Assembly: GCA_025462735.1 (NCBI GenBank) | Contig: JAOAPC010000014.1 | Span: forward strand, 62,001-126,000 | Reading direction: 5' to 3' | Source of the DNA: Acidobacteriaceae bacterium | GTDB taxonomy: Bacteria; Acidobacteriota; Terriglobia; Terriglobales; Acidobacteriaceae | Length of the DNA: 64,000 nt | In this document: piece by piece, positions 1 through 64,000 of the stretch | How positions within the stretch are numbered: position 1 is the first letter of the stretch | Layout of the letters: every line of letters starts with the position of its first letter | The notes under the pieces: model-generated | What the model was told of the DNA's origin: nothing | What the model saw: only the letters and a program-made list of their open reading frames with translations | Database searches by the model: none | Made by a program: the position numbers and the translations under genes

Positions 1-1076
1 AATTCAGCTTCGTTCCCCGGAGCAACCAGAATGCCGGTCTTGCCATGTGCAATGATTTCCTCAATGCCTTGTCCCCAACAGCCAATCGCCGGCTTCGCGC
101 AAGCCATTGCTTCCAGATAAACGCACCCCAAGCCTTCAAATGTGCTTGGTAGCGCAAACACCGCGCATCGCCGCAGTGCTACTGCGACCTCATTCCTGCT
201 CTGTCGTCCGCGGAATTGAACTCTTGCCGCGATTCCAAGGTCGACCGCAAGCTGACTGAGTTTGCCGCGCTCGGGCCCGTCGCCGATGATCTCCAGAACG
301 CAGTTCGGAACATCAACTGAAACGCATGCGAAGGCCCGAAGCAACGACGCATGTCCTTTAATGGCGATTAGATTCCCAACGCTCAACACGACCTGCGGCG
401 ATTTGCATTCCATGCCTGGATAGAACATCCCTAGATCAACGCCGTTGTAAATCACCGCTGCTTTTGTCTTTGTACTTGCCGGTAAAGCACTCAGCACTTG
501 CTCCCGGACCTTCTCGCTAATGCAGATCACAGCTGCCGCGGAGCGATACACGTTTTCCGCCACTCGCTCGCACAAACTCCCAATGACTGCTCCGGTCTGA
601 CTGGTGAAGAAAGCATCCAGCCCGTGCACTGAGACCACGAACGGTATCGATAAACGGTCGGCAATTACGGCCGCCGCGTGTCCGCAGGGAAGGGCCGCAT
701 GTGCATGTATCAGATCGAATGGCGCTTTACGGTGCTGTCTGAGAATCGTCGGCATTAGGCTAGCGGCCAGAAACTTCCCCGCGACAGGAAGACCCAAGTT
801 GCCTGGAATGCACGCGTAATTCTTCCATGTTCCTGCTGCGTTTTCCGCGGGACGAGCAGACCCACGGTAAAAGGGCTGTACCGCAATGACCTCCTGGGAA
901 ACTCCGAGCCGCTGCATACAGGCAAGGGGTTCCGCGATGAATCCACCTTGCGTCGGATCTTCAGCAGAAGGGAAGAATGGAGTAAGAGTGAGCACGCGCA
1001 GCGCACGAGCGCGCCTCGGCAAATTCAGCTCGAGACTATGCCCAACTACGGGCGCGGTCACAACAGAGGTACTCAT
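1..1076 (-). CDS. GT4-family glycosyltransferase (partial, runs off left edge)
   Basis: Not in ORF track as one ORF because it is open at the edge. My reverse-strand translation from ATG at 1076 reads MSTSVVTAPVVGHSLELNLPRRARALRVLTLTPFFPS...FEGLGCVYLEAMACAKPAIGCWGQGIEEIIAHGKTGILVAPGNEAEL, with the GT4 E-x7-E type C-terminal motif. Confidence 0.85.
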   Translation of the reverse strand, partial: MSTSVVTAPVVGHSLELNLPRRARALRVLTLTPFFPSAEDPTQGGFIAEPLACMQRLGVSQEVIAVQPFYRGSARPAENAAGTWKNYACIPGNLGLPVAGKFLAASLMPTILRQHRKAPFDLIHAHAALPCGHAAAVIADRLSIPFVVSVHGLDAFFTSQTGAVIGSLCERVAENVYRSAAAVICISEKVREQVLSALPASTKTKAAVIYNGVDLGMFYPGMECKSPQVVLSVGNLIAIKGHASLLRAFACVSVDVPNCVLEIIGDGPERGKLSQLAVDLGIAARVQFRGRQSRNEVAVALRRCAVFALPSTFEGLGCVYLEAMACAKPAIGCWGQGIEEIIAHGKTGILVAPGNEAE

Positions 1077-2161
1077 TACGAAGCCTTTCTCAGCTCACCC
1101 TGCTCCGCTAACTCGAGGAACGTCTGCTCCCACTGGTCGGTGATAACATCCCAGTCATATTTTTCACTCAGGCGCCTGCCGTTTCTGCCAAAATCTTGCC
1201 GCAATCCCGGATTGTTAAGCAGTTCCTCCAAATGCGTGAAGATGCTTTCGTCGGATGCCGCCTGATAACCGGTCACTCCATGAACCACAGTTTCGGGTGA
1301 ATAGTTATTTCTTGCGATGACGGGTAGACCGCACGCAGCCGCTTCCAGTATCACTTTGGGCGAGCCCTCCCACTTGGATGGGAACAGAAAAACATCTGCT
1401 CGCTGATACTGCTTGCGCAGCTCCTCGGCAGAGAGTGGGCCCAGAAGCTTGACGTTGTTCAATTCCTGGTCCGCGCAGCGGCTCCGAAGTCCCGGAGCAA
1501 GCTGCCCGTCGCCGGCAATGCGAAAATCGGCTTGAGGGAAACGGGCGGCTGCATCCACAACGACTTGCGGCTGCTTGTAGCTTCGCAGCGATCCCACGAA
1601 CAGCACCGTGGTGCGCGAATTTGGTGGCCGGTCCCAGTCAGGAACGAAAAAACGTGTGTCGACACCTGTGGGAATAATTTCGCTGGCAAGGTTATATTCG
1701 CGTTCAAGACTCTTTTGTACTGACTTCGAGTTACTGTACAGGCGGTCGCAACGAAGTATTGTTTGCTCCCAAAGTCGGATCGCCTCAGGATCAATGAAAG
1801 CCTCATTCCTCAGGTCTGACTGTGACTCAATCGTTCCGATAGTTGTCCGGCAATCGTTCCACTTTCGTCGCAAGGTCAAATAACACCGGCTCGCGGGCGC
1901 GGACTTCATATAGAAAAGGAGTTGATGCGCCCCCCACAAAAACTCGCGAAGGATTCGGACAGTCTGCCGCCGCTGCGGCAACTGAATGAGATGGGTGTTC
2001 CCCCGCGCCACAATACGCGGATCGGGCTGGCCAAGCAGAAACATGCTCACATGAAAGCGCGCCGGATCGAGCCGGCTCACAATTTCCCGCGCGTTGCCCA
2101 TTTGAGCGTTGGTCAGGCTCGCATCGGCGAAACTGTCGACCAGAATGCGTATCGGTCTCAC
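1076..2161 (-). CDS. GT4-family glycosyltransferase
   Basis: 361 aa; SKWEGSPKVILEAAACGLPVIARNNYSPETVVHGVTGY GT4 motif; TAATG overlap with the next gene. Confidence 0.88.
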   Translation of the reverse strand: MRPIRILVDSFADASLTNAQMGNAREIVSRLDPARFHVSMFLLGQPDPRIVARGNTHLIQLPQRRQTVRILREFLWGAHQLLFYMKSAPASRCYLTLRRKWNDCRTTIGTIESQSDLRNEAFIDPEAIRLWEQTILRCDRLYSNSKSVQKSLEREYNLASEIIPTGVDTRFFVPDWDRPPNSRTTVLFVGSLRSYKQPQVVVDAAARFPQADFRIAGDGQLAPGLRSRCADQELNNVKLLGPLSAEELRKQYQRADVFLFPSKWEGSPKVILEAAACGLPVIARNNYSPETVVHGVTGYQAASDESIFTHLEELLNNPGLRQDFGRNGRRLSEKYDWDVITDQWEQTFLELAEQGELRKAS

Positions 2162-2194
2162 TTGACTCGAATCTCCCGAGAGCGTCGCCTCAAG

Positions 2195-3685
2195 TTAATT
2201 AGGCCTGCTTGGAATTGGTTGTGCCCATTCTTGACGAAGGTCCCTGGCCAAGGCGGCAAGCCGCAAATCCCAATCTCGCGTCTTATAAGAATCCGTCACG
2301 TGCTTCTTCGCGCACTCCAACAAATTTCGCCGGACGTCGCTTGCCGGTTTCAATGGCAGAGGACGCAGTTCTTTCGGATCTGAGTTCAGGTCAAATAAAT
2401 CCTCCGTCCCCGAGGCAAAGTTCACTACGAGCTTGTACTCACCTTTGCGTACCGCCAGAAGCCTGGGTGCAAGCCGCGTCTCTGCGTTGAGTGGATTGGT
2501 ACACTCGTAAGCACACTCGGAAAAAACAGGCTGGCTGCCTCCTTCATCGATCCCATACTCTTTCCAGCAACTACGTCCGCGAAAACTGGCGGGCGTCGGA
2601 ATGTCGAGCACATCCAACAGTGTCGGCGCTAGGTCGATCAGTCCGAACGGGCGATGCAACTCGCGACGTTCACAATAGCCTGGAACTCGCAGCAGCAGTG
2701 GCACGCGTACCAACTCCTCGTTTAGTTTGAGCGGTGAATGAAACCTCCCGCCATGATCGAGGAACTCCTCCCCGTGATCTGCTGTAACTGCGATTGCGCA
2801 TTGGTGCCACAGATTCAACTCGGCCAATTTCTTACTGAGTCGGCCGATCTCATGGTCCGCCCACCGGATCCCAGCGTTGTAAAGAGATTCGATCGACGAG
2901 CACTTTTTCTGCAGGCGCCCTACCCCAAGGTCGTTCCTCGTCCAAAAAGAATTTAAATCTCTAGAGTCAGCAGCACTGAGGCGGCTACGCATCTCTTGCA
3001 GCGCCTCGGCTTTCGGGTAATAGGGAGCGTGCGGATCCATTAAGTGAAGCCAAAGAAAAAATGGGCCTCCGGAATTCTCACCCAACCATGCCGTCGCACA
3101 ATCCACCAACACATCCGCGGTTGGAAATCTCCGCAGAGTTTCCAGGGACTCAACCCTGTTCTGGCTCAGCTTCTGACAATACTGGAAATAAAGTTCATCG
3201 TATGCAGCGCCGAGTCCCGGCACGCTGTGACAGGCCCGCGACAGTATCTGGTTTGTTCGCCCGCGTAACGAGGGCTTGGCTTCACCACCGGAATGAGCCC
3301 GGAATCCCATTTCTCCCAGGCTGGAGAAGTCTCGGAAAACATCGAAGCCATCGCCGTAGCCATCAGCCCGAGAAATATACGGATTGCCAGCAATAAACGC
3401 CGCCGTTTTGTATCCGCATTCTTTCAGTTCAGTCGCAATAGTGCTCTCGCCCGGCGCGATGCCAATTACATCGCGGCCTAGCGACAGCGGATATCGGGAA
3501 GCGAGTACTGCTGGCAACGAATAGTAAGTTGGAATACCCGAAGCCAAGGCATTTCTAAAAACAAAGCTCTCGGTAGCCAGAGAATCCAGAAAAGGGGTTG
3601 TCGCAACCGGATAGCCAAGAAATCCAACATGGTCGGCGCGCAAGCAATCGACCGTGATCAGTACCAGCGAACGCGGCACGGCCAT
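2195..3685 (-). CDS. Sulfatase / alkaline-phosphatase-superfamily protein
   Basis: LVLITVDCLRADHVGFLGY...TPFLDSLA N-terminal motif and TADHGEEFLDHGGRFH; start moved to internal MAVPRSLV (3685), which overlaps the upstream stop. Confidence 0.8.
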   Translation of the reverse strand: MAVPRSLVLITVDCLRADHVGFLGYPVATTPFLDSLATESFVFRNALASGIPTYYSLPAVLASRYPLSLGRDVIGIAPGESTIATELKECGYKTAAFIAGNPYISRADGYGDGFDVFRDFSSLGEMGFRAHSGGEAKPSLRGRTNQILSRACHSVPGLGAAYDELYFQYCQKLSQNRVESLETLRRFPTADVLVDCATAWLGENSGGPFFLWLHLMDPHAPYYPKAEALQEMRSRLSAADSRDLNSFWTRNDLGVGRLQKKCSSIESLYNAGIRWADHEIGRLSKKLAELNLWHQCAIAVTADHGEEFLDHGGRFHSPLKLNEELVRVPLLLRVPGYCERRELHRPFGLIDLAPTLLDVLDIPTPASFRGRSCWKEYGIDEGGSQPVFSECAYECTNPLNAETRLAPRLLAVRKGEYKLVVNFASGTEDLFDLNSDPKELRPLPLKPASDVRRNLLECAKKHVTDSYKTRDWDLRLAALARDLRQEWAQPIPSRPN

Positions 3686-4851
3686 TACAGCGCTCCTTGA
3701 TGCGCAACTCGCGCTTTCCATTCCTGGCGCTTAGCTGACACCGTAACCCGCTCATCTCGGCTGCGGAACGCGCCTTCAGTCACGATCGCGTACAAGTCCT
3801 GATCATGCACATACAGCAGCTCCGGATACTTCGCCTCCAGTGCAGTTAGCAATGAATCCAGCGCCGCCAGCGTCGTAGTGCGGAAATCTTTCAGCGTGGA
3901 ATGAAAGTTGATGGCGTGAGTAGAGATGATCACAGGAAGGCCGCGAGCGAAACAATTGCCGGCGATCTGCAGGTATTTATCGACCTCTAGTTCGCGGTGG
4001 CTCGGCTCAAGGTCGATTGTCCGGTGAAGGTGCAGTATGCCCATGGCGTCTATATACGGCGCATTCAGGCCGCTACCCGTACCGCTTTGGGCTACGCGAA
4101 TCCCCACCTGCGACCATCCACGGTGCGTGTCACGATTCGCGAAATATCCAGGCGCGCACGCCGAAACCGGCGAGATTCCAAACAAAGCCGAGAAACATTC
4201 GCTCGCCTTGCGGATCTGCAACTGTTGAACTTCCGCAGGCAGAAAACCGGCACGTGGTTTTTCGGGGTTCCAGTATTCGTAGCCAACCCACGGCATACGC
4301 CAGTAAATGTACGGCGTCTCCGCCTCCCAGAACAGGCGCAGCAGTTCCGCGCGTTCTCCACCTTTTGCGAGAATATTCTCGATCGCGACTGGGCAGAAGT
4401 GGGTCAGGCCATGCATGGCAGGATAGAAAAGACCGTCTCCAATACCAGCTCGATAGGCCTCCAGCAATCCAGGACGAGACCACGCCCCCGGCAATCCCTC
4501 TGCGAGCGGAAGCAGTTCAATGCGCTTGTATCCGTGGGCCTTCATCTTCTTGAAGTCCAGATTCGCCGTGCAAAAACTCATCACCATGCAGGGAGGCCTT
4601 CCAGCCGAGTCATGGTGCCGCGAAAGAACTGATCCAACCGCCGCCACGTCCTCGCCAGTTTCAAAGGAGTAGAGATCGTAGGGATGCTCCCCAAGTTTTA
4701 TGCCCCGGGAACGGAGCCATTCGTAGCCTTCCCGGTCCCGCATGCCCAATCGTCCCCAGTCGTCGCTTTGGATTGCGACCAACGGCCGGGAGAATACGAA
4801 CCCGGCAGGTTCCGACTTTTGTCCAAATAATTTCCGGGCAAAATCCAGCAA
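3685..4851 (-). CDS. Polysaccharide-deacetylase-like protein
   Basis: 388 aa; VAIQSDDWGRLGMRD, FYPAMHGLTHFCP and VIISTHAINFHSTLKDF resemble NodB/deacetylase-like metal-site patterns; cluster context. Confidence 0.5.
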   Translation of the reverse strand: MLDFARKLFGQKSEPAGFVFSRPLVAIQSDDWGRLGMRDREGYEWLRSRGIKLGEHPYDLYSFETGEDVAAVGSVLSRHHDSAGRPPCMVMSFCTANLDFKKMKAHGYKRIELLPLAEGLPGAWSRPGLLEAYRAGIGDGLFYPAMHGLTHFCPVAIENILAKGGERAELLRLFWEAETPYIYWRMPWVGYEYWNPEKPRAGFLPAEVQQLQIRKASECFSALFGISPVSACAPGYFANRDTHRGWSQVGIRVAQSGTGSGLNAPYIDAMGILHLHRTIDLEPSHRELEVDKYLQIAGNCFARGLPVIISTHAINFHSTLKDFRTTTLAALDSLLTALEAKYPELLYVHDQDLYAIVTEGAFRSRDERVTVSAKRQEWKARVAHQGAL

Positions 4852-4939
4852 TTCATTACCTCTCTTTAAGTTTCGGGCGTCGCACCGGGTTGAAACTCTT
4901 TTCCGTCACACCGAAGCCGGTGCTTCCATCGACTCACAC

Positions 4940-5146
4940 CTAAACGTACCCTAGCGCCTTCAAACGCTCCTCAATGATCTGTTTTTCCTGCTCGTCCATT
5001 CTCTGCGCATCATCGCGAAGCAATTCGTTCAGCGCAGCCTCCATAAATTCTTCCAGTGACCCGAACCGGTGCGAAAATTTCTCTTCCGCGGCGCGGCACA
5101 ACTGCTCAGGCAAAGCAATCTTTCGCATGTCATTCATAGCTAGCAA
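4940..5146 (-). CDS. Small conserved-looking protein (possible ribbon-helix-helix-like)
   Basis: 68 aa, collinear in the operon between flippase and deacetylase-like genes. Confidence 0.55.
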   Translation of the reverse strand: MLAMNDMRKIALPEQLCRAAEEKFSHRFGSLEEFMEAALNELLRDDAQRMDEQEKQIIEERLKALGYV

Positions 5147-6734
5147 AGACCGTCTTGCGAAAACTCTGTCCTACTCTCGCCAAGGCGATTTTCGCGAGCT
5201 TACGATCGTCTTGATCCAGTCCAAACAGGAAAATCATTCCCATAAACGTTCCGTATGCCAAAACCAGGCCCGCTCCAGCGACCTTCCATTGCGCGTGAAC
5301 TCCAGCAAGAGTTCTAGCCAATATCAGGGTACTCGCAATCGCGCACACGCTGGGAAGCGCCAACTTTAAATAGCCAGCGTTGTACGGGTATATCCTCAAA
5401 ATCCGACTGACTGAAGTGAGCGCCCATACATTGCTGGCAATGGTCGTTATGGTTGTCGCGATCGCCGCCCCCGCAATTCCGAAACGTGGAACAAGAACAA
5501 CGTTGAGGCCAACCATCAGGACCGCGTTCACCGCCTGAATCTTCATAAACTCCGTCTGATTTCCCGACATTAGTAGAAGAAACCCAACCGAACCGACGGC
5601 GCAATTGAAAACCTGACCGACTGCTCCGACCATCACGACCGCGGCCCCGGCGTGAAAACCAGGACCGAAAATTGACATCAGCCCCTGCGCGAAGACGATC
5701 ATCGCTACCGCCAGCGGGATCGTAAGGATCATGACCCACTTTGTAAGCGTGGAATAGAGCTGCTGCAGCACCGCATGGTTCTCGGCTGCGTGCAGTTCAG
5801 AAATGATGGGAGAAAAAATTTGGTTTACGGAATCCAGCGCGATTGGTACAAAGCCGACCAGTGCCATTGCAACCGCGTATATTCCTACCTGCCTGGCGTC
5901 GAGGTAGTATCCCAACACAACCTTGTCGGCTTGGGCGAGCACGAATTGAAGCGCGGCAATTCCGTACGCCACCGTCGAAAACGCAACCACTTCACGCCTG
6001 ATATATAGACCCGATCGCGCACTCCTCGCCTCCGCCGGACTCATTTTCCAAACCGAAGCGCTCAATAACCACAGGACTAGCAGCCCACTCGCAACCTGTG
6101 CTGCCATATAGCCGGTCAACCCAAAGCCCAGGCTGATCAGCACTGCTGCAATGGCAATATTCGCGGGAGTACCTGTGAAGTGAGTAATCAAAGTGCGACG
6201 GCCAACGTCCCGGTAGCCGGCCATCACCTGACCCAGGAACATATTCAACACACCCAGCAGCATGATTGCAGCAAAGGCCCAGAGATACGGGCTCAGTTTG
6301 GGCGCATGATAAAAGTGCACCGCCAACCACGGACCGGCCAGCAATACGACGGCAACTAATAAGATGTTTACCGTCGCGAGCAATGCCAGGCTTCCTCGCA
6401 AGAAACTACTCAGTTGCGAGTATTCGCCCTTAGCGCAATATGCGGCCACAAATCGCGCCGCCGCGGTCGGAAGACCGAGAGAATTAAATATCCCAATAAA
6501 TCCAATGATCGTCATTCCCAGCGCATACAAGCCGAGTGCTTCGGCGCCAAGAGTGCGGGCGAGATAGATTTTGAAAAAGTATCCCGCAGCAGCCGTAAAA
6601 ATTGTTCCGGCGAAGTAAGCGAACGACTGCCTGGAAATGCTGCCCATGCGGCTGCGGAACTCAGCATTATCCGGCGCCAAAACCGGCGCAAGGACTACGG
6701 CTTCCGGCGCAGGAATGTTTGTGGCAGCGCTCAT
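5130..6734 (-). CDS. Polysaccharide flippase, Wzx/MATE-MVF type
   Basis: 534 aa with many TM segments; SISRQSFAYFAGTIFTAAAGYFFKIYLARTLGAEALGLYALGMTIIGFIGIF N-terminus. Confidence 0.88.
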   Translation of the reverse strand: MSAATNIPAPEAVVLAPVLAPDNAEFRSRMGSISRQSFAYFAGTIFTAAAGYFFKIYLARTLGAEALGLYALGMTIIGFIGIFNSLGLPTAAARFVAAYCAKGEYSQLSSFLRGSLALLATVNILLVAVVLLAGPWLAVHFYHAPKLSPYLWAFAAIMLLGVLNMFLGQVMAGYRDVGRRTLITHFTGTPANIAIAAVLISLGFGLTGYMAAQVASGLLVLWLLSASVWKMSPAEARSARSGLYIRREVVAFSTVAYGIAALQFVLAQADKVVLGYYLDARQVGIYAVAMALVGFVPIALDSVNQIFSPIISELHAAENHAVLQQLYSTLTKWVMILTIPLAVAMIVFAQGLMSIFGPGFHAGAAVVMVGAVGQVFNCAVGSVGFLLLMSGNQTEFMKIQAVNAVLMVGLNVVLVPRFGIAGAAIATTITTIASNVWALTSVSRILRIYPYNAGYLKLALPSVCAIASTLILARTLAGVHAQWKVAGAGLVLAYGTFMGMIFLFGLDQDDRKLAKIALARVGQSFRKTVFASYE

Positions 6735-6849
6735 GAATCCTTTATGGACAGAGAATCAGCTTTCGTTGTCGAGGATAGTTCAGTGCACATCCTGGCGATA
6801 TGCCAAGGTGGGTTCGTTTGAATTTTGAACGGTGTGAAAAACAAGCAGA

Positions 6850-7893
6850 TTAGGCGCCCACCAAGTCCCAATTGAGCGGCGTCCCAGGTTCAATGTCGCG
6901 GGCGGCGTGGCGCCGCAGGATCTCTGGCAAATGGCGTGTATGCAAGCCATGCGCCGGGCGAATTGAACGCACGTTCTTGTCGGTGAATGTTTCGCCGCGT
7001 TTTATTTCTTTTACTACAAACAGCGATCGCCGGAACGACAGGCTGGCCTGCTCCCGTGCGCTGGGCCCGAACTGCACCCCGCCCATGGCCTTCTCAGCAA
7101 AACGTACCGCATCCACCATGCTCTTGAATTCATGCGGCTCCAAGGAGAATGCGCTATCGGGCCCCTTCTCTGATCTAGACAAAGTCAAATGTTTCTCGAT
7201 GATGCAAGCCCCCAGCGCCACCGCTGCGATCGGCACCGCGATGCCCATGGTGTGGTCTGACAATCCCGCCGGGACATCGAACTTCTGCGCAAGCTCGGGA
7301 ATCGTCCGCAAATTCATTTCATCCGGAGCTGAAGGATACGCGCTGGTGCATTTGAGCAGCGCTATTTCATTCGCTCCTTCTTGGCGCGCTGCCGCAAGCG
7401 CCTCTTCGATCTCTTCCGTGGTCGCCATTCCGGTGGACATTATCAACGGCTTCCCGGTTCGCGCCATTTTTTGAATCAGAGGAATATCCACCAGCTCGAA
7501 CGAAGCCACCTTGTATGCCGGAACATCCATGCCCTCGAGAAAATCAACAGCCGTTCCATCAAAGGGTGAAGAAAACAGCGCAAGACCCAATGCATTCGCC
7601 ATGGCTTTCAATTTTGGCTGCCACTCCCAGGGGGTAAACGCCTCACCGTAGAGTTCGTAAAGCGAACGCCCGTCCCAGATCGTTCCTCCGGCTATCCGGA
7701 ATTCAGGGCGATCACTTCGAATCGTAATTGTGTCGGGAGTATAGGTTTGCAGCTTGACCGCATCCGCCCCAGCTTCTTTGGCCGCATCGATGAGCCGCGC
7801 CGCCCGTTCGAAATCCTGATGATGATTGGCCGAAAGCTCGGCAATCACGTACACCGGCTGCCCCAGACCGATCATCCGATCGTCAATTCGCAT
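6850..7893 (-). CDS. pseI: Pseudaminic acid synthase (NeuB family)
   Basis: IGLGQPVYVIAELSANHHQDFERAARLIDAAKEAGADAVKLQTYTPDTITI, SDHTMGIAVPIAAVALGACIIEKHLTL, C-terminal SAF-like domain; start placed at internal MRIDDRMIG overlapping the upstream gene. Confidence 0.93.
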   Translation of the reverse strand: MRIDDRMIGLGQPVYVIAELSANHHQDFERAARLIDAAKEAGADAVKLQTYTPDTITIRSDRPEFRIAGGTIWDGRSLYELYGEAFTPWEWQPKLKAMANALGLALFSSPFDGTAVDFLEGMDVPAYKVASFELVDIPLIQKMARTGKPLIMSTGMATTEEIEEALAAARQEGANEIALLKCTSAYPSAPDEMNLRTIPELAQKFDVPAGLSDHTMGIAVPIAAVALGACIIEKHLTLSRSEKGPDSAFSLEPHEFKSMVDAVRFAEKAMGGVQFGPSAREQASLSFRRSLFVVKEIKRGETFTDKNVRSIRPAHGLHTRHLPEILRRHAARDIEPGTPLNWDLVGA

Positions 7894-7894
7894 G

Positions 7895-9433
7895 CTAACG
7901 CTCGCTTGCCAGGACGGGAGATTTCTCCATAGTAAATTCGGGCGGAGCAACCGATCGGAAGTATCGGACCGCATCGACCCCTCCAATTTGCATTCTCTCA
8001 ATAACTGCATATCCAGCATTTTCAAAAGCTCGCCGTGACACGACATTTTCTTCTTTAATCAACGCGTATAACTCAATCAGACTCAACTCTTCCGCGGCTT
8101 CGCCGCCACATCGCTGAATAAGGTGTGTCGCCAGCCCAGAGCCTCGTACCTCCGGCGCAAGATTAATGCTCAGTTCCCCAATCGCCGGCTTCTTTTCCTG
8201 TACTCTGATTACAGCAATGGGAGTTCGCGATTCCTCGGCGATCAGCAAAAGAGAGCGCTTGTCAGCGAGGGTTTTCCTGAACCATTCACTATGCTCCTCC
8301 CATGAGATTTGTGCCGACTTGAACGATGCCGCCCTGGCGACCGGGTCATTGGCCCAGTTCCAAAGGAGTCCGCAATCGTCCTGAGTTGCGCGTCGGAACC
8401 GTATTCCAAATGCGCGCAGTGCACTGGTGACGCGATGTGCGCCCCGTCCATCTACAAGATCTCTGCCTCGGCGAGCCATTACTTCGCGCCTTGACTGCGA
8501 GTGAATCAGGGACTCTATTTCCTGTGCAATTCGCCTGGAACTCGCTTCTTCCAGTGGAACGTGCACGGCAATTTCTCTTTCACTTAGGCTTTTCGCCACA
8601 TCGCGCTGGTTCTCAGCAACGTCAATCAGAATGGAAGGTAGCCCGAGGCTGCAGAATTCCCAGCATGTGGAACCTGCTGCTGAAACCGCGATATCCGCCC
8701 ACGCGGCCAAACGAGACATGTCCTGGCTGCCGACTATTAACTCAATCGAACTTCGAGATCGAGCAATCCAGCCTAGAACATTCCCTTCAGGCGCGGCACC
8801 CACAACGATCTTCGCCTCCAGTTTCGATGAGCAGCACTCAATGCCTTCCACGAGGCGTGGCAGCAGAATTTGCGGATCGCCCCCTCCTGTCGTTATCAGC
8901 ACTTTCGTCGCAATGACAGGAATTTCGCGTCTGAGTTGGCAGGCATCTACAAACTCATTCCGCAGAAGAGCGAAGCGCGGACCCAGCAATAATTGGGCGA
9001 CGCCTGCGTGTTCCGAATACGTGGAGCTTTGAGCATGGGCATTTTGGTTCAGTATTACGTCAGCACAAGGGCATTCAGATCCTGGCGCGTCCTCCACCCG
9101 CAAGATCCGCCATTGATCAGATGTAACCGCAGCACAATAATCCAGGTTGAAATGATAGCCGTCCAATACTAACCATCGCGCCTGACGCTGCGATGCGCTG
9201 TTCCGTGTTTTGGCCGCGTCCTCAGGGCCGCCGGGCGGGACATTGATGGTTAAGGCTTCGAAGCCTTCGGTCTGTACTCTATGGCTTACGAAAGGCGTCG
9301 ACGACGCCATGAGGAACGTTACTTCGCCACCAGCTTTTCTCCACGCCTGCGCCAAAGCTAAACAACGCATTACGTGGCCCGCACCCATTGAAGAGCTGGC
9401 ATCAGCGCGAATTAGAATAGCACCTATAGACAT
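7895..9433 (-). CDS. Fused UDP-sugar hydrolase (PseG) and GNAT N-acetyltransferase (PseH)
   Basis: N-terminus ILIRADASSSMGAGHVMRCLALAQAWRKAGGEVTF (PseG type); C-terminus FRRATQDDCGLLWNWANDPVARAASF...SINLAPEVRGSGLATHLIQRC (GNAT). Confidence 0.9.
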   Translation of the reverse strand: MSIGAILIRADASSSMGAGHVMRCLALAQAWRKAGGEVTFLMASSTPFVSHRVQTEGFEALTINVPPGGPEDAAKTRNSASQRQARWLVLDGYHFNLDYCAAVTSDQWRILRVEDAPGSECPCADVILNQNAHAQSSTYSEHAGVAQLLLGPRFALLRNEFVDACQLRREIPVIATKVLITTGGGDPQILLPRLVEGIECCSSKLEAKIVVGAAPEGNVLGWIARSRSSIELIVGSQDMSRLAAWADIAVSAAGSTCWEFCSLGLPSILIDVAENQRDVAKSLSEREIAVHVPLEEASSRRIAQEIESLIHSQSRREVMARRGRDLVDGRGAHRVTSALRAFGIRFRRATQDDCGLLWNWANDPVARAASFKSAQISWEEHSEWFRKTLADKRSLLLIAEESRTPIAVIRVQEKKPAIGELSINLAPEVRGSGLATHLIQRCGGEAAEELSLIELYALIKEENVVSRRAFENAGYAVIERMQIGGVDAVRYFRSVAPPEFTMEKSPVLASER

Positions 9434-9445
9434 CGGTACTGCTCT

Positions 9446-11158
9446 TCATGCCACCTGAACCGGGGCGGCAATCCCTTCAGAAAGAATTCCATGCAAGGCT
9501 TCCGGGCGAATCGGTTCCCACAAATTGCGCGGCGGACATGGCCGGTAGGTTTCGAGTAGACGTGGAATGTGCGCTATTTCTTCCGGATGTGACAGCTTCA
9601 CTCCTACCCGAAAAGTCGCGAACTGCTCCAGATATCCATAGGACCAATTCTCAAGCCAGCCGCACAGGAATGCGGGAATACCCCGTATTGCGCAGTCCAA
9701 TGCGGTTGTCGAAATGACGGTGAGAGCAAACCATGTTTCCATCATCAGCTCTTCCGTGAGCGGACCATCGATTATTCGAACCACAAGCTGTTCTTGGCGC
9801 GAAAGCAGTTTGTTTAGAATGCGTCGCCGGTCGCGCAAGCTTTCAGCCGGATGCAATTTGATAACTATTCTTTTGCCAGTTGATTGTACGAGCTTAACAA
9901 GTGAAGCCAGCACGTCCCCGTAAAACTCTTCCACTCTCGCACCGGATACTTCGTAATCTTCCGAAAAAAAGACAATAGAGGACTTCTGATTGGCGCCTTC
10001 ACTTGGAACGGGACGAACTGGAGCGCCGACTTCCACTCGGGCGGCCGGAATCCCACAGATCCTCACCAGATAGTCGCGTTCCATTTCGCCTTTAGCGAGC
10101 AGCACATCAGCGTGACTCTGATTAACTAATTGGTGGCCATCGAGGGCGCCATGATGCGAAAAAATCCACGGAATCCCTCGATCTTTCGCCAACAGTCCTG
10201 GAATGTGGGTGTAAGGATTGGCGTCGTCGCAAGACAAGACGCCCTCGACCGGCTCAGTCTCAAACACATTGGTCCAGGCGTCTCGCACAGCAAGCCATTG
10301 CCGTAATGCGTTCTCAAATAAATCAGTGCTCCCACTCTCCAAGAGTGCTCGCAATACAGAATTCGATCCAAATTTATACTGGAGTTTCCTCCAACAAGCG
10401 CACAGCTCTTCGTACTCTGTCCGATCAAAATTGCTGGGCACATAAGACGCGAGATCCGCCTGGATCACATTTGCAGGCAACGTCTTCACCCGTCCGCTTG
10501 AACGTGCCACGACGAGCAGAAAGTTACAATCGGGCAACATTTCGGCATAGGCAAGGGCTGTGCGCGTCACATTTGTATACGCCGTCGGGAGAAGAATTAC
10601 CCGCTTTCCGGAGCGCGTCTTTTGTGGCGAGAAGATCGCTCGAAAGCGGTGTTGCGGATCGTACTTGTCCGGAATGATCTGCTTGATTTGCGAATACGTC
10701 AGCCGACGGCTTCGGTCATAAAAGTGTTTTACGTATTGCGCAATCCCTATACCTCGCGCAAAACAGGAGACTGGACGCCCAAGCAGCGCTTGCAGCACGC
10801 GAGAATCGAAGCCGGAACGGCTGACAAATACTTCGTCCTGAGTTGCAATGCTAGCGGCAATCTGTTGCAGGGCTACTATGCGGTAGATCTGCTGAACATA
10901 TTGCACGGAGATCACTTGCCACCAATCTATGCCGCGTTCATCCACCACGAACCCGAGTCCCACGGCTAACGCATCGCGGACCAGGCCGGAAGCTATGCGG
11001 GTGAAGCCCAAGTCTGTTACGGGACACCGGAAAATATTGGCCCAACGTTCGTGTGTGCGCGCCCCAGCGATCCCGAGATCGATCACATGGTCCCACTGCA
11101 TACACGCCCATGCTCCTGATTGGGGACCGTCTTCGGAGTGGAGAAGAAGGATTCTCAT
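9446..11158 (-). CDS. Uncharacterised protein, possible GT-B glycosyltransferase of the Pse cluster
   Basis: 570 aa; IFSHHGALDGHQLVNQSHADVLLAKGEMERDYLVRICGIPAARVEVGAPVRP and VIKLHPAE resemble CDP-glycerol/polysialyltransferase-like GT-B patterns; sits between pse genes. Confidence 0.55.
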   Translation of the reverse strand: MRILLLHSEDGPQSGAWACMQWDHVIDLGIAGARTHERWANIFRCPVTDLGFTRIASGLVRDALAVGLGFVVDERGIDWWQVISVQYVQQIYRIVALQQIAASIATQDEVFVSRSGFDSRVLQALLGRPVSCFARGIGIAQYVKHFYDRSRRLTYSQIKQIIPDKYDPQHRFRAIFSPQKTRSGKRVILLPTAYTNVTRTALAYAEMLPDCNFLLVVARSSGRVKTLPANVIQADLASYVPSNFDRTEYEELCACWRKLQYKFGSNSVLRALLESGSTDLFENALRQWLAVRDAWTNVFETEPVEGVLSCDDANPYTHIPGLLAKDRGIPWIFSHHGALDGHQLVNQSHADVLLAKGEMERDYLVRICGIPAARVEVGAPVRPVPSEGANQKSSIVFFSEDYEVSGARVEEFYGDVLASLVKLVQSTGKRIVIKLHPAESLRDRRRILNKLLSRQEQLVVRIIDGPLTEELMMETWFALTVISTTALDCAIRGIPAFLCGWLENWSYGYLEQFATFRVGVKLSHPEEIAHIPRLLETYRPCPPRNLWEPIRPEALHGILSEGIAAPVQVA

Positions 11159-11177
11159 CTGAGTGCGAATACGCGAT

Positions 11178-13268
11178 TCACCGCACGCGAAATACTGGCT
11201 GGCTCATCTTCCCTTCTAAGAAGCGTGCAGGGTTGGGGTCCTCCGTCCATGAGGCCACGGTCTTAAGCACCTGGGCATAAACTTCCAGCGTTTGTCGCAC
11301 CGCGGAGACGTCGTGCGCTGCAGTCATGTTGTGCGTTGAAATCACAAGTACGCCCCTTTTAATGGCTTCCTGCTGGAACAGGTTCTTCAGAACCATATCT
11401 TCGCTATTTTGCCCGTCCAGAAATTTGAGCAGTGACCACTGCGGCCGTCCGAGGCAACGAATTCTCGCCTGCAGTCCTGCTTCCTCGATCATCACACTCA
11501 ATCCATCCTGGAGAACCTTCCCATTCTCCTCGATCTGGGCGAGTGCGTCGGTGGATTCGAGAATGTCGAGGACCTTGATGGCTGCGGCGATAGACGCGAC
11601 TTCGCCGGCAAAAGTAAAGCTGAAGAATATCTCGTCGAAACTCCGCATGATATCGGCTCGTCCGACCACGCAGGAAATCGGAAAGCCATTGGCCATGGCT
11701 TTGCCGAAACACGCCAAATCCGGAGTTACGCCAAACAGTTTTTGCGCCCCGCCCAAACCGAAGTGGAAACCACTACAAATTTCATCAAAAATGAGGAGCG
11801 CGCCATTCTTATGGGTCAAAGCGCGAACAGAGTCCAAGAAATCCGTTTTGGGTTCTTCAAAATTGAACGGCTCCATGATGACGGCAGCGAACTCCCCGGG
11901 GTATTTTTGAAACAGATCTTCGAGCCCGGAGCGGTCGTTATATCGAAATGTATGAGTCAAAGACCTTACGCACTCTGGTACTCCTGCGTTTCGCGTTGTG
12001 CTTCCGATGTACCAATCCTGCCAGCCGTGATAACCACAGCAAGCGATCCGTTCGCGCCCCGTCACCGCTCTCGCAAGGCGGACCGATCCCGCCGTCGCAT
12101 CTGAGCCATTTTTTCCAAAGCGCACCATTTCGGCGCAGGGGATGATCTTCGTCAGATGCTCCGCCAATTCCACCTCCAGCGGGTGCGGAAGTGAAAAACT
12201 ATGTCCGCGTGACAGTTGATCGGTCACTGCAGCGTTCACTTCGGGATGTGCATACCCCAGAATATTGGGCAGTAATCCCTGGACGTAGTCCACATAGGTG
12301 TTGCCATCCACATCCACTACTCGACATCCTTTGCCGGACTGCAGAAAGACCGGCGCGGCGCCCTGGACGTACTGCGTGTGTTTCTTGCTGAAGGTCTGTG
12401 CGGCACTAGGAATTACTCGCAAAGAACGCTCGAGCCAGGAGCGTGATTCCGTTAAGCGCAAGGGGATCGCCGCGCCCGCAGGCGCTTCGCGAAACAGGCT
12501 GCGGTAGTACCCCTGGTTCGGGACTCTGGGCGTGGCCGAAGCTTTCAGTTGGTCCTCCTCTTCCAATACCTTCAGAACCGTTTCGAAACCGGTATCGCCA
12601 GAGAGGTGCGGGTAGATGCGTCTAACGAATTCCAAGTCTGAGGGGTAGTCGACAGTCCATCGGACGGGAACATCTCGCGGAATCACCTTGTCGCTCTCGA
12701 CATTGCAAACGGCAAATCGCGTGTCCTTTATAAAAGGCGTCACATGTTCCCGATCTGAAGGCTTTGCCGCCTCGCGCCAGGCTCGTTCCAAAGAAGAAAA
12801 GGAGAACACCTCGGTATCCAGGCCATCGGGATACGTGTACCGCAGAGTGTTGGACACATAATCCCAGTTGCCGCTACGAAACCTGCCGACTACTTTATCG
12901 ATTACCTCCGGATCGATTAAAGGGCAGTCCGCCGTGATTCGAACCACAGACGTGGCATTTAACTTCCTCGCCGCCTGATAGAAACGGTCAAGAACGTCTT
13001 CTTCGCTCCCCCGAAAGCATGCAACCCCCGCATCGTTGCAGAACTCGGCGATGGCATTGTCCGAAGGCTGATCAGTTGTCGCAACTATTACTTGATCGAT
13101 GCTGGAGGCTCGTCTCGCACGTTCCACAACGTGCCACAGCATTGGACGACCGCATATATCAGCCAGAGCTTTACCGGGAAAGCGGGATGATCCCATCCGT
13201 GCTTGAATGATGGCCACCATGGATCCGTCTGCCCGCTGGTGTGCCTCTTTGCTAACTTGCATAGGCAC
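11178..13268 (-). CDS. Fused SpsF-type cytidylyltransferase and class III (GSA-aminomutase-like) aminotransferase
   Basis: N-terminus VAIIQARMGSSRFPGKALADICGRPMLWHVVERAR...RITADCPLIDPEVID; C-terminus VDVDGNTYVDYVQGLLPNILGYAHPEV...LLIFDEICSGFHFGLGG...CFGKAMANGFPISCVVG. Confidence 0.9.
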   Translation of the reverse strand: MPMQVSKEAHQRADGSMVAIIQARMGSSRFPGKALADICGRPMLWHVVERARRASSIDQVIVATTDQPSDNAIAEFCNDAGVACFRGSEEDVLDRFYQAARKLNATSVVRITADCPLIDPEVIDKVVGRFRSGNWDYVSNTLRYTYPDGLDTEVFSFSSLERAWREAAKPSDREHVTPFIKDTRFAVCNVESDKVIPRDVPVRWTVDYPSDLEFVRRIYPHLSGDTGFETVLKVLEEEDQLKASATPRVPNQGYYRSLFREAPAGAAIPLRLTESRSWLERSLRVIPSAAQTFSKKHTQYVQGAAPVFLQSGKGCRVVDVDGNTYVDYVQGLLPNILGYAHPEVNAAVTDQLSRGHSFSLPHPLEVELAEHLTKIIPCAEMVRFGKNGSDATAGSVRLARAVTGRERIACCGYHGWQDWYIGSTTRNAGVPECVRSLTHTFRYNDRSGLEDLFQKYPGEFAAVIMEPFNFEEPKTDFLDSVRALTHKNGALLIFDEICSGFHFGLGGAQKLFGVTPDLACFGKAMANGFPISCVVGRADIMRSFDEIFFSFTFAGEVASIAAAIKVLDILESTDALAQIEENGKVLQDGLSVMIEEAGLQARIRCLGRPQWSLLKFLDGQNSEDMVLKNLFQQEAIKRGVLVISTHNMTAAHDVSAVRQTLEVYAQVLKTVASWTEDPNPARFLEGKMSQPVFRVR

Positions 13269-14307
13269 CCATCTTCTCCTCGAACAAATTCCATTTCGCA
13301 GGATTGAGCAGCTCTTCCGGGGCCTTCGGCAACATTCGCTCCAGCTCCTCTACCTCTTCGGATTTCAACTCGGGCCTCAAGAACAGCTGTAGGTTTTGCT
13401 CAAGTTGTTCTAGTGTCTCGCAGCCCACCACCACGCTCGTAATCCAGGGAAGTGATCGGACGTACGCTAGGCAAAGATCAGCTATGTCCTCACGGCCAAA
13501 TTTCTCGGCCATCGCTCGAAGTTTTCGAGCACAGTCAGCACTATTGAAGCCGGGAACAACCGGCCAGCGGTCCGCAGGGTGAACCAGAATACCTTGCAGC
13601 AGCGCGCTACGTGCGTGCACGATCACATCCGGACGTTCTGCAATCGCCCGCTTGAGCAGCGGCCTCCAGCGCCAATCCAGAACGTTCATCGGAATCTGCA
13701 GATGTTGAACGGTCGGATCCGCTAGCGCAGCGACAGCCTCATGCGGCTGGTAAACCGATGCGCCCAAAATTGATATTCGCCCCTCGGCCTGGTGCTCACG
13801 CAAACGCTGCCACACTGCACCACGGCACAAATCATGGTGCGCCCAGTTATGGAGCATGAGCGTATCTAATCTGTCGCTGCGCAAAGCTCGGCAAGAGGCG
13901 TCAATGCTCGCATCGACTCGCAGGCGGATGTCGGATTTCGGCCTGCCTTCACGAATGCCCGTAATATCCAGCTTCGTAACAACTCGCGCCCGAGAGCGCC
14001 AGCTCCCCATGAGTGCCTCGCCAAGAACCGTTTCCGCGTCCCCGTAGGAGCGGGCCGTGTCGATGACGTTCACTCCATGCGCGATTGCATGACGCACAAT
14101 CGCAACCGCATCCTGTTTCGATGGTTTGCCTGCGCTGTTGACCCATCCGTAGACCATCCCCAATTGCGCCGTGCCAAGTACAAGCTGGCTGTGAAGCGTG
14201 CGCGAAATTTCTTTGGAAGGCACTCGGAAACGTGCTTGGCCAGGCAGCGTCGACAAGTTTCCGCAACCCTCGGCGCTGCGTGTCCTGTCGTCAGCCTTAG
14301 GTGGCAT
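13252..14307 (-). CDS. Aldo/keto reductase
   Basis: LVLGTAQLGMVYG, VIDTARSYGDAETVLGEAL, VVTKLDITG, LDTLMLHNW (AKR Asp/Tyr/Lys/His positions). Confidence 0.88.
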   Translation of the reverse strand: MPPKADDRTRSAEGCGNLSTLPGQARFRVPSKEISRTLHSQLVLGTAQLGMVYGWVNSAGKPSKQDAVAIVRHAIAHGVNVIDTARSYGDAETVLGEALMGSWRSRARVVTKLDITGIREGRPKSDIRLRVDASIDASCRALRSDRLDTLMLHNWAHHDLCRGAVWQRLREHQAEGRISILGASVYQPHEAVAALADPTVQHLQIPMNVLDWRWRPLLKRAIAERPDVIVHARSALLQGILVHPADRWPVVPGFNSADCARKLRAMAEKFGREDIADLCLAYVRSLPWITSVVVGCETLEQLEQNLQLFLRPELKSEEVEELERMLPKAPEELLNPAKWNLFEEKMGAYAS

Positions 14308-15508
14308 ATTCGGTGATCACCTTGCCGACAGCTCGGAGAACATCGTCCGCATCCCCATCACTCATTCCATGGAACATCGGCAAGCTGATCAAACTCTCAT
14401 ACGCAGCTTCGGCCACGGGATAATCTCCATGCTTATAGCCGAATCGCTCCCGATAGTACGGATGTAGGTGCACCGGAATGTAATGAACATTCACGCCAAT
14501 GTTTTCCGCCCGAATCGCCTGAAAAATTTCTGCTCTAGTTGCGGAGAGTGATGCCAACTCAAGCCGCAGCGGGTATAAGTGCCACGCGGGACGCACCTCA
14601 TTCCGGACAACCGGCGGCAAAACGCCAGGAAGCGCGCGCATGGCTTCCGTGTACTTTCCCGCAATCTCCCTGCGCCGCGCCAAATTCTTTTCAAGCTTCG
14701 ATAGTTGCCGTAAGCCTAATGCGCAGGCAATGTCGGTCAATCGGTAATTAAACCCAAGCAGGACCATCTCATACTGCCACTGGCCCTGGGCTTGTCTTTC
14801 GCGCGCTCCGCTGTTAATCCCGTGATTGCGGAATTTTCGGAGCGTCTCCGCAAACCGCAAGTTGTCAGTAGTGACCATTCCACCTTCACCCGTCGTTAAG
14901 TGTTTCACCGGGTGAAAGCTGAACACGGTCATGTGTGAAATGCTGCCAACGCGCCGACCCCGATGCTCTGCTCCCAGCGCGTGGCAAGCGTCTTCAATGA
15001 TTGTTAGGCCGTGATCGTCCGCAATTTGATGGAGTTCGTCGAGATCGGCCGGATGTCCGGCATAATCGACAGGCAAGAGTGCTTTCGTGCGCGGCGTGAT
15101 GCATTTGGCAACTCGTTCCGGATCAATGTTCAGAGTATCTTCTCGAACATCGGCGAACACCGGCCTCCCACCCTGATACAGGATGCAGTTCGCTGTTGCA
15201 GCAAACGTAAGCGGAGAAGTAATCGCGTCATCGCCGGGTTCGACACCTGCCGCGAATGCAGCTCCGTGCAGCGCTGCAGTCCCGCTGCTGAAGGCCACGG
15301 CAAAGCGTGCGCCCACGCGCGCAGCAAATGCTTCTTCGAACTCATTGACCTTGGGGCCGGTGGTTAGCCAGTCTGAGCGCAGAGTTTCAACAACGGCAAG
15401 AATGTCATCTTCATCAATCGACTGTCGTCCATAAGGTAGAAGCTCGGCCCGGACGGGCGTTCCGCCGTGAAGCGCAAGTGCCTCTTTTGGGGGCGCAGTC
15501 GCAGTCAT
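14297..15508 (-). CDS. pseC: UDP-4-amino-4,6-dideoxy-N-acetyl-beta-L-altrosamine transaminase (DegT family)
   Basis: 403 aa; LPYGRQSIDEDDILAVVETLRSDWLTTGPKVNEFEEAFA; TVFSFHPVKHLTTGEGGMV PLP-Lys motif. Confidence 0.93.
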   Translation of the reverse strand: MTATAPPKEALALHGGTPVRAELLPYGRQSIDEDDILAVVETLRSDWLTTGPKVNEFEEAFAARVGARFAVAFSSGTAALHGAAFAAGVEPGDDAITSPLTFAATANCILYQGGRPVFADVREDTLNIDPERVAKCITPRTKALLPVDYAGHPADLDELHQIADDHGLTIIEDACHALGAEHRGRRVGSISHMTVFSFHPVKHLTTGEGGMVTTDNLRFAETLRKFRNHGINSGARERQAQGQWQYEMVLLGFNYRLTDIACALGLRQLSKLEKNLARRREIAGKYTEAMRALPGVLPPVVRNEVRPAWHLYPLRLELASLSATRAEIFQAIRAENIGVNVHYIPVHLHPYYRERFGYKHGDYPVAEAAYESLISLPMFHGMSDGDADDVLRAVGKVITEYAT

Positions 15509-15529
15509 GATTTTTTAGGCACTAATTTT

Positions 15530-16552
15530 CTACGCACTGGCCCGAACCTGACTCTCTTCAGCCAACGAGATTGGCGGCGCGCATCCGTCCACCAGTCGAT
15601 ACAGGTCCTCGGCGGTCAGCCATTGAGAATTCGAATCGCTGGCGTACCGAAATCCTTCAGCCAATGGCGCTGCACTCTTCCAATTTTCTTTGCGCCACCA
15701 TGAGTGGGCCGGCTGGATCACAAACATGTCGTCGGTCTCCATGGCATTGCGCGCCTCGTCTTCCGAAAGCAGCACCTCGTGCAGCTTTTCTCCCGGCCGG
15801 ATCCCAACGCAATCGATCTGGCATTCAGGCGCGATCGCCTGTGCCATATCCAGCAACTTCATGCTTGGAATTTTTGGGACGAAAATTTCCCCGCCATGCA
15901 TCTGCTCAATACATCGAATAACGAATCGCACGCCTTGGTCCAGAGTGATCCAGAACCGGGTCATTCGCAGATCAGTAATGGTGATTCGTCCGCGCGCGCG
16001 CTGCTGCATGAAAACAGGGATCACGCTTCCACGACTTCCGACTACATTGCCGTAGCGCGCACAACTGAAGCGTGTATCCTGGGCACCCGCATAAGCGTTG
16101 GCCTGCACGAACATTTTTTCCGCACAGAGCTTGGTCGCCCCGTAGAGATTAATCGGATTTACCGCCTTGTCTGTGCTCAGCGCCACGATCCGGCGCACGC
16201 CGCAATTGATCGCTGCCTCAATTACATTTTTACCGCCGTTGATATTAGTCTGAATGGCCTCAAACGGGTTGTACTCACAGGCCGGAACCTGCTTGAGCGC
16301 CGCGGCGTGCACGACGACGGAGACTCCAGAGAAGGCCCTTTCCAATCGTTGTTGATCGCGGACATCGCCAAGAAAGTAGCGCAGGCTGGGATGGTCGATT
16401 CCGGCAGCGCGCATCTCATGTTGCTTCAGTTCATCTCGGCTGAAGACAATCAGCTTCTGCGGCCGGTACTCGCGTAGCATAATTTCGACAAATTTTCTGC
16501 CAAACGACCCAGTACCTCCTGTCACAAGCACGTTCTGCTCTGTCCAATTCAT
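15530..16552 (-). CDS. pseB: UDP-N-acetylglucosamine 4,6-dehydratase (inverting)
   Basis: 340 aa; NVLVTGGTGSFGRKFVEIML, VVHAAALKQVPACEYNPFEAI, STDKAVNPINLYGATKL, ARYGNVVGSRGSV. Confidence 0.95.
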   Translation of the reverse strand: MNWTEQNVLVTGGTGSFGRKFVEIMLREYRPQKLIVFSRDELKQHEMRAAGIDHPSLRYFLGDVRDQQRLERAFSGVSVVVHAAALKQVPACEYNPFEAIQTNINGGKNVIEAAINCGVRRIVALSTDKAVNPINLYGATKLCAEKMFVQANAYAGAQDTRFSCARYGNVVGSRGSVIPVFMQQRARGRITITDLRMTRFWITLDQGVRFVIRCIEQMHGGEIFVPKIPSMKLLDMAQAIAPECQIDCVGIRPGEKLHEVLLSEDEARNAMETDDMFVIQPAHSWWRKENWKSAAPLAEGFRYASDSNSQWLTAEDLYRLVDGCAPPISLAEESQVRASA

Positions 16553-16781
16553 TCCCGGTCTTCCTCTCGATCTTCAGCGCGAATGCGCGGACGCCTATTC
16601 TGCCGTAGTATAGCCATTCTTCCCGGCTCACTCCTGTGAATCTCCCTTCTTTCGCGGCTCTGAACCAACTCGATTAAGCCCAGCTCTGGTTTTGTCTGCC
16701 ATACTTGCTGACGCAGGCACGCTTTTGCGCATTCTCGCGCGCACTCGCTGGTTTGTGATCGATGGAAGCAAGGGGAGGCCG

Positions 16782-19118
16782 ATGGACGCGCCGGTACTGC
16801 AGACTAATCCCAATTCGCGGGAATTAACTCCCGTCCCGCTGCAAATTAGCAGGAACATGTCGGTGGTACATCCCGGCGCGGCGACCAACGATTCCATTCT
16901 TCGCGACTACTTGCGAGTCCTCATCAAACGAAAATGGATCGTACTTGGAACTCTGGGAATCGTTTTTGGCGCCTCTCTGATCGCCACACTCCGGACCACT
17001 CCAATTTATGACGCCGTGGGGAGCATCGCCATCAACAAGCCCGACCCGATGCTGCAAAGTCTGCGGGACGCAACCAACTCGGGCGCTGATTATTACGATC
17101 CTACCGACCTCGATACTGAAGTCAGAATTTTGCGCAGCGATCTGCTGGCCTTGCAGGTAATTAAACAACTCAACTTGGATCACTTGCCGGAGTTTGGCGG
17201 CACAGGCCTGCCTTCATCATCTTCTCTGGAACTCACCACCGAAGCGTTGCAACCCGATTCCGTCCGCGCCAATTCGTTGCTTGCTGGCTTCAAAGGAAAA
17301 CTTCGCGTCATACTAGAGCCCAATACCCGCATTATCGACATTCACTATCTCAGCCCTAACAAGGACCTGGCGGCGCGCGTAGTGAATGCTCTTGCGAGCA
17401 CTTATATAGAGCAGAATTTTAAAACTCGTTTCGAATCCACGATGCAAGCTTCGGATTGGCTCTCCCGTCAACTGGTCGATCTGCAGATGAAAGTCGAGAC
17501 TTCTCAGGAAAAACTCGTCAAATATCAGAAAGATCATCAAATCCTCGGAATAGACGAGAAGCAAAACATTACTACCGCCAAGCTGGATGAACTTAACAAG
17601 GAGCTCACTGCCGCGGAATCAGAACGAATGCAGAAAGAATCTGTATTTCGTCTGGCGCAGGCCGGGGACACCGAATCTGCGGCTGCGGTCGCGGCTGGCG
17701 TTTCCCAGGACAAGACTTCGGAAAGCACTTCCGCGCTGCTGGAGAAACTCCAGGAACAAAAGGCTGACCTGAAAATTCAGATCGCCCAATTGGGCACGCA
17801 ATTCGGACCGGCTTATCCAAAGCTGGCGCAGTTGAACAACCAAATCCAGGAGATAGATGTCCAGCTCCAAAATGAGATGAAGAAGGTTGCGGGACGTTTA
17901 CGCGGTGACTATCTTGCCTCATTGCATCGTGAAAACATGTTGCGCGCCTCGCTCGAGGAGCAGAAACAGCAGGAGAATAAACTCAACGAGAGCGCCATTG
18001 AATACAGCTTTTTAAAGCGCGATTTTGAAACCGATCGCACGCTATACGAAGGTTTACTACAGAAGTTAAAGGAAGCCGGAGTCACCGCCGGCTTGCGTTC
18101 AAACAACATCCGCCAGGTCGACATGGCTCGGACCCCCGCACTCCCCACTGAGCCGAACATCCCACGAAACCTTGGCTTCGGTTTCGTCTTGGGGCTCACC
18201 AGCGGCATCGGCTTTGCGTTTGTGCTTGAAGGCGTCGATAACACCGTACGCACGCCCGAGCAGGCCCAGGCAATCTCTGGGCTGCCATCTTTGGGAATGA
18301 TCCCTTTGGGATCCAGGAACAATTCAGAAGCCAACTCGCGCGGCCTCACCGTCGCGGCGTCCAAAGAAAAGGAAACGGTGGAGCTGATCACGCAGTCTCG
18401 CCCGCAATCCCAGATGGCCGAGGCCTATCGCGCTCTGCGAACTTCGCTCCTGCTCACTTCAGTCGGAGCTCCGCCGAAAATCATTTTGGTTACGAGCGCT
18501 CTGCCACAAGAAGGGAAAACAACAACCAGCGTCAACACCGCCACCGTGCTCGCTCAAAAAGGCACGCGAGTGCTCCTGATTGATGCTGACCTTCGGCGGC
18601 CCAGCATCCATAAGACCCTCGGCCTTGGTCCACGAATCGGGCTTAGCAATGTGCTCACCGGAGGCGCAACCCTGCAGGAAGCCACCGTCCGCTCGTCGCT
18701 GATGCCCAACTTATTTGTTCTCCCGGCCGGTACGCCTCCGCCGAATCCGGCGGAGCTGCTGGCTTCGGCGCAAATGGTAGAGATACTCGCGGAGCTGAGG
18801 CAACACTACGACCACATCGTGGTGGACACTCCGCCAACGCTTTCCGTAACTGACGCAGTTGTCCTTTCCACCCGCGCCGATGCAGTGGTGTTGGTGATCC
18901 GATGCGGGCAAACCACAAAACCTGCACTACGCCGGGCGCGCGAGATTCTCACACAGGTCAACGCCCGAGTTGCTGGCGTGCTCCTGAATGCAGTGAATCT
19001 GGATTCCCCAGACTATTACTACTACTACGAGTACCAGGGTAAATACGGCCAGCGTTACTACGACGAGGAAATGGAATTCGAGAAGGAATCGAAGCGTGCG
19101 GCTTCTTCGGGCGCATAG
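16782..19118 (+). CDS. Wzc-like polysaccharide co-polymerase / bacterial tyrosine kinase
   Basis: Wzz domain; TSALPQEGKTTTSVNTATVLAQKG Walker A, VLLIDADLRRPS Walker A'; Tyr-rich tail DYYYYYEYQGKYGQRYYDEE. Start set at MDAPVLQ with AGGGGAGG upstream. Confidence 0.92.
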   Translation: MDAPVLQTNPNSRELTPVPLQISRNMSVVHPGAATNDSILRDYLRVLIKRKWIVLGTLGIVFGASLIATLRTTPIYDAVGSIAINKPDPMLQSLRDATNSGADYYDPTDLDTEVRILRSDLLALQVIKQLNLDHLPEFGGTGLPSSSSLELTTEALQPDSVRANSLLAGFKGKLRVILEPNTRIIDIHYLSPNKDLAARVVNALASTYIEQNFKTRFESTMQASDWLSRQLVDLQMKVETSQEKLVKYQKDHQILGIDEKQNITTAKLDELNKELTAAESERMQKESVFRLAQAGDTESAAAVAAGVSQDKTSESTSALLEKLQEQKADLKIQIAQLGTQFGPAYPKLAQLNNQIQEIDVQLQNEMKKVAGRLRGDYLASLHRENMLRASLEEQKQQENKLNESAIEYSFLKRDFETDRTLYEGLLQKLKEAGVTAGLRSNNIRQVDMARTPALPTEPNIPRNLGFGFVLGLTSGIGFAFVLEGVDNTVRTPEQAQAISGLPSLGMIPLGSRNNSEANSRGLTVAASKEKETVELITQSRPQSQMAEAYRALRTSLLLTSVGAPPKIILVTSALPQEGKTTTSVNTATVLAQKGTRVLLIDADLRRPSIHKTLGLGPRIGLSNVLTGGATLQEATVRSSLMPNLFVLPAGTPPPNPAELLASAQMVEILAELRQHYDHIVVDTPPTLSVTDAVVLSTRADAVVLVIRCGQTTKPALRRAREILTQVNARVAGVLLNAVNLDSPDYYYYYEYQGKYGQRYYDEEMEFEKESKRAASSGA

Positions 19119-19132
19119 TTAGCGCCGACAAA

Positions 19133-20410
19133 ATGGATTTTGAGATTCGCCACTCAAGCAAACGATTGGCTGTACTGGTTCTTCTTTTCTCGGGAACCGC
19201 AGCCTACCTCGCTCTGGCAACAACGCAATTCCTAGCCGCGCACTTTTCTCAAGGTCATGGCGCACCCGATCTCAGAAGAGCTGTAAAACTCGATCCGTGG
19301 AATGCTGAATATCGCAACAACGTGGGCCGCTTCGAACTTCTGGTTAAGCTGTCTCCAGAAAATGCACTGCCTTGGCTAAAAACCGCAACACGTTTGAATC
19401 CCAACCGGTCCGCTTATTGGCTTGATCGCGCAATCGCAGAGCACTTGCTGGGGGACTTCGCCAGCGAACGCGACTCACTGGATCGCGTGACCGCGAGCGA
19501 TTCTCACTCCGCCGGCCTCGCTTGGCAAGTTGCCAACCTTTATCTCTCACAAGGCGCCACTGAACCAGCACTGCGGGAATACCGTCGGGTCTTGGAAAAA
19601 GATCCAGCCCGTGCCTCGCAGGCCATTCAAATCTGCTGGCGGATACGTCCCGACATAGATTTTCTGCTACAGAACGTCGTCCCAGCCAGTGCAGATGAAC
19701 CTCTATTGAGTTTTCTTGTTTCAATCCACGAATCGACTGCTGCGGCCAGGGTCTGGGAAAGAATCGTTTCACTGCAGGAGACGATCGAGCGACCGTTTTT
19801 GTTCGACTATCTGCGACATCTGTCTGCTGACCGCGACGCCATTCAAGCAGCGCGCGTATGGCAGCAGGCCGCAAATCTCTCTGGTTTGGCTGCATATCAG
19901 CCGACGGAAGAGAACCTTCTCGTCAACGGTGATTTTAGTCTCGATATTTTAAACGGCGGCTTTGACTGGTCGTATCAGAAGTCTTCTGCGGTCTCACTTG
20001 CACTGGATCCCGATGAGAGCCACTCCGGTTCCAGGTCCCTTCGAATCCTATTTCAAGGGCCGGGTATCGAAGACGCAGGGATCCGTCAGCTCATCTCCGT
20101 CGATCCCGATACGCGATATGGATTTTCTGGTTATTACAAAGCCCAGGAAATGGATGGCGCGGGAGCGCCGAAATTCGCCATTCAGGACCTCTACGATGGC
20201 ACCGCATTTTTCATGAGTGACGACCTTCGCGATACCGAATCATGGACAAGAGTGAACGGCAGTTTCGCGACCGGCCCTGATACTCACCTACTGGTGTTAC
20301 GAATTGCGCGAGTGCCCGCTGGCAGGCCGATCCGGGGGAAGTTATGGATTGATGACCTGAGGCTGGCAACTGATGACCACATCGCCTCCGCCGAAAAGGA
20401 GCAGCCGTGA
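19133..20410 (+). CDS. TPR-like protein with C-terminal CBM-like domain
   Basis: 425 aa; N-terminal TM, TPR-like repeats, LLVNGDFSLDILNGGFDWSYQ...GSRSLRILFQGPG typical of a carbohydrate-binding-like fold. Confidence 0.6.
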   Translation: MDFEIRHSSKRLAVLVLLFSGTAAYLALATTQFLAAHFSQGHGAPDLRRAVKLDPWNAEYRNNVGRFELLVKLSPENALPWLKTATRLNPNRSAYWLDRAIAEHLLGDFASERDSLDRVTASDSHSAGLAWQVANLYLSQGATEPALREYRRVLEKDPARASQAIQICWRIRPDIDFLLQNVVPASADEPLLSFLVSIHESTAAARVWERIVSLQETIERPFLFDYLRHLSADRDAIQAARVWQQAANLSGLAAYQPTEENLLVNGDFSLDILNGGFDWSYQKSSAVSLALDPDESHSGSRSLRILFQGPGIEDAGIRQLISVDPDTRYGFSGYYKAQEMDGAGAPKFAIQDLYDGTAFFMSDDLRDTESWTRVNGSFATGPDTHLLVLRIARVPAGRPIRGKLWIDDLRLATDDHIASAEKEQP

Positions 20411-21771
20411 CCGCGCCTCTTCCTCTAGCCCACCTCCCAACCGAAGCCGTTGAACCCAAGCCTGCTCGCTTGCCGCGCGACAGTAAGATCTTATTCAGCC
20501 TCACGGCGCTTCTGATGTTCTGCCCGCTGGCGTTTGGCGCGGTTGAACCCTGGGCGATTTTCATTCTTCAAGCAGCTTCGGCATTACTTTTTATCATTTG
20601 GGCAATCGGCCAATTGCGATCGCCCCAAGTCAGTATTCAATGGAGTCCGCTGTTTGCGCCGGCGCTCGCCTTCGCCGGACTGATGTGCGTCCAATTGTTG
20701 CGGGGAGTGTCAGCTTACCGGCAGGCGACGTATTCACAACTGCTGCTCTACGTGTCATACGGAATAGCGTGTTTTCTGCTGGTACAGACGCTCACTCGTA
20801 GTCGCGAAGTGCGCAAGGTCGGCAAGGCGCTGACGGCTTACGGCGCAGCTATTGCTCTATTCGCGGTCTTGCAGAACCTGAGTTCCCCGAACAAGCTGTA
20901 TTGGCTGAGAACGCCTCACGGTGGCTGGATTTATGGCCCATACGTCAACCACAACCACTACGCCGGATTAATGGAGATGCTCATCCCGGTGCCTCTGGTG
21001 TTCGCGTTCAGCCGCTTCGGGTCTCGGCGCGAGCGATGGATTGCTGCTTCGATCGCGGCTTTCATGGGCGCGACTATTTTTCTCTCCGGCTCCCGAGGCG
21101 GCATGATCGCGTTTGCGGTGGAGATCGCGATTTTCGTTGCATTCATCGTCCGCGAACAGCAGAAGCAAAACGTTGCAATCCTTCTCAGCGCCTTTCTTCT
21201 CATCTCGCTCGGAGTTATTGCATGGACCGGAGGAAGCGAGGTCAAAGCCCGAATCGCGACCCTGGGCGGCGATAAACATTCAGACCTTTCGGCCAATATG
21301 CGTGAACAGATCGACCGCGACATTCTGCGCATGTCACGCCAGCGCCCGCTGCTTGGTTGGGGTCAAGGCACTTTTGCTGATGTTTACCCGCGGTTCCGCA
21401 GCTTCTACACGGATTCCCTGGTCAACGCAGCTCATAATGACTTTCTGCAGGTGCTGGCCGAGACGGGAATTCTCGGGTTCGGAATTCTGATCTGGTTTCT
21501 CGTACGTGTTCTTAGGCCAGCCCTGCGCAAGTCTCACAAGTGGCCCTCGAACCTGAACGGCGCTGTCTCGGTGGCTGCAATTCTCGGCATCAGCGGGATC
21601 CTCGTGCACAGTTTGGTGGACTTCAATATGCAGGTACCCGCCAATGCCGCCTTGTTTTATTCACTGTGCACTGTCGCGTCCATGGAACCACGCTTCCGAA
21701 CTCATCGCCGCTCGCATCGCCAGCTCGAAGCGGAATGTTTCGAAGAATCACGCGAGTCAGTCAACATCTAA
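20407..21771 (+). CDS. O-antigen ligase / Wzy-family membrane protein
   Basis: 454 aa polytopic; GPYVNHNHYAGLMEMLIPV, RPLLGWGQGTFADVYPRF, NAAHNDFLQVLAETG. Confidence 0.9.
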   Translation: MTAPLPLAHLPTEAVEPKPARLPRDSKILFSLTALLMFCPLAFGAVEPWAIFILQAASALLFIIWAIGQLRSPQVSIQWSPLFAPALAFAGLMCVQLLRGVSAYRQATYSQLLLYVSYGIACFLLVQTLTRSREVRKVGKALTAYGAAIALFAVLQNLSSPNKLYWLRTPHGGWIYGPYVNHNHYAGLMEMLIPVPLVFAFSRFGSRRERWIAASIAAFMGATIFLSGSRGGMIAFAVEIAIFVAFIVREQQKQNVAILLSAFLLISLGVIAWTGGSEVKARIATLGGDKHSDLSANMREQIDRDILRMSRQRPLLGWGQGTFADVYPRFRSFYTDSLVNAAHNDFLQVLAETGILGFGILIWFLVRVLRPALRKSHKWPSNLNGAVSVAAILGISGILVHSLVDFNMQVPANAALFYSLCTVASMEPRFRTHRRSHRQLEAECFEESRESVNI

Positions 21772-21856
21772 AGCCTTCTTCTGATGCCTTTGGAACATCC
21801 GCCTTGCGCGTCCACAGCGGTTCTGTTACTGCTGTAAGAACCCTGCTTAGCGAATC

Positions 21857-22939
21857 ATGATTGTCGACGTCATTCATCGCATTGTTACGCATCGCGAGTC
21901 GCTTTCGCGTGAAGAAGCCCGTGCGGCCATGGGCGAAGTGCTTTCCGGCAAATGCACGGACGCGCAAATTGCAGCTTTACTGGTCGGCCTGCACATGAAA
22001 GGCGAGACCGTCGAAGAAATTGTTGGCTTTGCGGAAGCCATTCGCGCGGCCGCGACTCCGATTCCTGTTCACGGTAATGCCCTTCTCGACGCAAGCGGCA
22101 CCGGACGCGAATCCCTGGTGGATACCTGCGGCACTGGCGGTGATGCCGCCGGCACTTTCAATATCTCCACCGCTACCGCTTTCGTGGTCGCGGGCGCTGG
22201 GGTTCGCGTCGCTAAACATGGTAACCGCAGCTCAACACCAAAGCTCAATGCGCCAGGGATGAGCGCGAAATGTGGCGCTGCGGATGTGATGGAGGCCCTT
22301 GGCGTAAATATTCAGCTTCCGCAGGGGCTTATAGGCCGGTGTTTGGAAGAGGTCGGCATGGCCTTCCTGTTCGCGCCGGCAATTCACTCCGCCGCCAAGT
22401 ACGTTCAAAACGTCCGTCGCGAAACCCGTCTGCGTACGGTTTTCAACCTTCTCGGCCCGCTGACCAATCCCGCCGGGGCTTCGGCGCAAGTGATCGGAGT
22501 CTATTCACTCGATCTGGTTGAAAAAGTGGCTGAAGCTCTCAGCATGTTGGGAACTCATCGGGCATTCGTAGTCCACGGGCTGGATGGGTTAGATGAAATT
22601 ACGATCACCGGACCTACTCGCGTCGCCGAAGTGCGCGAAGGACAGGTACACACTTATGAAATTACTCCTGAAGAATTCGGCATGACTCGCTCGCCTCTCG
22701 AAGAGATTGCCGGGGGCGCAGATGCTGCGGAAAATGCAGCCATAGTAAGAAATGTTCTCAGTGGAAAGAAATCTGCCAGGCGCGACGTTGTGTTGATAAA
22801 TGCTGCGGCAGCTTTGGTCGCAGCCGGAAAAGCGACGCATCTGGCAGATGCAGTCAAGATCGCTGCAAAGTCTATCGATTCCGGAGCAGCAACCTCAAAA
22901 CTGGAAGCGTTGGTCCGATTCACGCAGGCGCAGGTTTAG
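21857..22939 (+). CDS. trpD: Anthranilate phosphoribosyltransferase
   Basis: [51 protein letters not shown]. Confidence 0.97.
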
Positions 22940-24378
22940 ACCTTCACTTCCACTTTCTGCATCCATTGCGCGATCTGCACATTCCATCCCAACTCTTTCA
23001 CCATCGTGTCGCGCAACGCAGAGGAAGCGGCCGGTTCGCCGTGCACCAAATAGGTCGTATCCGGCTTTGCGGTAAAGGTGTGCAGCCACTCGAGAAGTTC
23101 CGGCGTGTCGGCATGATCGCTGAATTGTTCCAGCGCGGCCACTTGTGCGCGAATGGGCACCGTCTGTCCCAACATCTTCACTTGGGGCGCACCACTCTTA
23201 ATCGTGAACCCTCGCGTGCCTGGCGACTGGAATCCAATAAAAATGACCGTGCTTTTCGGATCAGGCAGTCGCTGCAACAAATGGTGCTGAATGCGTCCGC
23301 CTGTCACCATTCCACTCGAAGAGATAATGATGCAAGGTGATTTCACCTCATTGATCTTCTTCGACTCGTCGGACGTCTGCGCGAAATAAAAACCCTGCCA
23401 TTTCAGCGGAGATCCATATCGGCTGATCAGTTGCTTAGTTGCGTCGCTATACTCTTCGGTGTGCTTAAGAAATACCTCCACCGCCTTGATTGCCATCGGA
23501 CTGTCGCAATAGACCGGCACCCGCGGTACCTGCCCCGATTCCATCAATTCCTTGAGCATAAAAGCGAACTTCTGAGTGCGCTCGACCGCGAATGCTGGCA
23601 CCACGACGCTTCCCCCGCGTGCGACCGTCTTGCGAATCAGATCGGCGAGTTGAGGCCGAGGGTCATCAGTCGGATGGCGCCGGTTACCATAAGTCGATTC
23701 CATCACCATCAAATCCGCGCTCTCACCAGACTGCGGCCCTGAATAAACCACCTTCCCCGGCGCAATATTTTGATCATGTACGCGGCCAATGTCGCCGGTA
23801 AACAGCAGCCGTATGGGACGAGCACTGCCGGCCGCTGTGAGTGTAACTTCCGCCATCGACGATCCCAAAATGTGTGCCGCGTGCACAAACCGAAATGAGA
23901 GCTCTGCAGACAGCTGTTTAGTCTCGCCGAAATTAATCGGCTTGAAATATGGCATGCACGCCCGCGCCTCTTGCTCCGTGTAAAGCGGCAGTGCCGGGTC
24001 ATGGCGTGAAGTCTTGTGCTGGTTGTGAAACGCAGCATCTTCTTCCTGCAGGTGGCCTGAATCGGGCAGCAAAATACCGCAGAGGTCAATCGTGGCAGGG
24101 GTGGCATAAATAGGTCCGTTAAATCCTCCCTTCACTAATCGCGGAATCCAGCCGCAGTGGTCGAGGTGAGCGTGCGTCAGAATCACTGACTGGATCTGTT
24201 TCGCCGCGACCGGCAAGTCCTGCCAATTACGCTCGCGCCACTCTTTCGGACCTTGGAATAGGCCGCAATCGACCAGCACCTGCGTGCCGCTTTCTGCAGA
24301 CAGATCCCCAGAAGTATTGATCAGGTGCTTTGATCCGGTTACAGTGCCGGCTGCGCCAAGAAATTGGATGTAGGACAA
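22936..24378 (-). CDS. MBL-fold / beta-CASP RNA-specificity-domain hydrolase
   Basis: [48 protein letters not shown]; convergent 4-bp overlap with trpD. Confidence 0.92.
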
Positions 24379-24403
24379 AAATCCCTCCGGGATGGTTCAC
24401 GTT

Positions 24404-26125
24404 TCAATGAGTGACTGGCTCAATCTTGTACCCGTTGTTGCTGATATCGCTCTCCGGCACGCTGCCGTCATTCACCGTCACCTCCTGGGGTAGCGAGGGG
24501 GCCTGAATTCGGACCGAGGCTTTCGATCTTCCGCGAATTAAAAGCCGCTCAGACGCTTCACCAGTTTGCATGTGCAATGTGACTGGGACCTCGGCGCCTG
24601 CTTCTCCGAGATTTTCGATCGTTACTGTCACCATATACCCGCCGCTTGGCAGTTGGCTGGAGTAAACGGATTCAACCCGAAAGTCCGGCAGACCGCGATC
24701 GTGATAGACCCAATCATCAAAAAACCACTGCAGGTCGCGATGTGCCTGGGTCTCAATCAGTTTCTGCATGTACGCGGGGTCTTTATCCTTATCGTTAGCC
24801 GCTTTGTAATTGTGCAGCACCGCATTCAGCGCATCCTCGCTAACCATGTCCTGCAGCATCCACCACACGTACATCGATTTTGTCTGAATGCGAAAGTCGT
24901 CAAGCGAACTGATAAGCGAATCGTTTGCCCCTTTACGTTCGCCGGAAACTTTTTCTACTTCCACTAGCGCGCTGCGGTGCGCCTGCAAGTAAGCGATGGC
25001 TGCCTGTCGCTTTTGTTTTTCCTCCACCAAACGGACTTGCGCATAACCCGCCAGACCGTCGTGAATCCAGGCGTGCGGCGATGGAAAAAAAGCGTGCGTC
25101 AACTGTTGGGCTGCCGAGAGTAAGAGCTTCGTGTCGCTACCATTCAGTGGCATCAGCAGCATGTTTCCGCTCTCAAACGATGCAGCCTTCGGGTCGGAGA
25201 GTTCCACAACTTGTGGCTTTACCATGGATGGCTCGCGATGATCGCCGAACCATTTGCTCACTAGCGGCGAAACTTCCTCGGCGGCAGCCGCATAGTCGTC
25301 TGCGCCAGATTTGTGATCGAGCAAGTATTGAATCGTGGTCGCGTGGCTGTCCATTTCTGAGTATCGCGCGATCACAAACGTAGGCAGCGTCGCGCGCAAA
25401 GACGCAAACGAACACGCCGTATTTAGATTTTGTCCTGCGCCTGCCTCCGCTGTTGTCTTATTCGCCTCTGTCCCGTTGCAGAGCAGCTCAGGAGGAGCTT
25501 CCGCGCTCGTTTGTGAATATGCGAACGTGACCTTCATCTCGGTTTGCGCTTCACGCTGCTTCCACTTCGCGACGGATTCCGGCACGGAATCGCCATCCGT
25601 GAGGCTGACAGCTTCGGTCGCTACGGGATACCACGCCACGTATCCAATTCCACGCACCGCAGTAAACGTCCGCCCGATCTGGTCCCAATCCGAATGTTTC
25701 GCAGTATCGTCCGGAACGCCGATTCGCGTAAGCCTGGTCGTGTCCTGGGGAATCACGCCTTCGTATCCGATTTCAAGTTCGATTGTCTGCTTGGGTGGAA
25801 CCGGCCGTGAGAGAACCACAATGGCTTCGGACAATGCTCCAGTGTGATCGATGTCTGAAGTATAGATTTGTGAAACGAACTCTACGGCCTTGCCCTCGAA
25901 CTGAATGGACTGCCAGTTGAGCGACGAGGAAATCTGCAGCGAAAGGCTTCTCTGCGGAGATGCCGAATCGTTCCTCAAGGCGATCTTCCCGCGAACTCCG
26001 AGCCGTTGCTGCTCAGGCTCGACCCGTACATTCAAGTCATATTTCGTGAAAGTGAATGCTGAGCGATCGAGGGCATGGACCCAGATTGAACACCACACCA
26101 CGCAGACGACACAAAGGAGCTTCAT
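24404..26125 (-). CDS. M1-aminopeptidase-like protein lacking canonical HExxH
   Basis: 573 aa with secretion signal; AAQQLTHAFFPSPHAWIHDGLAGYAQV occupies the expected HExxH-x18-E segment. Confidence 0.7.
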   Translation of the reverse strand: MKLLCVVCVVWCSIWVHALDRSAFTFTKYDLNVRVEPEQQRLGVRGKIALRNDSASPQRSLSLQISSSLNWQSIQFEGKAVEFVSQIYTSDIDHTGALSEAIVVLSRPVPPKQTIELEIGYEGVIPQDTTRLTRIGVPDDTAKHSDWDQIGRTFTAVRGIGYVAWYPVATEAVSLTDGDSVPESVAKWKQREAQTEMKVTFAYSQTSAEAPPELLCNGTEANKTTAEAGAGQNLNTACSFASLRATLPTFVIARYSEMDSHATTIQYLLDHKSGADDYAAAAEEVSPLVSKWFGDHREPSMVKPQVVELSDPKAASFESGNMLLMPLNGSDTKLLLSAAQQLTHAFFPSPHAWIHDGLAGYAQVRLVEEKQKRQAAIAYLQAHRSALVEVEKVSGERKGANDSLISSLDDFRIQTKSMYVWWMLQDMVSEDALNAVLHNYKAANDKDKDPAYMQKLIETQAHRDLQWFFDDWVYHDRGLPDFRVESVYSSQLPSGGYMVTVTIENLGEAGAEVPVTLHMQTGEASERLLIRGRSKASVRIQAPSLPQEVTVNDGSVPESDISNNGYKIEPVTH

Positions 26126-26862
26126 TACGGCTTCTTCCGCCGCTGCTTCACAATTTCAAAAAGCACGACTCCGGCCGCAACTGAAACATTCAGTGACGGC
26201 ACTTGTCCCAGCATTGGAATCGAAACCAGAAAATCGCATTTCCTGCTCACCAGGTCGTGAAGTCCCTTGCCTTCCGCGCCCAATACCAAAGCACAATCCA
26301 TCTTGTAATCGATCTCGTCGTAGCTCTGCTTCCCGCGCTCATCCAGGCCTACGATCCACAATCCTTTAGTCTTGAGATCCTCGAGTGTGCGCGCAATGTT
26401 CGTAACCTTCGCCACCGGAAGATGTGCACTCGCGCCCGCCGACGATTTCGCTACGGTTCCAGTGATACCTGCGGCGCGCCGTTCGGGAATTACTACACCA
26501 TTTGCTCCGGACGCGTCTGCGGTTCGCATAATCGCGCCCAAGTTGTGCGGGTCCTCCACTCCATCCAGCACGATCACGAGCGAATGCTCTCCGCGTTTGG
26601 CCGCAATCACATCATCCAGGTCCACATACGCCTTGGACGAAGTCACCGCCACGACGCCCTGATTGGAGGCGGTCCGAGCCATGCGGTCGAGTTCCGTCCG
26701 AGGCAGAAATCTCACCGCAATGCCGGTGTTCCGGCATTCCTGAATGAGCTTTTGAAGCCGAAGATCGTTGCGCTCTTTGGCCACTCCAACCCATTCGAAT
26801 GAGCGCCCGCGCGACTTCAGCGCCTCAGAAACCGCATTGATCCCAAAAATGACGTTCATCAC
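26125..26862 (-). CDS. rlmB: 23S rRNA (guanosine-2'-O-)-methyltransferase, TrmH/SpoU family
   Basis: VLDGVEDPHNLGAIMRTADASGANGVVIPERR; LVLGAEGKGLHDLVSRKCDFLVSIPMLGQVPSLNVSVAAGVVLFE. Confidence 0.95.
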   Translation of the reverse strand: MMNVIFGINAVSEALKSRGRSFEWVGVAKERNDLRLQKLIQECRNTGIAVRFLPRTELDRMARTASNQGVVAVTSSKAYVDLDDVIAAKRGEHSLVIVLDGVEDPHNLGAIMRTADASGANGVVIPERRAAGITGTVAKSSAGASAHLPVAKVTNIARTLEDLKTKGLWIVGLDERGKQSYDEIDYKMDCALVLGAEGKGLHDLVSRKCDFLVSIPMLGQVPSLNVSVAAGVVLFEIVKQRRKKP

Positions 26863-26996
26863 AGCCTAGTGTAAATGCTCGCCGGATTAGAACTGTGATT
26901 GCGCCTCGGACTTGCGCCGTCCACACCAAAGACAAAGTCCCGGCTGTCTCAACCGACTCTGATCATCGACTATACTTAAGACGTAAGGAGCGGAAA

Positions 26997-27773
26997 GTGT
27001 CACTCTCGACGTTGATCGTGGATGACGAGCAGCTGGCGCGCGATGAACTCGCCTATTTACTCAAGAATATCGGCGACGTTGAGGTCGTAGCGCAAGGCAA
27101 GAACGGCTTGGAAGCCGTGAGCCTGATCCGCGAACACAGCCCAGATCTTGTGTTTCTTGACGTGCAAATGCCCGGCCTCGACGGCTTCGGCGTAATAAAG
27201 AAGTTGCTCGACAAAAAGATCCCTCTGCCTAAAATCGTCTTCTCCACAGCTTTCGACCAGTACGCGGTTCGCGCTTTCGAAGTGAATGCGGTGGATTACC
27301 TGCTTAAGCCGTTTGACCGCAAACGCGTCGCGCAATCGATTGAGCGGGCGCGCTCCATGACGGAAGCTAGTAACCCCTCCGACAAGCTGGATGCTTTAGT
27401 CCGCATGCTGGAGTCACAGAAGCCGCAAACTTCCAAAATTCTACTGAAGGCCGTGGGCAGACTTTTCCTGGTGAATCAGAAAGATATTTGCTTTGCATCT
27501 ATCGAAGACGGGATTATCACTGTCGTGACCAGCGGCGCTAATGGAATGGAAGGGCAGTCGAACTGCCGAACTTTGGAAGAGCTTCTCGACAGCCTGGATC
27601 AGGATTTGTTCTGGCGCGCCCACCGCTCTTTCCTGGTGAACATCAACCGGATCAAAGAAGTGGTCCCTTGGTTCAAGAGTTCTTATCAGCTACGCATGGA
27701 CGACAAGAAGCAAACTGAAATCCCCGTCAGTCGAGCGCAAACCAAACGTCTGCGAGAGCTGTTTGGATTGTGA
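26997..27773 (+). CDS. LytTR-family response regulator
   Basis: Receiver LIVDDEQLARDELAYLL...DLVFLDVQMPGLDGFGVI; LytTR ILLKAVGRLFLVNQKDICFASIEDG...LFWRAHRSFLVNINRI. GTG start preceded by AAGGAG. Confidence 0.92.
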   Translation: MSLSTLIVDDEQLARDELAYLLKNIGDVEVVAQGKNGLEAVSLIREHSPDLVFLDVQMPGLDGFGVIKKLLDKKIPLPKIVFSTAFDQYAVRAFEVNAVDYLLKPFDRKRVAQSIERARSMTEASNPSDKLDALVRMLESQKPQTSKILLKAVGRLFLVNQKDICFASIEDGIITVVTSGANGMEGQSNCRTLEELLDSLDQDLFWRAHRSFLVNINRIKEVVPWFKSSYQLRMDDKKQTEIPVSRAQTKRLRELFGL

Positions 27774-27881
27774 AAACAGCCTTTAGCTCCTAGCTTTTAC
27801 TGCCGCGCCATTATTCCTGGCCTGCTGCTCCAAAAAAATCGAAAGGCCTGCAGCTAAGAGCTAAAGGCTAAAAGCTAAGAG

Positions 27882-27916
27882 AAAAAAAATGCGGCCGGGG
27901 AGGAGGATCCGGCCGC
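27882..27916 (-). terminator. Rho-independent terminator of the Crp/Fnr gene
   Basis: gcggccgg/ccggccgc perfect 8-bp stem (27891-27916) followed on the minus strand by eight Ts (27882-27889). Confidence 0.85.
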
Positions 27917-27936
27917 GAGTGGTTGTAAGCAGTCCT

Positions 27937-29133
27937 TCAAACGGCCATCGCTTCAAGCGCTGTCCGGTTCCTGATGATCAGCGTCGTCCCATCCAGCGTG
28001 ATCAGATTTTTCTTCTTGAGTTCGCTCAACAGACGCGTGACCGTCTCACGCGATGAGCCGATTCTTTGTGCCATCTCCTCGTGCGTAACGGGAGCATGGA
28101 TTCGCACCTCGCGATTTTCCTTTTCCGCGCCATTCATCCAGGAAAGCAACAACCGAGCGAGTTTCCCAGAGGACGACCGCGCCAATATGAGTTCGTGAAT
28201 TTCGCGATATGCGTACTGAAATTCCCGGCTCACGGCTTGCGCGGAGCGGAGTCCCAGTTCTCCGCTCCGCTCCATCAGCCGGAGCAGCCCATCGCCATCA
28301 ACAAAGTTGACCAGGCTGGGCTCCAACGTCTCCGCTGTAATCTCGTATGCCTCGCCCGAGATTACCGCGCTTAATCCGATCACTTCTCCAGGGTCGACAA
28401 TCTTTAGGATCAGAACTTTCCCTTCCCTCGACGTGGTTGAGAGTTTCACTTTTCCCGAGCAGAGCACGAAGGCACCCCGCGGCATCTGTCCTTCAATAAA
28501 CAGAATCGCTCCTCCCGGATAAGTTGCGAGGTGGCTCGAAGCACTGAATGAACCGAGTAAATCACTCGAGAGATGACAGAACCAACTTTCCTTCTTCAGA
28601 GGACAATGCATGCAGTCCTCGACAATCGGCAACCCATATGGCGTAATCATGTTCTCCCCTTTCGCGGCCTGCCCGGTTTCCACAGAAGCAATTCCATCCC
28701 AGGCGAGAAATTTCAATCCGCTACGAGTGCGACGGAGGTCTCGGACTAACAACCGCCCGTCCTCAGTTTGAGCGAGGAGTTCGGCAGCTAAAGCCCGCGC
28801 TCCGCGATCAGTCGAGCGCATCGCTTCCACCAATTCCCATCCCGACGCCGTCTCTCCGGATTTATGCCACTCAAGCCCACAATAAAAAAGATAAAGCGGG
28901 TCGAGCCTTGCATACCTTCGTTGTGCAGGCTGCTGTCGTTTGACTGGCGGCTGCACTGGCAGAAATACGGTCGCCGAAACCGAACGGCACGGCTTCTTTA
29001 CAGCAAAACCGTTTAGCGCTGGAACCGAGACCCGCGTCTGATTGCCCGTGGAAAGCCCCAACGCTCCCCTTAATGGCATTTCGCGCTCCCCAATCTCGTG
29101 CGAATGCATGAGACATAGCACTTGGGATACCAA
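27937..29133 (-). CDS. Crp/Fnr-family transcriptional regulator with N-terminal extension
   Basis: cNMP-like GGAILFIEGQMPRGAFVLCSGKVKLSTTSREGKVLILKIVDPGEVIGLSAVISGEAYEITAETLE; HTH THEEMAQRIGSSRETVTRLLSELKKKNLI; Cys cluster CMHCPLKKESWFC. Exact start uncertain. Confidence 0.88.
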   Translation of the reverse strand: MVSQVLCLMHSHEIGEREMPLRGALGLSTGNQTRVSVPALNGFAVKKPCRSVSATVFLPVQPPVKRQQPAQRRYARLDPLYLFYCGLEWHKSGETASGWELVEAMRSTDRGARALAAELLAQTEDGRLLVRDLRRTRSGLKFLAWDGIASVETGQAAKGENMITPYGLPIVEDCMHCPLKKESWFCHLSSDLLGSFSASSHLATYPGGAILFIEGQMPRGAFVLCSGKVKLSTTSREGKVLILKIVDPGEVIGLSAVISGEAYEITAETLEPSLVNFVDGDGLLRLMERSGELGLRSAQAVSREFQYAYREIHELILARSSSGKLARLLLSWMNGAEKENREVRIHAPVTHEEMAQRIGSSRETVTRLLSELKKKNLITLDGTTLIIRNRTALEAMAV

Positions 29134-29325
29134 AAGGGAGTGTCTTCGTAAGTATCCGGAAGCAATGCGCCTGGACCAATCGCTACTCTGTGCGGTGACG
29201 TACTAATATGTGTTCGCTGACGAGCTAACGGCAGAGTAGCCGAATGTTGTCGGCAATCTCTGAAAGAGTTTCAGAGTTTAAAGATTCCGCGTACAAGTTC
29301 CTGTTTCGGGAATAGGAAGAGTCCG

Positions 29326-31788
29326 TCAACCGGCGTATTCTGCTTTGAGAATCTCCAGTCTTTGCATTTTTGATTGCAGGGTGGTGCGTTTCATGCCCAG
29401 GCGCGCCGCTGCCCCATGCGAACCAGAAACAACCCCGCCCGACTGCCGCAAGACCTGGACAATATATTGGCGTTCGAGTTCCTCCAGTGTTCCTTGTGAA
29501 CCGAGGCCCACTGTGTTTTTGACATTCGCTTCGGGCGACCCATGCAGTAACCCGGCTCCCAGTTCGCTCACCGGAACGCGCAAGCTGGAGCCTTCCGTCA
29601 AGATCACGGAACGTTCCATGAAATTCTCAAGCTCACGGATGTTACCGGGCCAGTGCCACTGCTCTAAGGCCCGCATTGTTTCCGTCGGAATATTCTCGAT
29701 CTGCTTGTTCATGCGGCGAGCAAACTTCTTTACGAAGTAGTGCACCAATATCGGAATGTCGTCCGGGCGTTCGCGCAGCGCAGGCAATCGAATGGGAAAG
29801 ACGTGCAACCGGTAGTAGAGATCGCTGCGGAATTCGTAGTTGGTCACGGCTTTGGAAAGGTCGCGATTGGTGGCAGCCAAAATTCGCACATCCACTCGAA
29901 TGGTTCGCGTTCCCCCGAGGCGTTCGAACTCCTGGTCTTGCAAGACTCGGAGCAGCTTGGGCTGCAATTCCAAGGGAATCTCTCCGACTTCATCCAGAAA
30001 GAGCGTTCCCTTGTGCGCCAACTCCAATCGGCCGATTTTTTGACTAACTGCTCCGGTAAAAGCGCCTTTCTCATGGCCGAATAACTCGCTTTCGAGCAGA
30101 CCTGTCGGGATAGCGGCACAATTGAGTTTCACAAAGTTGGCATTCGCGCGCGGGCTCAACTTGTGAGTCGCGCGGGCCACGAGCTCTTTTCCGGTGCCGG
30201 TTTCGCCAAGGAGTAGCACCGTCGCCCCGCTGGGTGCGACCGTCTTTACCTGCTCGAGAACATTCGCCAGGGCTGAACTCTCGCCCACGATTTCCTTCAG
30301 ATCAAATACGCCCCGGACGTCTTGCTGCAGGCCTATAGTCTCCTTGGACAATTTGTCCTTCAGCGACGATATTTCGTCGCGTATGCGGAAGTTGTCTACT
30401 GCGATTGCTACTTGTGGCGCGACCTGCTGCAGTAGCTCGATCTCGGCTTCAGCAAATGTGCCTTCCTTCTTGCTGGCTAGGCCCAAAGTACCTAGAGCAC
30501 GGCCCCGGCTAATCAGAGGCACACAACACACCGACTGAATGTCTTCGGCCAGCAGGTTCTGCGTGAAGGCAGAGCCGAATTTTTCCAGGTCCGCCCGTTC
30601 GAAAATTTTGGTTTGCTGAGCGCGGAATGCAATACCGGCAGGACACTCCAATACTCGCGCCGTGGTCTCAGCGGTAATCAAACCGTGTCCTTCCGGAAAA
30701 TCCAGGGCATAAATGCGCATTGCATCGGCGACCGCGTCATAAAGCGTCAACCACGTGCAATCCTGCGCCATCAGCCGCCGAAGGCAGGTTGCCATATCCT
30801 GCAACAACTTCTTTGGATCCACGCTGAACGTGAGCGTCCGACTGATTTCTAGTAGCGCCTGAAGGCGGTTGGTTTCAAGGTGCGCTGCCCGGTGCGCTTG
30901 GTAGTTTTCAAGGAGAAATGGCGCCCCGCCTGACTGGTTTCCGAGATCGAGCTCTTTTTCTGTAAAGGCTTCTTCCGTGCGGCTCGCAAGATACAACGCT
31001 CCGGCGAGTTGATGCGGCGTCTCTAATGGCGCGGTGATGGCAGGAAACATCTGACGAAGATCGAGGCGCGATGCCGCCAAAGCGGTCTGTATTTCGAGCA
31101 CCGTTTCCAACTGTTCCTGCTCTCTTCTTAACGCGTCGTATGCTGCGGCAGTCCGCTCTGACAACTGAAGGCGAAGAGTTGCAAGGTCGCGGAGCTTTTC
31201 TTCTTCGCTTATCAGAGCCTTCTTGAGCACCGAAACGTCCAATGATAGCGAATTCTCAAGCGCCAATCCCACCAGGCTGGCAAGCCGTTCCAGGAAATAC
31301 AGAACCTCGTCGTCGTAATGCGTCGCCTGCGTACTGCCGAAACAAAGTGTTCCTATACGCCGGCGCGCGGTCGTCATTGGCAAAATGATGAGCGAGCGAA
31401 AACCTCTGCTCGCGTATAGGTCCAGCACGGTGCGGAAACGGTCGTCAGCTTGCAAATCTGAAACCACCAGCGGCTGTTGCTGCGACCAGACCCAACCCGC
31501 CGGTGACTCGTTTGTAGAAAGCTCTGCGGGATCGGGAGCGTGCAAATCTTCATCGACCATGTACACGCGCATCACGTCTTCGTGATCGTCACGGATCGCG
31601 TAATTTAGAAAATTGAAATCAAAGAGTTCGCGCAAGAGCTGGGACAGTTCCTGCAACAAATCGGGGAAACCCCGCCGGGTAGCGAGATCAGTGGCGTGCA
31701 GTAGAACTTTATACCGGCGGGAGAACTCGTCAAAACTCGGGTGACTGGCGGTTGCTGTCTCTAAGTGGCGATCAGGAACCTCTTGCAT
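29326..31788 (-). CDS. Sigma-54-dependent regulator with GAF domains (FhlA-like)
   Basis: [47 protein letters not shown]; Fis-type C-terminus [15 protein letters not shown]. Confidence 0.94.
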
Positions 31789-32093
31789 CGTTCATCCAAA
31801 CTCCCCTCGATGCAAAGGCGTTCTTTAGTTAACTAGATATTAACCCCAAAGTTTACGAACTTGGTCGTGGGTGGGTAGGGTATTTCGAAAAAAGTATGGC
31901 ACCAAAATGCGATTGCCTGGTCGCCACCAATTGCTGTATGATTCGCGGCTTTCCTCAGATTCAGGCACGCGGCCCGGCTTTACGTGGCTTTTTCGACACG
32001 CCTGCGTTTCTAGAAAGTCTGTGCGCAGAACAGCAAGACTTTGGTCACTGCACCGTCCGGTTCTGTGTTGCCGTATAATCACAAGTATCCCCC

Positions 32094-32339
32094 ATGAAAG
32101 CTTACGTGTACGTTTCGTTGAAGCGGAGCGTTCTGGATCCCCAGGGCAAAACCATCCAGGGTGCGCTTCAAAGGTTGGGTTACCAGGGATTGCAGGACGT
32201 GCGGCAGGGAAAGTTTTTCGAGCTGACCTTAGATGGTGGACTCGACAAATCCCAAGCGGAGAGCGCCATCGGCCGTATCGCTCGCGAGGTCTTGACTAAT
32301 CCTGTGATCGAAGAGTTCCGGTATTCAATTGAAGAATAA
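32094..32339 (+). CDS. purS: Phosphoribosylformylglycinamidine synthase subunit PurS
   Basis: 81 aa; KAYVYVSLKRSVLDPQGKTIQGALQRLGYQGLQDVRQGKFFEL...LTNPVIEEFRYSIEE. Confidence 0.92.
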   Translation: MKAYVYVSLKRSVLDPQGKTIQGALQRLGYQGLQDVRQGKFFELTLDGGLDKSQAESAIGRIAREVLTNPVIEEFRYSIEE

Positions 32340-32394
32340 TCGTTGCAAGTTCGCGTCCAGTTCCTCCCCACATATTACGTAGGAGTCGGCAGGC

Positions 32395-34269
32395 ATGTGC
32401 GGAATTGTCGGATATGTTGGCAAGAAGCGAGTCGTTCCCGTCATTCTTGATGGTCTCAGGCGGCTCGAGTACCGCGGCTATGACTCTGCCGGTATTGCCG
32501 TTTGTGGGAACGGTGAAGGCCTGCAGATTCGCCGCGCCGAAGGCAAACTGCGCAACCTGGAAGAAGTGATCCGCCTTAAGCCGCTCGACGGAACTTATGG
32601 CATCGGCCACACTCGCTGGGCCACCCACGGACGCCCCACCGAAGAGAATGCTCATCCGCATCGCGATTGCACTGGCCGCATTGTTGTGGTGCACAACGGG
32701 ATCATCGAGAACTATGTCACTCTGAAGAAGAAGCTCGCCGAAGAGGGGCATAAGTTTACAACCGAAACAGACACCGAAATTATCGCGCACATGATCGAGA
32801 AGTACTACGTGCAGACGGGAAACGGACATCGCCCGTCACTGGAAGAAGCCGTGCGTAAGACCGTCGTCCAGCTGACTGGCGTTTTTGCTTTGGCCGTCAT
32901 TTCGGTGGATGAGCCAAACAAAATTGTCGCCGCCCGCAATGGCCCGCCAGCCGTAATAGGGCTCGGGAAGGATGAATACTTCGTCGCTTCGGACGTGCCC
33001 GCAATTCTCTATCACACCCGTGACTTGTTTTTCCTTGCTGATGGCGACTTAGCAGTCATCACGCCTGAAGGTGTGCGCCTCACTGATTTCAACGGGCAGC
33101 CCATCGTTCGACAGGTGCAGCACGTTACTTGGGATCCGATCATGGCTGAAAAGGGCGGATTCAAGCACTTCATGCTCAAAGAAATTTATGAGCAGCCGCG
33201 CGCCGTTCGAGACACGACGCTGGGGAGAATCTCTCAAGAAACTGGCCACATCTTTCTTGATGAAATGGAAGTCACCGAAGCCGAGTTTCGCGCCGCCAAA
33301 AAAATCAACATCGCCGCCTGCGGCACCAGCTGGCACGCCGCGCAGGCTGGCAAATTCATGATTGAGCGGCTGGCCCGCATTCCTGTCGAAGTGGATTACG
33401 CTAGCGAATGGCGTTATCGCGATCCGATCGTGCCAGCCGACACGATCACGTTAGTTATTTCACAATCCGGCGAAACTGCCGACACTATCGCTGCGCAGCG
33501 CGAAGCCAAAGCTAAAGGATCGAAGACGCTCGCCATCTGCAACGTGGTCGGTTCCATGATCACGCGCGAAGCCTCAGGCACCATCTACACTCACGCCGGT
33601 CCTGAAATTGGTGTGGCCTCAACCAAAGCATTCACCGCGCAACTGACCGCCTTGTATCTGTTCGCCCTCTACATCGGCCAGGTACGCGGCACGATTTCTG
33701 CCGAGCAAGCGAAAGACGCGGTCCAGGAACTGACGCGGATTCCCGGCAAACTCGAACACCTGCTGACGCACGAAGAAGACTGTGAAGATCTAGCCAAGCA
33801 GTACGTGCGCTCTCAAGATTTTCTGTTTCTCGGTCGTGGCATTCATTATCCCATTGCCCTCGAAGGCGCTCTGAAGCTGAAGGAGATTTCTTATATACAC
33901 GCCGAAGGTTATCCCGCCGGAGAAATGAAGCATGGGCCAAACGCGTTGATTGACGAGAATCTGCCGGTAGTGATCATCGCAACTCGAGATCCGAAAGACG
34001 CTCTTTCCATGGTCCGGTATGAAAAGACCATTTCAAACTTGAAAGAAGTGAAGGCCCGCTCGGGCCAGGTAATCGCGCTTGCAACCGAGGGCGACACGGA
34101 AATCAAGGAAGCCGCTGATCATGTGATCTACATTCCGTCTGCACCTGAAGAGCTGCTGCCCATCCTTGAGATCGTCCCGTTGCAGCTGTTGGCGTATCAC
34201 ATTGCAGTCCGCCGTGGCTGCGATGTTGACCAACCGCGAAACCTGGCGAAATCAGTAACGGTCGAGTAG
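32395..34269 (+). CDS. glmS: Glutamine-fructose-6-phosphate aminotransferase (isomerizing)
   Basis: [57 protein letters not shown]-terminal [12 protein letters not shown]. Confidence 0.98.
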
Positions 34270-34288
34270 TAATTAAATCGCCGATAGT

Positions 34289-34684
34289 CTATTGGACTTC
34301 GGCTACGTCAAGATCCGTCTTCTTAAAATCGTCGCCTTTACAGAGCAGCGGCTCGCCGGCGACCTTTGCCAGCGCGTAAGCAAAACAATCTCCCAGGTTC
34401 AAACCCGCCCTGTGCCGCCCTTTTCCGAAGTCGCGATACGCTTCGCGGGCAATGCGGGCCTGCTCCGGAGTAACTGTTTCGATGGCAGTCTGCGTCTGAC
34501 GCAAAAATTCATCCAGGCCTCGGCTTAAAATGGGGTCGCGCCGACTGTCGATTACAACCGCGGCCTCAACATAGTTCACGCTCGAGACCCGGCGAATTGG
34601 GGCGCCAACGAGAGCCGCCTCCAGGGAATCCGCATCGGCCTCGCTGCCGAGAATCGCGACGATGGCTGAGCTGTCAACGATCAC
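34289..34684 (-). CDS. vapC: PIN-domain toxin (VapC-like)
   Basis: MIVDSSAIVAILGSEADADSLEAAL...GLNLGDCFAYALAKVAGEPLLCKGDDFKKTDL. Confidence 0.92.
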   Translation of the reverse strand: MIVDSSAIVAILGSEADADSLEAALVGAPIRRVSSVNYVEAAVVIDSRRDPILSRGLDEFLRQTQTAIETVTPEQARIAREAYRDFGKGRHRAGLNLGDCFAYALAKVAGEPLLCKGDDFKKTDLDVAEVQ

Positions 34685-34923
34685 TTCGGGAGCCCGTCTT
34701 CGTCATACAAAAGCTCGGCATGATCGGGCAAAGGCCTTCCTTTCAGACGGGCTGCAAACTCTTTTCTGATCTTACGAATCCGTTCGACCATGCCTTCGCT
34801 TTTCACTCGATCCAGTTTCTCGCGTACGGCCTGAGTTACAGCGCCCGTCATGCTGTCGTCGGTCAAGGTTGCTAACTCCTGCACCAGGCGGTGGGCTTCT
34901 TCATTTTTGATATTCAGGCTCAT
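34681..34923 (-). CDS. vapB: VapB-family antitoxin
   Basis: 80 aa, overlaps vapC; MSLNIKNEEAHRLVQELATLTDDSMTGAVTQAVREKL. Confidence 0.9.
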   Translation of the reverse strand: MSLNIKNEEAHRLVQELATLTDDSMTGAVTQAVREKLDRVKSEGMVERIRKIRKEFAARLKGRPLPDHAELLYDEDGLPK

Positions 34924-36526
34924 GGTAGAATTCTACCATAGAGACGGTATATTCTACCAACCTAAAGGCTGAATATAGCAAGCCGGCGATGGCCGCGCAC
35001 CAAATGGCAAACGCAGCATCCACAACCCACTTCGGGGCAGCCCCCACTCTACGCAGCACAAACGGCAGAAAATTCCATGTAGTAATGTGCTGATAATCCC
35101 ATTGATCGTAGGTCATGGAATCGGTATTCAGGCCCCAAGCGTCCATTTTGCCGAATGCAAACGCGACGATGTTTTTGAAGCGCAGCCAAATCACAAATTG
35201 CGGATGGCCGAAGTCATCGCCTTGATAGATTTCCAGCGGCAGCCAAAATGCCAGCGATGCCATCTGAACGGCTAGGCTGACGGCAACTAGCACCATTCCT
35301 GCCGTCCACACAAATCTTCCCAAGTACGCCCGGTATTTCAATAGGATCGGAACCGAAATAAACGCTGCCAGTTCAACTGCGGTTGAAACATACCGATCGC
35401 CCCACGCGAAGTTGCCGCTCCAGACGGTATAGCGCGCGTACAAGGATACATAGCCGAGCACCAGCAGAAGAGCAGCGATCACATAACTCTTAATGGCCGG
35501 ACTGAAGTATTTCCACCCGAGTGCTGCCACAAGGATCGTCAACACAATCAGCGGATCAAAAAGAAAGATGGATTTTTCCAGCGAAACCAGCGGTCCCCAG
35601 AATCCCACGCAAAACGGCGTCTCCCACGGATAGTTCGCCGGCAGAGTGGGATCGTGCAAGCGGTGCTCCAACGTGAAGTAGTGCACATACGTGTCCCTCC
35701 AAGTTCCGAATCGAGCAAACTGATACAGCCGGTCTATTAGCAGGAAAAACGCGTAAACCGGCAACGCAGTCATCGCGTAGGTCAAAGCTTTCCGCCAGAA
35801 TTCTTCCTTCCCTGCTCTCTCGAACCATAGAACCAGTAGCAGGAATACTCCTCCGCAGAAAAGGTCCGCGGCTGAAGTCAACCGCGTGAGCAAGTTCAAT
35901 CCAAACGCTGCCGAACCAATTAACAGTGCCCTTCTACTTCCTGAGCGCAACCATTCATACTGAAACGAGAATCCAGTAAGCGTCAGCAGGCAGATGTAAT
36001 TGTTCTCCATCATGTTCTGCGTATAGTGCAGGTGCGTGGTGCAGAACAAAAGCGCTAGAACTCCAGCTGTAGATTGCGAAACCGTAAATCTGAGGAGTTG
36101 CAGAAAACGAAAACAGACGAGCGCGGTGAGAACAGTCAGCAGAATATTCGTGGTGTAGGTGACAAATATGTTGCGGACTGTCGGGTCGTTTCCCCGGTAG
36201 TCGGCAAAGATCGGCAGCTTCTCGATGTAGGTGCCAACAACATCCGCCGGCAGCATCAGCAACGGCTGGCCGATGCCATACCAGTCGTACAGCTTGCCTC
36301 CCCGCCCATGAACACCGAATTCTGGATACTCATTTGGAAAAACCGCAGGCTCGGATGTCCAGAAAGAGTGCGCCGTCTGCAAGCGGTGCATCGTGTCCGC
36401 GGATCCCAATTCGCCGGATTGCACCACAAAAGCTAAAAGAGCTGCAGCAAGGCAAATAAGCAATCGCGGATCACCGCTGCCAGACCGATTGAGCATTTCC
36501 ACGCAATCATAATTTACATCGTGCAC
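34901..36526 (-). CDS. Polytopic membrane protein, GT39/PMT-like
   Basis: 541 aa, many TM segments, N-terminal SFWTSEPAVFPNEYPEFGVHGRGGKLYDWYGIGQPLL. Confidence 0.7.
   Translation of the reverse strand: MHDVNYDCVEMLNRSGSGDPRLLICLAAALLAFVVQSGELGSADTMHRLQTAHSFWTSEPAVFPNEYPEFGVHGRGGKLYDWYGIGQPLLMLPADVVGTYIEKLPIFADYRGNDPTVRNIFVTYTTNILLTVLTALVCFRFLQLLRFTVSQSTAGVLALLFCTTHLHYTQNMMENNYICLLTLTGFSFQYEWLRSGSRRALLIGSAAFGLNLLTRLTSAADLFCGGVFLLLVLWFERAGKEEFWRKALTYAMTALPVYAFFLLIDRLYQFARFGTWRDTYVHYFTLEHRLHDPTLPANYPWETPFCVGFWGPLVSLEKSIFLFDPLIVLTILVAALGWKYFSPAIKSYVIAALLLVLGYVSLYARYTVWSGNFAWGDRYVSTAVELAAFISVPILLKYRAYLGRFVWTAGMVLVAVSLAVQMASLAFWLPLEIYQGDDFGHPQFVIWLRFKNIVAFAFGKMDAWGLNTDSMTYDQWDYQHITTWNFLPFVLRRVGAAPKWVVDAAFAIWCAAIAGLLYSAFRLVEYTVSMVEFYHEPEYQK
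34923..34938. promoter_or_regulatory. Candidate VapBC operator, 16-bp perfect palindrome tggtagaattctacca
   Basis: Self-reverse-complementary and overlapping the vapB ATG; a related half-matched site ggtatattctacc lies at about 34947-34959. Confidence 0.6.
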
Positions 36527-36605
36527 GCCTCAGCGCTGACACACGGTCTGCGATAAGCTCGGGCGTTTTCCTCTTGCGCTCACAACCCAGACTGCGTAAA
36601 CATGA

Positions 36606-37373
36606 GTGAAAGAACTTAGCGTTTCCGCGACAATGCCTTCGACCGTCAAACTTCGCACTGAAAAACAACTTTCCGCCTCTGCGGTAAAGCTTCGCCTGCT
36701 GAAGCGCCTGCGATGCACGCTGAAGTACGAAAAAGTAGCGTGGGGGTCCGGGGCGAAATTGGTGGCGGGGGTTGATGAAGTTGGCCGCGGATCGCTCTTT
36801 GGACCGGTAGTCGCCGCAGCCGTGGTGCTGGATCCTTGTTATCGAATCCGCGGACTGCGCGATTCCAAACTGCTGCTCGCCGACCGGCGCGAAGTGCTCG
36901 CCGAACGAATCCGGAAACATGCCGTGGTATGGGCCGTTGCCGCGGTCGATGCCGCACGCATCGATCAGATCAACATCTACCATGCGTCGAGGCTTGCCAT
37001 GCACGAGGCGGTATCCCTGCTCAGCCCAGCCGCCGATTACCTGCTGATCGATGCCATGCGCCTCCAGTGCGAAGTGCCGCAGCGGCCGATCATTCACGGC
37101 GATGCACTCTCAGCTTCCATTGCCGCCGCATCTATCCTCGCCAAGGTCCATCGTGACCGCATGATCAGCGAGTGGGATCCGGTCTTCCCGGCGTACGGCC
37201 TCCGCTCGAACAAAGGCTATAGCACGCCCAAACATTTGGCGGCTTTGCGCGAGCACGGCCCATCGCCACTGCATCGGCAATCATTCGCCCCGGTATGGAA
37301 TGCGCCGGTACCGCAGGCGGTCCTCGAATTCATGCTGCAAGACTCAGGGGTTGCGGCAGAGCAGACAGCCTAA
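36606..37373 (+). CDS. rnhB: Ribonuclease HII
   Basis: VAGVDEVGRGSLFGPVVAAAVVLDP; SIAAASILAKVHRDRMI; NKGYSTPKHLAALREHGPSPLHRQSFAPV. Confidence 0.96.
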   Translation: MKELSVSATMPSTVKLRTEKQLSASAVKLRLLKRLRCTLKYEKVAWGSGAKLVAGVDEVGRGSLFGPVVAAAVVLDPCYRIRGLRDSKLLLADRREVLAERIRKHAVVWAVAAVDAARIDQINIYHASRLAMHEAVSLLSPAADYLLIDAMRLQCEVPQRPIIHGDALSASIAAASILAKVHRDRMISEWDPVFPAYGLRSNKGYSTPKHLAALREHGPSPLHRQSFAPVWNAPVPQAVLEFMLQDSGVAAEQTA

Positions 37374-37395
37374 GCTGCGGTGCCTTGCTGTCTTT

Positions 37396-37980
37396 CTATG
37401 GTGGCGACGTATAAGCGCCTGCGGCAGCTCCGCCTTCTCGGTGCGGGATCGCCAGTTTTTCCCTAATGTGCTTGGCCAACTCCTCAATCCTTTCCAGCCG
37501 AGGCCTAACAGAGTCGCTCAGGTCCGCCTCCTTTAGCGCCACCCCACAGGAAAGTAGCAGCACGGTCACATCGTCTTTCAGTTCGTCTCGCAACGCCTGC
37601 CGGGCGCTATGGCGTGCTAGTACAGTTTCCAGGCCACGCCGAGACACTGCCGCGCGCAGCTCTCGCAAAACCCTCTCTTCGCCACTGATTCCAAAATTCA
37701 CGAAGACTGGCACGGCCATTCCCAAGTGATCAAAGACAACGTTGGCCGGTTCAGGTTCTGCTTCGGTGATCCACTGGTCGATCACGACCGCTGAATATTC
37801 TCCAGACCGCAATCGCTCCATTCCTTGGTGCAGGCTGAACGCGACCTGCACCGCCTCCTGCATTGCATGTTCAATTGAGCGGGCACACTCCTTGGCCCTC
37901 TCCGAATTCCAAATCATAAGGATCATGCCTGCGGCTGTCGCAACTAAGGGGCCAAAGACTCGCACAAGAAAAGAAAGCAC
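37396..37980 (-). CDS. Hypothetical protein, receiver-like domain plus helical region
   Basis: ILMIWNSERAKECARSIEHAMQEAVQ...YSAVVIDQWITEAEP resembles a degenerate receiver; DELKDDVTVLLLSCGVAL resembles a DHp-like helix. True start possibly 37929. Confidence 0.55.
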   Translation of the reverse strand: MLSFLVRVFGPLVATAAGMILMIWNSERAKECARSIEHAMQEAVQVAFSLHQGMERLRSGEYSAVVIDQWITEAEPEPANVVFDHLGMAVPVFVNFGISGEERVLRELRAAVSRRGLETVLARHSARQALRDELKDDVTVLLLSCGVALKEADLSDSVRPRLERIEELAKHIREKLAIPHREGGAAAGAYTSPP

Positions 37981-38037
37981 TAAGCCGCCGTGCTTGTATT
38001 CCGGCTCTCCACTTCGGGAAAACGAGTTCCAGTTCGG

Positions 38038-39447
38038 TCATAACGCCGCGCCGTACTCCTTAAGCTTGCGGTAGAGCGTCGTCTTGCCAATTCCAAGCAT
38101 CTTGGCCGCCATCAGCTTGTCTCCGCTCAGTTGTGCGATTGCGCCCAGAATTGTTTGCTTCTCCAGATCAGCCAGCGGAAGGATCTTGCTCCCCGGAGTC
38201 TCTGCCAGCAAGCGCGCCGGCGCTCCCGTAATCGAGCTTGGCAAATCCACAACATGGATCACGGCTCCGGAAGTTATCGCGCAACAGCGCTCCAAACAGT
38301 TTTCCAATTCCCGTACATTGCCTGGCCAGTCGTAAGCCAGCAACGCCCTCATCGCATCGTCGCTCACTTCATGAATCCTTCCGGAATTCTGTGACAGGCG
38401 TTCCAGGATGTGTCCGGTTAACAATGGAATGTCCTGCCGGCGCTCCCGCAAAGGAGGAATGCGCAAGCTAAGAACATTCAAACGAAAGTACAAATCGCGC
38501 CGAAACGAACCGTTCGCCACGGACTGTTCCAGATCGCGATTGGTGGCCGCCAGCACGCGAATGTTAATCGGTGCCGTTTTCGTGCTTCCCACAGGACGGA
38601 TTTCCTTCTCTTGAAGCGCGCGCAACATCTTTGCCTGAAGATCAACCGGAAGTTCTCCGATTTCATCCAGGAAAACCGTCCCGCCGTCAGCAATCGCCAG
38701 CAATCCCGCCTTCGATTGCATGGCTCCTGTAAAGGCTCCCTTCACATAACCGAAAAGCTCGCTTTCGATCAGCGTCGGCACCAGAGAGCCGCAGTCCACC
38801 GGAATAAATGACTTGTCGCGGTAGGGGCCTGAATGATGTATGGCCCGCGCGACCATTTCTTTTCCAGTGCCACTCTCACCCAGGATGAGTACCGGATGCC
38901 CGCTGTGCGCGGCTTTCGCAATGATCCGGTAGAGCTTATCCATCTCTGGGGCGCGGCCAATGATGCTTCCAAAACCCTGTTTCGACTTGATCTTTTCCCG
39001 CAAAATGCGGTTCTCGGTCTTGAGTTTCAAGTGCACAGCTACCCGTTCCAGAAGCAGCTTGAGCTCCTCGAGGCTGAATGGTTTCGTGACGTAATCGTAG
39101 GCGCCGCTCTTCATAGCCTGGACCGCTGATTCCACGGTGCCGTGTCCTGTGATCACGATCACCTCAATATCCGGCCGCCGGTTCTTGATTAGGCGCAGCG
39201 TTTCGAGCCCACCTGCGCCCGGCAGCTTTAAGTCCAGCAGAACCACATCGATGCTTTGAGACTCCAAAAGGCGCAAGGCTTGCTCGGCTGAATCCGATGC
39301 CCCGGCGCGGTATCCAAGGACCAGGGCAGCCTCTCTGGCCGCCTCGCGTACCGCGCGCTCATCGTCCACAATGAGCAGGTTCAAGAGTGCCGGGTTTTCA
39401 ACCGGCCGCATTGCCGGGGACACGAACGTAGTTGGCGCAGCAGTCAT
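38038..39447 (-). CDS. NtrC-family sigma-54 response regulator
   Basis: Receiver LLIVDDERAVREAAREAA...VVLLDLKLPGAGGLETL; AAA+ GESGTGKEMVARAIHHSGPYRDKSFIPVDCG, GAFTGAMQSKAGL; Fis HTH LGIGKTTLYRKLKEYG. GAGGAG precedes the chosen ATG. Confidence 0.95.
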   Translation of the reverse strand: MTAAPTTFVSPAMRPVENPALLNLLIVDDERAVREAAREAALVLGYRAGASDSAEQALRLLESQSIDVVLLDLKLPGAGGLETLRLIKNRRPDIEVIVITGHGTVESAVQAMKSGAYDYVTKPFSLEELKLLLERVAVHLKLKTENRILREKIKSKQGFGSIIGRAPEMDKLYRIIAKAAHSGHPVLILGESGTGKEMVARAIHHSGPYRDKSFIPVDCGSLVPTLIESELFGYVKGAFTGAMQSKAGLLAIADGGTVFLDEIGELPVDLQAKMLRALQEKEIRPVGSTKTAPINIRVLAATNRDLEQSVANGSFRRDLYFRLNVLSLRIPPLRERRQDIPLLTGHILERLSQNSGRIHEVSDDAMRALLAYDWPGNVRELENCLERCCAITSGAVIHVVDLPSSITGAPARLLAETPGSKILPLADLEKQTILGAIAQLSGDKLMAAKMLGIGKTTLYRKLKEYGAAL

Positions 39448-39598
39448 AGAGAACTCCTCGAATTTTGTGAGGACGTTTCCCTGGATGAACCACTGTGATT
39501 CCAAACCGGAAAGACATCCCTGTTTGGGAATTGTAGGAACTTACGCTTTCCCTGTTTAGGACGGTTGAACAGGTCGAGTGTGATGAATGAACATCCGG

Positions 39599-40294
39599 CT
39601 ACGCCGGAAGCTGTGAAAGAAACTGAATAATCTCGCTCGGCTCAGGGCGCTCGGTGTAATCGGGATTCACCTTCGCATAGAGGATGGAGGAATCGCGATC
39701 TATTACGTAAGTCGCTGGAATGGGTAGCTCCCAGCTGGAATCGCCATTCACAAACGGCAGGTTGATAAAAACGCGTTGATAGATTTCCTGCTGATACTCG
39801 GGCACACCGTAAACCAGCCCAAATTCCCTCGCAACCTTATTTTCCGTATCGAACAGCAGCGGAAAGCGGAAGTGGTGCTGATCCGCCATAAGGTAAGAGT
39901 GATGTTGAGTTTGAGGCGAGATGGCGGCGAAAGATGCGCCGAAATCCCGGATTTGGGAGTAAATCACGTTCATCGCTTCCAGTTGGCCAACACAGAATGG
40001 GCACCAGCGTCCGCGGAAAAAGCACACGACCAGCGGGCCTTCCCGCAATAAATCGCCGGAGCGCACCAAATCCCCTTTGTGGTCGGAAAGCTCAAAGCCC
40101 AGTGCCTGGCTGCCTGGCTGGAGCGATCGCCCAGCAATCCCAGACTGTCCCAGTTCGGTGATCACACGCGCATGAATAGCTTGAATGTCCGCCGGAACGT
40201 ATTTTGCGATGAGTTCCTTGCGCTCAACGAAGACTTCCGCGAGTGAGCGGGTTTCTGAACCCGTCGTCGTTTCTTCGAGAGACCGCCATTTCAT
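39599..40294 (-). CDS. AhpC/TSA-family peroxiredoxin-like protein
   Basis: GPLVVCFFRGRWCPFCVGQLEAMNVIYSQIRDFGASFAAISPQ. Confidence 0.88.
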   Translation of the reverse strand: MKWRSLEETTTGSETRSLAEVFVERKELIAKYVPADIQAIHARVITELGQSGIAGRSLQPGSQALGFELSDHKGDLVRSGDLLREGPLVVCFFRGRWCPFCVGQLEAMNVIYSQIRDFGASFAAISPQTQHHSYLMADQHHFRFPLLFDTENKVAREFGLVYGVPEYQQEIYQRVFINLPFVNGDSSWELPIPATYVIDRDSSILYAKVNPDYTERPEPSEIIQFLSQLPA

Positions 40295-40493
40295 AAATAA
40301 CCTTCACTTCGGCCTGCACCCATACATCCAAAAACAGGCCCGCGAGACTTTCCCAGAAATCCGCGCTGCGTACGTAATGATTCTAGAGTAATACCGCGAT
40401 TGATTCTTACGACTACTGGTTTCTAGCTACACCGCACCAGCATCTAAGTTGCCGCGAACTGCTTAACCTACTCTGCCGTGTGAGGCTATAAAA

Positions 40494-41356
40494 ATGGCCC
40501 AGCAACCGCGAGTGTTATTCCTTGATGATGAAGACAGTATTCGGGTAACGCTGCCGCCGATGCTGGAATCCTACGGTTTTAAGGTCACCTCCGCCGGAAC
40601 GGTTCCAGACGCTCTTCGCCTTATTTCCCAGGAAAAGTTCGACGTGCTTATAGCCGACTTGAATGTCGGCAATGCCGGGGACGGTTTCACCGTGGTCAGC
40701 GCAATGCGCCGCACGCAACCCCAAGCCGTGAGCTTTATCCTGACAGGTTATCCGGCCTTCGAGACCGCCCTGGAAGCCATTCGGCAGCAGGTGGATGATT
40801 ACCTCACCAAGCCGACTGAAATTGAAGCCCTGGTCGATGCGATCAACTCAAAGCTTGCCGACAGGAAGCCATCTCATGGAATTCAGCCGAAACGATTACC
40901 GGACATCATAGAGCAGCACCGCGATTGGATCGTCAAACATTGGCTGGTAGAGGTCAAGAAAGACCCAGAGATCGGAGCGATTTCGCTTTCAGATTCGGAA
41001 CGCCAGGACCACGTTCCCCGTCTGCTGCAAGAAGCCGTGGAAAGGACAAAGGGAAGACAGCTTACACCGGAAGACACCCAGGCAGCGATTCTTCATGGGA
41101 CCCTCCGAGGGAAACAGGGTTACACCGGTCCCCTCGTGATACGCGAAGCCAACTATTGCTTGGCGCACTGGCGCAATGCGTACAGCAGAACCTTTTGGCA
41201 ATCCAGGTGAGCTATCTGATTCCAGATATGGTCAAAATATGGGAAACCATTGAGACCGAGCTGGAAATCTCGGTCAAAGCGTTGCTTGATGATTCGCATG
41301 CAGGCGAAGAAGGGGCGGTATCGCAGCGTGTTCGAAAAGGCTCTCGATCGCGTTAG
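40494..41356 (+). pseudogene. Response regulator with frameshifted C-terminal domain (or sequencing error)
   Basis: Frame 40494-41210 encodes receiver plus C-terminal domain to ...GPLVIREA. The natural continuation LLLGALAQCVQQNLLAIQVSYLIPDMVKIWETIETELEISVKALL is in the frame of the 40925-41356 ORF. Consistent with 1 nt missing near 41145-41155. Confidence 0.65.
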
Positions 41357-41616
41357 CAACTAAAGGACTGCAGGAGGATGGATACAAGTTCACAAAAAAT
41401 CCGCCGTCGCTAAGCCGTTTAAAACTATAGACACTGGCTTTGCATACAGGAACTCCCTCTTCCGTATTACGGAATGTACTGTATCGAACAAATATGGGTA
41501 ATGCCCATACGATTGAGCTACTTACTCGCCACTTCGTCTTGCAACGAACACAAAGTCTGTAGCGTCAAAGCGTCGGCGTTTCCGGGGACCAAAAATCCCA
41601 AAAGTAAGGAGCCGCA

Positions 41617-42228
41617 TTGATGCCGCGACAATTCGATTATCGAATGCTGATCGTCGATGACGACGCTGTCTTTTGTGAAATTGCGGACGAGCTCTTCAGC
41701 ACGCTCGGCTACACGGTGAGGTGCGCCGACGATGGTTTCGAGGCACTGGCAATGATGAAGCAGGCCCTGCCCGACATCATCATCTGCGATCTCAATCTGC
41801 CTAAAATGTCAGGTTTTGAATTGCTTTCCATTATCAGGCGGAGGTTTCCGCAAATTCCGGTCATCGCCATGAGCGGTGAGTACATGGGCACAGACTTGCC
41901 GATGGGTGTAATCGCCGACGCTTACCTGCAAAAAGGCGGCGAGCATTCTCCCGAGGTACTGGTCGGAAAGATCCGCGAACTTCTGGAGAATTCGCCTTTG
42001 CGGGCCAACGTTATTAAACCTGCCAGCGCACCTGTGTGGATACCGCTGAACGGGAAACAATATTTCTTTCTGACCTGCACCGATTGTTTGCGTTCGTTCT
42101 CATTACCTACGCCCAACAATGTCGACGAAAACACCGCCAGAAAATCGCGGTGCGAATTCTGTGACACAGAAATTGTTTATTTTCTGGACGTCGAGGCCAT
42201 TGGACAGGCCCGCCGCTCCGCCCAATGA
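41617..42228 (+). CDS. Response regulator with C-terminal Cys4-type domain
   Basis: MLIVDDDAVFCEIADELFSTLGY...DIIICDLNLPKMSGFELL; C-terminal CTDCLRSFSLPTPNN...CEFCDTEI. Confidence 0.85.
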   Translation: MMPRQFDYRMLIVDDDAVFCEIADELFSTLGYTVRCADDGFEALAMMKQALPDIIICDLNLPKMSGFELLSIIRRRFPQIPVIAMSGEYMGTDLPMGVIADAYLQKGGEHSPEVLVGKIRELLENSPLRANVIKPASAPVWIPLNGKQYFFLTCTDCLRSFSLPTPNNVDENTARKSRCEFCDTEIVYFLDVEAIGQARRSAQ

Positions 42229-42235
42229 GTTTTGA

Positions 42236-42496
42236 ATGTCTGAATCGAACGCGGCGTCAGAAGAAGCTAACGTAATCCGGTACCAGCGGCTGCAGCGTGG
42301 CTTGTACTACGCCGATTTCCGGCGGGACAAGAGGCTGGATCCGGAGGTTTACCACTGTGTGATCCAGCGCGAAGGTTCGACCGAAATTCTTCGCTGGAGC
42401 CAGCATCGCACTCTCGAGGGCGCAATGCGTACAGCCCGGGCTGAGCTGAGGCATCTTTCTGAGGAGCACGCACAACTGCCCGGCGTATCCGTGTAG
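42236..42496 (+). CDS. Hypothetical small protein
   Basis: 86 aa, co-directional and 8 bp downstream of the response regulator. Confidence 0.5.
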   Translation: MSESNAASEEANVIRYQRLQRGLYYADFRRDKRLDPEVYHCVIQREGSTEILRWSQHRTLEGAMRTARAELRHLSEEHAQLPGVSV

Positions 42497-42501
42497 CCAA
42501 C

Positions 42502-43170
42502 CTAGCGCTGCTTTCCACCGTCCAGATATTTGTCTAGCGCAACTTCGAAGTACATCAGATCATTCCCGGAAGAGTTGCGGACACCGGTCAAATAAAACCT
42601 CGCTCCCGCCAGCGGATTGGGAATGTCGGAGACGTCAAAAAACAGAAATCCAACCTGCGAGCTGCGCGGCTCAACTGCCTTGGCCCGGAACTGCGCGCTC
42701 TCAATCTCGTTCATTTCTTTTGAGTTCATTCCTCCCTTTGCTTTTTTTGTTGGGAATGGAACCGGGTAATGAGTGCCAGAGGCGTTGGGATGAGAAATAC
42801 GCCTGACGATGTCGTCCTCGTTGTCTGGAATTAGTTTGGTACGGTCTGCCGTGACCAATTCAGCTTTCATGCTTGTCAGCTGAATCGGTTCATCGGAATC
42901 ATTCGTGATGATGAGCAAGACCGGCAGTAAATCGTGGTCGCGATACTTCACCACGAAGATGTTTTCTTTGGCCGCGGTGTCGTAAGGGTCGAGCGCTATG
43001 GTGACATTCTCCCCTGCGTGATGGTCGTGTGCCGGAAAGCTAAATGCGGGCTGGGTCTTCGGCATCGAGAATTCCTTTGCCGCCAGGCACAAAACCGGCG
43101 CCGCCACAACTATTCCCGCAACCGCCCAAACTAGAAGTCGATGTGACCGCATCATATGTGTAATGTGCAT
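42502..43170 (-). CDS. Hypothetical secreted protein
   Basis: 222 aa with N-terminal signal-like segment LLVWAVAGIVVAAPVLCLAA. Confidence 0.65.
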   Translation of the reverse strand: MHITHMMRSHRLLVWAVAGIVVAAPVLCLAAKEFSMPKTQPAFSFPAHDHHAGENVTIALDPYDTAAKENIFVVKYRDHDLLPVLLIITNDSDEPIQLTSMKAELVTADRTKLIPDNEDDIVRRISHPNASGTHYPVPFPTKKAKGGMNSKEMNEIESAQFRAKAVEPRSSQVGFLFFDVSDIPNPLAGARFYLTGVRNSSGNDLMYFEVALDKYLDGGKQR

Positions 43171-43305
43171 TATAGGATGCCGTGGAATGCCGCTTTTGGT
43201 GCCCTGTCTTTTCCTCCCAAAAGCGGAAAGCGACCGTCCCGATGCCGGACGGCCGAGTTACAATCTGAACAGAGCTAAACTACACGACTTCTGGTCTTCT
43301 GGGTA

Positions 43306-44391
43306 TTGTCCATGTCAAGAGTCCTTTTCCGCCTTATTCTCGCTGGCGCCGTTTTAGCGCCTGCACTTCTTTCTGCTGACACGGTCGTAGAAGAGATCAT
43401 TGCCCGCGTCAACAACCAGATCGTTACCCGCACCGATTATGAGCGCGAGCAGCAACAACTGAAGGACGAAGCCCAACAGCAGGATCCCACGCACGCCGCC
43501 CAGATGGTTGCTCAGGGCCAGAAAGATGTTCTTCGCGGACTTATCGATCGCGAACTTCTGCTGGAAAAAGGCAAGGACCTCAACATTTCCGCCGACACGG
43601 AACTCGTCAAACGGCTCGATGAAATGCGCAAGCAGATGAAGCTCGACACTATGGAGGACCTCGAAAAGGCGGCCACCTCACAAGGGGTCTCCTTTGAAGA
43701 TTTCAAGCAGAACATGCGGACCGAAATCATCACCCAGCAGGTGATCCAGCGGGAAGTGGGTCAGCGACTGAACATCTCGAAAGATGACGAGCGCTCGTTT
43801 TACGATCAGCACAAGTCCGAGCTAGCGCGACCCGAGGAAGTCAAGCTTAGTGAAATTCTCGTTTCCACCGAGCAGGCCGGAAACGATGAACAGAAAATCG
43901 CTGCCGCGCAGGCAAAAGCGGATGATTTGTTGAAGCAAATCAAGGCAGGCGCAAATTTCGAAGACGTCGCCAAGAAGGAATCGCAAGGCCCCTCGGCCGC
44001 ACAGGGAGGCGATCTCGGCTTCTTCGAGCATGGCAAACTCGCCAAGCAACTTGAAGACATTACCTTTGGCATGAAGAAAGATGATGTTTCCAACGTGATT
44101 CGTACCAAGCAGGGATTCGTCATCCTAAAAGTCACAGAACACCAGAACGCAGGCATTCCGGCCTATAGCGAAATCGAACCCCGGCTGCAGGAAGCCGTCT
44201 ATATGCAGCGGTTGCAGCCGGCACTACGGCAGTATTTGAAGAAACTCCGGGAAGAGGCTTTTATCGACATCAAGTCCGGTTACGTGGACACTGGCGCGAG
44301 CCCCAACCAAAGCAAGCCGGTCGTAACCTCCGCCGCCAAAGAATCAAGTGCCAAAGAACTCAAAAAGAGAAAGAAATTGGGCGTATTTTAG
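43306..44391 (+). CDS. SurA-like PpiC-type peptidyl-prolyl isomerase
   Basis: VVEEIIARVNNQIVTRTDYEREQQQL; LSEILVSTEQ...GANFEDVAKKESQGPSAAQGGDLGFFEHGKL. Confidence 0.92.
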   Translation: MSMSRVLFRLILAGAVLAPALLSADTVVEEIIARVNNQIVTRTDYEREQQQLKDEAQQQDPTHAAQMVAQGQKDVLRGLIDRELLLEKGKDLNISADTELVKRLDEMRKQMKLDTMEDLEKAATSQGVSFEDFKQNMRTEIITQQVIQREVGQRLNISKDDERSFYDQHKSELARPEEVKLSEILVSTEQAGNDEQKIAAAQAKADDLLKQIKAGANFEDVAKKESQGPSAAQGGDLGFFEHGKLAKQLEDITFGMKKDDVSNVIRTKQGFVILKVTEHQNAGIPAYSEIEPRLQEAVYMQRLQPALRQYLKKLREEAFIDIKSGYVDTGASPNQSKPVVTSAAKESSAKELKKRKKLGVF

Positions 44392-44453
44392 GTTAAGCTT
44401 TCGGCAACCGGAGTCTTCAGAACGAGCTTCCGAGCGCCCACACCGGTCATGTT

Positions 44454-45563
44454 ATGAAAGATTTCTTCCTCTCCGATTGCGCCGCCTTCGAGAACAAAGT
44501 CATTGTCTCCAGCTTTGTTGTCAGCACCAAACAGGTTAAGCCGAAAAAGTCCGGCGAACCTTATCTCGCGCTGACCCTGGCCGACCGTTGTGGGCAAATC
44601 GAAGCCAAAATGTGGGACAATGTCGAGGACGCCATCGATGCCTTCGAGCAGGATGACTTCCTCAAAATCAAAGGCCTGCTGAATAAATATAAGAACCGGT
44701 TCCAGCTTACGATCCACAAGCTCCGGAAGCTGGGCGAGTCCGAAGTCGATTTCGCCGATTACCTTCCCAAGACTACGAAGAATGTCGATGAACTCTGGCA
44801 CACGCTCGAAGAGTTCGTCAGCTCCATTGGGGATCCGCACCTGAAACTGCTGGTTCGGTCTTTCATGACGGACCCAGAGATCGCCGCTGCCTATCGCAAT
44901 GCGCCCGCCGCCAAGACCTTGCACCACGCCTACATTGGCGGCCTTTTAGATCACGTGGTTTCTTTGTTTCGCTCCTGCGATTTGCTTTGCCGCAATTATC
45001 CGCAGGTCAATCGCGATCTGCTCCTTACCGGCGCGTTCTTGCACGACATTGGGAAAATTCACGAGCTCAGTTATAACCGCTCCTTTTCCTACACCAGCCG
45101 CGGCCAACTTCTTGGCCACATGATCATTGAGCTCGAAATGCTGCAGGCAAAAATCGCTCTGATGCCGGATTTCCCCGATCAGATGAAGACCTTGCTCGAG
45201 CACCTCATCATCAGTCATCACGGCGAATACGAGTTTGGATCGCCGAAGTTGCCCATGTTTCCCGAGGCGCTCATGCTGCACTACCTCGATGATCTCGATT
45301 CAAAGATGGAGAGCATGCGTGCCCACTTCGAGCGCGAAGCGGAAAACGATTCCACCTGGACCAGTTACAACCCTTCGCTCGGCCGCACTCTTTTGAACAC
45401 TGCGAAGTTTCTAAAGAAGGAAGAGAAGGAAGACCAGGAGGAGACTATCGCGGCAGCAGCGGCGGCTTCCGCCGTCGAGAGCGCAATCAGCGTAAAAACC
45501 TCGGGCAACGGCGACGGTCCAGCGGCAACGGAACCTGTGCCGCTCACCGACGAAGTCGGTTAA
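44454..45563 (+). CDS. YhaM-like HD-domain protein with OB-fold
   Basis: OB part PYLALTLADRCGQIEAKMWDN; HD part HHAYIGGLLDHVVSLFRSCDLL...LTGAFLHDIGKIHEL...LEHLIISHHGEYEFGSPKLPM. Confidence 0.9.
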   Translation: MKDFFLSDCAAFENKVIVSSFVVSTKQVKPKKSGEPYLALTLADRCGQIEAKMWDNVEDAIDAFEQDDFLKIKGLLNKYKNRFQLTIHKLRKLGESEVDFADYLPKTTKNVDELWHTLEEFVSSIGDPHLKLLVRSFMTDPEIAAAYRNAPAAKTLHHAYIGGLLDHVVSLFRSCDLLCRNYPQVNRDLLLTGAFLHDIGKIHELSYNRSFSYTSRGQLLGHMIIELEMLQAKIALMPDFPDQMKTLLEHLIISHHGEYEFGSPKLPMFPEALMLHYLDDLDSKMESMRAHFEREAENDSTWTSYNPSLGRTLLNTAKFLKKEEKEDQEETIAAAAAASAVESAISVKTSGNGDGPAATEPVPLTDEVG

Positions 45564-45639
45564 CTTTCGGTGGCGCGGAGAAACCTGTACTCTTGTAAGT
45601 TGCTGATCCACTTCGGATTCTGGTAAACCATCAATAACA

Positions 45640-46320
45640 TTGGGAGGTTTTATGAGAGTGCGCGTCGGCACGTGGATGTTAAGTCTGACCTTGGTATTCG
45701 CTGTGGGATGTAACAAGCCCAGCCAGAGTAATAATTCCCAGAGCCCAGACAATTCGCAAGCGAACAACTCGGCCCCCGGAAACTCTCAACCGGCCGAGCC
45801 GGTGCACACCACAATCACTGTTCCGGCCGGCAGGGTGCTCACCGTGCGGCTTGCAGATGAGGTTGGTTCAAAAATCAGTCAGCCTGGCCAGACATTTGGC
45901 GGAAGTTTGGCCCGGGCGGTCGAAGTAGAAGGGCAAGTAGTTATACCGGCCGGAGCTCGGGTTCAAGGCGTGGTTGTGGATGCCAAGGCCATGGGACACT
46001 TCGCCGGAGGTGCTCTTCTCTCACTGAAATTGGATTCCATCCACGTAAATGGCGAACAGCTCCCCGTCCATACCGCAACTCTCACTCAGACCCTGAAGGG
46101 TAAAGGGAAGCGCACCGGCGTTCTTGTCGGCGGCGGCGCCGGGCTAGGCGCAGTCATCGGTGGCATCGCGGGCGGCGGTAAAGGTGCCGCCATCGGGGCA
46201 TTGGCTGGCGGCGGTGCGGGCACTGCGGGATCGGCTTACACCGGCAATAAAGAAATCGTGCTTCCTGCCGAATCAGCGGTTGCGTTCACCCTGAGAGCGC
46301 CGCTGAAAATTAGTAGGTAG
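45640..46320 (+). CDS. Putative lipoprotein with glycine-zipper segment
   Basis: Lipobox-like LVFAVGC; GVLVGGGAGLGAVIGGIAGGGKGAAIGALAGGGAGTAGSAYTG. Confidence 0.75.
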   Translation: MGGFMRVRVGTWMLSLTLVFAVGCNKPSQSNNSQSPDNSQANNSAPGNSQPAEPVHTTITVPAGRVLTVRLADEVGSKISQPGQTFGGSLARAVEVEGQVVIPAGARVQGVVVDAKAMGHFAGGALLSLKLDSIHVNGEQLPVHTATLTQTLKGKGKRTGVLVGGGAGLGAVIGGIAGGGKGAAIGALAGGGAGTAGSAYTGNKEIVLPAESAVAFTLRAPLKISR

Positions 46321-46337
46321 TTCGACCAACTGACTTC

Positions 46338-46370
46338 CGTCAGCCATCAGCGCTTTCCTGGTGGCTGACG
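46338..46370 (+). terminator. Stem-loop downstream of the lipoprotein gene
   Basis: cgtcagcca / tggctgacg perfect 9-bp arms; no strong U-tract. Confidence 0.4.
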
Positions 46371-46375
46371 ATTAA

Positions 46376-47083
46376 TTGGTTTACTGCTTGGCTTTCGACT
46401 TCTCTCGTTTCCGCATTATCACTTTCGACTGCTACGGCACGCTGATCGACTGGGAGGCCGGGATCCTTGGCGCAGTCCGCCAGATTCTCTCAGCCCACGG
46501 CGCACATCTTGGCGATGCTGAAATTCTTCGTCTCTATGGCGAAATCGAAGCAGACGAGGAATCCGGGGAGTATCGAACCTATCAAGAGACTCTGCGAGCG
46601 GTCGTGCGAGGTTTCGGCACCCGCTTAGGATTTGTCCCCTCAACTAAACAACAGCAATCGTTGCCTGACTCGCTGCCAAACTGGCAGCCCTTCCCTGACA
46701 CCGTAGCGGCGCTGCGCCGGTTAAAGAGCAAGTACAATCTCGGCATTCTCTCGAATGTCGATGACGAGCTCTTCGCTGCAACCGCCCGTCAACTCGGAAT
46801 CAATTTCGACCAAGTCGTAACCGCGTCGCAAGCCCGCGCCTACAAACCGTCACTCGAACTCTTTCGGTTGGCTCAAAGCCGGGTCGCCGTTCCGCCCGAG
46901 CACTGGCTCCATGCTGCGCAAAGCGTCTACCACGATGTCATCCCCGCGCAATCACTGGGGCTATCAACAGTGTGGGTGAATCGGCCATCGCTTCGGCCCA
47001 ATACTGGCGCTGCGAAACAGGCCTCGGCGAGGCCTGACGTCAGTGTCTCTAGTCTGCAAGAGTTGGCCGATCTCGCTGGTTAG
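46376..47083 (+). CDS. HAD-superfamily hydrolase (haloacid dehalogenase type II-like)
   Basis: IITFDCYGTLIDWEAGILGAV; LGILSNVDDELF; HVxxSxxxD-like LHAAQSVYHDVIPAQSLGL. Confidence 0.88.
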   Translation: MVYCLAFDFSRFRIITFDCYGTLIDWEAGILGAVRQILSAHGAHLGDAEILRLYGEIEADEESGEYRTYQETLRAVVRGFGTRLGFVPSTKQQQSLPDSLPNWQPFPDTVAALRRLKSKYNLGILSNVDDELFAATARQLGINFDQVVTASQARAYKPSLELFRLAQSRVAVPPEHWLHAAQSVYHDVIPAQSLGLSTVWVNRPSLRPNTGAAKQASARPDVSVSSLQELADLAG

Positions 47084-47106
47084 CAATCTGGGATTGATTA
47101 CTTTGT

Positions 47107-47631
47107 TTATGCCGCTGCAGCTCCACGACTCTGGCTGCGTTCGGAGAATTGCTTTATCACCGCTGGCGCCGCGAATAGAACCGCCGTGAACACCAGGTCG
47201 CCCGCGAGTGTGCCCCTGAAGAACGGCACCGCCATGGCATAGGAAGTCATGAGGCCTGAAAAGTTCTTCGGGTACATGTCATAAGCGGCCCACACCGCGA
47301 AGTTGCTCAGCAGGAAAAACGAAACAGAACTGGCCAGCGCCGAGCCCATTATCCAGAGCGGATTTAAGTGCCGGCGCAAACCGCTGCCGAGGAAGACAAC
47401 AGCCGCATACCACACCCAAGTCACCAGAAGGTCCCAGGAGAGCGGATAACTATAAATGAACTTGTTGAGGAACACATCCGAGGCGGCGAGCAAAACCACA
47501 GGAAACCAGAGTTGCCGTCGCGATCTGTTAGCCCCAAAGAACAGCAGCGATGCCGCGACAGGAGTGAAGTGCCACGGGTGCGGCATAAAGCGAACGGCAA
47601 CGGCGAGCACTAGAAAAATGTAAGCCAACAT
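47107..47631 (-). CDS. Membrane protein (DUF6580-like)
   Basis: 174 aa; RFMPHPWHFTPVAASLLFFGANRS...SWDLLVTWVWYAAVVFLG. Confidence 0.7.
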   Translation of the reverse strand: MLAYIFLVLAVAVRFMPHPWHFTPVAASLLFFGANRSRRQLWFPVVLLAASDVFLNKFIYSYPLSWDLLVTWVWYAAVVFLGSGLRRHLNPLWIMGSALASSVSFFLLSNFAVWAAYDMYPKNFSGLMTSYAMAVPFFRGTLAGDLVFTAVLFAAPAVIKQFSERSQSRGAAAA

Positions 47632-47720
47632 GAATCACCTCGGCACTACTGATTCTGGCGGGTGCGCGCCAGAACGTCAAGCCGCAATCCAGCGTGGTCT
47701 GACAGTCTTGTCCGATAATC

Positions 47721-47818
47721 CCACGCAGCAGCACAAGCCGTGTGGGTCGGACATTCCTGTCCGACAAAACCACGCAGCAACACAAACCGTGTGGGTCGGA
47801 CATTCCTGTCCGACCAGC
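47721..47818. repeat. Two-copy tandem repeat, 49-bp period, containing cgtgtgggtcggacattcctgtccgac
   Basis: ccacgcagcAgcacaaGccgtgtgggtcggacattcctgtccgac at 47721 repeats at 47770 with few substitutions. Confidence 0.85.
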
Positions 47819-47821
47819 CCA

Positions 47822-48832
47822 TCAATCGATCGGTGGCACCTGGGAGCGTTTCCCGAATTTTTCTCCAACCACGTGCAAGTTGCTATCTAACTCGACGGTC
47901 GCGGCCAGAGTGCTCCCGCCGCGCAGCGGCGGATAATCGAAACGCAAATCTTTGAAATGAACGCTCCATCCTTCTCCGGAAACCGTTTCCGTGACCAGCG
48001 GATACTGCGCCCAATCCAGATACACGCGTCCTAAATAAGATTTCTTTGCAGCAAGCGTGACCTCAGTCTCAGACGGCTTGGGAACAAGCTCAGTCTCGAA
48101 GCGATTCAATTCGCCGGTTTGAGAGTCAATGTCCGAAGTCGCGAAGAAGTCACGCGTCTCCGCCACGGCGTACCAGCGGTAAAGATGCCAGTAATAGGGA
48201 TAGACCGAAACACGGGTCGGCATTGCCGATCTGAATTGCTGGTGCTCAAGCGCATGCATAGCTTTCCGATGTTCATGATCTCGTGCGGCATATAAGACGA
48301 TCACGCACACCAGAGCAACGGTTGCGGCAGTACGTCCGCGGGGCAACGGCCAGTGTCGCGAGAAGATTGCGGGCAGGACCAGGCCTGCAATCAAAATCAC
48401 ATACAACGCCGGCTCAACGATGAAAACTATGTCCCAGGAATACCACTTCTCCCAAAAAGGCCAGAACGGCCGCACGCCGTAGTTGTTGGTGTAATCCAGC
48501 AGGATGTGGCTCAAACCGGCAACGTACGCGAAAAGAAATAAAAGTCCCCACCTCGGAGGCAGGTTGGGAAGATTGGTTTCTCTTCCCCGCAATCGCCAAA
48601 CCAGGTACATGAAGCCGGTAACCACGGCCGAGACGAGAATCAAACCAACAAAAGAGTGCGTGAAGCCGCGATGATGTGCGAACCCAACCACTGGACCTTT
48701 GAAGCTCCACAACACGTCCAAGTCCGGAGCTTCGGCGGCAAGGGTCATGGTCGCGGTGGCCAGCGCCGTCTTGCGGTTGAATCCCGCTCGCGCCAGAACC
48801 GCGCCGGTTAGGAAATGAGTGATGGGTTCCAA
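47822..48832 (-). CDS. YdjM-like metal-dependent membrane hydrolase
   Basis: MEPITHFLTGAVLARAGFNRKTALATATMTLAAEAPDLDVLW...HHRGFTHSFVGL; SHILLDYTNNYG. Confidence 0.88.
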   Translation of the reverse strand: MEPITHFLTGAVLARAGFNRKTALATATMTLAAEAPDLDVLWSFKGPVVGFAHHRGFTHSFVGLILVSAVVTGFMYLVWRLRGRETNLPNLPPRWGLLFLFAYVAGLSHILLDYTNNYGVRPFWPFWEKWYSWDIVFIVEPALYVILIAGLVLPAIFSRHWPLPRGRTAATVALVCVIVLYAARDHEHRKAMHALEHQQFRSAMPTRVSVYPYYWHLYRWYAVAETRDFFATSDIDSQTGELNRFETELVPKPSETEVTLAAKKSYLGRVYLDWAQYPLVTETVSGEGWSVHFKDLRFDYPPLRGGSTLAATVELDSNLHVVGEKFGKRSQVPPID

Positions 48833-48858
48833 GTGAAGTTTGTAACATAGGTGCTAGT

Positions 48859-48980
48859 CCGTGTGGGTCGGACACTCTTGTCCGACATGCCGCAAGGGAT
48901 GACATAGCAGGGCCAGGCCTCCCTGCCGTACTTTGCTGGGCGGGATGGCATTGTTGGACAAGAGTGTCCGACCCACACGG
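48859..48980. repeat. Inverted repeat of the same gtgtgggtcggacactcttgtccgac family
   Basis: Left arm 48859-48891 ccgtgtgggtcggacactcttgtccgacatgcc; right arm 48947-48980 ggcattgttggacaagagtgtccgacccacacgg. Confidence 0.85.
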
Positions 48981-48981
48981 C

Positions 48982-49938
48982 TTAGTACATCGGGTGATTC
49001 TTCGGAACCAGCACGGTCAGCGCGTCAGGGACCATCGACAATGTGATCGGCAACCGTCCCAGCAACTCGCCGTCGGCCTCAGCGTAGATATCTTCCGGCT
49101 TCTCCCCTGCAACGCCGCGGCAGGTGACCTGGTCCGCGTGTGCAAGCTCAATGCCGGGGACACCATTCGACAAACCAAGCATCCCCCGAAATATATACGC
49201 CAAGTAAAGACCACGATTGCCAGTTCGGCACAGCACCAGACGCATGTCGTTGCGGTCGAGAGATGCGCCCGGAGCCAATTCGCGCAGCACACCGCCAAAG
49301 TGGTTGATGCGCACCGCCAGCATTTCTGAAAGCCTCGGCTCGCGTTGCGTCCCCGCGTCGTTGCTTGAAAACTCCGCCTCGAAGTAGCGCATACGGTGCG
49401 TCATCCATAAATGCGTTGCTTTCGTGTAATACGCGAGCATGCCCATGCGATCTTTTATGAGGCGGTTGAGTTTGTAAAACAAGTGCGCATCCACGCCGAC
49501 GCCCGCAGCCACGGTGAAATATCGCGAGCTAGGGATGTTGTTGAAGTCGCGGTACTCGATCTTGCCTAACGCGATTCGCTTCGGCGTCGCGGTCAATAAA
49601 GCCCGGGCCGCGCTTTCGGCCGAGATCGGCAGCCGGAGGTCGTGCGCCAGTGCATTAGCCGTACCCAGAGGAATAATTCCGAGCTGCCCTGGTTTCCCCG
49701 CCAATCCCTGCAGCACATCGTGAATCGTGCCGTCCCCACCGCAGGCGACGATAGTGTCGAATCCTTCACGCACCGCCATTCGGACCTGTGCGGCAGCATC
49801 CGATGCCGCGCGCGTGGGTGCAACTTCCACCTCGACTCCCGCAGCTCTCAAAATTGCAGCGGCGGCTTCCACGTCTTTCACGCGGTGCTTTTTTCGTCGC
49901 CCAGAAAGAGGATTGTAGAAAAGTGCGGCCTTCCGCAT
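48982..49938 (-). CDS. Diacylglycerol kinase / YegS-family lipid kinase
   Basis: KAALFYNPLSGRRKKHRVKDVEAAAAILR...FDTIVACGGDGTIHDVLQGLAG...LGIIPLGTANALAHDL; internal ATG chosen. Confidence 0.9.
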   Translation of the reverse strand: MRKAALFYNPLSGRRKKHRVKDVEAAAAILRAAGVEVEVAPTRAASDAAAQVRMAVREGFDTIVACGGDGTIHDVLQGLAGKPGQLGIIPLGTANALAHDLRLPISAESAARALLTATPKRIALGKIEYRDFNNIPSSRYFTVAAGVGVDAHLFYKLNRLIKDRMGMLAYYTKATHLWMTHRMRYFEAEFSSNDAGTQREPRLSEMLAVRINHFGGVLRELAPGASLDRNDMRLVLCRTGNRGLYLAYIFRGMLGLSNGVPGIELAHADQVTCRGVAGEKPEDIYAEADGELLGRLPITLSMVPDALTVLVPKNHPMY

Positions 49939-50094
49939 TAAAGGGGATTCCGGCGCGCGCTCAGACGAGGTCAATGGCTGGATTGGAGAGGCGATCAAGC
50001 AATGGGCCCATTTAGTCCGCACCATTTTCGCTCAGTCGAGGACGGAAATCAAAACAATATCTGACATCATCAATTCCGGTAGAATTTCGCTTCC

Positions 50095-51297
50095 GTGAGC
50101 ACGACTATCCCATCCTTCGCGAAAATCAACATCGGCCTGCGCATTGGCCCATTGCGACCGGATGGCTTTCATGAACTGCGCACGATGTACCAGACGATTG
50201 CTTTGCACGACATGGTCAGCGTTTCTGTTGGGCGCGGCTCGGGAATCGAGATTCGTTGCGACGATCCACGTGTCCCAAAGGACTCGACCAATACCTGCTT
50301 TCGGATCGTCGAGCGCGCCATGCAGGCACTCGGGGCCCGCGGCCGCGTTGTGATCGAGATTCAGAAGCGGCTTCCGGTGCAGGGGGGTTTGGGGGGAGCA
50401 TCAGGAAATGCGGTCGCGGCCCTGCTCGCACTGGAACGGGCATTGCGAAAAAAGCTCCCAGCTCCAGAGCGGCTGGGAATTGCAGCCGAGATTGGCTCCG
50501 ACCTTCCGCTATTTTTGATCGGCGGCACGGTTTTAGGCGTTGGTCGGGGAGAAGAAGTTTATCCCTTGCCAGACCTGTCGACGATCCCATGCGTAGTCGC
50601 TCTACCCGAAGTAGCAGTCTCAACACCAAAAGCGTTCGCGGATTGGGACAGCTTGTGTGGCGCGGGCGCCGCCCGCGAACACGAAGTCAACAAAGTCGTC
50701 GCCACTGACCCTGCACCCAAAAGCGAAAATGCCACCGCATTCGGGATGGCCACCACGACCGGGCAGGGCACGGCTTCCAGCCGTGCCGAACCTAGCCAGC
50801 ATGCTGATAGGGCTTTAGCCCCTGAGGCAGTCGCCGAGCGCAGCTCGGCCCGGACGGGCGAGGGCGCCCGTCCCCACACAGACAGTAGCAAATTGACGCT
50901 CTCTACTCACTCCGATAGAATGTTGGAGTTCAGCCGTGAGATTTCTGCGTGGTTGAATGCGGTGCCGATTGCCGGTCGCCGCAGATCCGGTGTCTCCACT
51001 ATAGGCGGAGGCCGGGCCGAGAACCTACAGCTCGACCTTGTCCGAACCGGGATTGAAAACGACTTCGAGAAGGTCGTCTTCCCAAAATATCCCGAAATGC
51101 GCGAGGTCAAGCGTGTGCTCGAACAGTCTGGGGCGCGGTATGCGTCGCTCTCCGGATCTGGTTCTGCCATTTACGGCCTGTTCGACTCGAGAGAGAGCGC
51201 AGCCGCCGCGGCAAAAAAGTTTTCTCGGCACGGTACGCGCACTGTGGTGACGAGCACCTTGACGCGGCAACAGTATTGGAAAGCTCTTAGCTTTTAG
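50095..51297 (+). CDS. ispE: 4-diphosphocytidyl-2-C-methyl-D-erythritol kinase with internal extra segment
   Basis: PSFAKINIGLRIGPLRPDGFHELRTMYQTI; PVQGGLGGASGNAVAALLALE; SLSGSGSAIYGLF. GTG start; 400 aa, longer than typical IspE. Confidence 0.93.
   Translation: MSTTIPSFAKINIGLRIGPLRPDGFHELRTMYQTIALHDMVSVSVGRGSGIEIRCDDPRVPKDSTNTCFRIVERAMQALGARGRVVIEIQKRLPVQGGLGGASGNAVAALLALERALRKKLPAPERLGIAAEIGSDLPLFLIGGTVLGVGRGEEVYPLPDLSTIPCVVALPEVAVSTPKAFADWDSLCGAGAAREHEVNKVVATDPAPKSENATAFGMATTTGQGTASSRAEPSQHADRALAPEAVAERSSARTGEGARPHTDSSKLTLSTHSDRMLEFSREISAWLNAVPIAGRRRSGVSTIGGGRAENLQLDLVRTGIENDFEKVVFPKYPEMREVKRVLEQSGARYASLSGSGSAIYGLFDSRESAAAAAKKFSRHGTRTVVTSTLTRQQYWKALSF
50661..50873. repeat. Palindrome-dense segment inside ispE
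   Basis: Perfect inverted repeats at 50661-50677 (7+3+7), 50767-50787 (9+3+9), 50810-50821 (5+2+5), 50833-50849 (7+3+7), 50852-50873 (9+4+9). Confidence 0.9.
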
Positions 51298-51331
51298 CTT
51301 CGGCGTTTTCGGGTTAAGCTAAAGCTAGGTT

Positions 51332-51357
51332 TACTGGGCCGTCGACTAATGGTAGGT
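51332..51357 (+). pseudogene. Duplicated 5' half of tRNA-Gln
   Basis: tactgggccgtcgactaatggtaggt is identical to 51445-51470 (upstream flank through D-arm of tRNA-Gln); no anticodon or T-arm follows. Confidence 0.9.
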
Positions 51358-51447
51358 TGAGGCGTTTAGCGGGCGTCTGAGCCCGCTGCCGAAATCCTGA
51401 GTGAAGCGAAGGATCTCAGTCGCCGGCGAAGCATAAGGTTGGAATAC

Positions 51448-51521
51448 TGGGCCGTCGACTAATGGTAGGTCAAGTGCCTTTGGAGCACTTTGTCTAGGTT
51501 CGAATCCTAGCGGCCCAGCCA
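51448..51521 (+). tRNA. tRNA-Gln(TTG), CCA encoded
   Basis: Acceptor TGGGCCG/CGGCCCA, anticodon stem AGTGC/GCACT with loop CTTTGGA, T-arm CTAGG TTCGAAT CCTAG, GCCA end. Confidence 0.95.
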
Positions 51522-51534
51522 GAAAAGAAGCTTT

Positions 51535-51622
51535 GAGCTAGTAGCCTTTAGCTCTTAGCTGTACCGCAAACGTGGAAGGCACCGGATTTGAGCTAATGGC
51601 TAAGAGCTAAGAGCTAAGAGCT
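51535..51622. repeat. Heptamer-rich inverted repeat (AGCTAAG/AGCTAAA units)
   Basis: gagctagtagcctttagctcttagct ... agctaatggctaagagctaagagctaagagct between tRNA-Gln and prs. Confidence 0.8.
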
Positions 51623-51627
51623 GAACT

Positions 51628-52662
51628 ATGGCTACCCTGGCAACCGCGACCGAAAAAAAGATGAACGCCGACGAGAAGCACGAGCGCAAGCCGCACCGCG
51701 CCCGTGTCGATGAAAAATTCAAGATCTTCTGCGGGACAGCGAATCAGCCGCTCGCAGATGAGGTCTGCGCTTTTCTCGGAATGACTCGCGGCCAGGCATT
51801 CTTGAGAAGGTTTGCCGACGGCGAGGCCTACGTTCAGATTCAGGAGAACGTTCGCGGCGCAGACGTATTTGTCATGCAGCCGACCTGCCGTCCGGTAGAT
51901 CTCCACTTGATGGAATTGTTGCTGATGATTGACGCTTTGAAACGAGCTTCGGCGCGGCGCATCACCGCCGTGATCCCGTATTACGGGTACGGACGTCAGG
52001 ACCGAAAGGACAAACCGCGAGCGCCGATTTCGGCGAAGTTGGTGGCTGATTTGCTGACCACCGCGGGCGCGGACCGCGCGCTGCTGATTGATCCGCATGC
52101 ACCGCAAATTCAGGGCTTTTTCAATATTCCGGTGGACCATCTTTTTGCCTCTCCTGTGCTGGTAGATCATTTCAGGAAACTGAACCTGCCCAACCTGACT
52201 GTCGTTTCGCCAGATGCAGGCGGCGTGGAACGCGCAAGATTCTTCGCGAAGAAAGTCGATGCCGCTCTCGCCATCGTCGATAAGCGGCGGGTAGAGGCCA
52301 ATGTTGCGGAAGTAATGCACGTAATCGGTGACGTTGCGGGGCGCACGTGTTTGGTGATCGACGATCTGATTGACACCGCAGGTACCTTGGTTAAGACCGC
52401 AAGCGCTCTGATGGAGAACGGAGCCAGCGCCGTTTATGCGTGCTGTTCGCATCCGGTATTTTCCGGCCCGGCGGTCGGAAACATTCTCGAGTCGTGTATT
52501 CGCGAAGTAGTGGTCACCAACACGATTCCGTTGTCAGAGGAAGCACAGAAGGCGACCACGCAGTGCGGCGGCAAGATTACAGTTCTTTCCATCGCTGGAT
52601 TGATCGGACGCGCGATCCAGTCGATTCATGAAGAAACGTCCGTGAGCAAACTGTTCTTATAG
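51628..52662 (+). CDS. prs: Ribose-phosphate pyrophosphokinase
   Basis: FKIFCGTANQPLADEVCAFLGM; YVQIQENVRGADVFVMQP; YYGYGRQDRKDKPRAPISAKLVADLL; CLVIDDLIDTAGTLVKTASAL. Confidence 0.97.
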   Translation: MATLATATEKKMNADEKHERKPHRARVDEKFKIFCGTANQPLADEVCAFLGMTRGQAFLRRFADGEAYVQIQENVRGADVFVMQPTCRPVDLHLMELLLMIDALKRASARRITAVIPYYGYGRQDRKDKPRAPISAKLVADLLTTAGADRALLIDPHAPQIQGFFNIPVDHLFASPVLVDHFRKLNLPNLTVVSPDAGGVERARFFAKKVDAALAIVDKRRVEANVAEVMHVIGDVAGRTCLVIDDLIDTAGTLVKTASALMENGASAVYACCSHPVFSGPAVGNILESCIREVVVTNTIPLSEEAQKATTQCGGKITVLSIAGLIGRAIQSIHEETSVSKLFL

Positions 52663-52673
52663 GAATTAAACAT

Positions 52674-53405
52674 ATGCCTACAGCAACACCCGATAAAAGT
52701 TTATTGGAAGCGCAACCCCGCGCCGCCGGGACCAAGAATGATGCCCGTCGCGTGCGTCGCGATGGCAAAATCCCCGCGGTAGTTTACGGCGCCGGCAAGC
52801 AGGCTCTGACAGTCAGCGTCGATCCGCGCCAAGTGTCGCGCATTCTGCATTCCGAGACCGGTCATAACACGGTCTTCGATCTCGCCGTCGACGGCGAACG
52901 CACCAAGGCGATGATCGTGGACTGGCAGTATGAACCCATCAAGGGGTCGCTTCTGCACATCGATCTGAAGCGCATCGCCATGGACCAGAAGCTGCGCGTC
53001 AATGTGCCCATTGAACTCGTCGGCGAGCCTGCGGGCGTGAAACAGCAAGGCGGCATCCTGGAGCAGATCACGCGCGAAGTAGAAGTCGAATGCTTGCCTG
53101 GCGACATTCCGCACGCGATTGAACTGAATGTTTCGGAACTGGTGTTCGGCACGGTGCTGCGCGTTTCGGACCTGCCGAAGAACGACAAAGTCAAGTACCT
53201 CAGCGATCCCGATCAGCCAGTTGCGCACATCATCGCCATTAAGGAAGAAGAGGTCCCGGCTGCGGAAGCCATCGCTGGTGACGCGGCTGCCACTCCGGCT
53301 GAGCCCGAGGTAATTAAGAAGGGCAAGCAGGAGACCGAAGAAGGTGCTGCCGAAGCCGAGAAACCGGAAAAGGCCGAGAAGTCCGAAAAGAAAGAGAAGA
53401 AATAG
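52674..53405 (+). CDS. rplY: 50S ribosomal protein L25/general stress protein Ctc
   Basis: EAQPRAAGTKNDARRVRRDGKIPAVVYGAGKQALTVSVDPRQVSRIL; acidic/Lys C-terminal tail. Confidence 0.95.
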   Translation: MPTATPDKSLLEAQPRAAGTKNDARRVRRDGKIPAVVYGAGKQALTVSVDPRQVSRILHSETGHNTVFDLAVDGERTKAMIVDWQYEPIKGSLLHIDLKRIAMDQKLRVNVPIELVGEPAGVKQQGGILEQITREVEVECLPGDIPHAIELNVSELVFGTVLRVSDLPKNDKVKYLSDPDQPVAHIIAIKEEEVPAAEAIAGDAAATPAEPEVIKKGKQETEEGAAEAEKPEKAEKSEKKEKK

Positions 53406-53415
53406 GGTTTGGAGA

Positions 53416-53434
53416 GACGGGCGTCTCGCCCGTC
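53416..53434. repeat. gacgggcg-tct-cgcccgtc hairpin
   Basis: Perfect 8+3+8 inverted repeat between rplY and pth; same core as 50852-50873, 55690-55706 and 55809-55825. Confidence 0.8.
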
Positions 53435-53506
53435 ATTTTCGATCCGTGTATGGGCAGCGCCCTCGGCTCTCCATTTCAGGACAATTTCGAGGGACATTGA
53501 AAAGGC

Positions 53507-54082
53507 GTGAAGCTGATTGTCGGGCTTGGCAATCCGGGAATTGAATATCAGTTCACACCGCACAACTTGGGTTTTCTCGCCATCGATCGCATTGCGGATG
53601 ATCAGGGCGTGGAAGTCCGAAACCGGCAATGCCGGGCGCTAACCGCCAGAACGAAGATCGGGGATGAGCAGGCAATTCTTGCTAAGCCCGAAACCTTCAT
53701 GAACTTGAGCGGCGTCGCCGTTGCGGAGCTGGTTGAGAAACTGGAGATCAGGCCGGAAGAAGACCTGATCGTGATCTATGACGAGCTTGATCTGCCTTTT
53801 GGAACGCTTCGCATTCGTGAGCGTGGCAGTTCGGCTGGGCATAACGGAATGAAGTCGATTATCGGCGCGCTGGGCACGCAAGAGTTTTTGCGGATCAGAA
53901 TTGGTATCGCGCCGGAGAAGAAGATTTTGAAGCCGTTTCGCAAGTCGCAGTTGAAGCACGTTGATGAGGCGCTCGATGCGGCGGCAGAGGCGGCAAAGGT
54001 AATTTTGACCGAAGGCAGAGCGGCGGCCATGAACCGATTCAATCGAAAACCGGAGCCGCCGGAAGAGGCAACTAGTAAATAA
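53507..54082 (+). CDS. pth: Peptidyl-tRNA hydrolase
   Basis: MKLIVGLGNPGIEYQFTPHNLGFLAIDRIA; GSSAGHNGMKSIIGALGTQEFLRIRIGI. Confidence 0.97.
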   Translation: MKLIVGLGNPGIEYQFTPHNLGFLAIDRIADDQGVEVRNRQCRALTARTKIGDEQAILAKPETFMNLSGVAVAELVEKLEIRPEEDLIVIYDELDLPFGTLRIRERGSSAGHNGMKSIIGALGTQEFLRIRIGIAPEKKILKPFRKSQLKHVDEALDAAAEAAKVILTEGRAAAMNRFNRKPEPPEEATSK

Positions 54083-54141
54083 TGCAGATTCGCTACCAGC
54101 TAAGAGCTAAAAGCTAGCAGCTGTTTTTTTTGGAGAGTGCA

Positions 54142-54540
54142 ATGAATCGTACTTATGAACTGATGTTTATTGTCCGGCCCGACATGACAGAAGAGGACCA
54201 GGACAAGCTGATTTCGACGTTGGAGACTGCGGTGACTTCCTCAGGCGGGCAAGTCAAGAACATGGAGAAGATGGGCAAGCGCCGTCTCGCTTATACCGTT
54301 CGCAAGTTTCATGACGGCATGTATATGCTGCTCACCTTCGAAGGTGGCGGCGGGCTGGTGCATGAGCTTGAGCGGCGGCTGCGCGTCAGTGAGCCGGTGA
54401 TCAAATTCCTCAGCGTGCGGATTGACGAAGAGCAGAAGCGGCTGGCAAAGGTCAAGGCCCTTCGCGATTCCAAGCGGAAGGTACCACCTGCAACCCCAAC
54501 TGCCGAAGCCGCGGGCGAGGCCCCGGCAGTAACAGCATAA
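54142..54540 (+). CDS. rpsF: 30S ribosomal protein S6
   Basis: MNRTYELMFIVRPDMTEEDQDKLISTLE; GKRRLAYTVRKFHDGMYMLL. Confidence 0.96.
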   Translation: MNRTYELMFIVRPDMTEEDQDKLISTLETAVTSSGGQVKNMEKMGKRRLAYTVRKFHDGMYMLLTFEGGGGLVHELERRLRVSEPVIKFLSVRIDEEQKRLAKVKALRDSKRKVPPATPTAEAAGEAPAVTA

Positions 54541-54543
54541 AAC

Positions 54544-54659
54544 CGTCGTTGGTCGTCGGTCGTTCGTCGTTGGCAAGAGCCAAATCGCTATGAACCGATC
54601 GGTCAACCGATGAAGTTGGTATGAAGACGCCAACGACCAAGGACGAACGACCAAAGACG
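54544..54659. repeat. Imperfect inverted repeat of ggtcgt/acgacc units
   Basis: cgtcgttggtcgtcggtcgttcgtcgttggca (54544-54575) vs rc of cgccaacgaccaaggacgaacgaccaaagacg (54628-54659). Confidence 0.85.
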
Positions 54660-54682
54660 ATTTCGAATTTTCAAGGAGCATC

Positions 54683-55021
54683 ATGGCTGACGAAACAAGA
54701 CCAACATCGACCTCAAGCGCGCCTGACGGGCACAGCGGAGAACGGCGTCCGCCGCGCTCCGGTCCCGGAGGCGGGCGTGAAGGTGGCCCCGGAGGACGCA
54801 AGTACTTCCGCCGCAAGAAAGTCTGCAAATTCTGCGTCGAGAAAATCGACTCGATTAATTACAAAGACGTGCGTCTGCTAGCACCGTTCGTTGCCGAGAG
54901 CGGCAAGATCGTGCCGCGGCGTTTGTCCGGGGTGTGCACGCCACATCAGCGCCGCCTCAGTTTGGCCATCAAGCAAGCCCGTAATATCGCTTTGCTGCCA
55001 TTTGCCGGCAGAGCAGCTTAA
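54683..55021 (+). CDS. rpsR: 30S ribosomal protein S18
   Basis: [68 protein letters not shown]. Confidence 0.97.
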
Positions 55022-55026
55022 AACTG

Positions 55027-55089
55027 GCCACGGATTTAAACGGATCAAACGGATTTTTTACTCGTCGTTAATCCGTGAAGATCCGTGGC
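55027..55089. repeat. gccacggat...atccgtggc inverted repeat
   Basis: gccacggatttaaacggatcaaacggatt facing aatccgtgaagatccgtggc. Confidence 0.85.
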
Positions 55090-55116
55090 GAACTGAATTT
55101 CTTAACGGAGTCAATC

Positions 55117-55572
55117 ATGGAAGTCATACTCAAGGAAGACGTCGCAAAGCTCGGCTCGCGCGGAGACATGGTTAAAGTCGCCGAAGGATACGGGCGCAAT
55201 TTTTTGCTGCCGCATCGGCTAGCCATTGAAGCTACCAGCGGAAACAAAAAGGTCATCGAGCAGATGCGCGCGGCCTCCGTACGCCGTTCCGCCAAAGAGA
55301 AGGCGCAAGCCGAAGAACTTTCCAAGCAATTCGACGGCGTCTCGGTTTCATTCCAGCGCCGCTCGGGTGAGCACGATCAACTCTTCGGCTCCGTCACCTC
55401 CGGCGATCTGGCGGACGCTCTGGCGAAGAAGGGCTTTAACATCGATCGTCGCAAGATCCAGTTGCATGAACCTCTGAAGACCGTCGGCGACTTCACCATC
55501 CCCGTGAAGCTGCACAAAGACGTGACCGCTCACTTGAAGGTCGTAATCGAGAAGGAAGCGGTACAACAGTGA
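55117..55572 (+). CDS. rplI: 50S ribosomal protein L9
   Basis: MEVILKEDVAKLGSRGDMVKVAEGYGRNFLLPHRLAIEAT. Confidence 0.97.
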   Translation: MEVILKEDVAKLGSRGDMVKVAEGYGRNFLLPHRLAIEATSGNKKVIEQMRAASVRRSAKEKAQAEELSKQFDGVSVSFQRRSGEHDQLFGSVTSGDLADALAKKGFNIDRRKIQLHEPLKTVGDFTIPVKLHKDVTAHLKVVIEKEAVQQ

Positions 55573-55573
55573 T

Positions 55574-55616
55574 TAGTTGTCGGTGATCAGTACTGACCAC
55601 TAGTCACTGACAACTA
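55574..55616. repeat. tagttgtc...gacaacta inverted repeat
   Basis: tagttgtcggtgatcagtactgaccactagtcactgacaacta. Confidence 0.8.
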
Positions 55617-55632
55617 GTTGCCCTGACAAAAG

Positions 55633-55825
55633 CCTTTGCCGCCACGATGTACCGCAGCTGGCATCACCGCGTGTGAGATTGTGGAGCTACGGGCGTCCTC
55701 GCCCGTAGCATTCCCGACCAATTTTGATCCGAAATCATCGCGACACAAACCTGTTCCCTGCCACGATGTAAACGTAGCGGCATCTCCACCGCCTTCCGGG
55801 ATTTGGAGCTACGGGCGCTCTCGCC
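55633..55825. pseudogene. Two degenerate copies of the mpg 3' end, each followed by an acgggcg hairpin
   Basis: gccacgatgtaccgcagctggcatcacc (55640) and gacacaaacctgttccctgccacgatgtaaacgtagcggcatctccaccgccttc (from 55742) match mpg 3' end at 56055-56109. Confidence 0.8.
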
Positions 55826-55871
55826 CACCATTTTCTTAGCTGACACCGAACTGCTCGCGCTTCCGCAAAAC

Positions 55872-56028
55872 GGGAAGGGCATGACTTCAGTCGTGCCGCA
55901 AAGGCACTACACGAATGACGGCTTTAGCCGCTGAGGGACTCTCTGCGTATTGAGGGAGGTTACCTCGGAGGCTAAAGCCATATCTTCTGGCGGAATCTAT
56001 CGGCACGAGTAAAACTCGTGCCCTTCCC
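55872..56028. repeat. Nested palindromic element
   Basis: Outer arms gggaagggcatgacttcagtcgtgccg / cggcacgagtaaaactcgtgcccttccc; inner ggctttagccgctgaggg / cctcggaggctaaagcc. Confidence 0.75.
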
Positions 56029-56048
56029 TTTGTATCGCGGTGCTTCAT

Positions 56049-56654
56049 TCATCCCGACACAAACTTGTTCTCTGCCACGATATAACGCAGCGGCATCTCC
56101 ACCGCCTTCTTGATCCCAATTCGCTTCGTAATCAAGACCTCGGGCGGAGGCGTGCCGTCATCAGCAATGTAGAGATCAGATCGTGGACTGGTCAGGTCTT
56201 TTCCGTTGTCGCGCTCGCGTATGATTCCGAAAGCCGCCGCCAACCTTCCCGGACCACGCGTCAATCGTCGCAAATCGTGGCTCTCATCAATACCACGTAG
56301 CTTAAACATGGCTTCCATACCCCGGACCGGTTCGACCGCGCGAAAGAGAATTCCTCCAGGCACTCCATCCGGAAGGCAAGAAACGTTCAAGCAGTAATGG
56401 TTGCCATAGATGAAGTACACGTACGCGTGTCCTGGTGGTCCGAACAGGACTGCGTTGCGCGACGTCTTTCCAATTGATGCATGCGCAGCTGGATCATCGG
56501 CGCCAAGATAAGCTTCGACCTCGACAATGCGTCCGGTCAGCAGTTGACGTCCCTGGCGCCGCACCAGGATTTTGCCCAGCAAGTCCGGCCCGACCAGCCG
56601 CGGATCGCGGTCGTAAAAATCTCGCGAAAGAACCCGAAGCGGACCCAGCTTCAT
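56049..56654 (-). CDS. mpg: 3-methyladenine DNA glycosylase (AAG/MPG type)
   Basis: DLLGKILVRRQGRQLLTGRIVEVEAYLGADDPAAHA...GPPGHAYVYFIYGNHYCLNV; internal ATG chosen. Confidence 0.93.
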   Translation of the reverse strand: MKLGPLRVLSRDFYDRDPRLVGPDLLGKILVRRQGRQLLTGRIVEVEAYLGADDPAAHASIGKTSRNAVLFGPPGHAYVYFIYGNHYCLNVSCLPDGVPGGILFRAVEPVRGMEAMFKLRGIDESHDLRRLTRGPGRLAAAFGIIRERDNGKDLTSPRSDLYIADDGTPPPEVLITKRIGIKKAVEMPLRYIVAENKFVSG

Positions 56655-56782
56655 CTGTTTAGGAGACGGACTCACGCTTCGATTATCGCCGCGAATGCTG
56701 GCCAGAGAAAACACGGCCTGAATCGCGTCTCGGATCCTGCTTCGTCTCTACGTGACATAATCAACATCGGAGATCACGAATT

Positions 56783-57436
56783 TTGAGCTGTGCGATTTGC
56801 AACAAACGCAAGGAAAAGCGCTTCTGTCCGGCAGTTCACGGACGCATCTGTCCGCAATGCTGCGGCGAGCAGCGCGAAGTGACGCTCGACTGCCCGAGTG
56901 AGTGCGTCTACCTTCAGCAGGCGCGCGAGCACGAGAAGCCGCGTCCGCTCGAGGAACTGGACCAGAGTGCGCTCTTCCCGAAGATTGAGATTGGCCAGCA
57001 ATTTCTCTACGAGCAGGAGCACCTGATCCTCGGCTTAAGCTACGCTCTGGCGAAAAGCGCACAGGCTGATCGCGGCATTCGCGACTCTGATTTGATTTCG
57101 GCCCTGTCGGCGCTTGCTCGGAACTACGAAACTCTGGCAGGATCGGGCCTGCATTACGAAACGCCAGTGACGAACTTATCGCACCAGGCAATCGCCTCCG
57201 AAGTTCAAAAGATGGTCAAGGAATATCGCGAGGCGGAGCAAAAGCACGTGGGCTATAGCCGATTGCGTGACTCCGATGTTTTTCGAGCGTTGGTCTTTCT
57301 GCTGCGCATGGCGTTCACCCGCACGTCAGGCCGGCCAAAGTCGCGTGCGTTCGTCGACTTTCTGTTCCGGCAATTTCCGGAACAGCACTCGGCAATTACC
57401 GCGGCGGATGAAGGCAGCCGCATCATCGTTCCTTGA
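56783..57436 (+). CDS. Conserved-looking Cys-rich N-terminal hypothetical protein
   Basis: 217 aa; N-terminal MSCAICNKRKEKRFCPAVHGRICPQCCGEQREVTLDCPSECVYL possible zinc-binding module. Confidence 0.8.
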   Translation: MSCAICNKRKEKRFCPAVHGRICPQCCGEQREVTLDCPSECVYLQQAREHEKPRPLEELDQSALFPKIEIGQQFLYEQEHLILGLSYALAKSAQADRGIRDSDLISALSALARNYETLAGSGLHYETPVTNLSHQAIASEVQKMVKEYREAEQKHVGYSRLRDSDVFRALVFLLRMAFTRTSGRPKSRAFVDFLFRQFPEQHSAITAADEGSRIIVP

Positions 57437-57468
57437 TCTTGTCGCCGAAGACGAAAGCAGCCGATCAG
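57367..57468 (+). repeat. Direct repeat copy A (3' end of the 217-aa gene and its downstream flank)
   Basis: ccggcaatttccggaaca...ccgatcag, matched by 58123-58225; 7 mismatches over the 70-nt coding part by eye. Confidence 0.88.
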
Positions 57469-57478
57469 TAATCGAACC

Positions 57479-58036
57479 ATGAGAGAAAACAATTTCGCTT
57501 TGCTAGTAAGTCTAGTTCTGGCGCTATCCTTGTGTGGTCATTCGGCAGACAAGGTAGCGCGAAATCCGCCGCCCGCAGCACAGGACCTAGCTTTGAAGGT
57601 TAGTCCTACAAAGCTGGTGTACAAAACAAGCGAAGCAATCGAGCTACATTTGACTCTCGAGAACAAGGGGCAGGCACAACAAATCGTACCTCGCCATCTG
57701 AAGCTGCGGACGAATATTAGGCTGCAAATCCTTGACCATCAGGGCGGGTCAGCGAAATGGTGCGGGCGAATAGCGGATGAGCTTGTGTTTCTCAAAAGCA
57801 ACTATAGAACTCTTTCTCCGGGCGAGTTTTTGAAAGGCCGGTTGACCATATCCTGTCAAAACGCCGAGGATCCAGGGCGGTCGTGGGGATACAAGATTTC
57901 TGTTCCGGGCAAGTACACAATTGAAGCGGCATATCAACTAACGTTGCCGAGAGAGAACTATGAAAAGGGTTTTCCGGGTGCTCGGGTCGTCAGTGGCCCG
58001 GTTTCGGCTGAACCAGTAACGATCGAATTACAGTAA
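57479..58036 (+). CDS. Secreted BsuPI-like beta-sandwich protein
   Basis: 185 aa, signal peptide-like N-terminus; LALKVSPTKLVYKTSEAIELHLTLENKGQAQQ...PGKYTIEAAYQL. Confidence 0.65.
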   Translation: MRENNFALLVSLVLALSLCGHSADKVARNPPPAAQDLALKVSPTKLVYKTSEAIELHLTLENKGQAQQIVPRHLKLRTNIRLQILDHQGGSAKWCGRIADELVFLKSNYRTLSPGEFLKGRLTISCQNAEDPGRSWGYKISVPGKYTIEAAYQLTLPRENYEKGFPGARVVSGPVSAEPVTIELQ

Positions 58037-58058
58037 CTCGGTGGTCGGAGCTGGCATG

Positions 58059-58114
58059 GCCCACCTTTGGAGCACCACAACTCCCGCAAGTAGAGATAGT
58101 TGGGAAAGGTGGGC
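58059..58114. repeat. gcccaccttt/aaaggtgggc inverted repeat
   Basis: Perfect 10-bp arms at 58059-58068 and 58105-58114. Confidence 0.8.
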
Positions 58115-58122
58115 TAGCCCGC

Positions 58123-58225
58123 CCGGCAATTTCCGGAACAACAGTCTGCAATTGCCGCGGCGGACGAAGGCAGCCGCATTATCGTTCCCTGACCTTTTAG
58201 TGAAACATTGAAGGCGGCCGATCAG
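58123..58225 (+). repeat. Direct repeat copy B; reads RQFPEQQSAIAAADEGSRIIVP-stop
   Basis: See copy A; 5 of 7 coding-part differences are synonymous. Confidence 0.88.
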
Positions 58226-58710
58226 CTTGCCACTAGTTTTTTCACTAGCTGTCCAGCCGGCAGCGCGTCTCGCAGTTCACGAATGGTCCGCTTGAATACC
58301 GGATGGCGTGCATCCGGAGCGATTTCCGCTAGCGGTTCCAATACAAAACGCCGCTCGTGCATCCGGGGATGCGGGATAGTAAGCGACGGCAGTTCTATCA
58401 CCGAGCTTCCGAACAGCAGAATATCGATATCAATTATGCGTGGGGCCTTTTGCTGTCGACGTTGCCGGCCCATGCCCTGTTCCAGATTCAGAATTGCGGC
58501 GATTAACTGCCGCGGCATTTTCTCCGTATCGAGCTTGACCGCGCAATTCAGGAACCAGGGCTGCGGACTGGTCTCGACGGGCTCCGTCTCATAAAACGAC
58601 GACACCGCAGCCACAGTCCCTAATTCGGCCAACTCCTCTATCGCTGCGTTAAGGTTCGCCGCCCGGTCGCCCACATTTGATCCCAGCGAAAGATAGACGA
58701 TTTTGTGCAT
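58222..58710 (-). CDS. folK: 2-amino-4-hydroxy-6-hydroxymethyldihydropteridine diphosphokinase
   Basis: VYLSLGSNVGDRAANLNAAIEEL; FLNCAVKLDTE; RIIDIDILLFG; IPHPRMHERRFVLEPLAEIAP. Confidence 0.96.
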   Translation of the reverse strand: MHKIVYLSLGSNVGDRAANLNAAIEELAELGTVAAVSSFYETEPVETSPQPWFLNCAVKLDTEKMPRQLIAAILNLEQGMGRQRRQQKAPRIIDIDILLFGSSVIELPSLTIPHPRMHERRFVLEPLAEIAPDARHPVFKRTIRELRDALPAGQLVKKLVAS

Positions 58711-58828
58711 TCTGCTTCAGTTTGCGGTTTTCCCGGATTTGTTGCCAGAGAAAAAGTGCATTCGAGGGAATCCAGTTTGCAACTTGGTTTAAGTTGCAGA
58801 TCAAGCGATCATTTTTACACGCACTTTT

Positions 58829-59059
58829 ATGCTTCCAGTCGAACTAAGAATCGACCGCGCCAAACGCCTCCTGCAGATGATCGAGCAGGATGCCCCTCTG
58901 CTGGCTGTCCGCGTCGCGCCACTTTCGCTTGAGTGCCAGGAGTCCGCCAAATCCCACGTGCAAAGGCTGGCCGCGCTGACCCGTGCCGAACTCCGGCGTC
59001 TTATGAAAGAAAAAGCCGTCACCGAGTCAACCGACCTCGTACCGCAAGCCGCCGACTAG
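58829..59059 (+). CDS. Hypothetical small protein
   Basis: 76 aa ORF with plausible composition; no family recognised. Confidence 0.4.
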   Translation: MLPVELRIDRAKRLLQMIEQDAPLLAVRVAPLSLECQESAKSHVQRLAALTRAELRRLMKEKAVTESTDLVPQAAD

Positions 59060-59184
59060 GAGTCGCTTCCGGTTCGTCACAGCATTTTCCAGGATTTTTG
59101 CTGGCCTTCCAATAGAATCTGGCGTACACTGCCTGCCGAGTTCACACACGACCAGCGCACGTCTTCGCACGCCTAGGAGGAACC

Positions 59185-59937
59185 ATGGCCACAGCTGCGG
59201 CGCGTCCGGTAACTTCCGTCCCAACTAAATCGAACCTCCCGGGAAACCGGTTTGACCATATCTTCTTCCCCGGTATCGCCTGGTTGATGCTCGTCACGGT
59301 CTTTGTGGGTTTTGCACCCACGTACTATCTCGCAGGAATCGTCCGAGCACCACTCCCGAGCGCGATTATTCACGTGCATGCGGTGGTGTTTTCGAGTTGG
59401 ATTCTTCTACTGATCGCGCAGACCTCGCTGGTTGCTGGCGGGCGCGTGGACATTCATCGGCGGCTTGGGATTGCCGGATTCCTGCTGGCCTGCGCTGTGG
59501 TTGTTGTCGGGGTTTTGGCAGCCACGGATATGCTTGCGCGAGGTGGGCCGGGGGGAGGAGACCCGACGGCTTTCTATGCCGTTCCCCTATCAAACATGTT
59601 GGTTTTCGGCACGTTGATCCCTTTCGCATTTCGCGCGCGCCGCAATCCCCAGGTACACAAGCGACTCATCGTGCTGGCCACGACTGCGCTGATGACCGCC
59701 GCCATTGCCCGGTGGCCGTTTGCAATCGTTCACCGAAATGCTCCGGTTGCGATGCGCTTTTCCTATGTGTTCGTGTTGCTCCTGGTGCTCTACGATCTTT
59801 GGTCAACCCACAAGATTAACCGCGCTACGCTCTGGGCGGGCGCTTTCCTGATTGCAGTACAACAGGCTGCATTTCCCATTGGCCAAACAGCCGCCTGGCA
59901 CGCCTTTGCCGGTTGGATTGTATCGGTGGTTCGTTAG
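59185..59937 (+). CDS. Polytopic membrane protein
   Basis: 250 aa, about 7 hydrophobic segments; RRLGIAGFLLACAVVVVGVLAATD. Confidence 0.75.
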   Translation: MATAAARPVTSVPTKSNLPGNRFDHIFFPGIAWLMLVTVFVGFAPTYYLAGIVRAPLPSAIIHVHAVVFSSWILLLIAQTSLVAGGRVDIHRRLGIAGFLLACAVVVVGVLAATDMLARGGPGGGDPTAFYAVPLSNMLVFGTLIPFAFRARRNPQVHKRLIVLATTALMTAAIARWPFAIVHRNAPVAMRFSYVFVLLLVLYDLWSTHKINRATLWAGAFLIAVQQAAFPIGQTAAWHAFAGWIVSVVR

Positions 59938-59998
59938 AGTCTAGAGTGATGATCAGATCGGAACTTACAGGGTAGTCTTCAGAACAACGAAGCTGCCG

Positions 59999-60916
59999 TT
60001 ACACTGCCTGCTCGACCGAGTTCTCCTGAGGCGCGCGGTATTCTGCTTCACCTTCCGTGAGTGTCGTCTCTTCCCAAAGGGTACGGTCGCGCAGCAAGCG
60101 GGAAACCAAAGCAGTGTGCATCGCGTGCCCGGCGCGATCCGCGACTACCTTGCCCAGGACTCGCCGCCCGATTAATGCGAGATCGCCGATCAAATCCAGT
60201 ATCTTGTGGCGGACGAACTCGTCGGGAAAACGTAAGGGGGGATTTACCAGCCCTTCCTGGGTGAGTACGAGGGCGTTTTCACTCGACGCTCCACGAATCA
60301 GTCCCTGCTGGCGCATGGCTTCGGCTTCGTGCAGAAACCCGAAGGTGCGTGCAGGAGCGATTTTTGAGACATACTGGCCATTCGTCAGCTCGAGCGAGAA
60401 GGTTTCGCGTCCAATGAGAGGATGCGGAAAGTTGATGGTGTAGGAAACCGAGTACGTCTCCGCAGGATAAACCCCAATGAATTTGTTGCCTTCTCGAAAT
60501 TCCAAGGGGCGAAGAATTCGAATGTAAGTTCGTGGACGCCGCTGTTTCCGGACCCCTGCTTTCTTGATCAGATCGATGAAAGGCCGCGCGCTGCCATCCA
60601 GGATCGGCAACTCAAGATTATCGAGTTGCACGATCGCGTTGTCGATTCCCATGCCTACGAATGCCGAAAGCAAATGCTCCGTAGTTGAGATCAGAACGCC
60701 TTTCTTCATGAGACTGGTGGCGTAGCTGACACGGGCCACATTCTTGCCCACGGCTTCAATCTCAAAGCCATCCAGATCCACTCGGCGGAAGATGATCCCC
60801 GTGCCCGCCGGAGCGGGAAGGATTTGCAGGCTGACCGGTGCTCCAGAATGAAGACCTACGCCTTGGCAGCTGGCTCCTGCACGAAGTGTTTGTTCAGTTA
60901 TCAGGGTGGATTCCAG
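59999..60916 (-). CDS. lpxC: UDP-3-O-acyl-N-acetylglucosamine deacetylase, non-canonical start inferred
   Basis: ORF track starts at GTG 60781, but the conserved N-terminus TEQTLRAGASCQGVGLHSGAPVSLQILPAPAGTGIIFRRVDLDG is encoded upstream in frame; first in-frame stop is TAG 60926-60928. Confidence 0.85.
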   Translation of the reverse strand: MESTLITEQTLRAGASCQGVGLHSGAPVSLQILPAPAGTGIIFRRVDLDGFEIEAVGKNVARVSYATSLMKKGVLISTTEHLLSAFVGMGIDNAIVQLDNLELPILDGSARPFIDLIKKAGVRKQRRPRTYIRILRPLEFREGNKFIGVYPAETYSVSYTINFPHPLIGRETFSLELTNGQYVSKIAPARTFGFLHEAEAMRQQGLIRGASSENALVLTQEGLVNPPLRFPDEFVRHKILDLIGDLALIGRRVLGKVVADRAGHAMHTALVSRLLRDRTLWEETTLTEGEAEYRAPQENSVEQAV

Positions 60917-61086
60917 ACTACAAAGCTACCAGCACACCAAGAAATTCGTATGTGGCAATTTCGCCACAGTCCGTGGCAGGAATGACATACATGGTCGGGC
61001 GTAACATCCATGTTTACAAATGTTTACATCCTTTCTCCGCACCGGAGATGACCGCTGCAATCGCAATACCGGCTGCAAACGGACGT

Positions 61087-61920
61087 TCAGTGCCTTTTGG
61101 ACGCGTTGGCAGCTTGAGGATCAAACAGAGAATCGCTCAACCCTTGGTTGTAGCTCGCGCCGGTGAGAAAACTCTGGGCTGACATTTCGCTGTTAAAAAG
61201 ACGCGTCGTATCGAACGGCGTCATGATGTTCTGAACGGGGCGATAGTTATCGAAAATTTCCTCTTCCACGTTGCGCTGTTTGTCCGCGGGATCGCGCCAC
61301 GAGAAGCTCTTCTTTACCGGAAGGTGCGTAATGGTGTCGATATAAAGGGTGACCGCCTCGTTTTTATTATTCATGACCGTCACCTGCTCGGTTTGCTTCT
61401 GCGCAGCGACGGTTTGACCTTCGTAAAAGAGTGCTACCCCGGGTTGATTGAGCCACTCCCGCAACACAAGATCGAGCGAGTAGTGTCGGCGTCGCAAATA
61501 GGCATCGAGTTCGTCCTTTTGATCCAAAGGGCGCACACCTCTGTAGGTGATCTCATAACCTTTGTCGCCGTTATAAATTTCAATGACATCACGTTTTTTT
61601 GTGAGCTCGACCCGGTCTTTGTCGGGAAACTTCCTGAAACGCCAGAATACGGTCCCCAGGCTGTTCGGCTGGCCGTGGTGAAAGCTGTACCCGCGGCCCT
61701 CCGACCTCATGTCGCTGGCATTCAAATACGCTTGTCCGCCGAGCGCCTGAATGGCTTGATCAATGATCGCCTTAGCTTTTTGGACATTGGCTTGGTCGGT
61801 CGGGATCGACTGGGCAGGGGTGGAAACAGCAGTAGAGTTAGTGTCGTTCGGGCCGGTAGCAGGAGTGTCCTGCCCGAAAGCAATCACTGTCAGCAAAAGT
61901 GCGATGAGCGCATATTTCAT
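61087..61920 (-). CDS. Secreted/outer-membrane lipoprotein-sorting-like protein
   Basis: 277 aa with signal peptide; KAKAIIDQAIQALGGQAYLNASDMRSEGRGYSFHHGQ...VEEEIFDNYRPVQNIMTPFDTTRLFN. Confidence 0.7.
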   Translation of the reverse strand: MKYALIALLLTVIAFGQDTPATGPNDTNSTAVSTPAQSIPTDQANVQKAKAIIDQAIQALGGQAYLNASDMRSEGRGYSFHHGQPNSLGTVFWRFRKFPDKDRVELTKKRDVIEIYNGDKGYEITYRGVRPLDQKDELDAYLRRRHYSLDLVLREWLNQPGVALFYEGQTVAAQKQTEQVTVMNNKNEAVTLYIDTITHLPVKKSFSWRDPADKQRNVEEEIFDNYRPVQNIMTPFDTTRLFNSEMSAQSFLTGASYNQGLSDSLFDPQAANASKRH

Positions 61921-61968
61921 TCTTTAGACATATTAGACGCACTCAGGCCACAGGTACGCTGCCCCGCC

Positions 61969-62748
61969 TCAACCAACCAGCACGGCCCCGCCATTCACGT
62001 TGAAAATCTCGCCGGTAATAAAGCCTGCGTGCGGAGTGCAGAGGAACAAAATAGGCGCGGCGATTTCTTCCGGTGTGCCGACTCGCCCCAGGGGGATCGG
62101 ACGAAGCACTTCTTTCGCGATTGCCGGATCATCCAGCGCCGGACGCGACATGTCGGTATCCACCCACCCTGGAGCAACCGAGTTCACATAAATGTGTTGG
62201 CGAGCCAGTTCCAAGGCGAGGCTCTTAGTGAAACTGATGAGCGCGCCTTTGCTGGCGGAGTAATCGCAGTGGAAAGCTTCTCCTCGCTGACCGGAAGTTG
62301 AACTGATAAGCACGATGTGAGCTGGCGACTTCGCGCTCGCGTTCTTTTTCATCGCGGAAACCGAATGTTTCACCAGCGCGAACACCGCATCCAGGTTGAT
62401 CGCCAAAGTTCGTCGCCACTGCTCGTCACTCATTTTGTCGATGGGTACATCTTCCGCCGGCCAAACGCCGTGGTTAGCAACCAGAATGTCCAGCCGCCCA
62501 AATCGCTTGACGGTCGCGGCCACCAATTCCTGAGCAGTGCCCGTACCTTCCAGATTGCAGGCGACCGCGGCGCATTGTTTGTCGCCACATTCGCGGACCA
62601 GCTTTTCTGCCGCGGCCTGAGCTTTTTCGTAGTTGAAAATCACGCGTGCGCCCGCTTCGACAAACATCCGCACCGTGGCCGCGCCGATTCCGCGCGACCC
62701 GCCGGTTATGAGGGCAGCTCTTCCTTCAAGAGAAAGTGAGATTGACAT
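61969..62748 (-). CDS. SDR-family oxidoreductase (FabG-like)
   Basis: GRAALITGGSRGIGAATVRMFVEAGA; LVANHGVW; YSASKGALISFTKSLALELA; ITGEIFNVNGGAVLVG. Confidence 0.93.
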   Translation of the reverse strand: MSISLSLEGRAALITGGSRGIGAATVRMFVEAGARVIFNYEKAQAAAEKLVRECGDKQCAAVACNLEGTGTAQELVAATVKRFGRLDILVANHGVWPAEDVPIDKMSDEQWRRTLAINLDAVFALVKHSVSAMKKNASAKSPAHIVLISSTSGQRGEAFHCDYSASKGALISFTKSLALELARQHIYVNSVAPGWVDTDMSRPALDDPAIAKEVLRPIPLGRVGTPEEIAAPILFLCTPHAGFITGEIFNVNGGAVLVG

Positions 62749-62804
62749 GCTGGAATAGTTTCCAGCATGAGCGACAGATTTGGCAATCGCAGTCGCTTAA
62801 GCGG

Positions 62805-64000
62805 CTATTCCGCGACTCCGTCGAAGACCTGGGCGCAGTCCATCCGCAGGGTGCCGTTGTCGTTGAAGAGCAAACCATTGAAACGCAGAACGCTGCCTGG
62901 TTGTGCGGGAGTCGAGCTAAGTACTTGCGTGTTGTTATCAGAGTAAACGTAAACGATGCCCGGATTCTGAAGGCTGGTGGACTGGCCCGTAACAGCCACC
63001 AACGTCGGAATCAGGTCATAAGAGGCGAGTGCGACCGAGTAGACCGTGAATACACCGCTGGTGGAAATCGCTGTCACGGTCCCGTTAATTGTCTGCGGCA
63101 TCAGGGTGATTGTGGTCGCAGGTGTGTACGAGCCTCCTACGGTCACGATGCTCGGCGATGAGACGTAGGCGTTCTGGCCCGAGACCATACTGGATGCAAT
63201 AAAATTCGCCTGAAAAGGAAGGTCTTGCAAATTCTGGAACTGCCCCGAAATCCGGAAGTTCGTGTTGCTGTCGAACGAATAATAGAGATAATTCGCCGGT
63301 TGCACAGTCAAGTCATCGCCCTGTTGCTGGCGTCCCTCGATCGAAATGACGCGATCTGAGCCGTAAATTCCCTCAAGAGGGCCAACCATAACATTGCGGG
63401 CGTTGGCATCTTCTACAGCAATCCTGGCCGCTCGCAAAGAACCGTTCGCCTGAATAGTCACGTCTATATCCACGAACATCCCGGTGATCAACGAAGAAAA
63501 GTCAGCAATGCCTTGGAATACGGTGCTTGTATCAGTCTTGACTGCCAGCGCTGTTCCGGTTCCGCCAGATGAAAAGACGGAACCATTAGCTGTAGACACT
63601 GTGAAGTCGCCGGACACCGGATCAGCAGATACAATCCGCCCCTCAATCCCGCCTTGCTTGCCGTTCCCCTCATTCGTTGGCTGAGACGAGATAGTGACCG
63701 GCGCCAAGCTGAAGGTCGGAGTAAGAGAGTATATGGTGCTTAGGCTTGCAGCATCACAAGTTGAATAACTGGCCGATCGGGAGACCAACAAATTTAACTG
63801 CAAGCTCATGGCAGTGCCAGTGACCGAGATTGGAGAGGATAACTCCACTGTTGCCGGGTGTATTTGGGCCGGGTCTATGCCGCCGAAAGTATTAAGTACA
63901 AGGCCACCACGCGAATTTACGGTCGCACACGTAAAAGCTGGGTACGTATATGCGAGCGCGGCAGAGGTATAGATACCCTGCGGAACAGTAGCTGTAATAG
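62805..64000 (-). CDS. DUF5666-like repeat protein (partial at right edge)
   Basis: EGRIVSADPVSGDFTV...DTSTVFQGIADFSSLITGMFVDIDVTIQANGSLRAARIAVED; my translation remains open to the window edge (ITATVPQGIYTSAALAYTYPAF...). Confidence 0.75.
   Translation of the reverse strand, partial: ITATVPQGIYTSAALAYTYPAFTCATVNSRGGLVLNTFGGIDPAQIHPATVELSSPISVTGTAMSLQLNLLVSRSASYSTCDAASLSTIYSLTPTFSLAPVTISSQPTNEGNGKQGGIEGRIVSADPVSGDFTVSTANGSVFSSGGTGTALAVKTDTSTVFQGIADFSSLITGMFVDIDVTIQANGSLRAARIAVEDANARNVMVGPLEGIYGSDRVISIEGRQQQGDDLTVQPANYLYYSFDSNTNFRISGQFQNLQDLPFQANFIASSMVSGQNAYVSSPSIVTVGGSYTPATTITLMPQTINGTVTAISTSGVFTVYSVALASYDLIPTLVAVTGQSTSLQNPGIVYVYSDNNTQVLSSTPAQPGSVLRFNGLLFNDNGTLRMDCAQVFDGVAE

Follow-up and report, generated by a model that had tools for sequence, protein, structure and literature searches.

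Short palindromic repeats that lie inside genes have been described in several bacteria. REPs of the GTAG and CGTC super-families occur in many copies, mostly between genes, and the survey by Di Nocera et al (2013; PMC3733652) also reports clusters of REPs in frame within ORFs, where they account for 43-82 aa in Thauera and R. conorii. According to that survey, DNA-repair genes are among the hosts, and recB of two Xanthomonas species is hit at about the same site; RPE, a palindromic repeat, lies in frame in housekeeping genes and is apparently tolerated there (PMC3733652). Acidobacteria, namely Koribacter, Terriglobus, Granulicella, and Acidobacterium, are listed among the carriers of TIRYT transposases, with one dispersed TIR family in Koribacter; in the part of the survey consulted, we found no description of TIR repeats inserted into a gene in frame (PMC3733652). 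QMITE1 and QMITE2 of Coxiella burnetii are small inverted-repeat elements that overlap ORFs, and QMITE1 has sigma-70 promoters (PMC5896051).

Here we analyze 64,000 nt of DNA (the window) from an Acidobacteriaceae genome in which the ispE gene carries palindromes of this kind within its reading frame. The best explanation of the whole, to which we give a probability of about 0.8, is that REP-like repeats lie in a disordered linker of ispE beside a regulatory block. The locus resembles the intragenic REPs, as they are presented in PMC3733652: short multicopy palindromes, some in frame within ORFs and often clustered, with DNA-repair genes among the hosts. It differs from them in that the ispE hot spot is common to many genera and adjoins a predicted embedded promoter. 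The original prediction had likened the segment to the RPE of Rickettsia, and functionally the likeness is fair: by description, both are in-frame palindromic repeats in housekeeping genes that are apparently tolerated. Rickettsia, however, belongs to another phylum and has another lifestyle, and in anatomy the nearest systems appear to be the intragenic REPs and the TIR repeats of the Acidobacterial TIRYT transposases (PMC3733652). The features of the locus, in window coordinates, are as follows.

50095-51297, plus strand: ispE (4-diphosphocytidyl-2-C-methyl-D-erythritol kinase), 400 aa, GTG start
50650-50892, plus strand: in-frame insert, a linker of variable length compared with close relatives, 243 nt or 81 codons
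50650-50679, minus strand: family-B repeat in reverse orientation, containing the palindrome at 50661-50677
50661-50677: palindrome 1, 8+1+8, equivalently 7+3+7
50728-50741, strand not given: 14-mer AATGCCACCGCATT, found at one other genomic place only, beside a Y1 transposase locus
50760-50827, plus strand: family-A repeat with two hairpins (50767-50787 and 50810-50821), of the type that brackets Y1_Tnp genes
50767-50787: palindrome 2, 9+3+9
50810-50821: palindrome 3, 5+2+5
50829-50886, plus strand: family-B repeat in forward orientation (hairpins 50833-50849 and 50852-50873)
50833-50849: palindrome 4, 7+3+7
50852-50873: palindrome 5, 9+4+9
50893-50898, plus strand: predicted -35 box TTGACG, codons Leu-Thr
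50916-50921, plus strand: predicted -10 box TAGAAT, codons Asp-Arg-Met, 17 bp from the -35 box
50987-51050, plus strand: covarying RNA core, a predicted three-way junction in frame with ispE, about 65 nt after the -10 box
51059-51077, plus strand: hairpin ACGAC..GUCGU after the RNA core, with 3/5 pairs invariant and little covariation support
51448-51521, plus strand: tRNA-Gln (TTG)
51628-52662, plus strand: prs, ribose-phosphate diphosphokinase

The ORF at 50095-51297 is identified as IspE by NCBIfam TIGR00154 with a score over the cut-off. Five palindromes in one open ispE frame, adding about 70-80 aa to the protein, had been predicted; all five are present at the predicted geometries, and the added segment measures 81 residues, which sit between the conserved IspE stretches STPKAFADWD and LT....SDRM. 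Within the 241 nt from 50650 to 50890, four of the five palindromes have arms of at least 7 nt, a number reached by none of 5000 first-order Markov shuffles of that stretch and the highest value among all equal-sized tiles of the window. At least two repeat families make up the insert, in the order B reversed, A, and B forward. About 77 nt of it (50680-50757) match no repeat family found here, apart from the 14-mer, whose other copy lies about 115 nt upstream of a family-A copy at the transposase locus L122. The 14-mer, with this single other copy, could not be built into a family and was dropped as one. A repeat search run on the insert alone found no repeats.

We built profiles of both families from a 1.58-Mb sample of the genome (four contigs, 36% of the total). 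BLAST of the insert against its own genome returned 50 matches, all to parts of the insert, and the profile searches recovered 40 copies of family A and 55 of family B in the 1.58 Mb. Family A is about 69 nt long, with a strong hairpin, GGGCACGGCTT...AGCCGTGCC, a second hairpin, GGCTTTAGCC, and a TGAGG end. Family B covers about 43 nt in the profile, and more with a small neighboring hairpin; its center is GGACGGGCGAGGGCGCCCGTCC, and its C-rich tail runs to ..CACA. A candidate 'family C' turned out to be B in reverse and was dropped. Both families are REP-like, being short palindromes with many dispersed copies per genome. They seem to differ from the GTAG and CGTC REPs, to which we do not assign them, in that no unpaired tag was recognized at the foot of the hairpin: A lacks one in the copies read, and CGTC in B occurs only inside the paired stem. 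They also differ in their host, as Acidobacteriota are not listed for those REPs in PMC3733652. Copies of B are free of stops in 85-96% of cases in each of the six frames, those of A in 23-62%; the high proportion for B would make it tolerable in any orientation.

The original prediction took the segment for inserted intergenic palindromes and held that their absence from the rest of the genome would count against it. BLAST and the A and B profiles do place the element elsewhere in the host genome; the idea of recurring palindromes stands, except that at least two repeat families are involved rather than one. It had also placed a core, ggacgggcg/cgcccgtcc, in hairpins at 53416, 55690, and 55809. 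The exact core is absent from all three (53416 has gacgggcg, 55686 only acgggcg, and the match at 55809 is imperfect), but it does recur elsewhere, with GGACGGGCGAGG present 11 times in the 1.58 Mb. Between genes, at window positions 55871-56028, there is an inverted pair of family-A copies, an intergenic counterpart for the copy in ispE. A further palindrome family, GTCGGACAnnnnTGTCCGAC, has three copies at window positions 47746-48886 and 20 in the 1.58 Mb.

The genome has 12 matches to Y1_Tnp (PF01797). Four of these genes (L117, L118, L121, and L122) are flanked within a few hundred bases by family-A copies in inverted pairs, the bracketing described for RAYT/TIRYT genes (PMC3733652). From this anatomy we infer that family A may be mobilized by Y1 transposases. 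In arrangement, A is like the TIR repeats of TIRYT transposases (TIRtrons) as described in PMC3733652, since it both brackets Y1 genes as inverted pairs and is dispersed. Family B is unlike them: none of the 12 genes is bracketed by a B pair, although B copies lie downstream of L117 and beside L120 and L125. A lack of transposase pairing is also reported for the CGTC repeats in the same survey (PMC3733652). Y1_Tnp genes were found in 21 of 23 Acidobacteriaceae genomes versus 8 of 14 in the neighboring family of the order. Other Y1_Tnp genes (L114-L116, L119, L120, and L124) are flanked by distinct hairpins of their own, such as CCCAGCAC..GTGCTGGG, TGTCTC..GAGACA, and GCAGCGCTTTAGCGCTGC; the differing hairpins imply that several repeat-transposase pairs coexist.

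We compared the linker between the two conserved anchors in 62 relatives from the family. Its length ranges from 1 to 84 codons, with a median of 23, and is a multiple of three in every case. Not one of the 1778 linker codons in the ispE frame is a stop; the other two forward frames contain 107 and 130 stops over a slightly wider stretch. We recognized A or B in the linkers of 23 of the 62 relatives, scattered on the tree. B is forward in most repeat-bearing linkers and reversed in L143; two B copies are present in L008, L133, and L136, and A occurs in L006, L007, L010, L018, L128, and L130. Placed on a tree built from the conserved IspE parts, the three labels require 14 changes or more, and the well-supported branches alone demand about 5; many forks of this tree are weak, weak repeat matches were scored as 'none', and the relatives are not independent. 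The distribution shows repeated gain or loss of repeats at the ispE site, to which we attach no exact count. Even in the closest relatives, the flanks are too diverged for an exact empty site or target duplication to be read. The original prediction would have suffered had distant homologues carried the same conserved segment; the ispE genes examined in other families of the class lack it and have a short segment only at this place, and alignment with the relatives' IspE shows a segment of variable length with no conservation of residues. Judged by these alignments, the linker of ispE is a hot spot to which repeats return throughout the family. Other repeat-like peptides (LRLRSGQA and CHSEPALAGEES) occur in the ispE linkers of L008, L134, and L007, which suggests that further repeat families use this site.

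In the AlphaFold2 model, computed from a 57-row alignment, most of the protein between residues 1 and 202 and between 321 and 400 is predicted with confidence, and pLDDT stays below 50 for almost all of residues 206-320. This low-confidence stretch is encoded by the promoter, the RNA, and the greater part of the repeats. The top PDB matches of the protein are IspE structures. The linker is predicted to be disordered and to lie between two conserved IspE parts. The suggestion that the repeat segment is tolerated as a linker agrees with what we see: it is in frame, variable in length among relatives, and predicted to be disordered.

The 3' end of the insert abuts the -35 box exactly, and the predicted promoter reads TTGACG-N17-TAGAAT (50893-50921). 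The pattern TTGACn-N17-TAnnnT is present in coding phase 0 in 62/62 family relatives, in 27 of 29 further family loci, some duplicating earlier ones, and in 16 of 18 ispE genes of other families of the class, which mostly encode proteins of normal length without repeats; these genomes are related and the counts non-independent, so that the argument from codons is the stronger one. Indeed, the Leu codon of the promoter is TTG in 61/61 sequences compared with 18% of Leu codons in the genome, and the Arg codon is AGA in 44/61 compared with 5% of Arg codons. TTGAC, the TA and the final T of the -10 box, and the 17-bp spacing are invariant in 62/62. The residues encoded at the -10 box differ among relatives (R, T, K, I, or N, followed by M, L, or I) while the bases hardly do, and the base directly after the hexamer is free to vary. 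Synonymous constraint climbs at the promoter and remains high beyond it. Conservation thus acts at the nucleotide level, and with -35 and -10 boxes within the 16-18 bp expected for sigma-70 and conserved beyond coding need, a predicted sigma-70-type promoter appears to be encoded within ispE. Like QMITE1 and QMITE2, the repeats here are small inverted-repeat elements that overlap an ORF (PMC5896051); unlike in QMITE1, the promoter belongs to ispE, lies outside the repeat, and is conserved in genomes without one. At the sixth base of the -35 box (window position 50898), no sequence of the family has the consensus A (G 49, C 8, T 5), whereas most of those from the other families of the class do, as though the family favored a weaker promoter.

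Downstream of the promoter, RNAalifold folds the RNA core as a three-way junction. Across 58 sequences, 99.2% of cells are paired, and nine pairs show double changes, amounting to 68 cells. None of 500 shuffles matches any of five measures, although related sequences can exceed shuffles, and shifting the partners abolishes the pairing. Covariation is strongest in helix 2, where pairing is kept while the residues change (SGVSAKGGGR, SGVPVSKGRGR, TGVPARSGDR), so the RNA structure seems to dictate the residues. Searched with the RNA model, this genome yields a single copy, located at ispE, and the 41/41 family genomes in the class sample yield one copy each. Weak R1 matches elsewhere in the class were not counted as proof of the RNA in those families, because the shared coding sequence alone could yield them. 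Rfam has no family match for the RNA, with the tRNA alone above threshold, and a likeness to the TPP riboswitch was dropped for want of such a match.

The next gene downstream of ispE is tRNA-Gln (TTG) in 43/43 family loci scanned, and here prs comes after it. Their position suggests that the promoter and the RNA would drive and lead a tRNA-Gln-prs transcript. Our literature search for an ispE-prs promoter found nothing relevant. In enterobacteria, an internal promoter for prs reportedly lies inside an upstream gene; transcription of prs from within an upstream gene would be the arrangement here as well. In the tRNA-Gln gene region, the first 23 nt (CTGGGCCGTCGACTAATGGTAGG) are present twice, at window positions 51334-51356 and 51447-51469, 113 nt apart. 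The upstream copy is not a full tRNA, and a family-B-like hairpin lies between the copies; the 5' end of the tRNA appears to have been partly duplicated.

We propose that two families of short REP-like repeats landed in the disordered linker between the conserved IspE parts, and that selection would have removed insertions that broke the frame. Translation of the surviving insert would add 81 residues to the linker without disturbing the GHMP-kinase fold; full-length translation and retained kinase activity are what we infer from the open frame. The landing pad would adjoin a regulatory block within the linker, made up of the sigma-70-type promoter, read as LT....SDR, and the structured RNA, and the linker would behave as an intergenic region enclosed in a gene, where such repeats usually persist. 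One could suppose instead that the segment is an old functional, IspE-specific domain that merely looks like repeats. The frame is open in every case, as this would require, but a domain of 1-84 codons with no conserved residues, with repeats in differing orientation (reversed in L143), with DNA that matches intergenic repeats, and with predicted disorder is scarcely credible. The least probable account is that the ORF through the insert is an artefact of metagenome-type assembly: most relatives are metagenome-assembled and palindromes are hard to assemble, yet different assemblies have in-frame A or B inserts of their own at the same site, the frame is kept in 62/62, and contamination of G000 is 0.13%. 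An overlapping gene or unusual codon use, in place of a promoter and an RNA, is also a very unlikely source of the nucleotide-level conservation that follows the insert. This stretch does encode protein, and a strong codon preference could mimic constraint, but an overlapping gene under the RNA was dropped because the 13 relatives inspected share no conserved alternative frame; moreover, the -10 bases stay while the amino acids change, the base after the hexamer is free, and the helices stay paired through double changes.

Whether the repeats do anything at this site is a separate matter. They could be retained for a role in regulating the embedded promoter or the upstream message, serving for example as binding sites, as roadblocks, or as hairpins that stabilize mRNA just ahead of the -35 box. 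The landing pad reaches precisely to the -35 box, many genera carry repeats at this place, and REPs are reported to lie chiefly downstream of genes and to be probably transcribed (PMC3733652). About two thirds of the relatives, however, have no recognizable repeat, linkers of 1-7 codons occur with the promoter intact, and the same repeats lie in other genes without a known adjoining promoter, which makes retention for regulation unlikely. We favor tolerance over a regulatory role: the repeats would persist in the linker because protein constraint is weak there and regulatory DNA borders it, and a role in regulation, though possible, is unneeded, as most relatives lack the repeats. More tentative still in its scope, and possible rather than probable, is a regulatory island in which the class-wide promoter and the new leader RNA control tRNA-Gln and prs and the repeats modulate them, the RNA perhaps sensing PRPP or the glutamine/tRNA state. 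On the reading we prefer, repeats tolerated in a linker, one stretch of DNA appears to serve at once as protein code, regulatory DNA, and landing site for repeats.

In-frame insertion of REP or RPE elements is already published, and the greater surprise of this locus lies in the promoter and RNA embedded in it. We know of no description of a promoter fixed in codons across a class together with a covarying RNA. As far as we know and have searched, a case in Acidobacteriota at this scale, the family-wide hot spot in ispE, and the coupling to a promoter and RNA in the same frame are new. Both the promoter and the covarying RNA seem to impose codons and residues on a disordered linker, a possible reason why the linker exists and why repeats gather there. 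The locus offers one essential enzyme with dozens of natural insert states to compare, and it makes testable predictions on the transcription of tRNA-Gln and prs across the class.

In-frame palindromic insertion, known from Rickettsia, Proteobacteria, and Verrucomicrobia, extends genome-wide in this member of the Acidobacteriota. An element was counted as intragenic if its ORF is 260 aa or longer and extends 50 codons or more to each side of it; by this measure, 26 of the 95 A and B elements in the 1.58-Mb sample lie inside 21 spanning ORFs. Two of the 21 read uvrC and lipB in antisense, so that ispE and about 18 further ORFs remain. The hosts named by NCBIfam are RecG, UvrC, GyrB, LipB, MutS2, DnaG, a SucB-type E2, SelA, GatB, protoporphyrinogen oxidase, PurL, dGTPase, TrmFO, Der, an OppF-type ATPase, and a glutamine-amidotransferase-like protein. 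The element in Der, at residues 142-154, is ahead of the conserved domain that starts at 175 and may be outside the real gene. In RecG, LipB, and GyrB, the structure alignment breaks at the element: residues 446-476 of RecG fall between 514 and 518 of 1gm5, residues 153-210 of LipB between 140 and 143 of 1w66, and residues 745-814 of GyrB between 703 and 721 of 7z9c. Residues 317-390 of UvrC are spanned by about 7 codons in a relative of the same genus (G003). The uvrC gene (G000:C13:216171-216414) contains an in-frame cluster of A and B copies, and its region 314-395 differs in length among relatives; uvrC may be a second hot spot.

What the first reader, a model, noticed from the sequence alone, without database searches (positions are those of the whole stretch)
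57367..58225. A gene plus hairpin is bracketed by ~102-bp direct repeats copying the 3' end of the upstream gene
Seen: 57367-57468 and 58123-58225 align end to end. Both encode RQFPEQ(H/Q)SAI(T/A)AADEGSRIIVP-stop, and the match continues past the stop to ccgatcag. Between them lies a 185-aa secreted-protein gene and a gcccaccttt/aaaggtgggc hairpin. Of 7 coding differences, 5 are synonymous, so copy B appears to have diverged as coding sequence before being stranded. Inference: a module integrated at a gene 3' end, bringing a diverged replacement end, or arose by recombination between alleles.
Basis: partly seen in the sequence, partly recalled or inferred. Interest (0 to 1): 0.78.

Follow-up and report, generated by a model that had tools for sequence, protein, structure and literature searches.

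The report
Imported gene displaced another gene's tail
In this soil acidobacterium a single foreign gene, probably a stray antidote to a rival's toxin, was inserted right behind a conserved gene, gave that gene a slightly different tail and left the old tail stranded behind it: a clear footprint of gene acquisition, but of a kind already known.

Summary
57367-57468 and 58123-58225 are direct repeats (103 columns, 82.5%; 7 differences in the 70 coding nt). They copy the 3' end of the gene at 56783-57436, its spacer and the folK stop codon. A sister genome shows the empty site: in G001 the same gene and folK (88-89% aa identical) lie 42 bp apart with one copy and no insert. None of 80 relatives carries the inserted gene or a second tail.

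The insert is foreign: GC3 is in the lowest 0.6% of sampled genes. Its only close relative (40% identity) lies 5 nt behind an Rhs core with an HExxH tip, where immunity genes sit, so it looks like an orphan immunity gene. Its hairpin ends in a dispersed REP-like repeat, which ends exactly where copy B begins.

Best explanation: import of a related, about 10% diverged allele carrying this cargo, by one-sided or circular-intermediate recombination that displaced the native tail downstream. This is the topology proposed for Rhs C-terminal displacement and seen with partly degraded plasmids in E. coli. Integrase-type integration remains possible: six of 13 sampled tRNA genes here have displaced 3' ends behind small cargo modules. 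Genuine, moderately interesting, not a new kind.

The parts
56783..57436 (+). Conserved 217-aa gene with an N-terminal cysteine-rich motif (CAICNKRKEKRFCP...CPQCC); the gene whose 3' end is duplicated; no significant Pfam or NCBIfam match
   Evidence: homologues in 39 of 61 searched genomes
57367..57468 (+). Copy A: functional 3' end of the 217-aa gene (70 nt) plus 32 nt of spacer, ending 1 nt past the position of the folK stop codon
57479..58036 (+). Inserted 185-aa secreted protein, probable orphan immunity protein or inhibitor (beta-sandwich-like)
   Evidence: rare; Rhs-linked homologue; atypical GC3; low-confidence model
58053..58123 (+). Palindromic hairpin whose 3' half (58105-58123, AAAGGTGGGCTAGCCCGCC) belongs to a dispersed REP-like family; it ends at the junction with copy B
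58123..58225 (+). Copy B: displaced, truncated native 3' end of the 217-aa gene plus native spacer, contiguous with folK
58222..58710 (-). folK (HPPK), ancestral convergent neighbour of the 217-aa gene
   Evidence: PF01288, E 1.6e-41; synteny

Best explanation
In this lineage a DNA segment from a related bacterium (about 10% diverged at this locus), carrying the 3' end of the same conserved gene, its spacer, one cargo gene (a probable orphan immunity protein) and a REP-like hairpin, was recombined into the chromosome. Homology acted on one side only. Either a circle made by joining the hairpin end to the truncated gene end crossed over once within the 102-bp homology, or a linear fragment recombined homologously inside the gene and was joined illegitimately at its hairpin end. 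The conserved gene stays intact with a donor or hybrid tail (copy A). The cargo follows it, and the recipient's old tail and spacer (copy B) are pushed downstream next to folK as a dead fragment. Shown: derived insertion, foreign composition of the cargo, displaced native end. Supported but not proven: allelic rather than in-situ divergence of the two tails. Inferred: the circular or one-sided mechanism and the immunity function.
For: Empty site in sister G001: gene and folK 42 bp apart, one tail, no insert. folK is the convergent neighbour in 63 of 80 non-redundant relatives, at 17-477 bp in all but two; no second tail and no insert gene in any. Cargo foreign by composition: GC3 51.6% against 62.8 +- 4.3, and phylogenetically sparse: one close relative in four searches of 61 to 399 genomes. 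Divergence between the tails (7/70) is less than half that to G001 (15/70 and 16/70); the model with B stranded recently beats B stranded throughout by 2.6-3.4 log units. Copy B begins exactly where the REP-like end stops, as expected of an arbitrary fragment end or circularisation joint. Precedents: circular-intermediate C-terminal displacement proposed for rhs (PMC2935791); 109-950 bp duplications of a gene end from single crossover of partly degraded plasmids in E. coli (PMC3240628); homology-facilitated illegitimate recombination proposed for orphan immunity arrays (PMC5361080).
Against: No donor genome with [gene]-[185-aa gene]-[hairpin] in single-copy form was found, so the intermediate is hypothetical. 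Today's longest identical run between the tails is only 18 nt, short for RecA-dependent crossover inside the repeat (the one-sided linear version avoids this). The same genome shows integrase-style displaced tRNA ends, so a site-specific event is a live alternative.
Confidence: 0.55

Rival explanations
1. Site-specific integration: a small element with an attP that mimics the gene's 3' end was integrated by a tyrosine recombinase acting in trans, or lost its own integrase afterwards (CIME-like, like e14 at icd). Copies A and B are attL and attR.
For: Anatomy fits: intact gene with replacement end proximal, native end distal. Six of 13 tRNA genes in 1.26 Mb of this genome have a displaced 3' fragment 1.1-4.1 kb downstream enclosing one or a few genes, mostly without an integrase; the tRNA-Val(GAC) case also includes flank and is 85% identical over 84 bp. 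The genome has several intact tyrosine recombinases.
Against: No integrase in the module or, by a crude motif scan, credibly near this gene in 80 relatives. Two relatives with other cargo in the same gap (L064, L098) lack any tail duplication. In 1.26 Mb this is the only such duplication found behind a long conserved protein gene.
Confidence: 0.27
2. In-situ event: foreign DNA was captured in a break with long staggered ends (or by template switching), duplicating 102 bp of one chromosome; the tails then diverged in place.
For: Needs only one step with two new junctions and no special donor. The spacer and synonymous divergence could be post-insertion age, since both are below the G001 divergence.
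Against: A tail that was noncoding for the whole time should show more amino-acid changes and indels: likelihood lower by 2.6-3.4 log units with spacer, about 1.5-1.9 without.
Confidence: 0.13
3. REP/RAYT-type event: a Y1 (HUH) transposase acting at the hairpin mobilised the adjacent gene, and the insertion ended at the REP end.
For: The hairpin's conserved end coincides with the right junction. The own genome has 8 matches to this 19-nt end (up to one mismatch) and 12 Y1 transposase matches, one about 600 bp from a REP copy. The 40 relatives searched have 0-2 matches each.
Against: Does not explain why the repeat is a gene tail plus spacer; only 19-24 nt are shared with the family and the left half of the hairpin differs from the usual copies.
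Confidence: 0.05

Closest known systems
Rhs C-terminal displacement (Jackson et al. 2009, PMC2935791) and orphan immunity arrays (Kirchberger et al. 2017, PMC5361080)
   Same: A new 3' end plus downstream gene is placed behind a conserved gene and the old end is shunted downstream; circular or one-sided homologous recombination is proposed; the cargo looks like an immunity gene.
   Different: The target is a conserved, non-polymorphic gene next to folK, not an rhs or effector gene; the two ends are alleles of one tail, not alternative toxin tips.
Single crossover of partly degraded, recircularised DNA, and homology-facilitated illegitimate recombination (Amarir-Bouhram et al. 2011, PMC3240628)
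   Same: Partial duplication of a gene end (109-950 bp there, about 102 bp here) flanking inserted DNA.
   Different: That is a laboratory plasmid system in which the plasmid carries a cloned segment of the recipient's own gene; here the event is natural and the homology is 10-17% diverged today.
Integrase elements that replace a gene 3' end (e14/phage 21 at icd, tRNA islands, CIMEs; from own knowledge)
   Same: Replacement 3' end keeps the target gene intact and the native end becomes the distal repeat.
   Different: No integrase, no recurrent use of the site, repeat more diverged than usual att cores.

Membership tests
Integrase-type integrative element (attL/attR at a gene 3' end) | Integrase gene in the element | tested here: not met
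   The one sizeable ORF between the repeats has no Pfam match; integrase matches in this genome lie on other contigs
Integrase-type integrative element (attL/attR at a gene 3' end) | Direct repeats of the target's 3' end with an empty site in relatives | tested here: met
Integrase-type integrative element (attL/attR at a gene 3' end) | Recurrent use of the same site by other elements | tested here: not met
   No second tail in 80 relatives; other cargo in the same gap (L064, L098) lacks tail repeats
Orphan immunity gene of a polymorphic (Rhs) toxin | Homologue directly downstream of a toxin tip | tested here: met
   G100: homologue (40% identity) starts 5 nt after the stop of an Rhs core (TIGR03696, E 1e-23) with a HELTH tip; a single instance
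Orphan immunity gene of a polymorphic (Rhs) toxin | No cognate toxin in the own genome | tested here: met
   The G100 protein matches G000 only over the Rhs core (residues 6-231), not the tip; the genome is 97% complete
Orphan immunity gene of a polymorphic (Rhs) toxin | Neutralises the toxin | not testable with these tools
   needs a co-expression assay
REP element of a RAYT system | Dispersed palindromic intergenic repeat in a genome with Y1 transposases | tested here: inconclusive
   19-nt end in 8 places, 12 Y1_Tnp matches, one REP copy about 600 bp from a Y1 gene, but the left half of this hairpin differs from other copies
Allelic recombination with displaced 3' end (Rhs-type displacement) | The two ends diverged as separate coding alleles | tested here: inconclusive
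   Log-likelihood difference 2.6-3.4 in favour with spacer, 1.5-1.9 without; no donor found

The most novel reading that the evidence does not exclude
This genome spreads small, integrase-less single-gene cassettes (here an immunity gene) that settle behind tRNA and protein genes by bringing a replacement 3' end, using integrases or hairpin nucleases in trans; the folK module is the protein-gene version of the tRNA modules seen elsewhere in the genome.
Probability: 0.1. Interest if true: 0.7.

Novelty: new member of a known kind. Interest (0 to 1): 0.4.

Why it matters
It is a readable single-event footprint, with empty site, displaced native tail and both junctions, of how one foreign defence-like gene can enter behind a conserved gene without breaking it. 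It suggests that end displacement, described for rhs loci, also happens at ordinary genes, and that stranded 3' ends can be used to find such acquisitions. It also points to a possible new Rhs toxin/immunity pair (HExxH tip plus secreted immunity protein).

Tried and rejected
Ancestral tandem duplication of the whole gene: no remnants, and relatives have one copy. Ordinary transposon target-site duplication: 102 bp is far longer than usual target duplications and no transposase lies inside. Known RNA element for the hairpin: no Rfam match at E up to 1. Rho-independent terminator: the scan finds none at the hairpin. Plasmid or viral origin of the cargo: no match in plasmids by protein search or in IMG/VR. 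Naming the cargo by family, sequence or structure: nothing significant in Pfam, NCBIfam or PDB sequences; the AlphaFold model is weak (pLDDT 57) and its PDB matches (GH3 enzymes, alpha-2-macroglobulin, CARDB domain) say little. Recurrence elsewhere in the genome: of five filtered hits in 1.26 Mb only the folK module involves a long conserved protein gene; the others involve ORFs of 62-260 aa in repeat pairs and were not examined one by one. Weak homologues of the cargo in other genomes show no Rhs motifs near them.

Full report
Observation. The two repeats are real and at the stated coordinates; a search of the 4.36-Mb genome finds just these two places. Copy A is the last 70 nt of a 217-aa gene (56783-57436) plus 32 nt of spacer. 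Copy B (58123-58225) is the same stretch lying directly against folK (58222-58710, minus strand; PF01288). The spacer part also matches (21 of 32 aligned bases, 0 of 5000 shuffles as good), and the match ends one base beyond the folK stop codon, so copy A contains a complete image of the gene end and the intergenic spacer but no folK. Copy B has a stop codon in frame three codons before RQFPEQ and cannot be read as a gene.

Empty site. The window belongs to an acidobacterium whose nearest relatives are Terriglobia/Acidobacteriales metagenome assemblies. The closest searched genome, G001 (record QHZX01000306.1; 88% aa identity in the 217-aa gene), has the gene and folK 42 bp apart, one tail and no insert. 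In the 80 non-redundant loci found in named genomes, folK is the convergent neighbour in 63, with gaps of 17-477 bp in all but two; none has a second tail or the 185-aa gene. Two relatives, L064 and L098, hold other cargo in the same gap (a protease-like gene; small ORFs), without tail duplication. The insertion is therefore derived in this lineage and the gap merely tolerates inserts.

Cargo. The 185-aa gene is foreign in composition: GC3 51.6% against 62.8 +- 4.3% for 326 sampled ORFs, lowest 0.6%. It is very rare: searches of 61, 399, 399 and 396 genomes (overlapping sets) found one close homologue, 40% identical over nearly the full length. That homologue (G100) starts 5 nt after the stop codon of an Rhs-core protein (TIGR03696, E 1e-23) whose tip carries HELTHLTLGPG, a possible HExxH metallopeptidase signature. 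This is where immunity genes of polymorphic toxins sit, so the inserted gene is best read as an orphan immunity or inhibitor protein. The own genome has an Rhs core but no match to that tip. This rests on one neighbourhood and is inference; weaker homologues elsewhere are not near Rhs motifs.

Hairpin. The hairpin after the gene folds well (z -2.7). Its last 19 nt, AAAGGTGGGCTAGCCCGCC, belong to a dispersed family: 8 matches in this genome, 0-2 in each of 40 relatives. The genome has 12 Y1-transposase matches, and one REP copy lies about 600 bp from one of them, so it is REP-like. Its end (58123) coincides to the base with the start of copy B.

Age and allelism. Copies A and B differ at 7 of 70 coding sites, against 15 and 16 to G001. 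A joint fit of synonymous, nonsynonymous and spacer differences favours recent stranding of B by 2.6-3.4 log units over stranding at the time of the split, and by 1.5-1.9 without the spacer. This fits two alleles that diverged in separate lineages and were then joined.

Mechanism. The topology (intact gene with a donor or hybrid end, cargo, truncated native end) follows from one crossover with a circle whose ends were joined at the hairpin, or from homologous recombination on one side and illegitimate joining on the other. Jackson et al. proposed circular intermediates for displacement of rhs ends (PMC2935791). Single crossovers of partly degraded plasmids in E. coli produced 109-950 bp duplications of a gene end (PMC3240628). 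One-sided illegitimate recombination was proposed for immunity arrays (PMC5361080). The main rival is integrase action. In 1.26 Mb of this genome, 6 of 13 tRNA genes have displaced 3' fragments downstream enclosing small cargo, so such elements exist here, one (tRNA-Val GAC) with an 84-bp, 85% identical repeat like the present one. But no integrase lies in this module, none was credibly seen near this gene in relatives, and no other long conserved protein gene in the sample shows it.

Verdict. A real, derived, foreign single-gene insertion with displacement of a gene end; mechanism probably one-sided or circular recombination with a relative's DNA. It is a new member of a known kind.

Noticed in passing
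G000 C11:134793-136126, C11:203073-206322, C11:362447-364689, C12:49189-50415, C12:62024-66129, C12:342137-344024 (own genome, outside the window): Six of 13 tRNA genes in the sampled 1.26 Mb have one or two direct copies of their 3' end 1.1-4.1 kb downstream, enclosing small cargo: metallo-beta-lactamase fold, alcohol dehydrogenase plus TetR-like, unknown ORFs, a type ISP restriction enzyme (PF18135), a phosphoesterase (PF04185). No intact integrase was seen in them; an integrase-like C-terminal remnant lies beside tRNA-Ala.
   Followed up: partly
L145 (G100 C28) 3-1660: Rhs core with a HELTH tip followed 5 nt later by a secreted beta-sandwich-like protein: a candidate toxin/immunity pair without a significant Pfam match for tip or neighbour.
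   Followed up: partly
G039 contigs C7, C27, C45, C52: Forty-five-nt matches to the tRNA-Val 3' half lie within a few kb of Rhs-core matches on the same contigs; Rhs cassettes may be associated with tRNA-end repeats there.
   Followed up: no
window 55625-56109: Diverged direct and inverted repeats (for example 55735-55796 and 56049-56109, 90%), the second copy covering the 3' end of the DNA glycosylase gene (56049-56714, minus strand): another small duplication of a gene end (61 nt coding), without cargo.
   Followed up: no
L064 3652-4965 and L098 3688-5208: Independent inserts in the same gene-folK gap of two relatives: a secreted protease-like ORF, and small ORFs including a secreted one.
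   Followed up: partly
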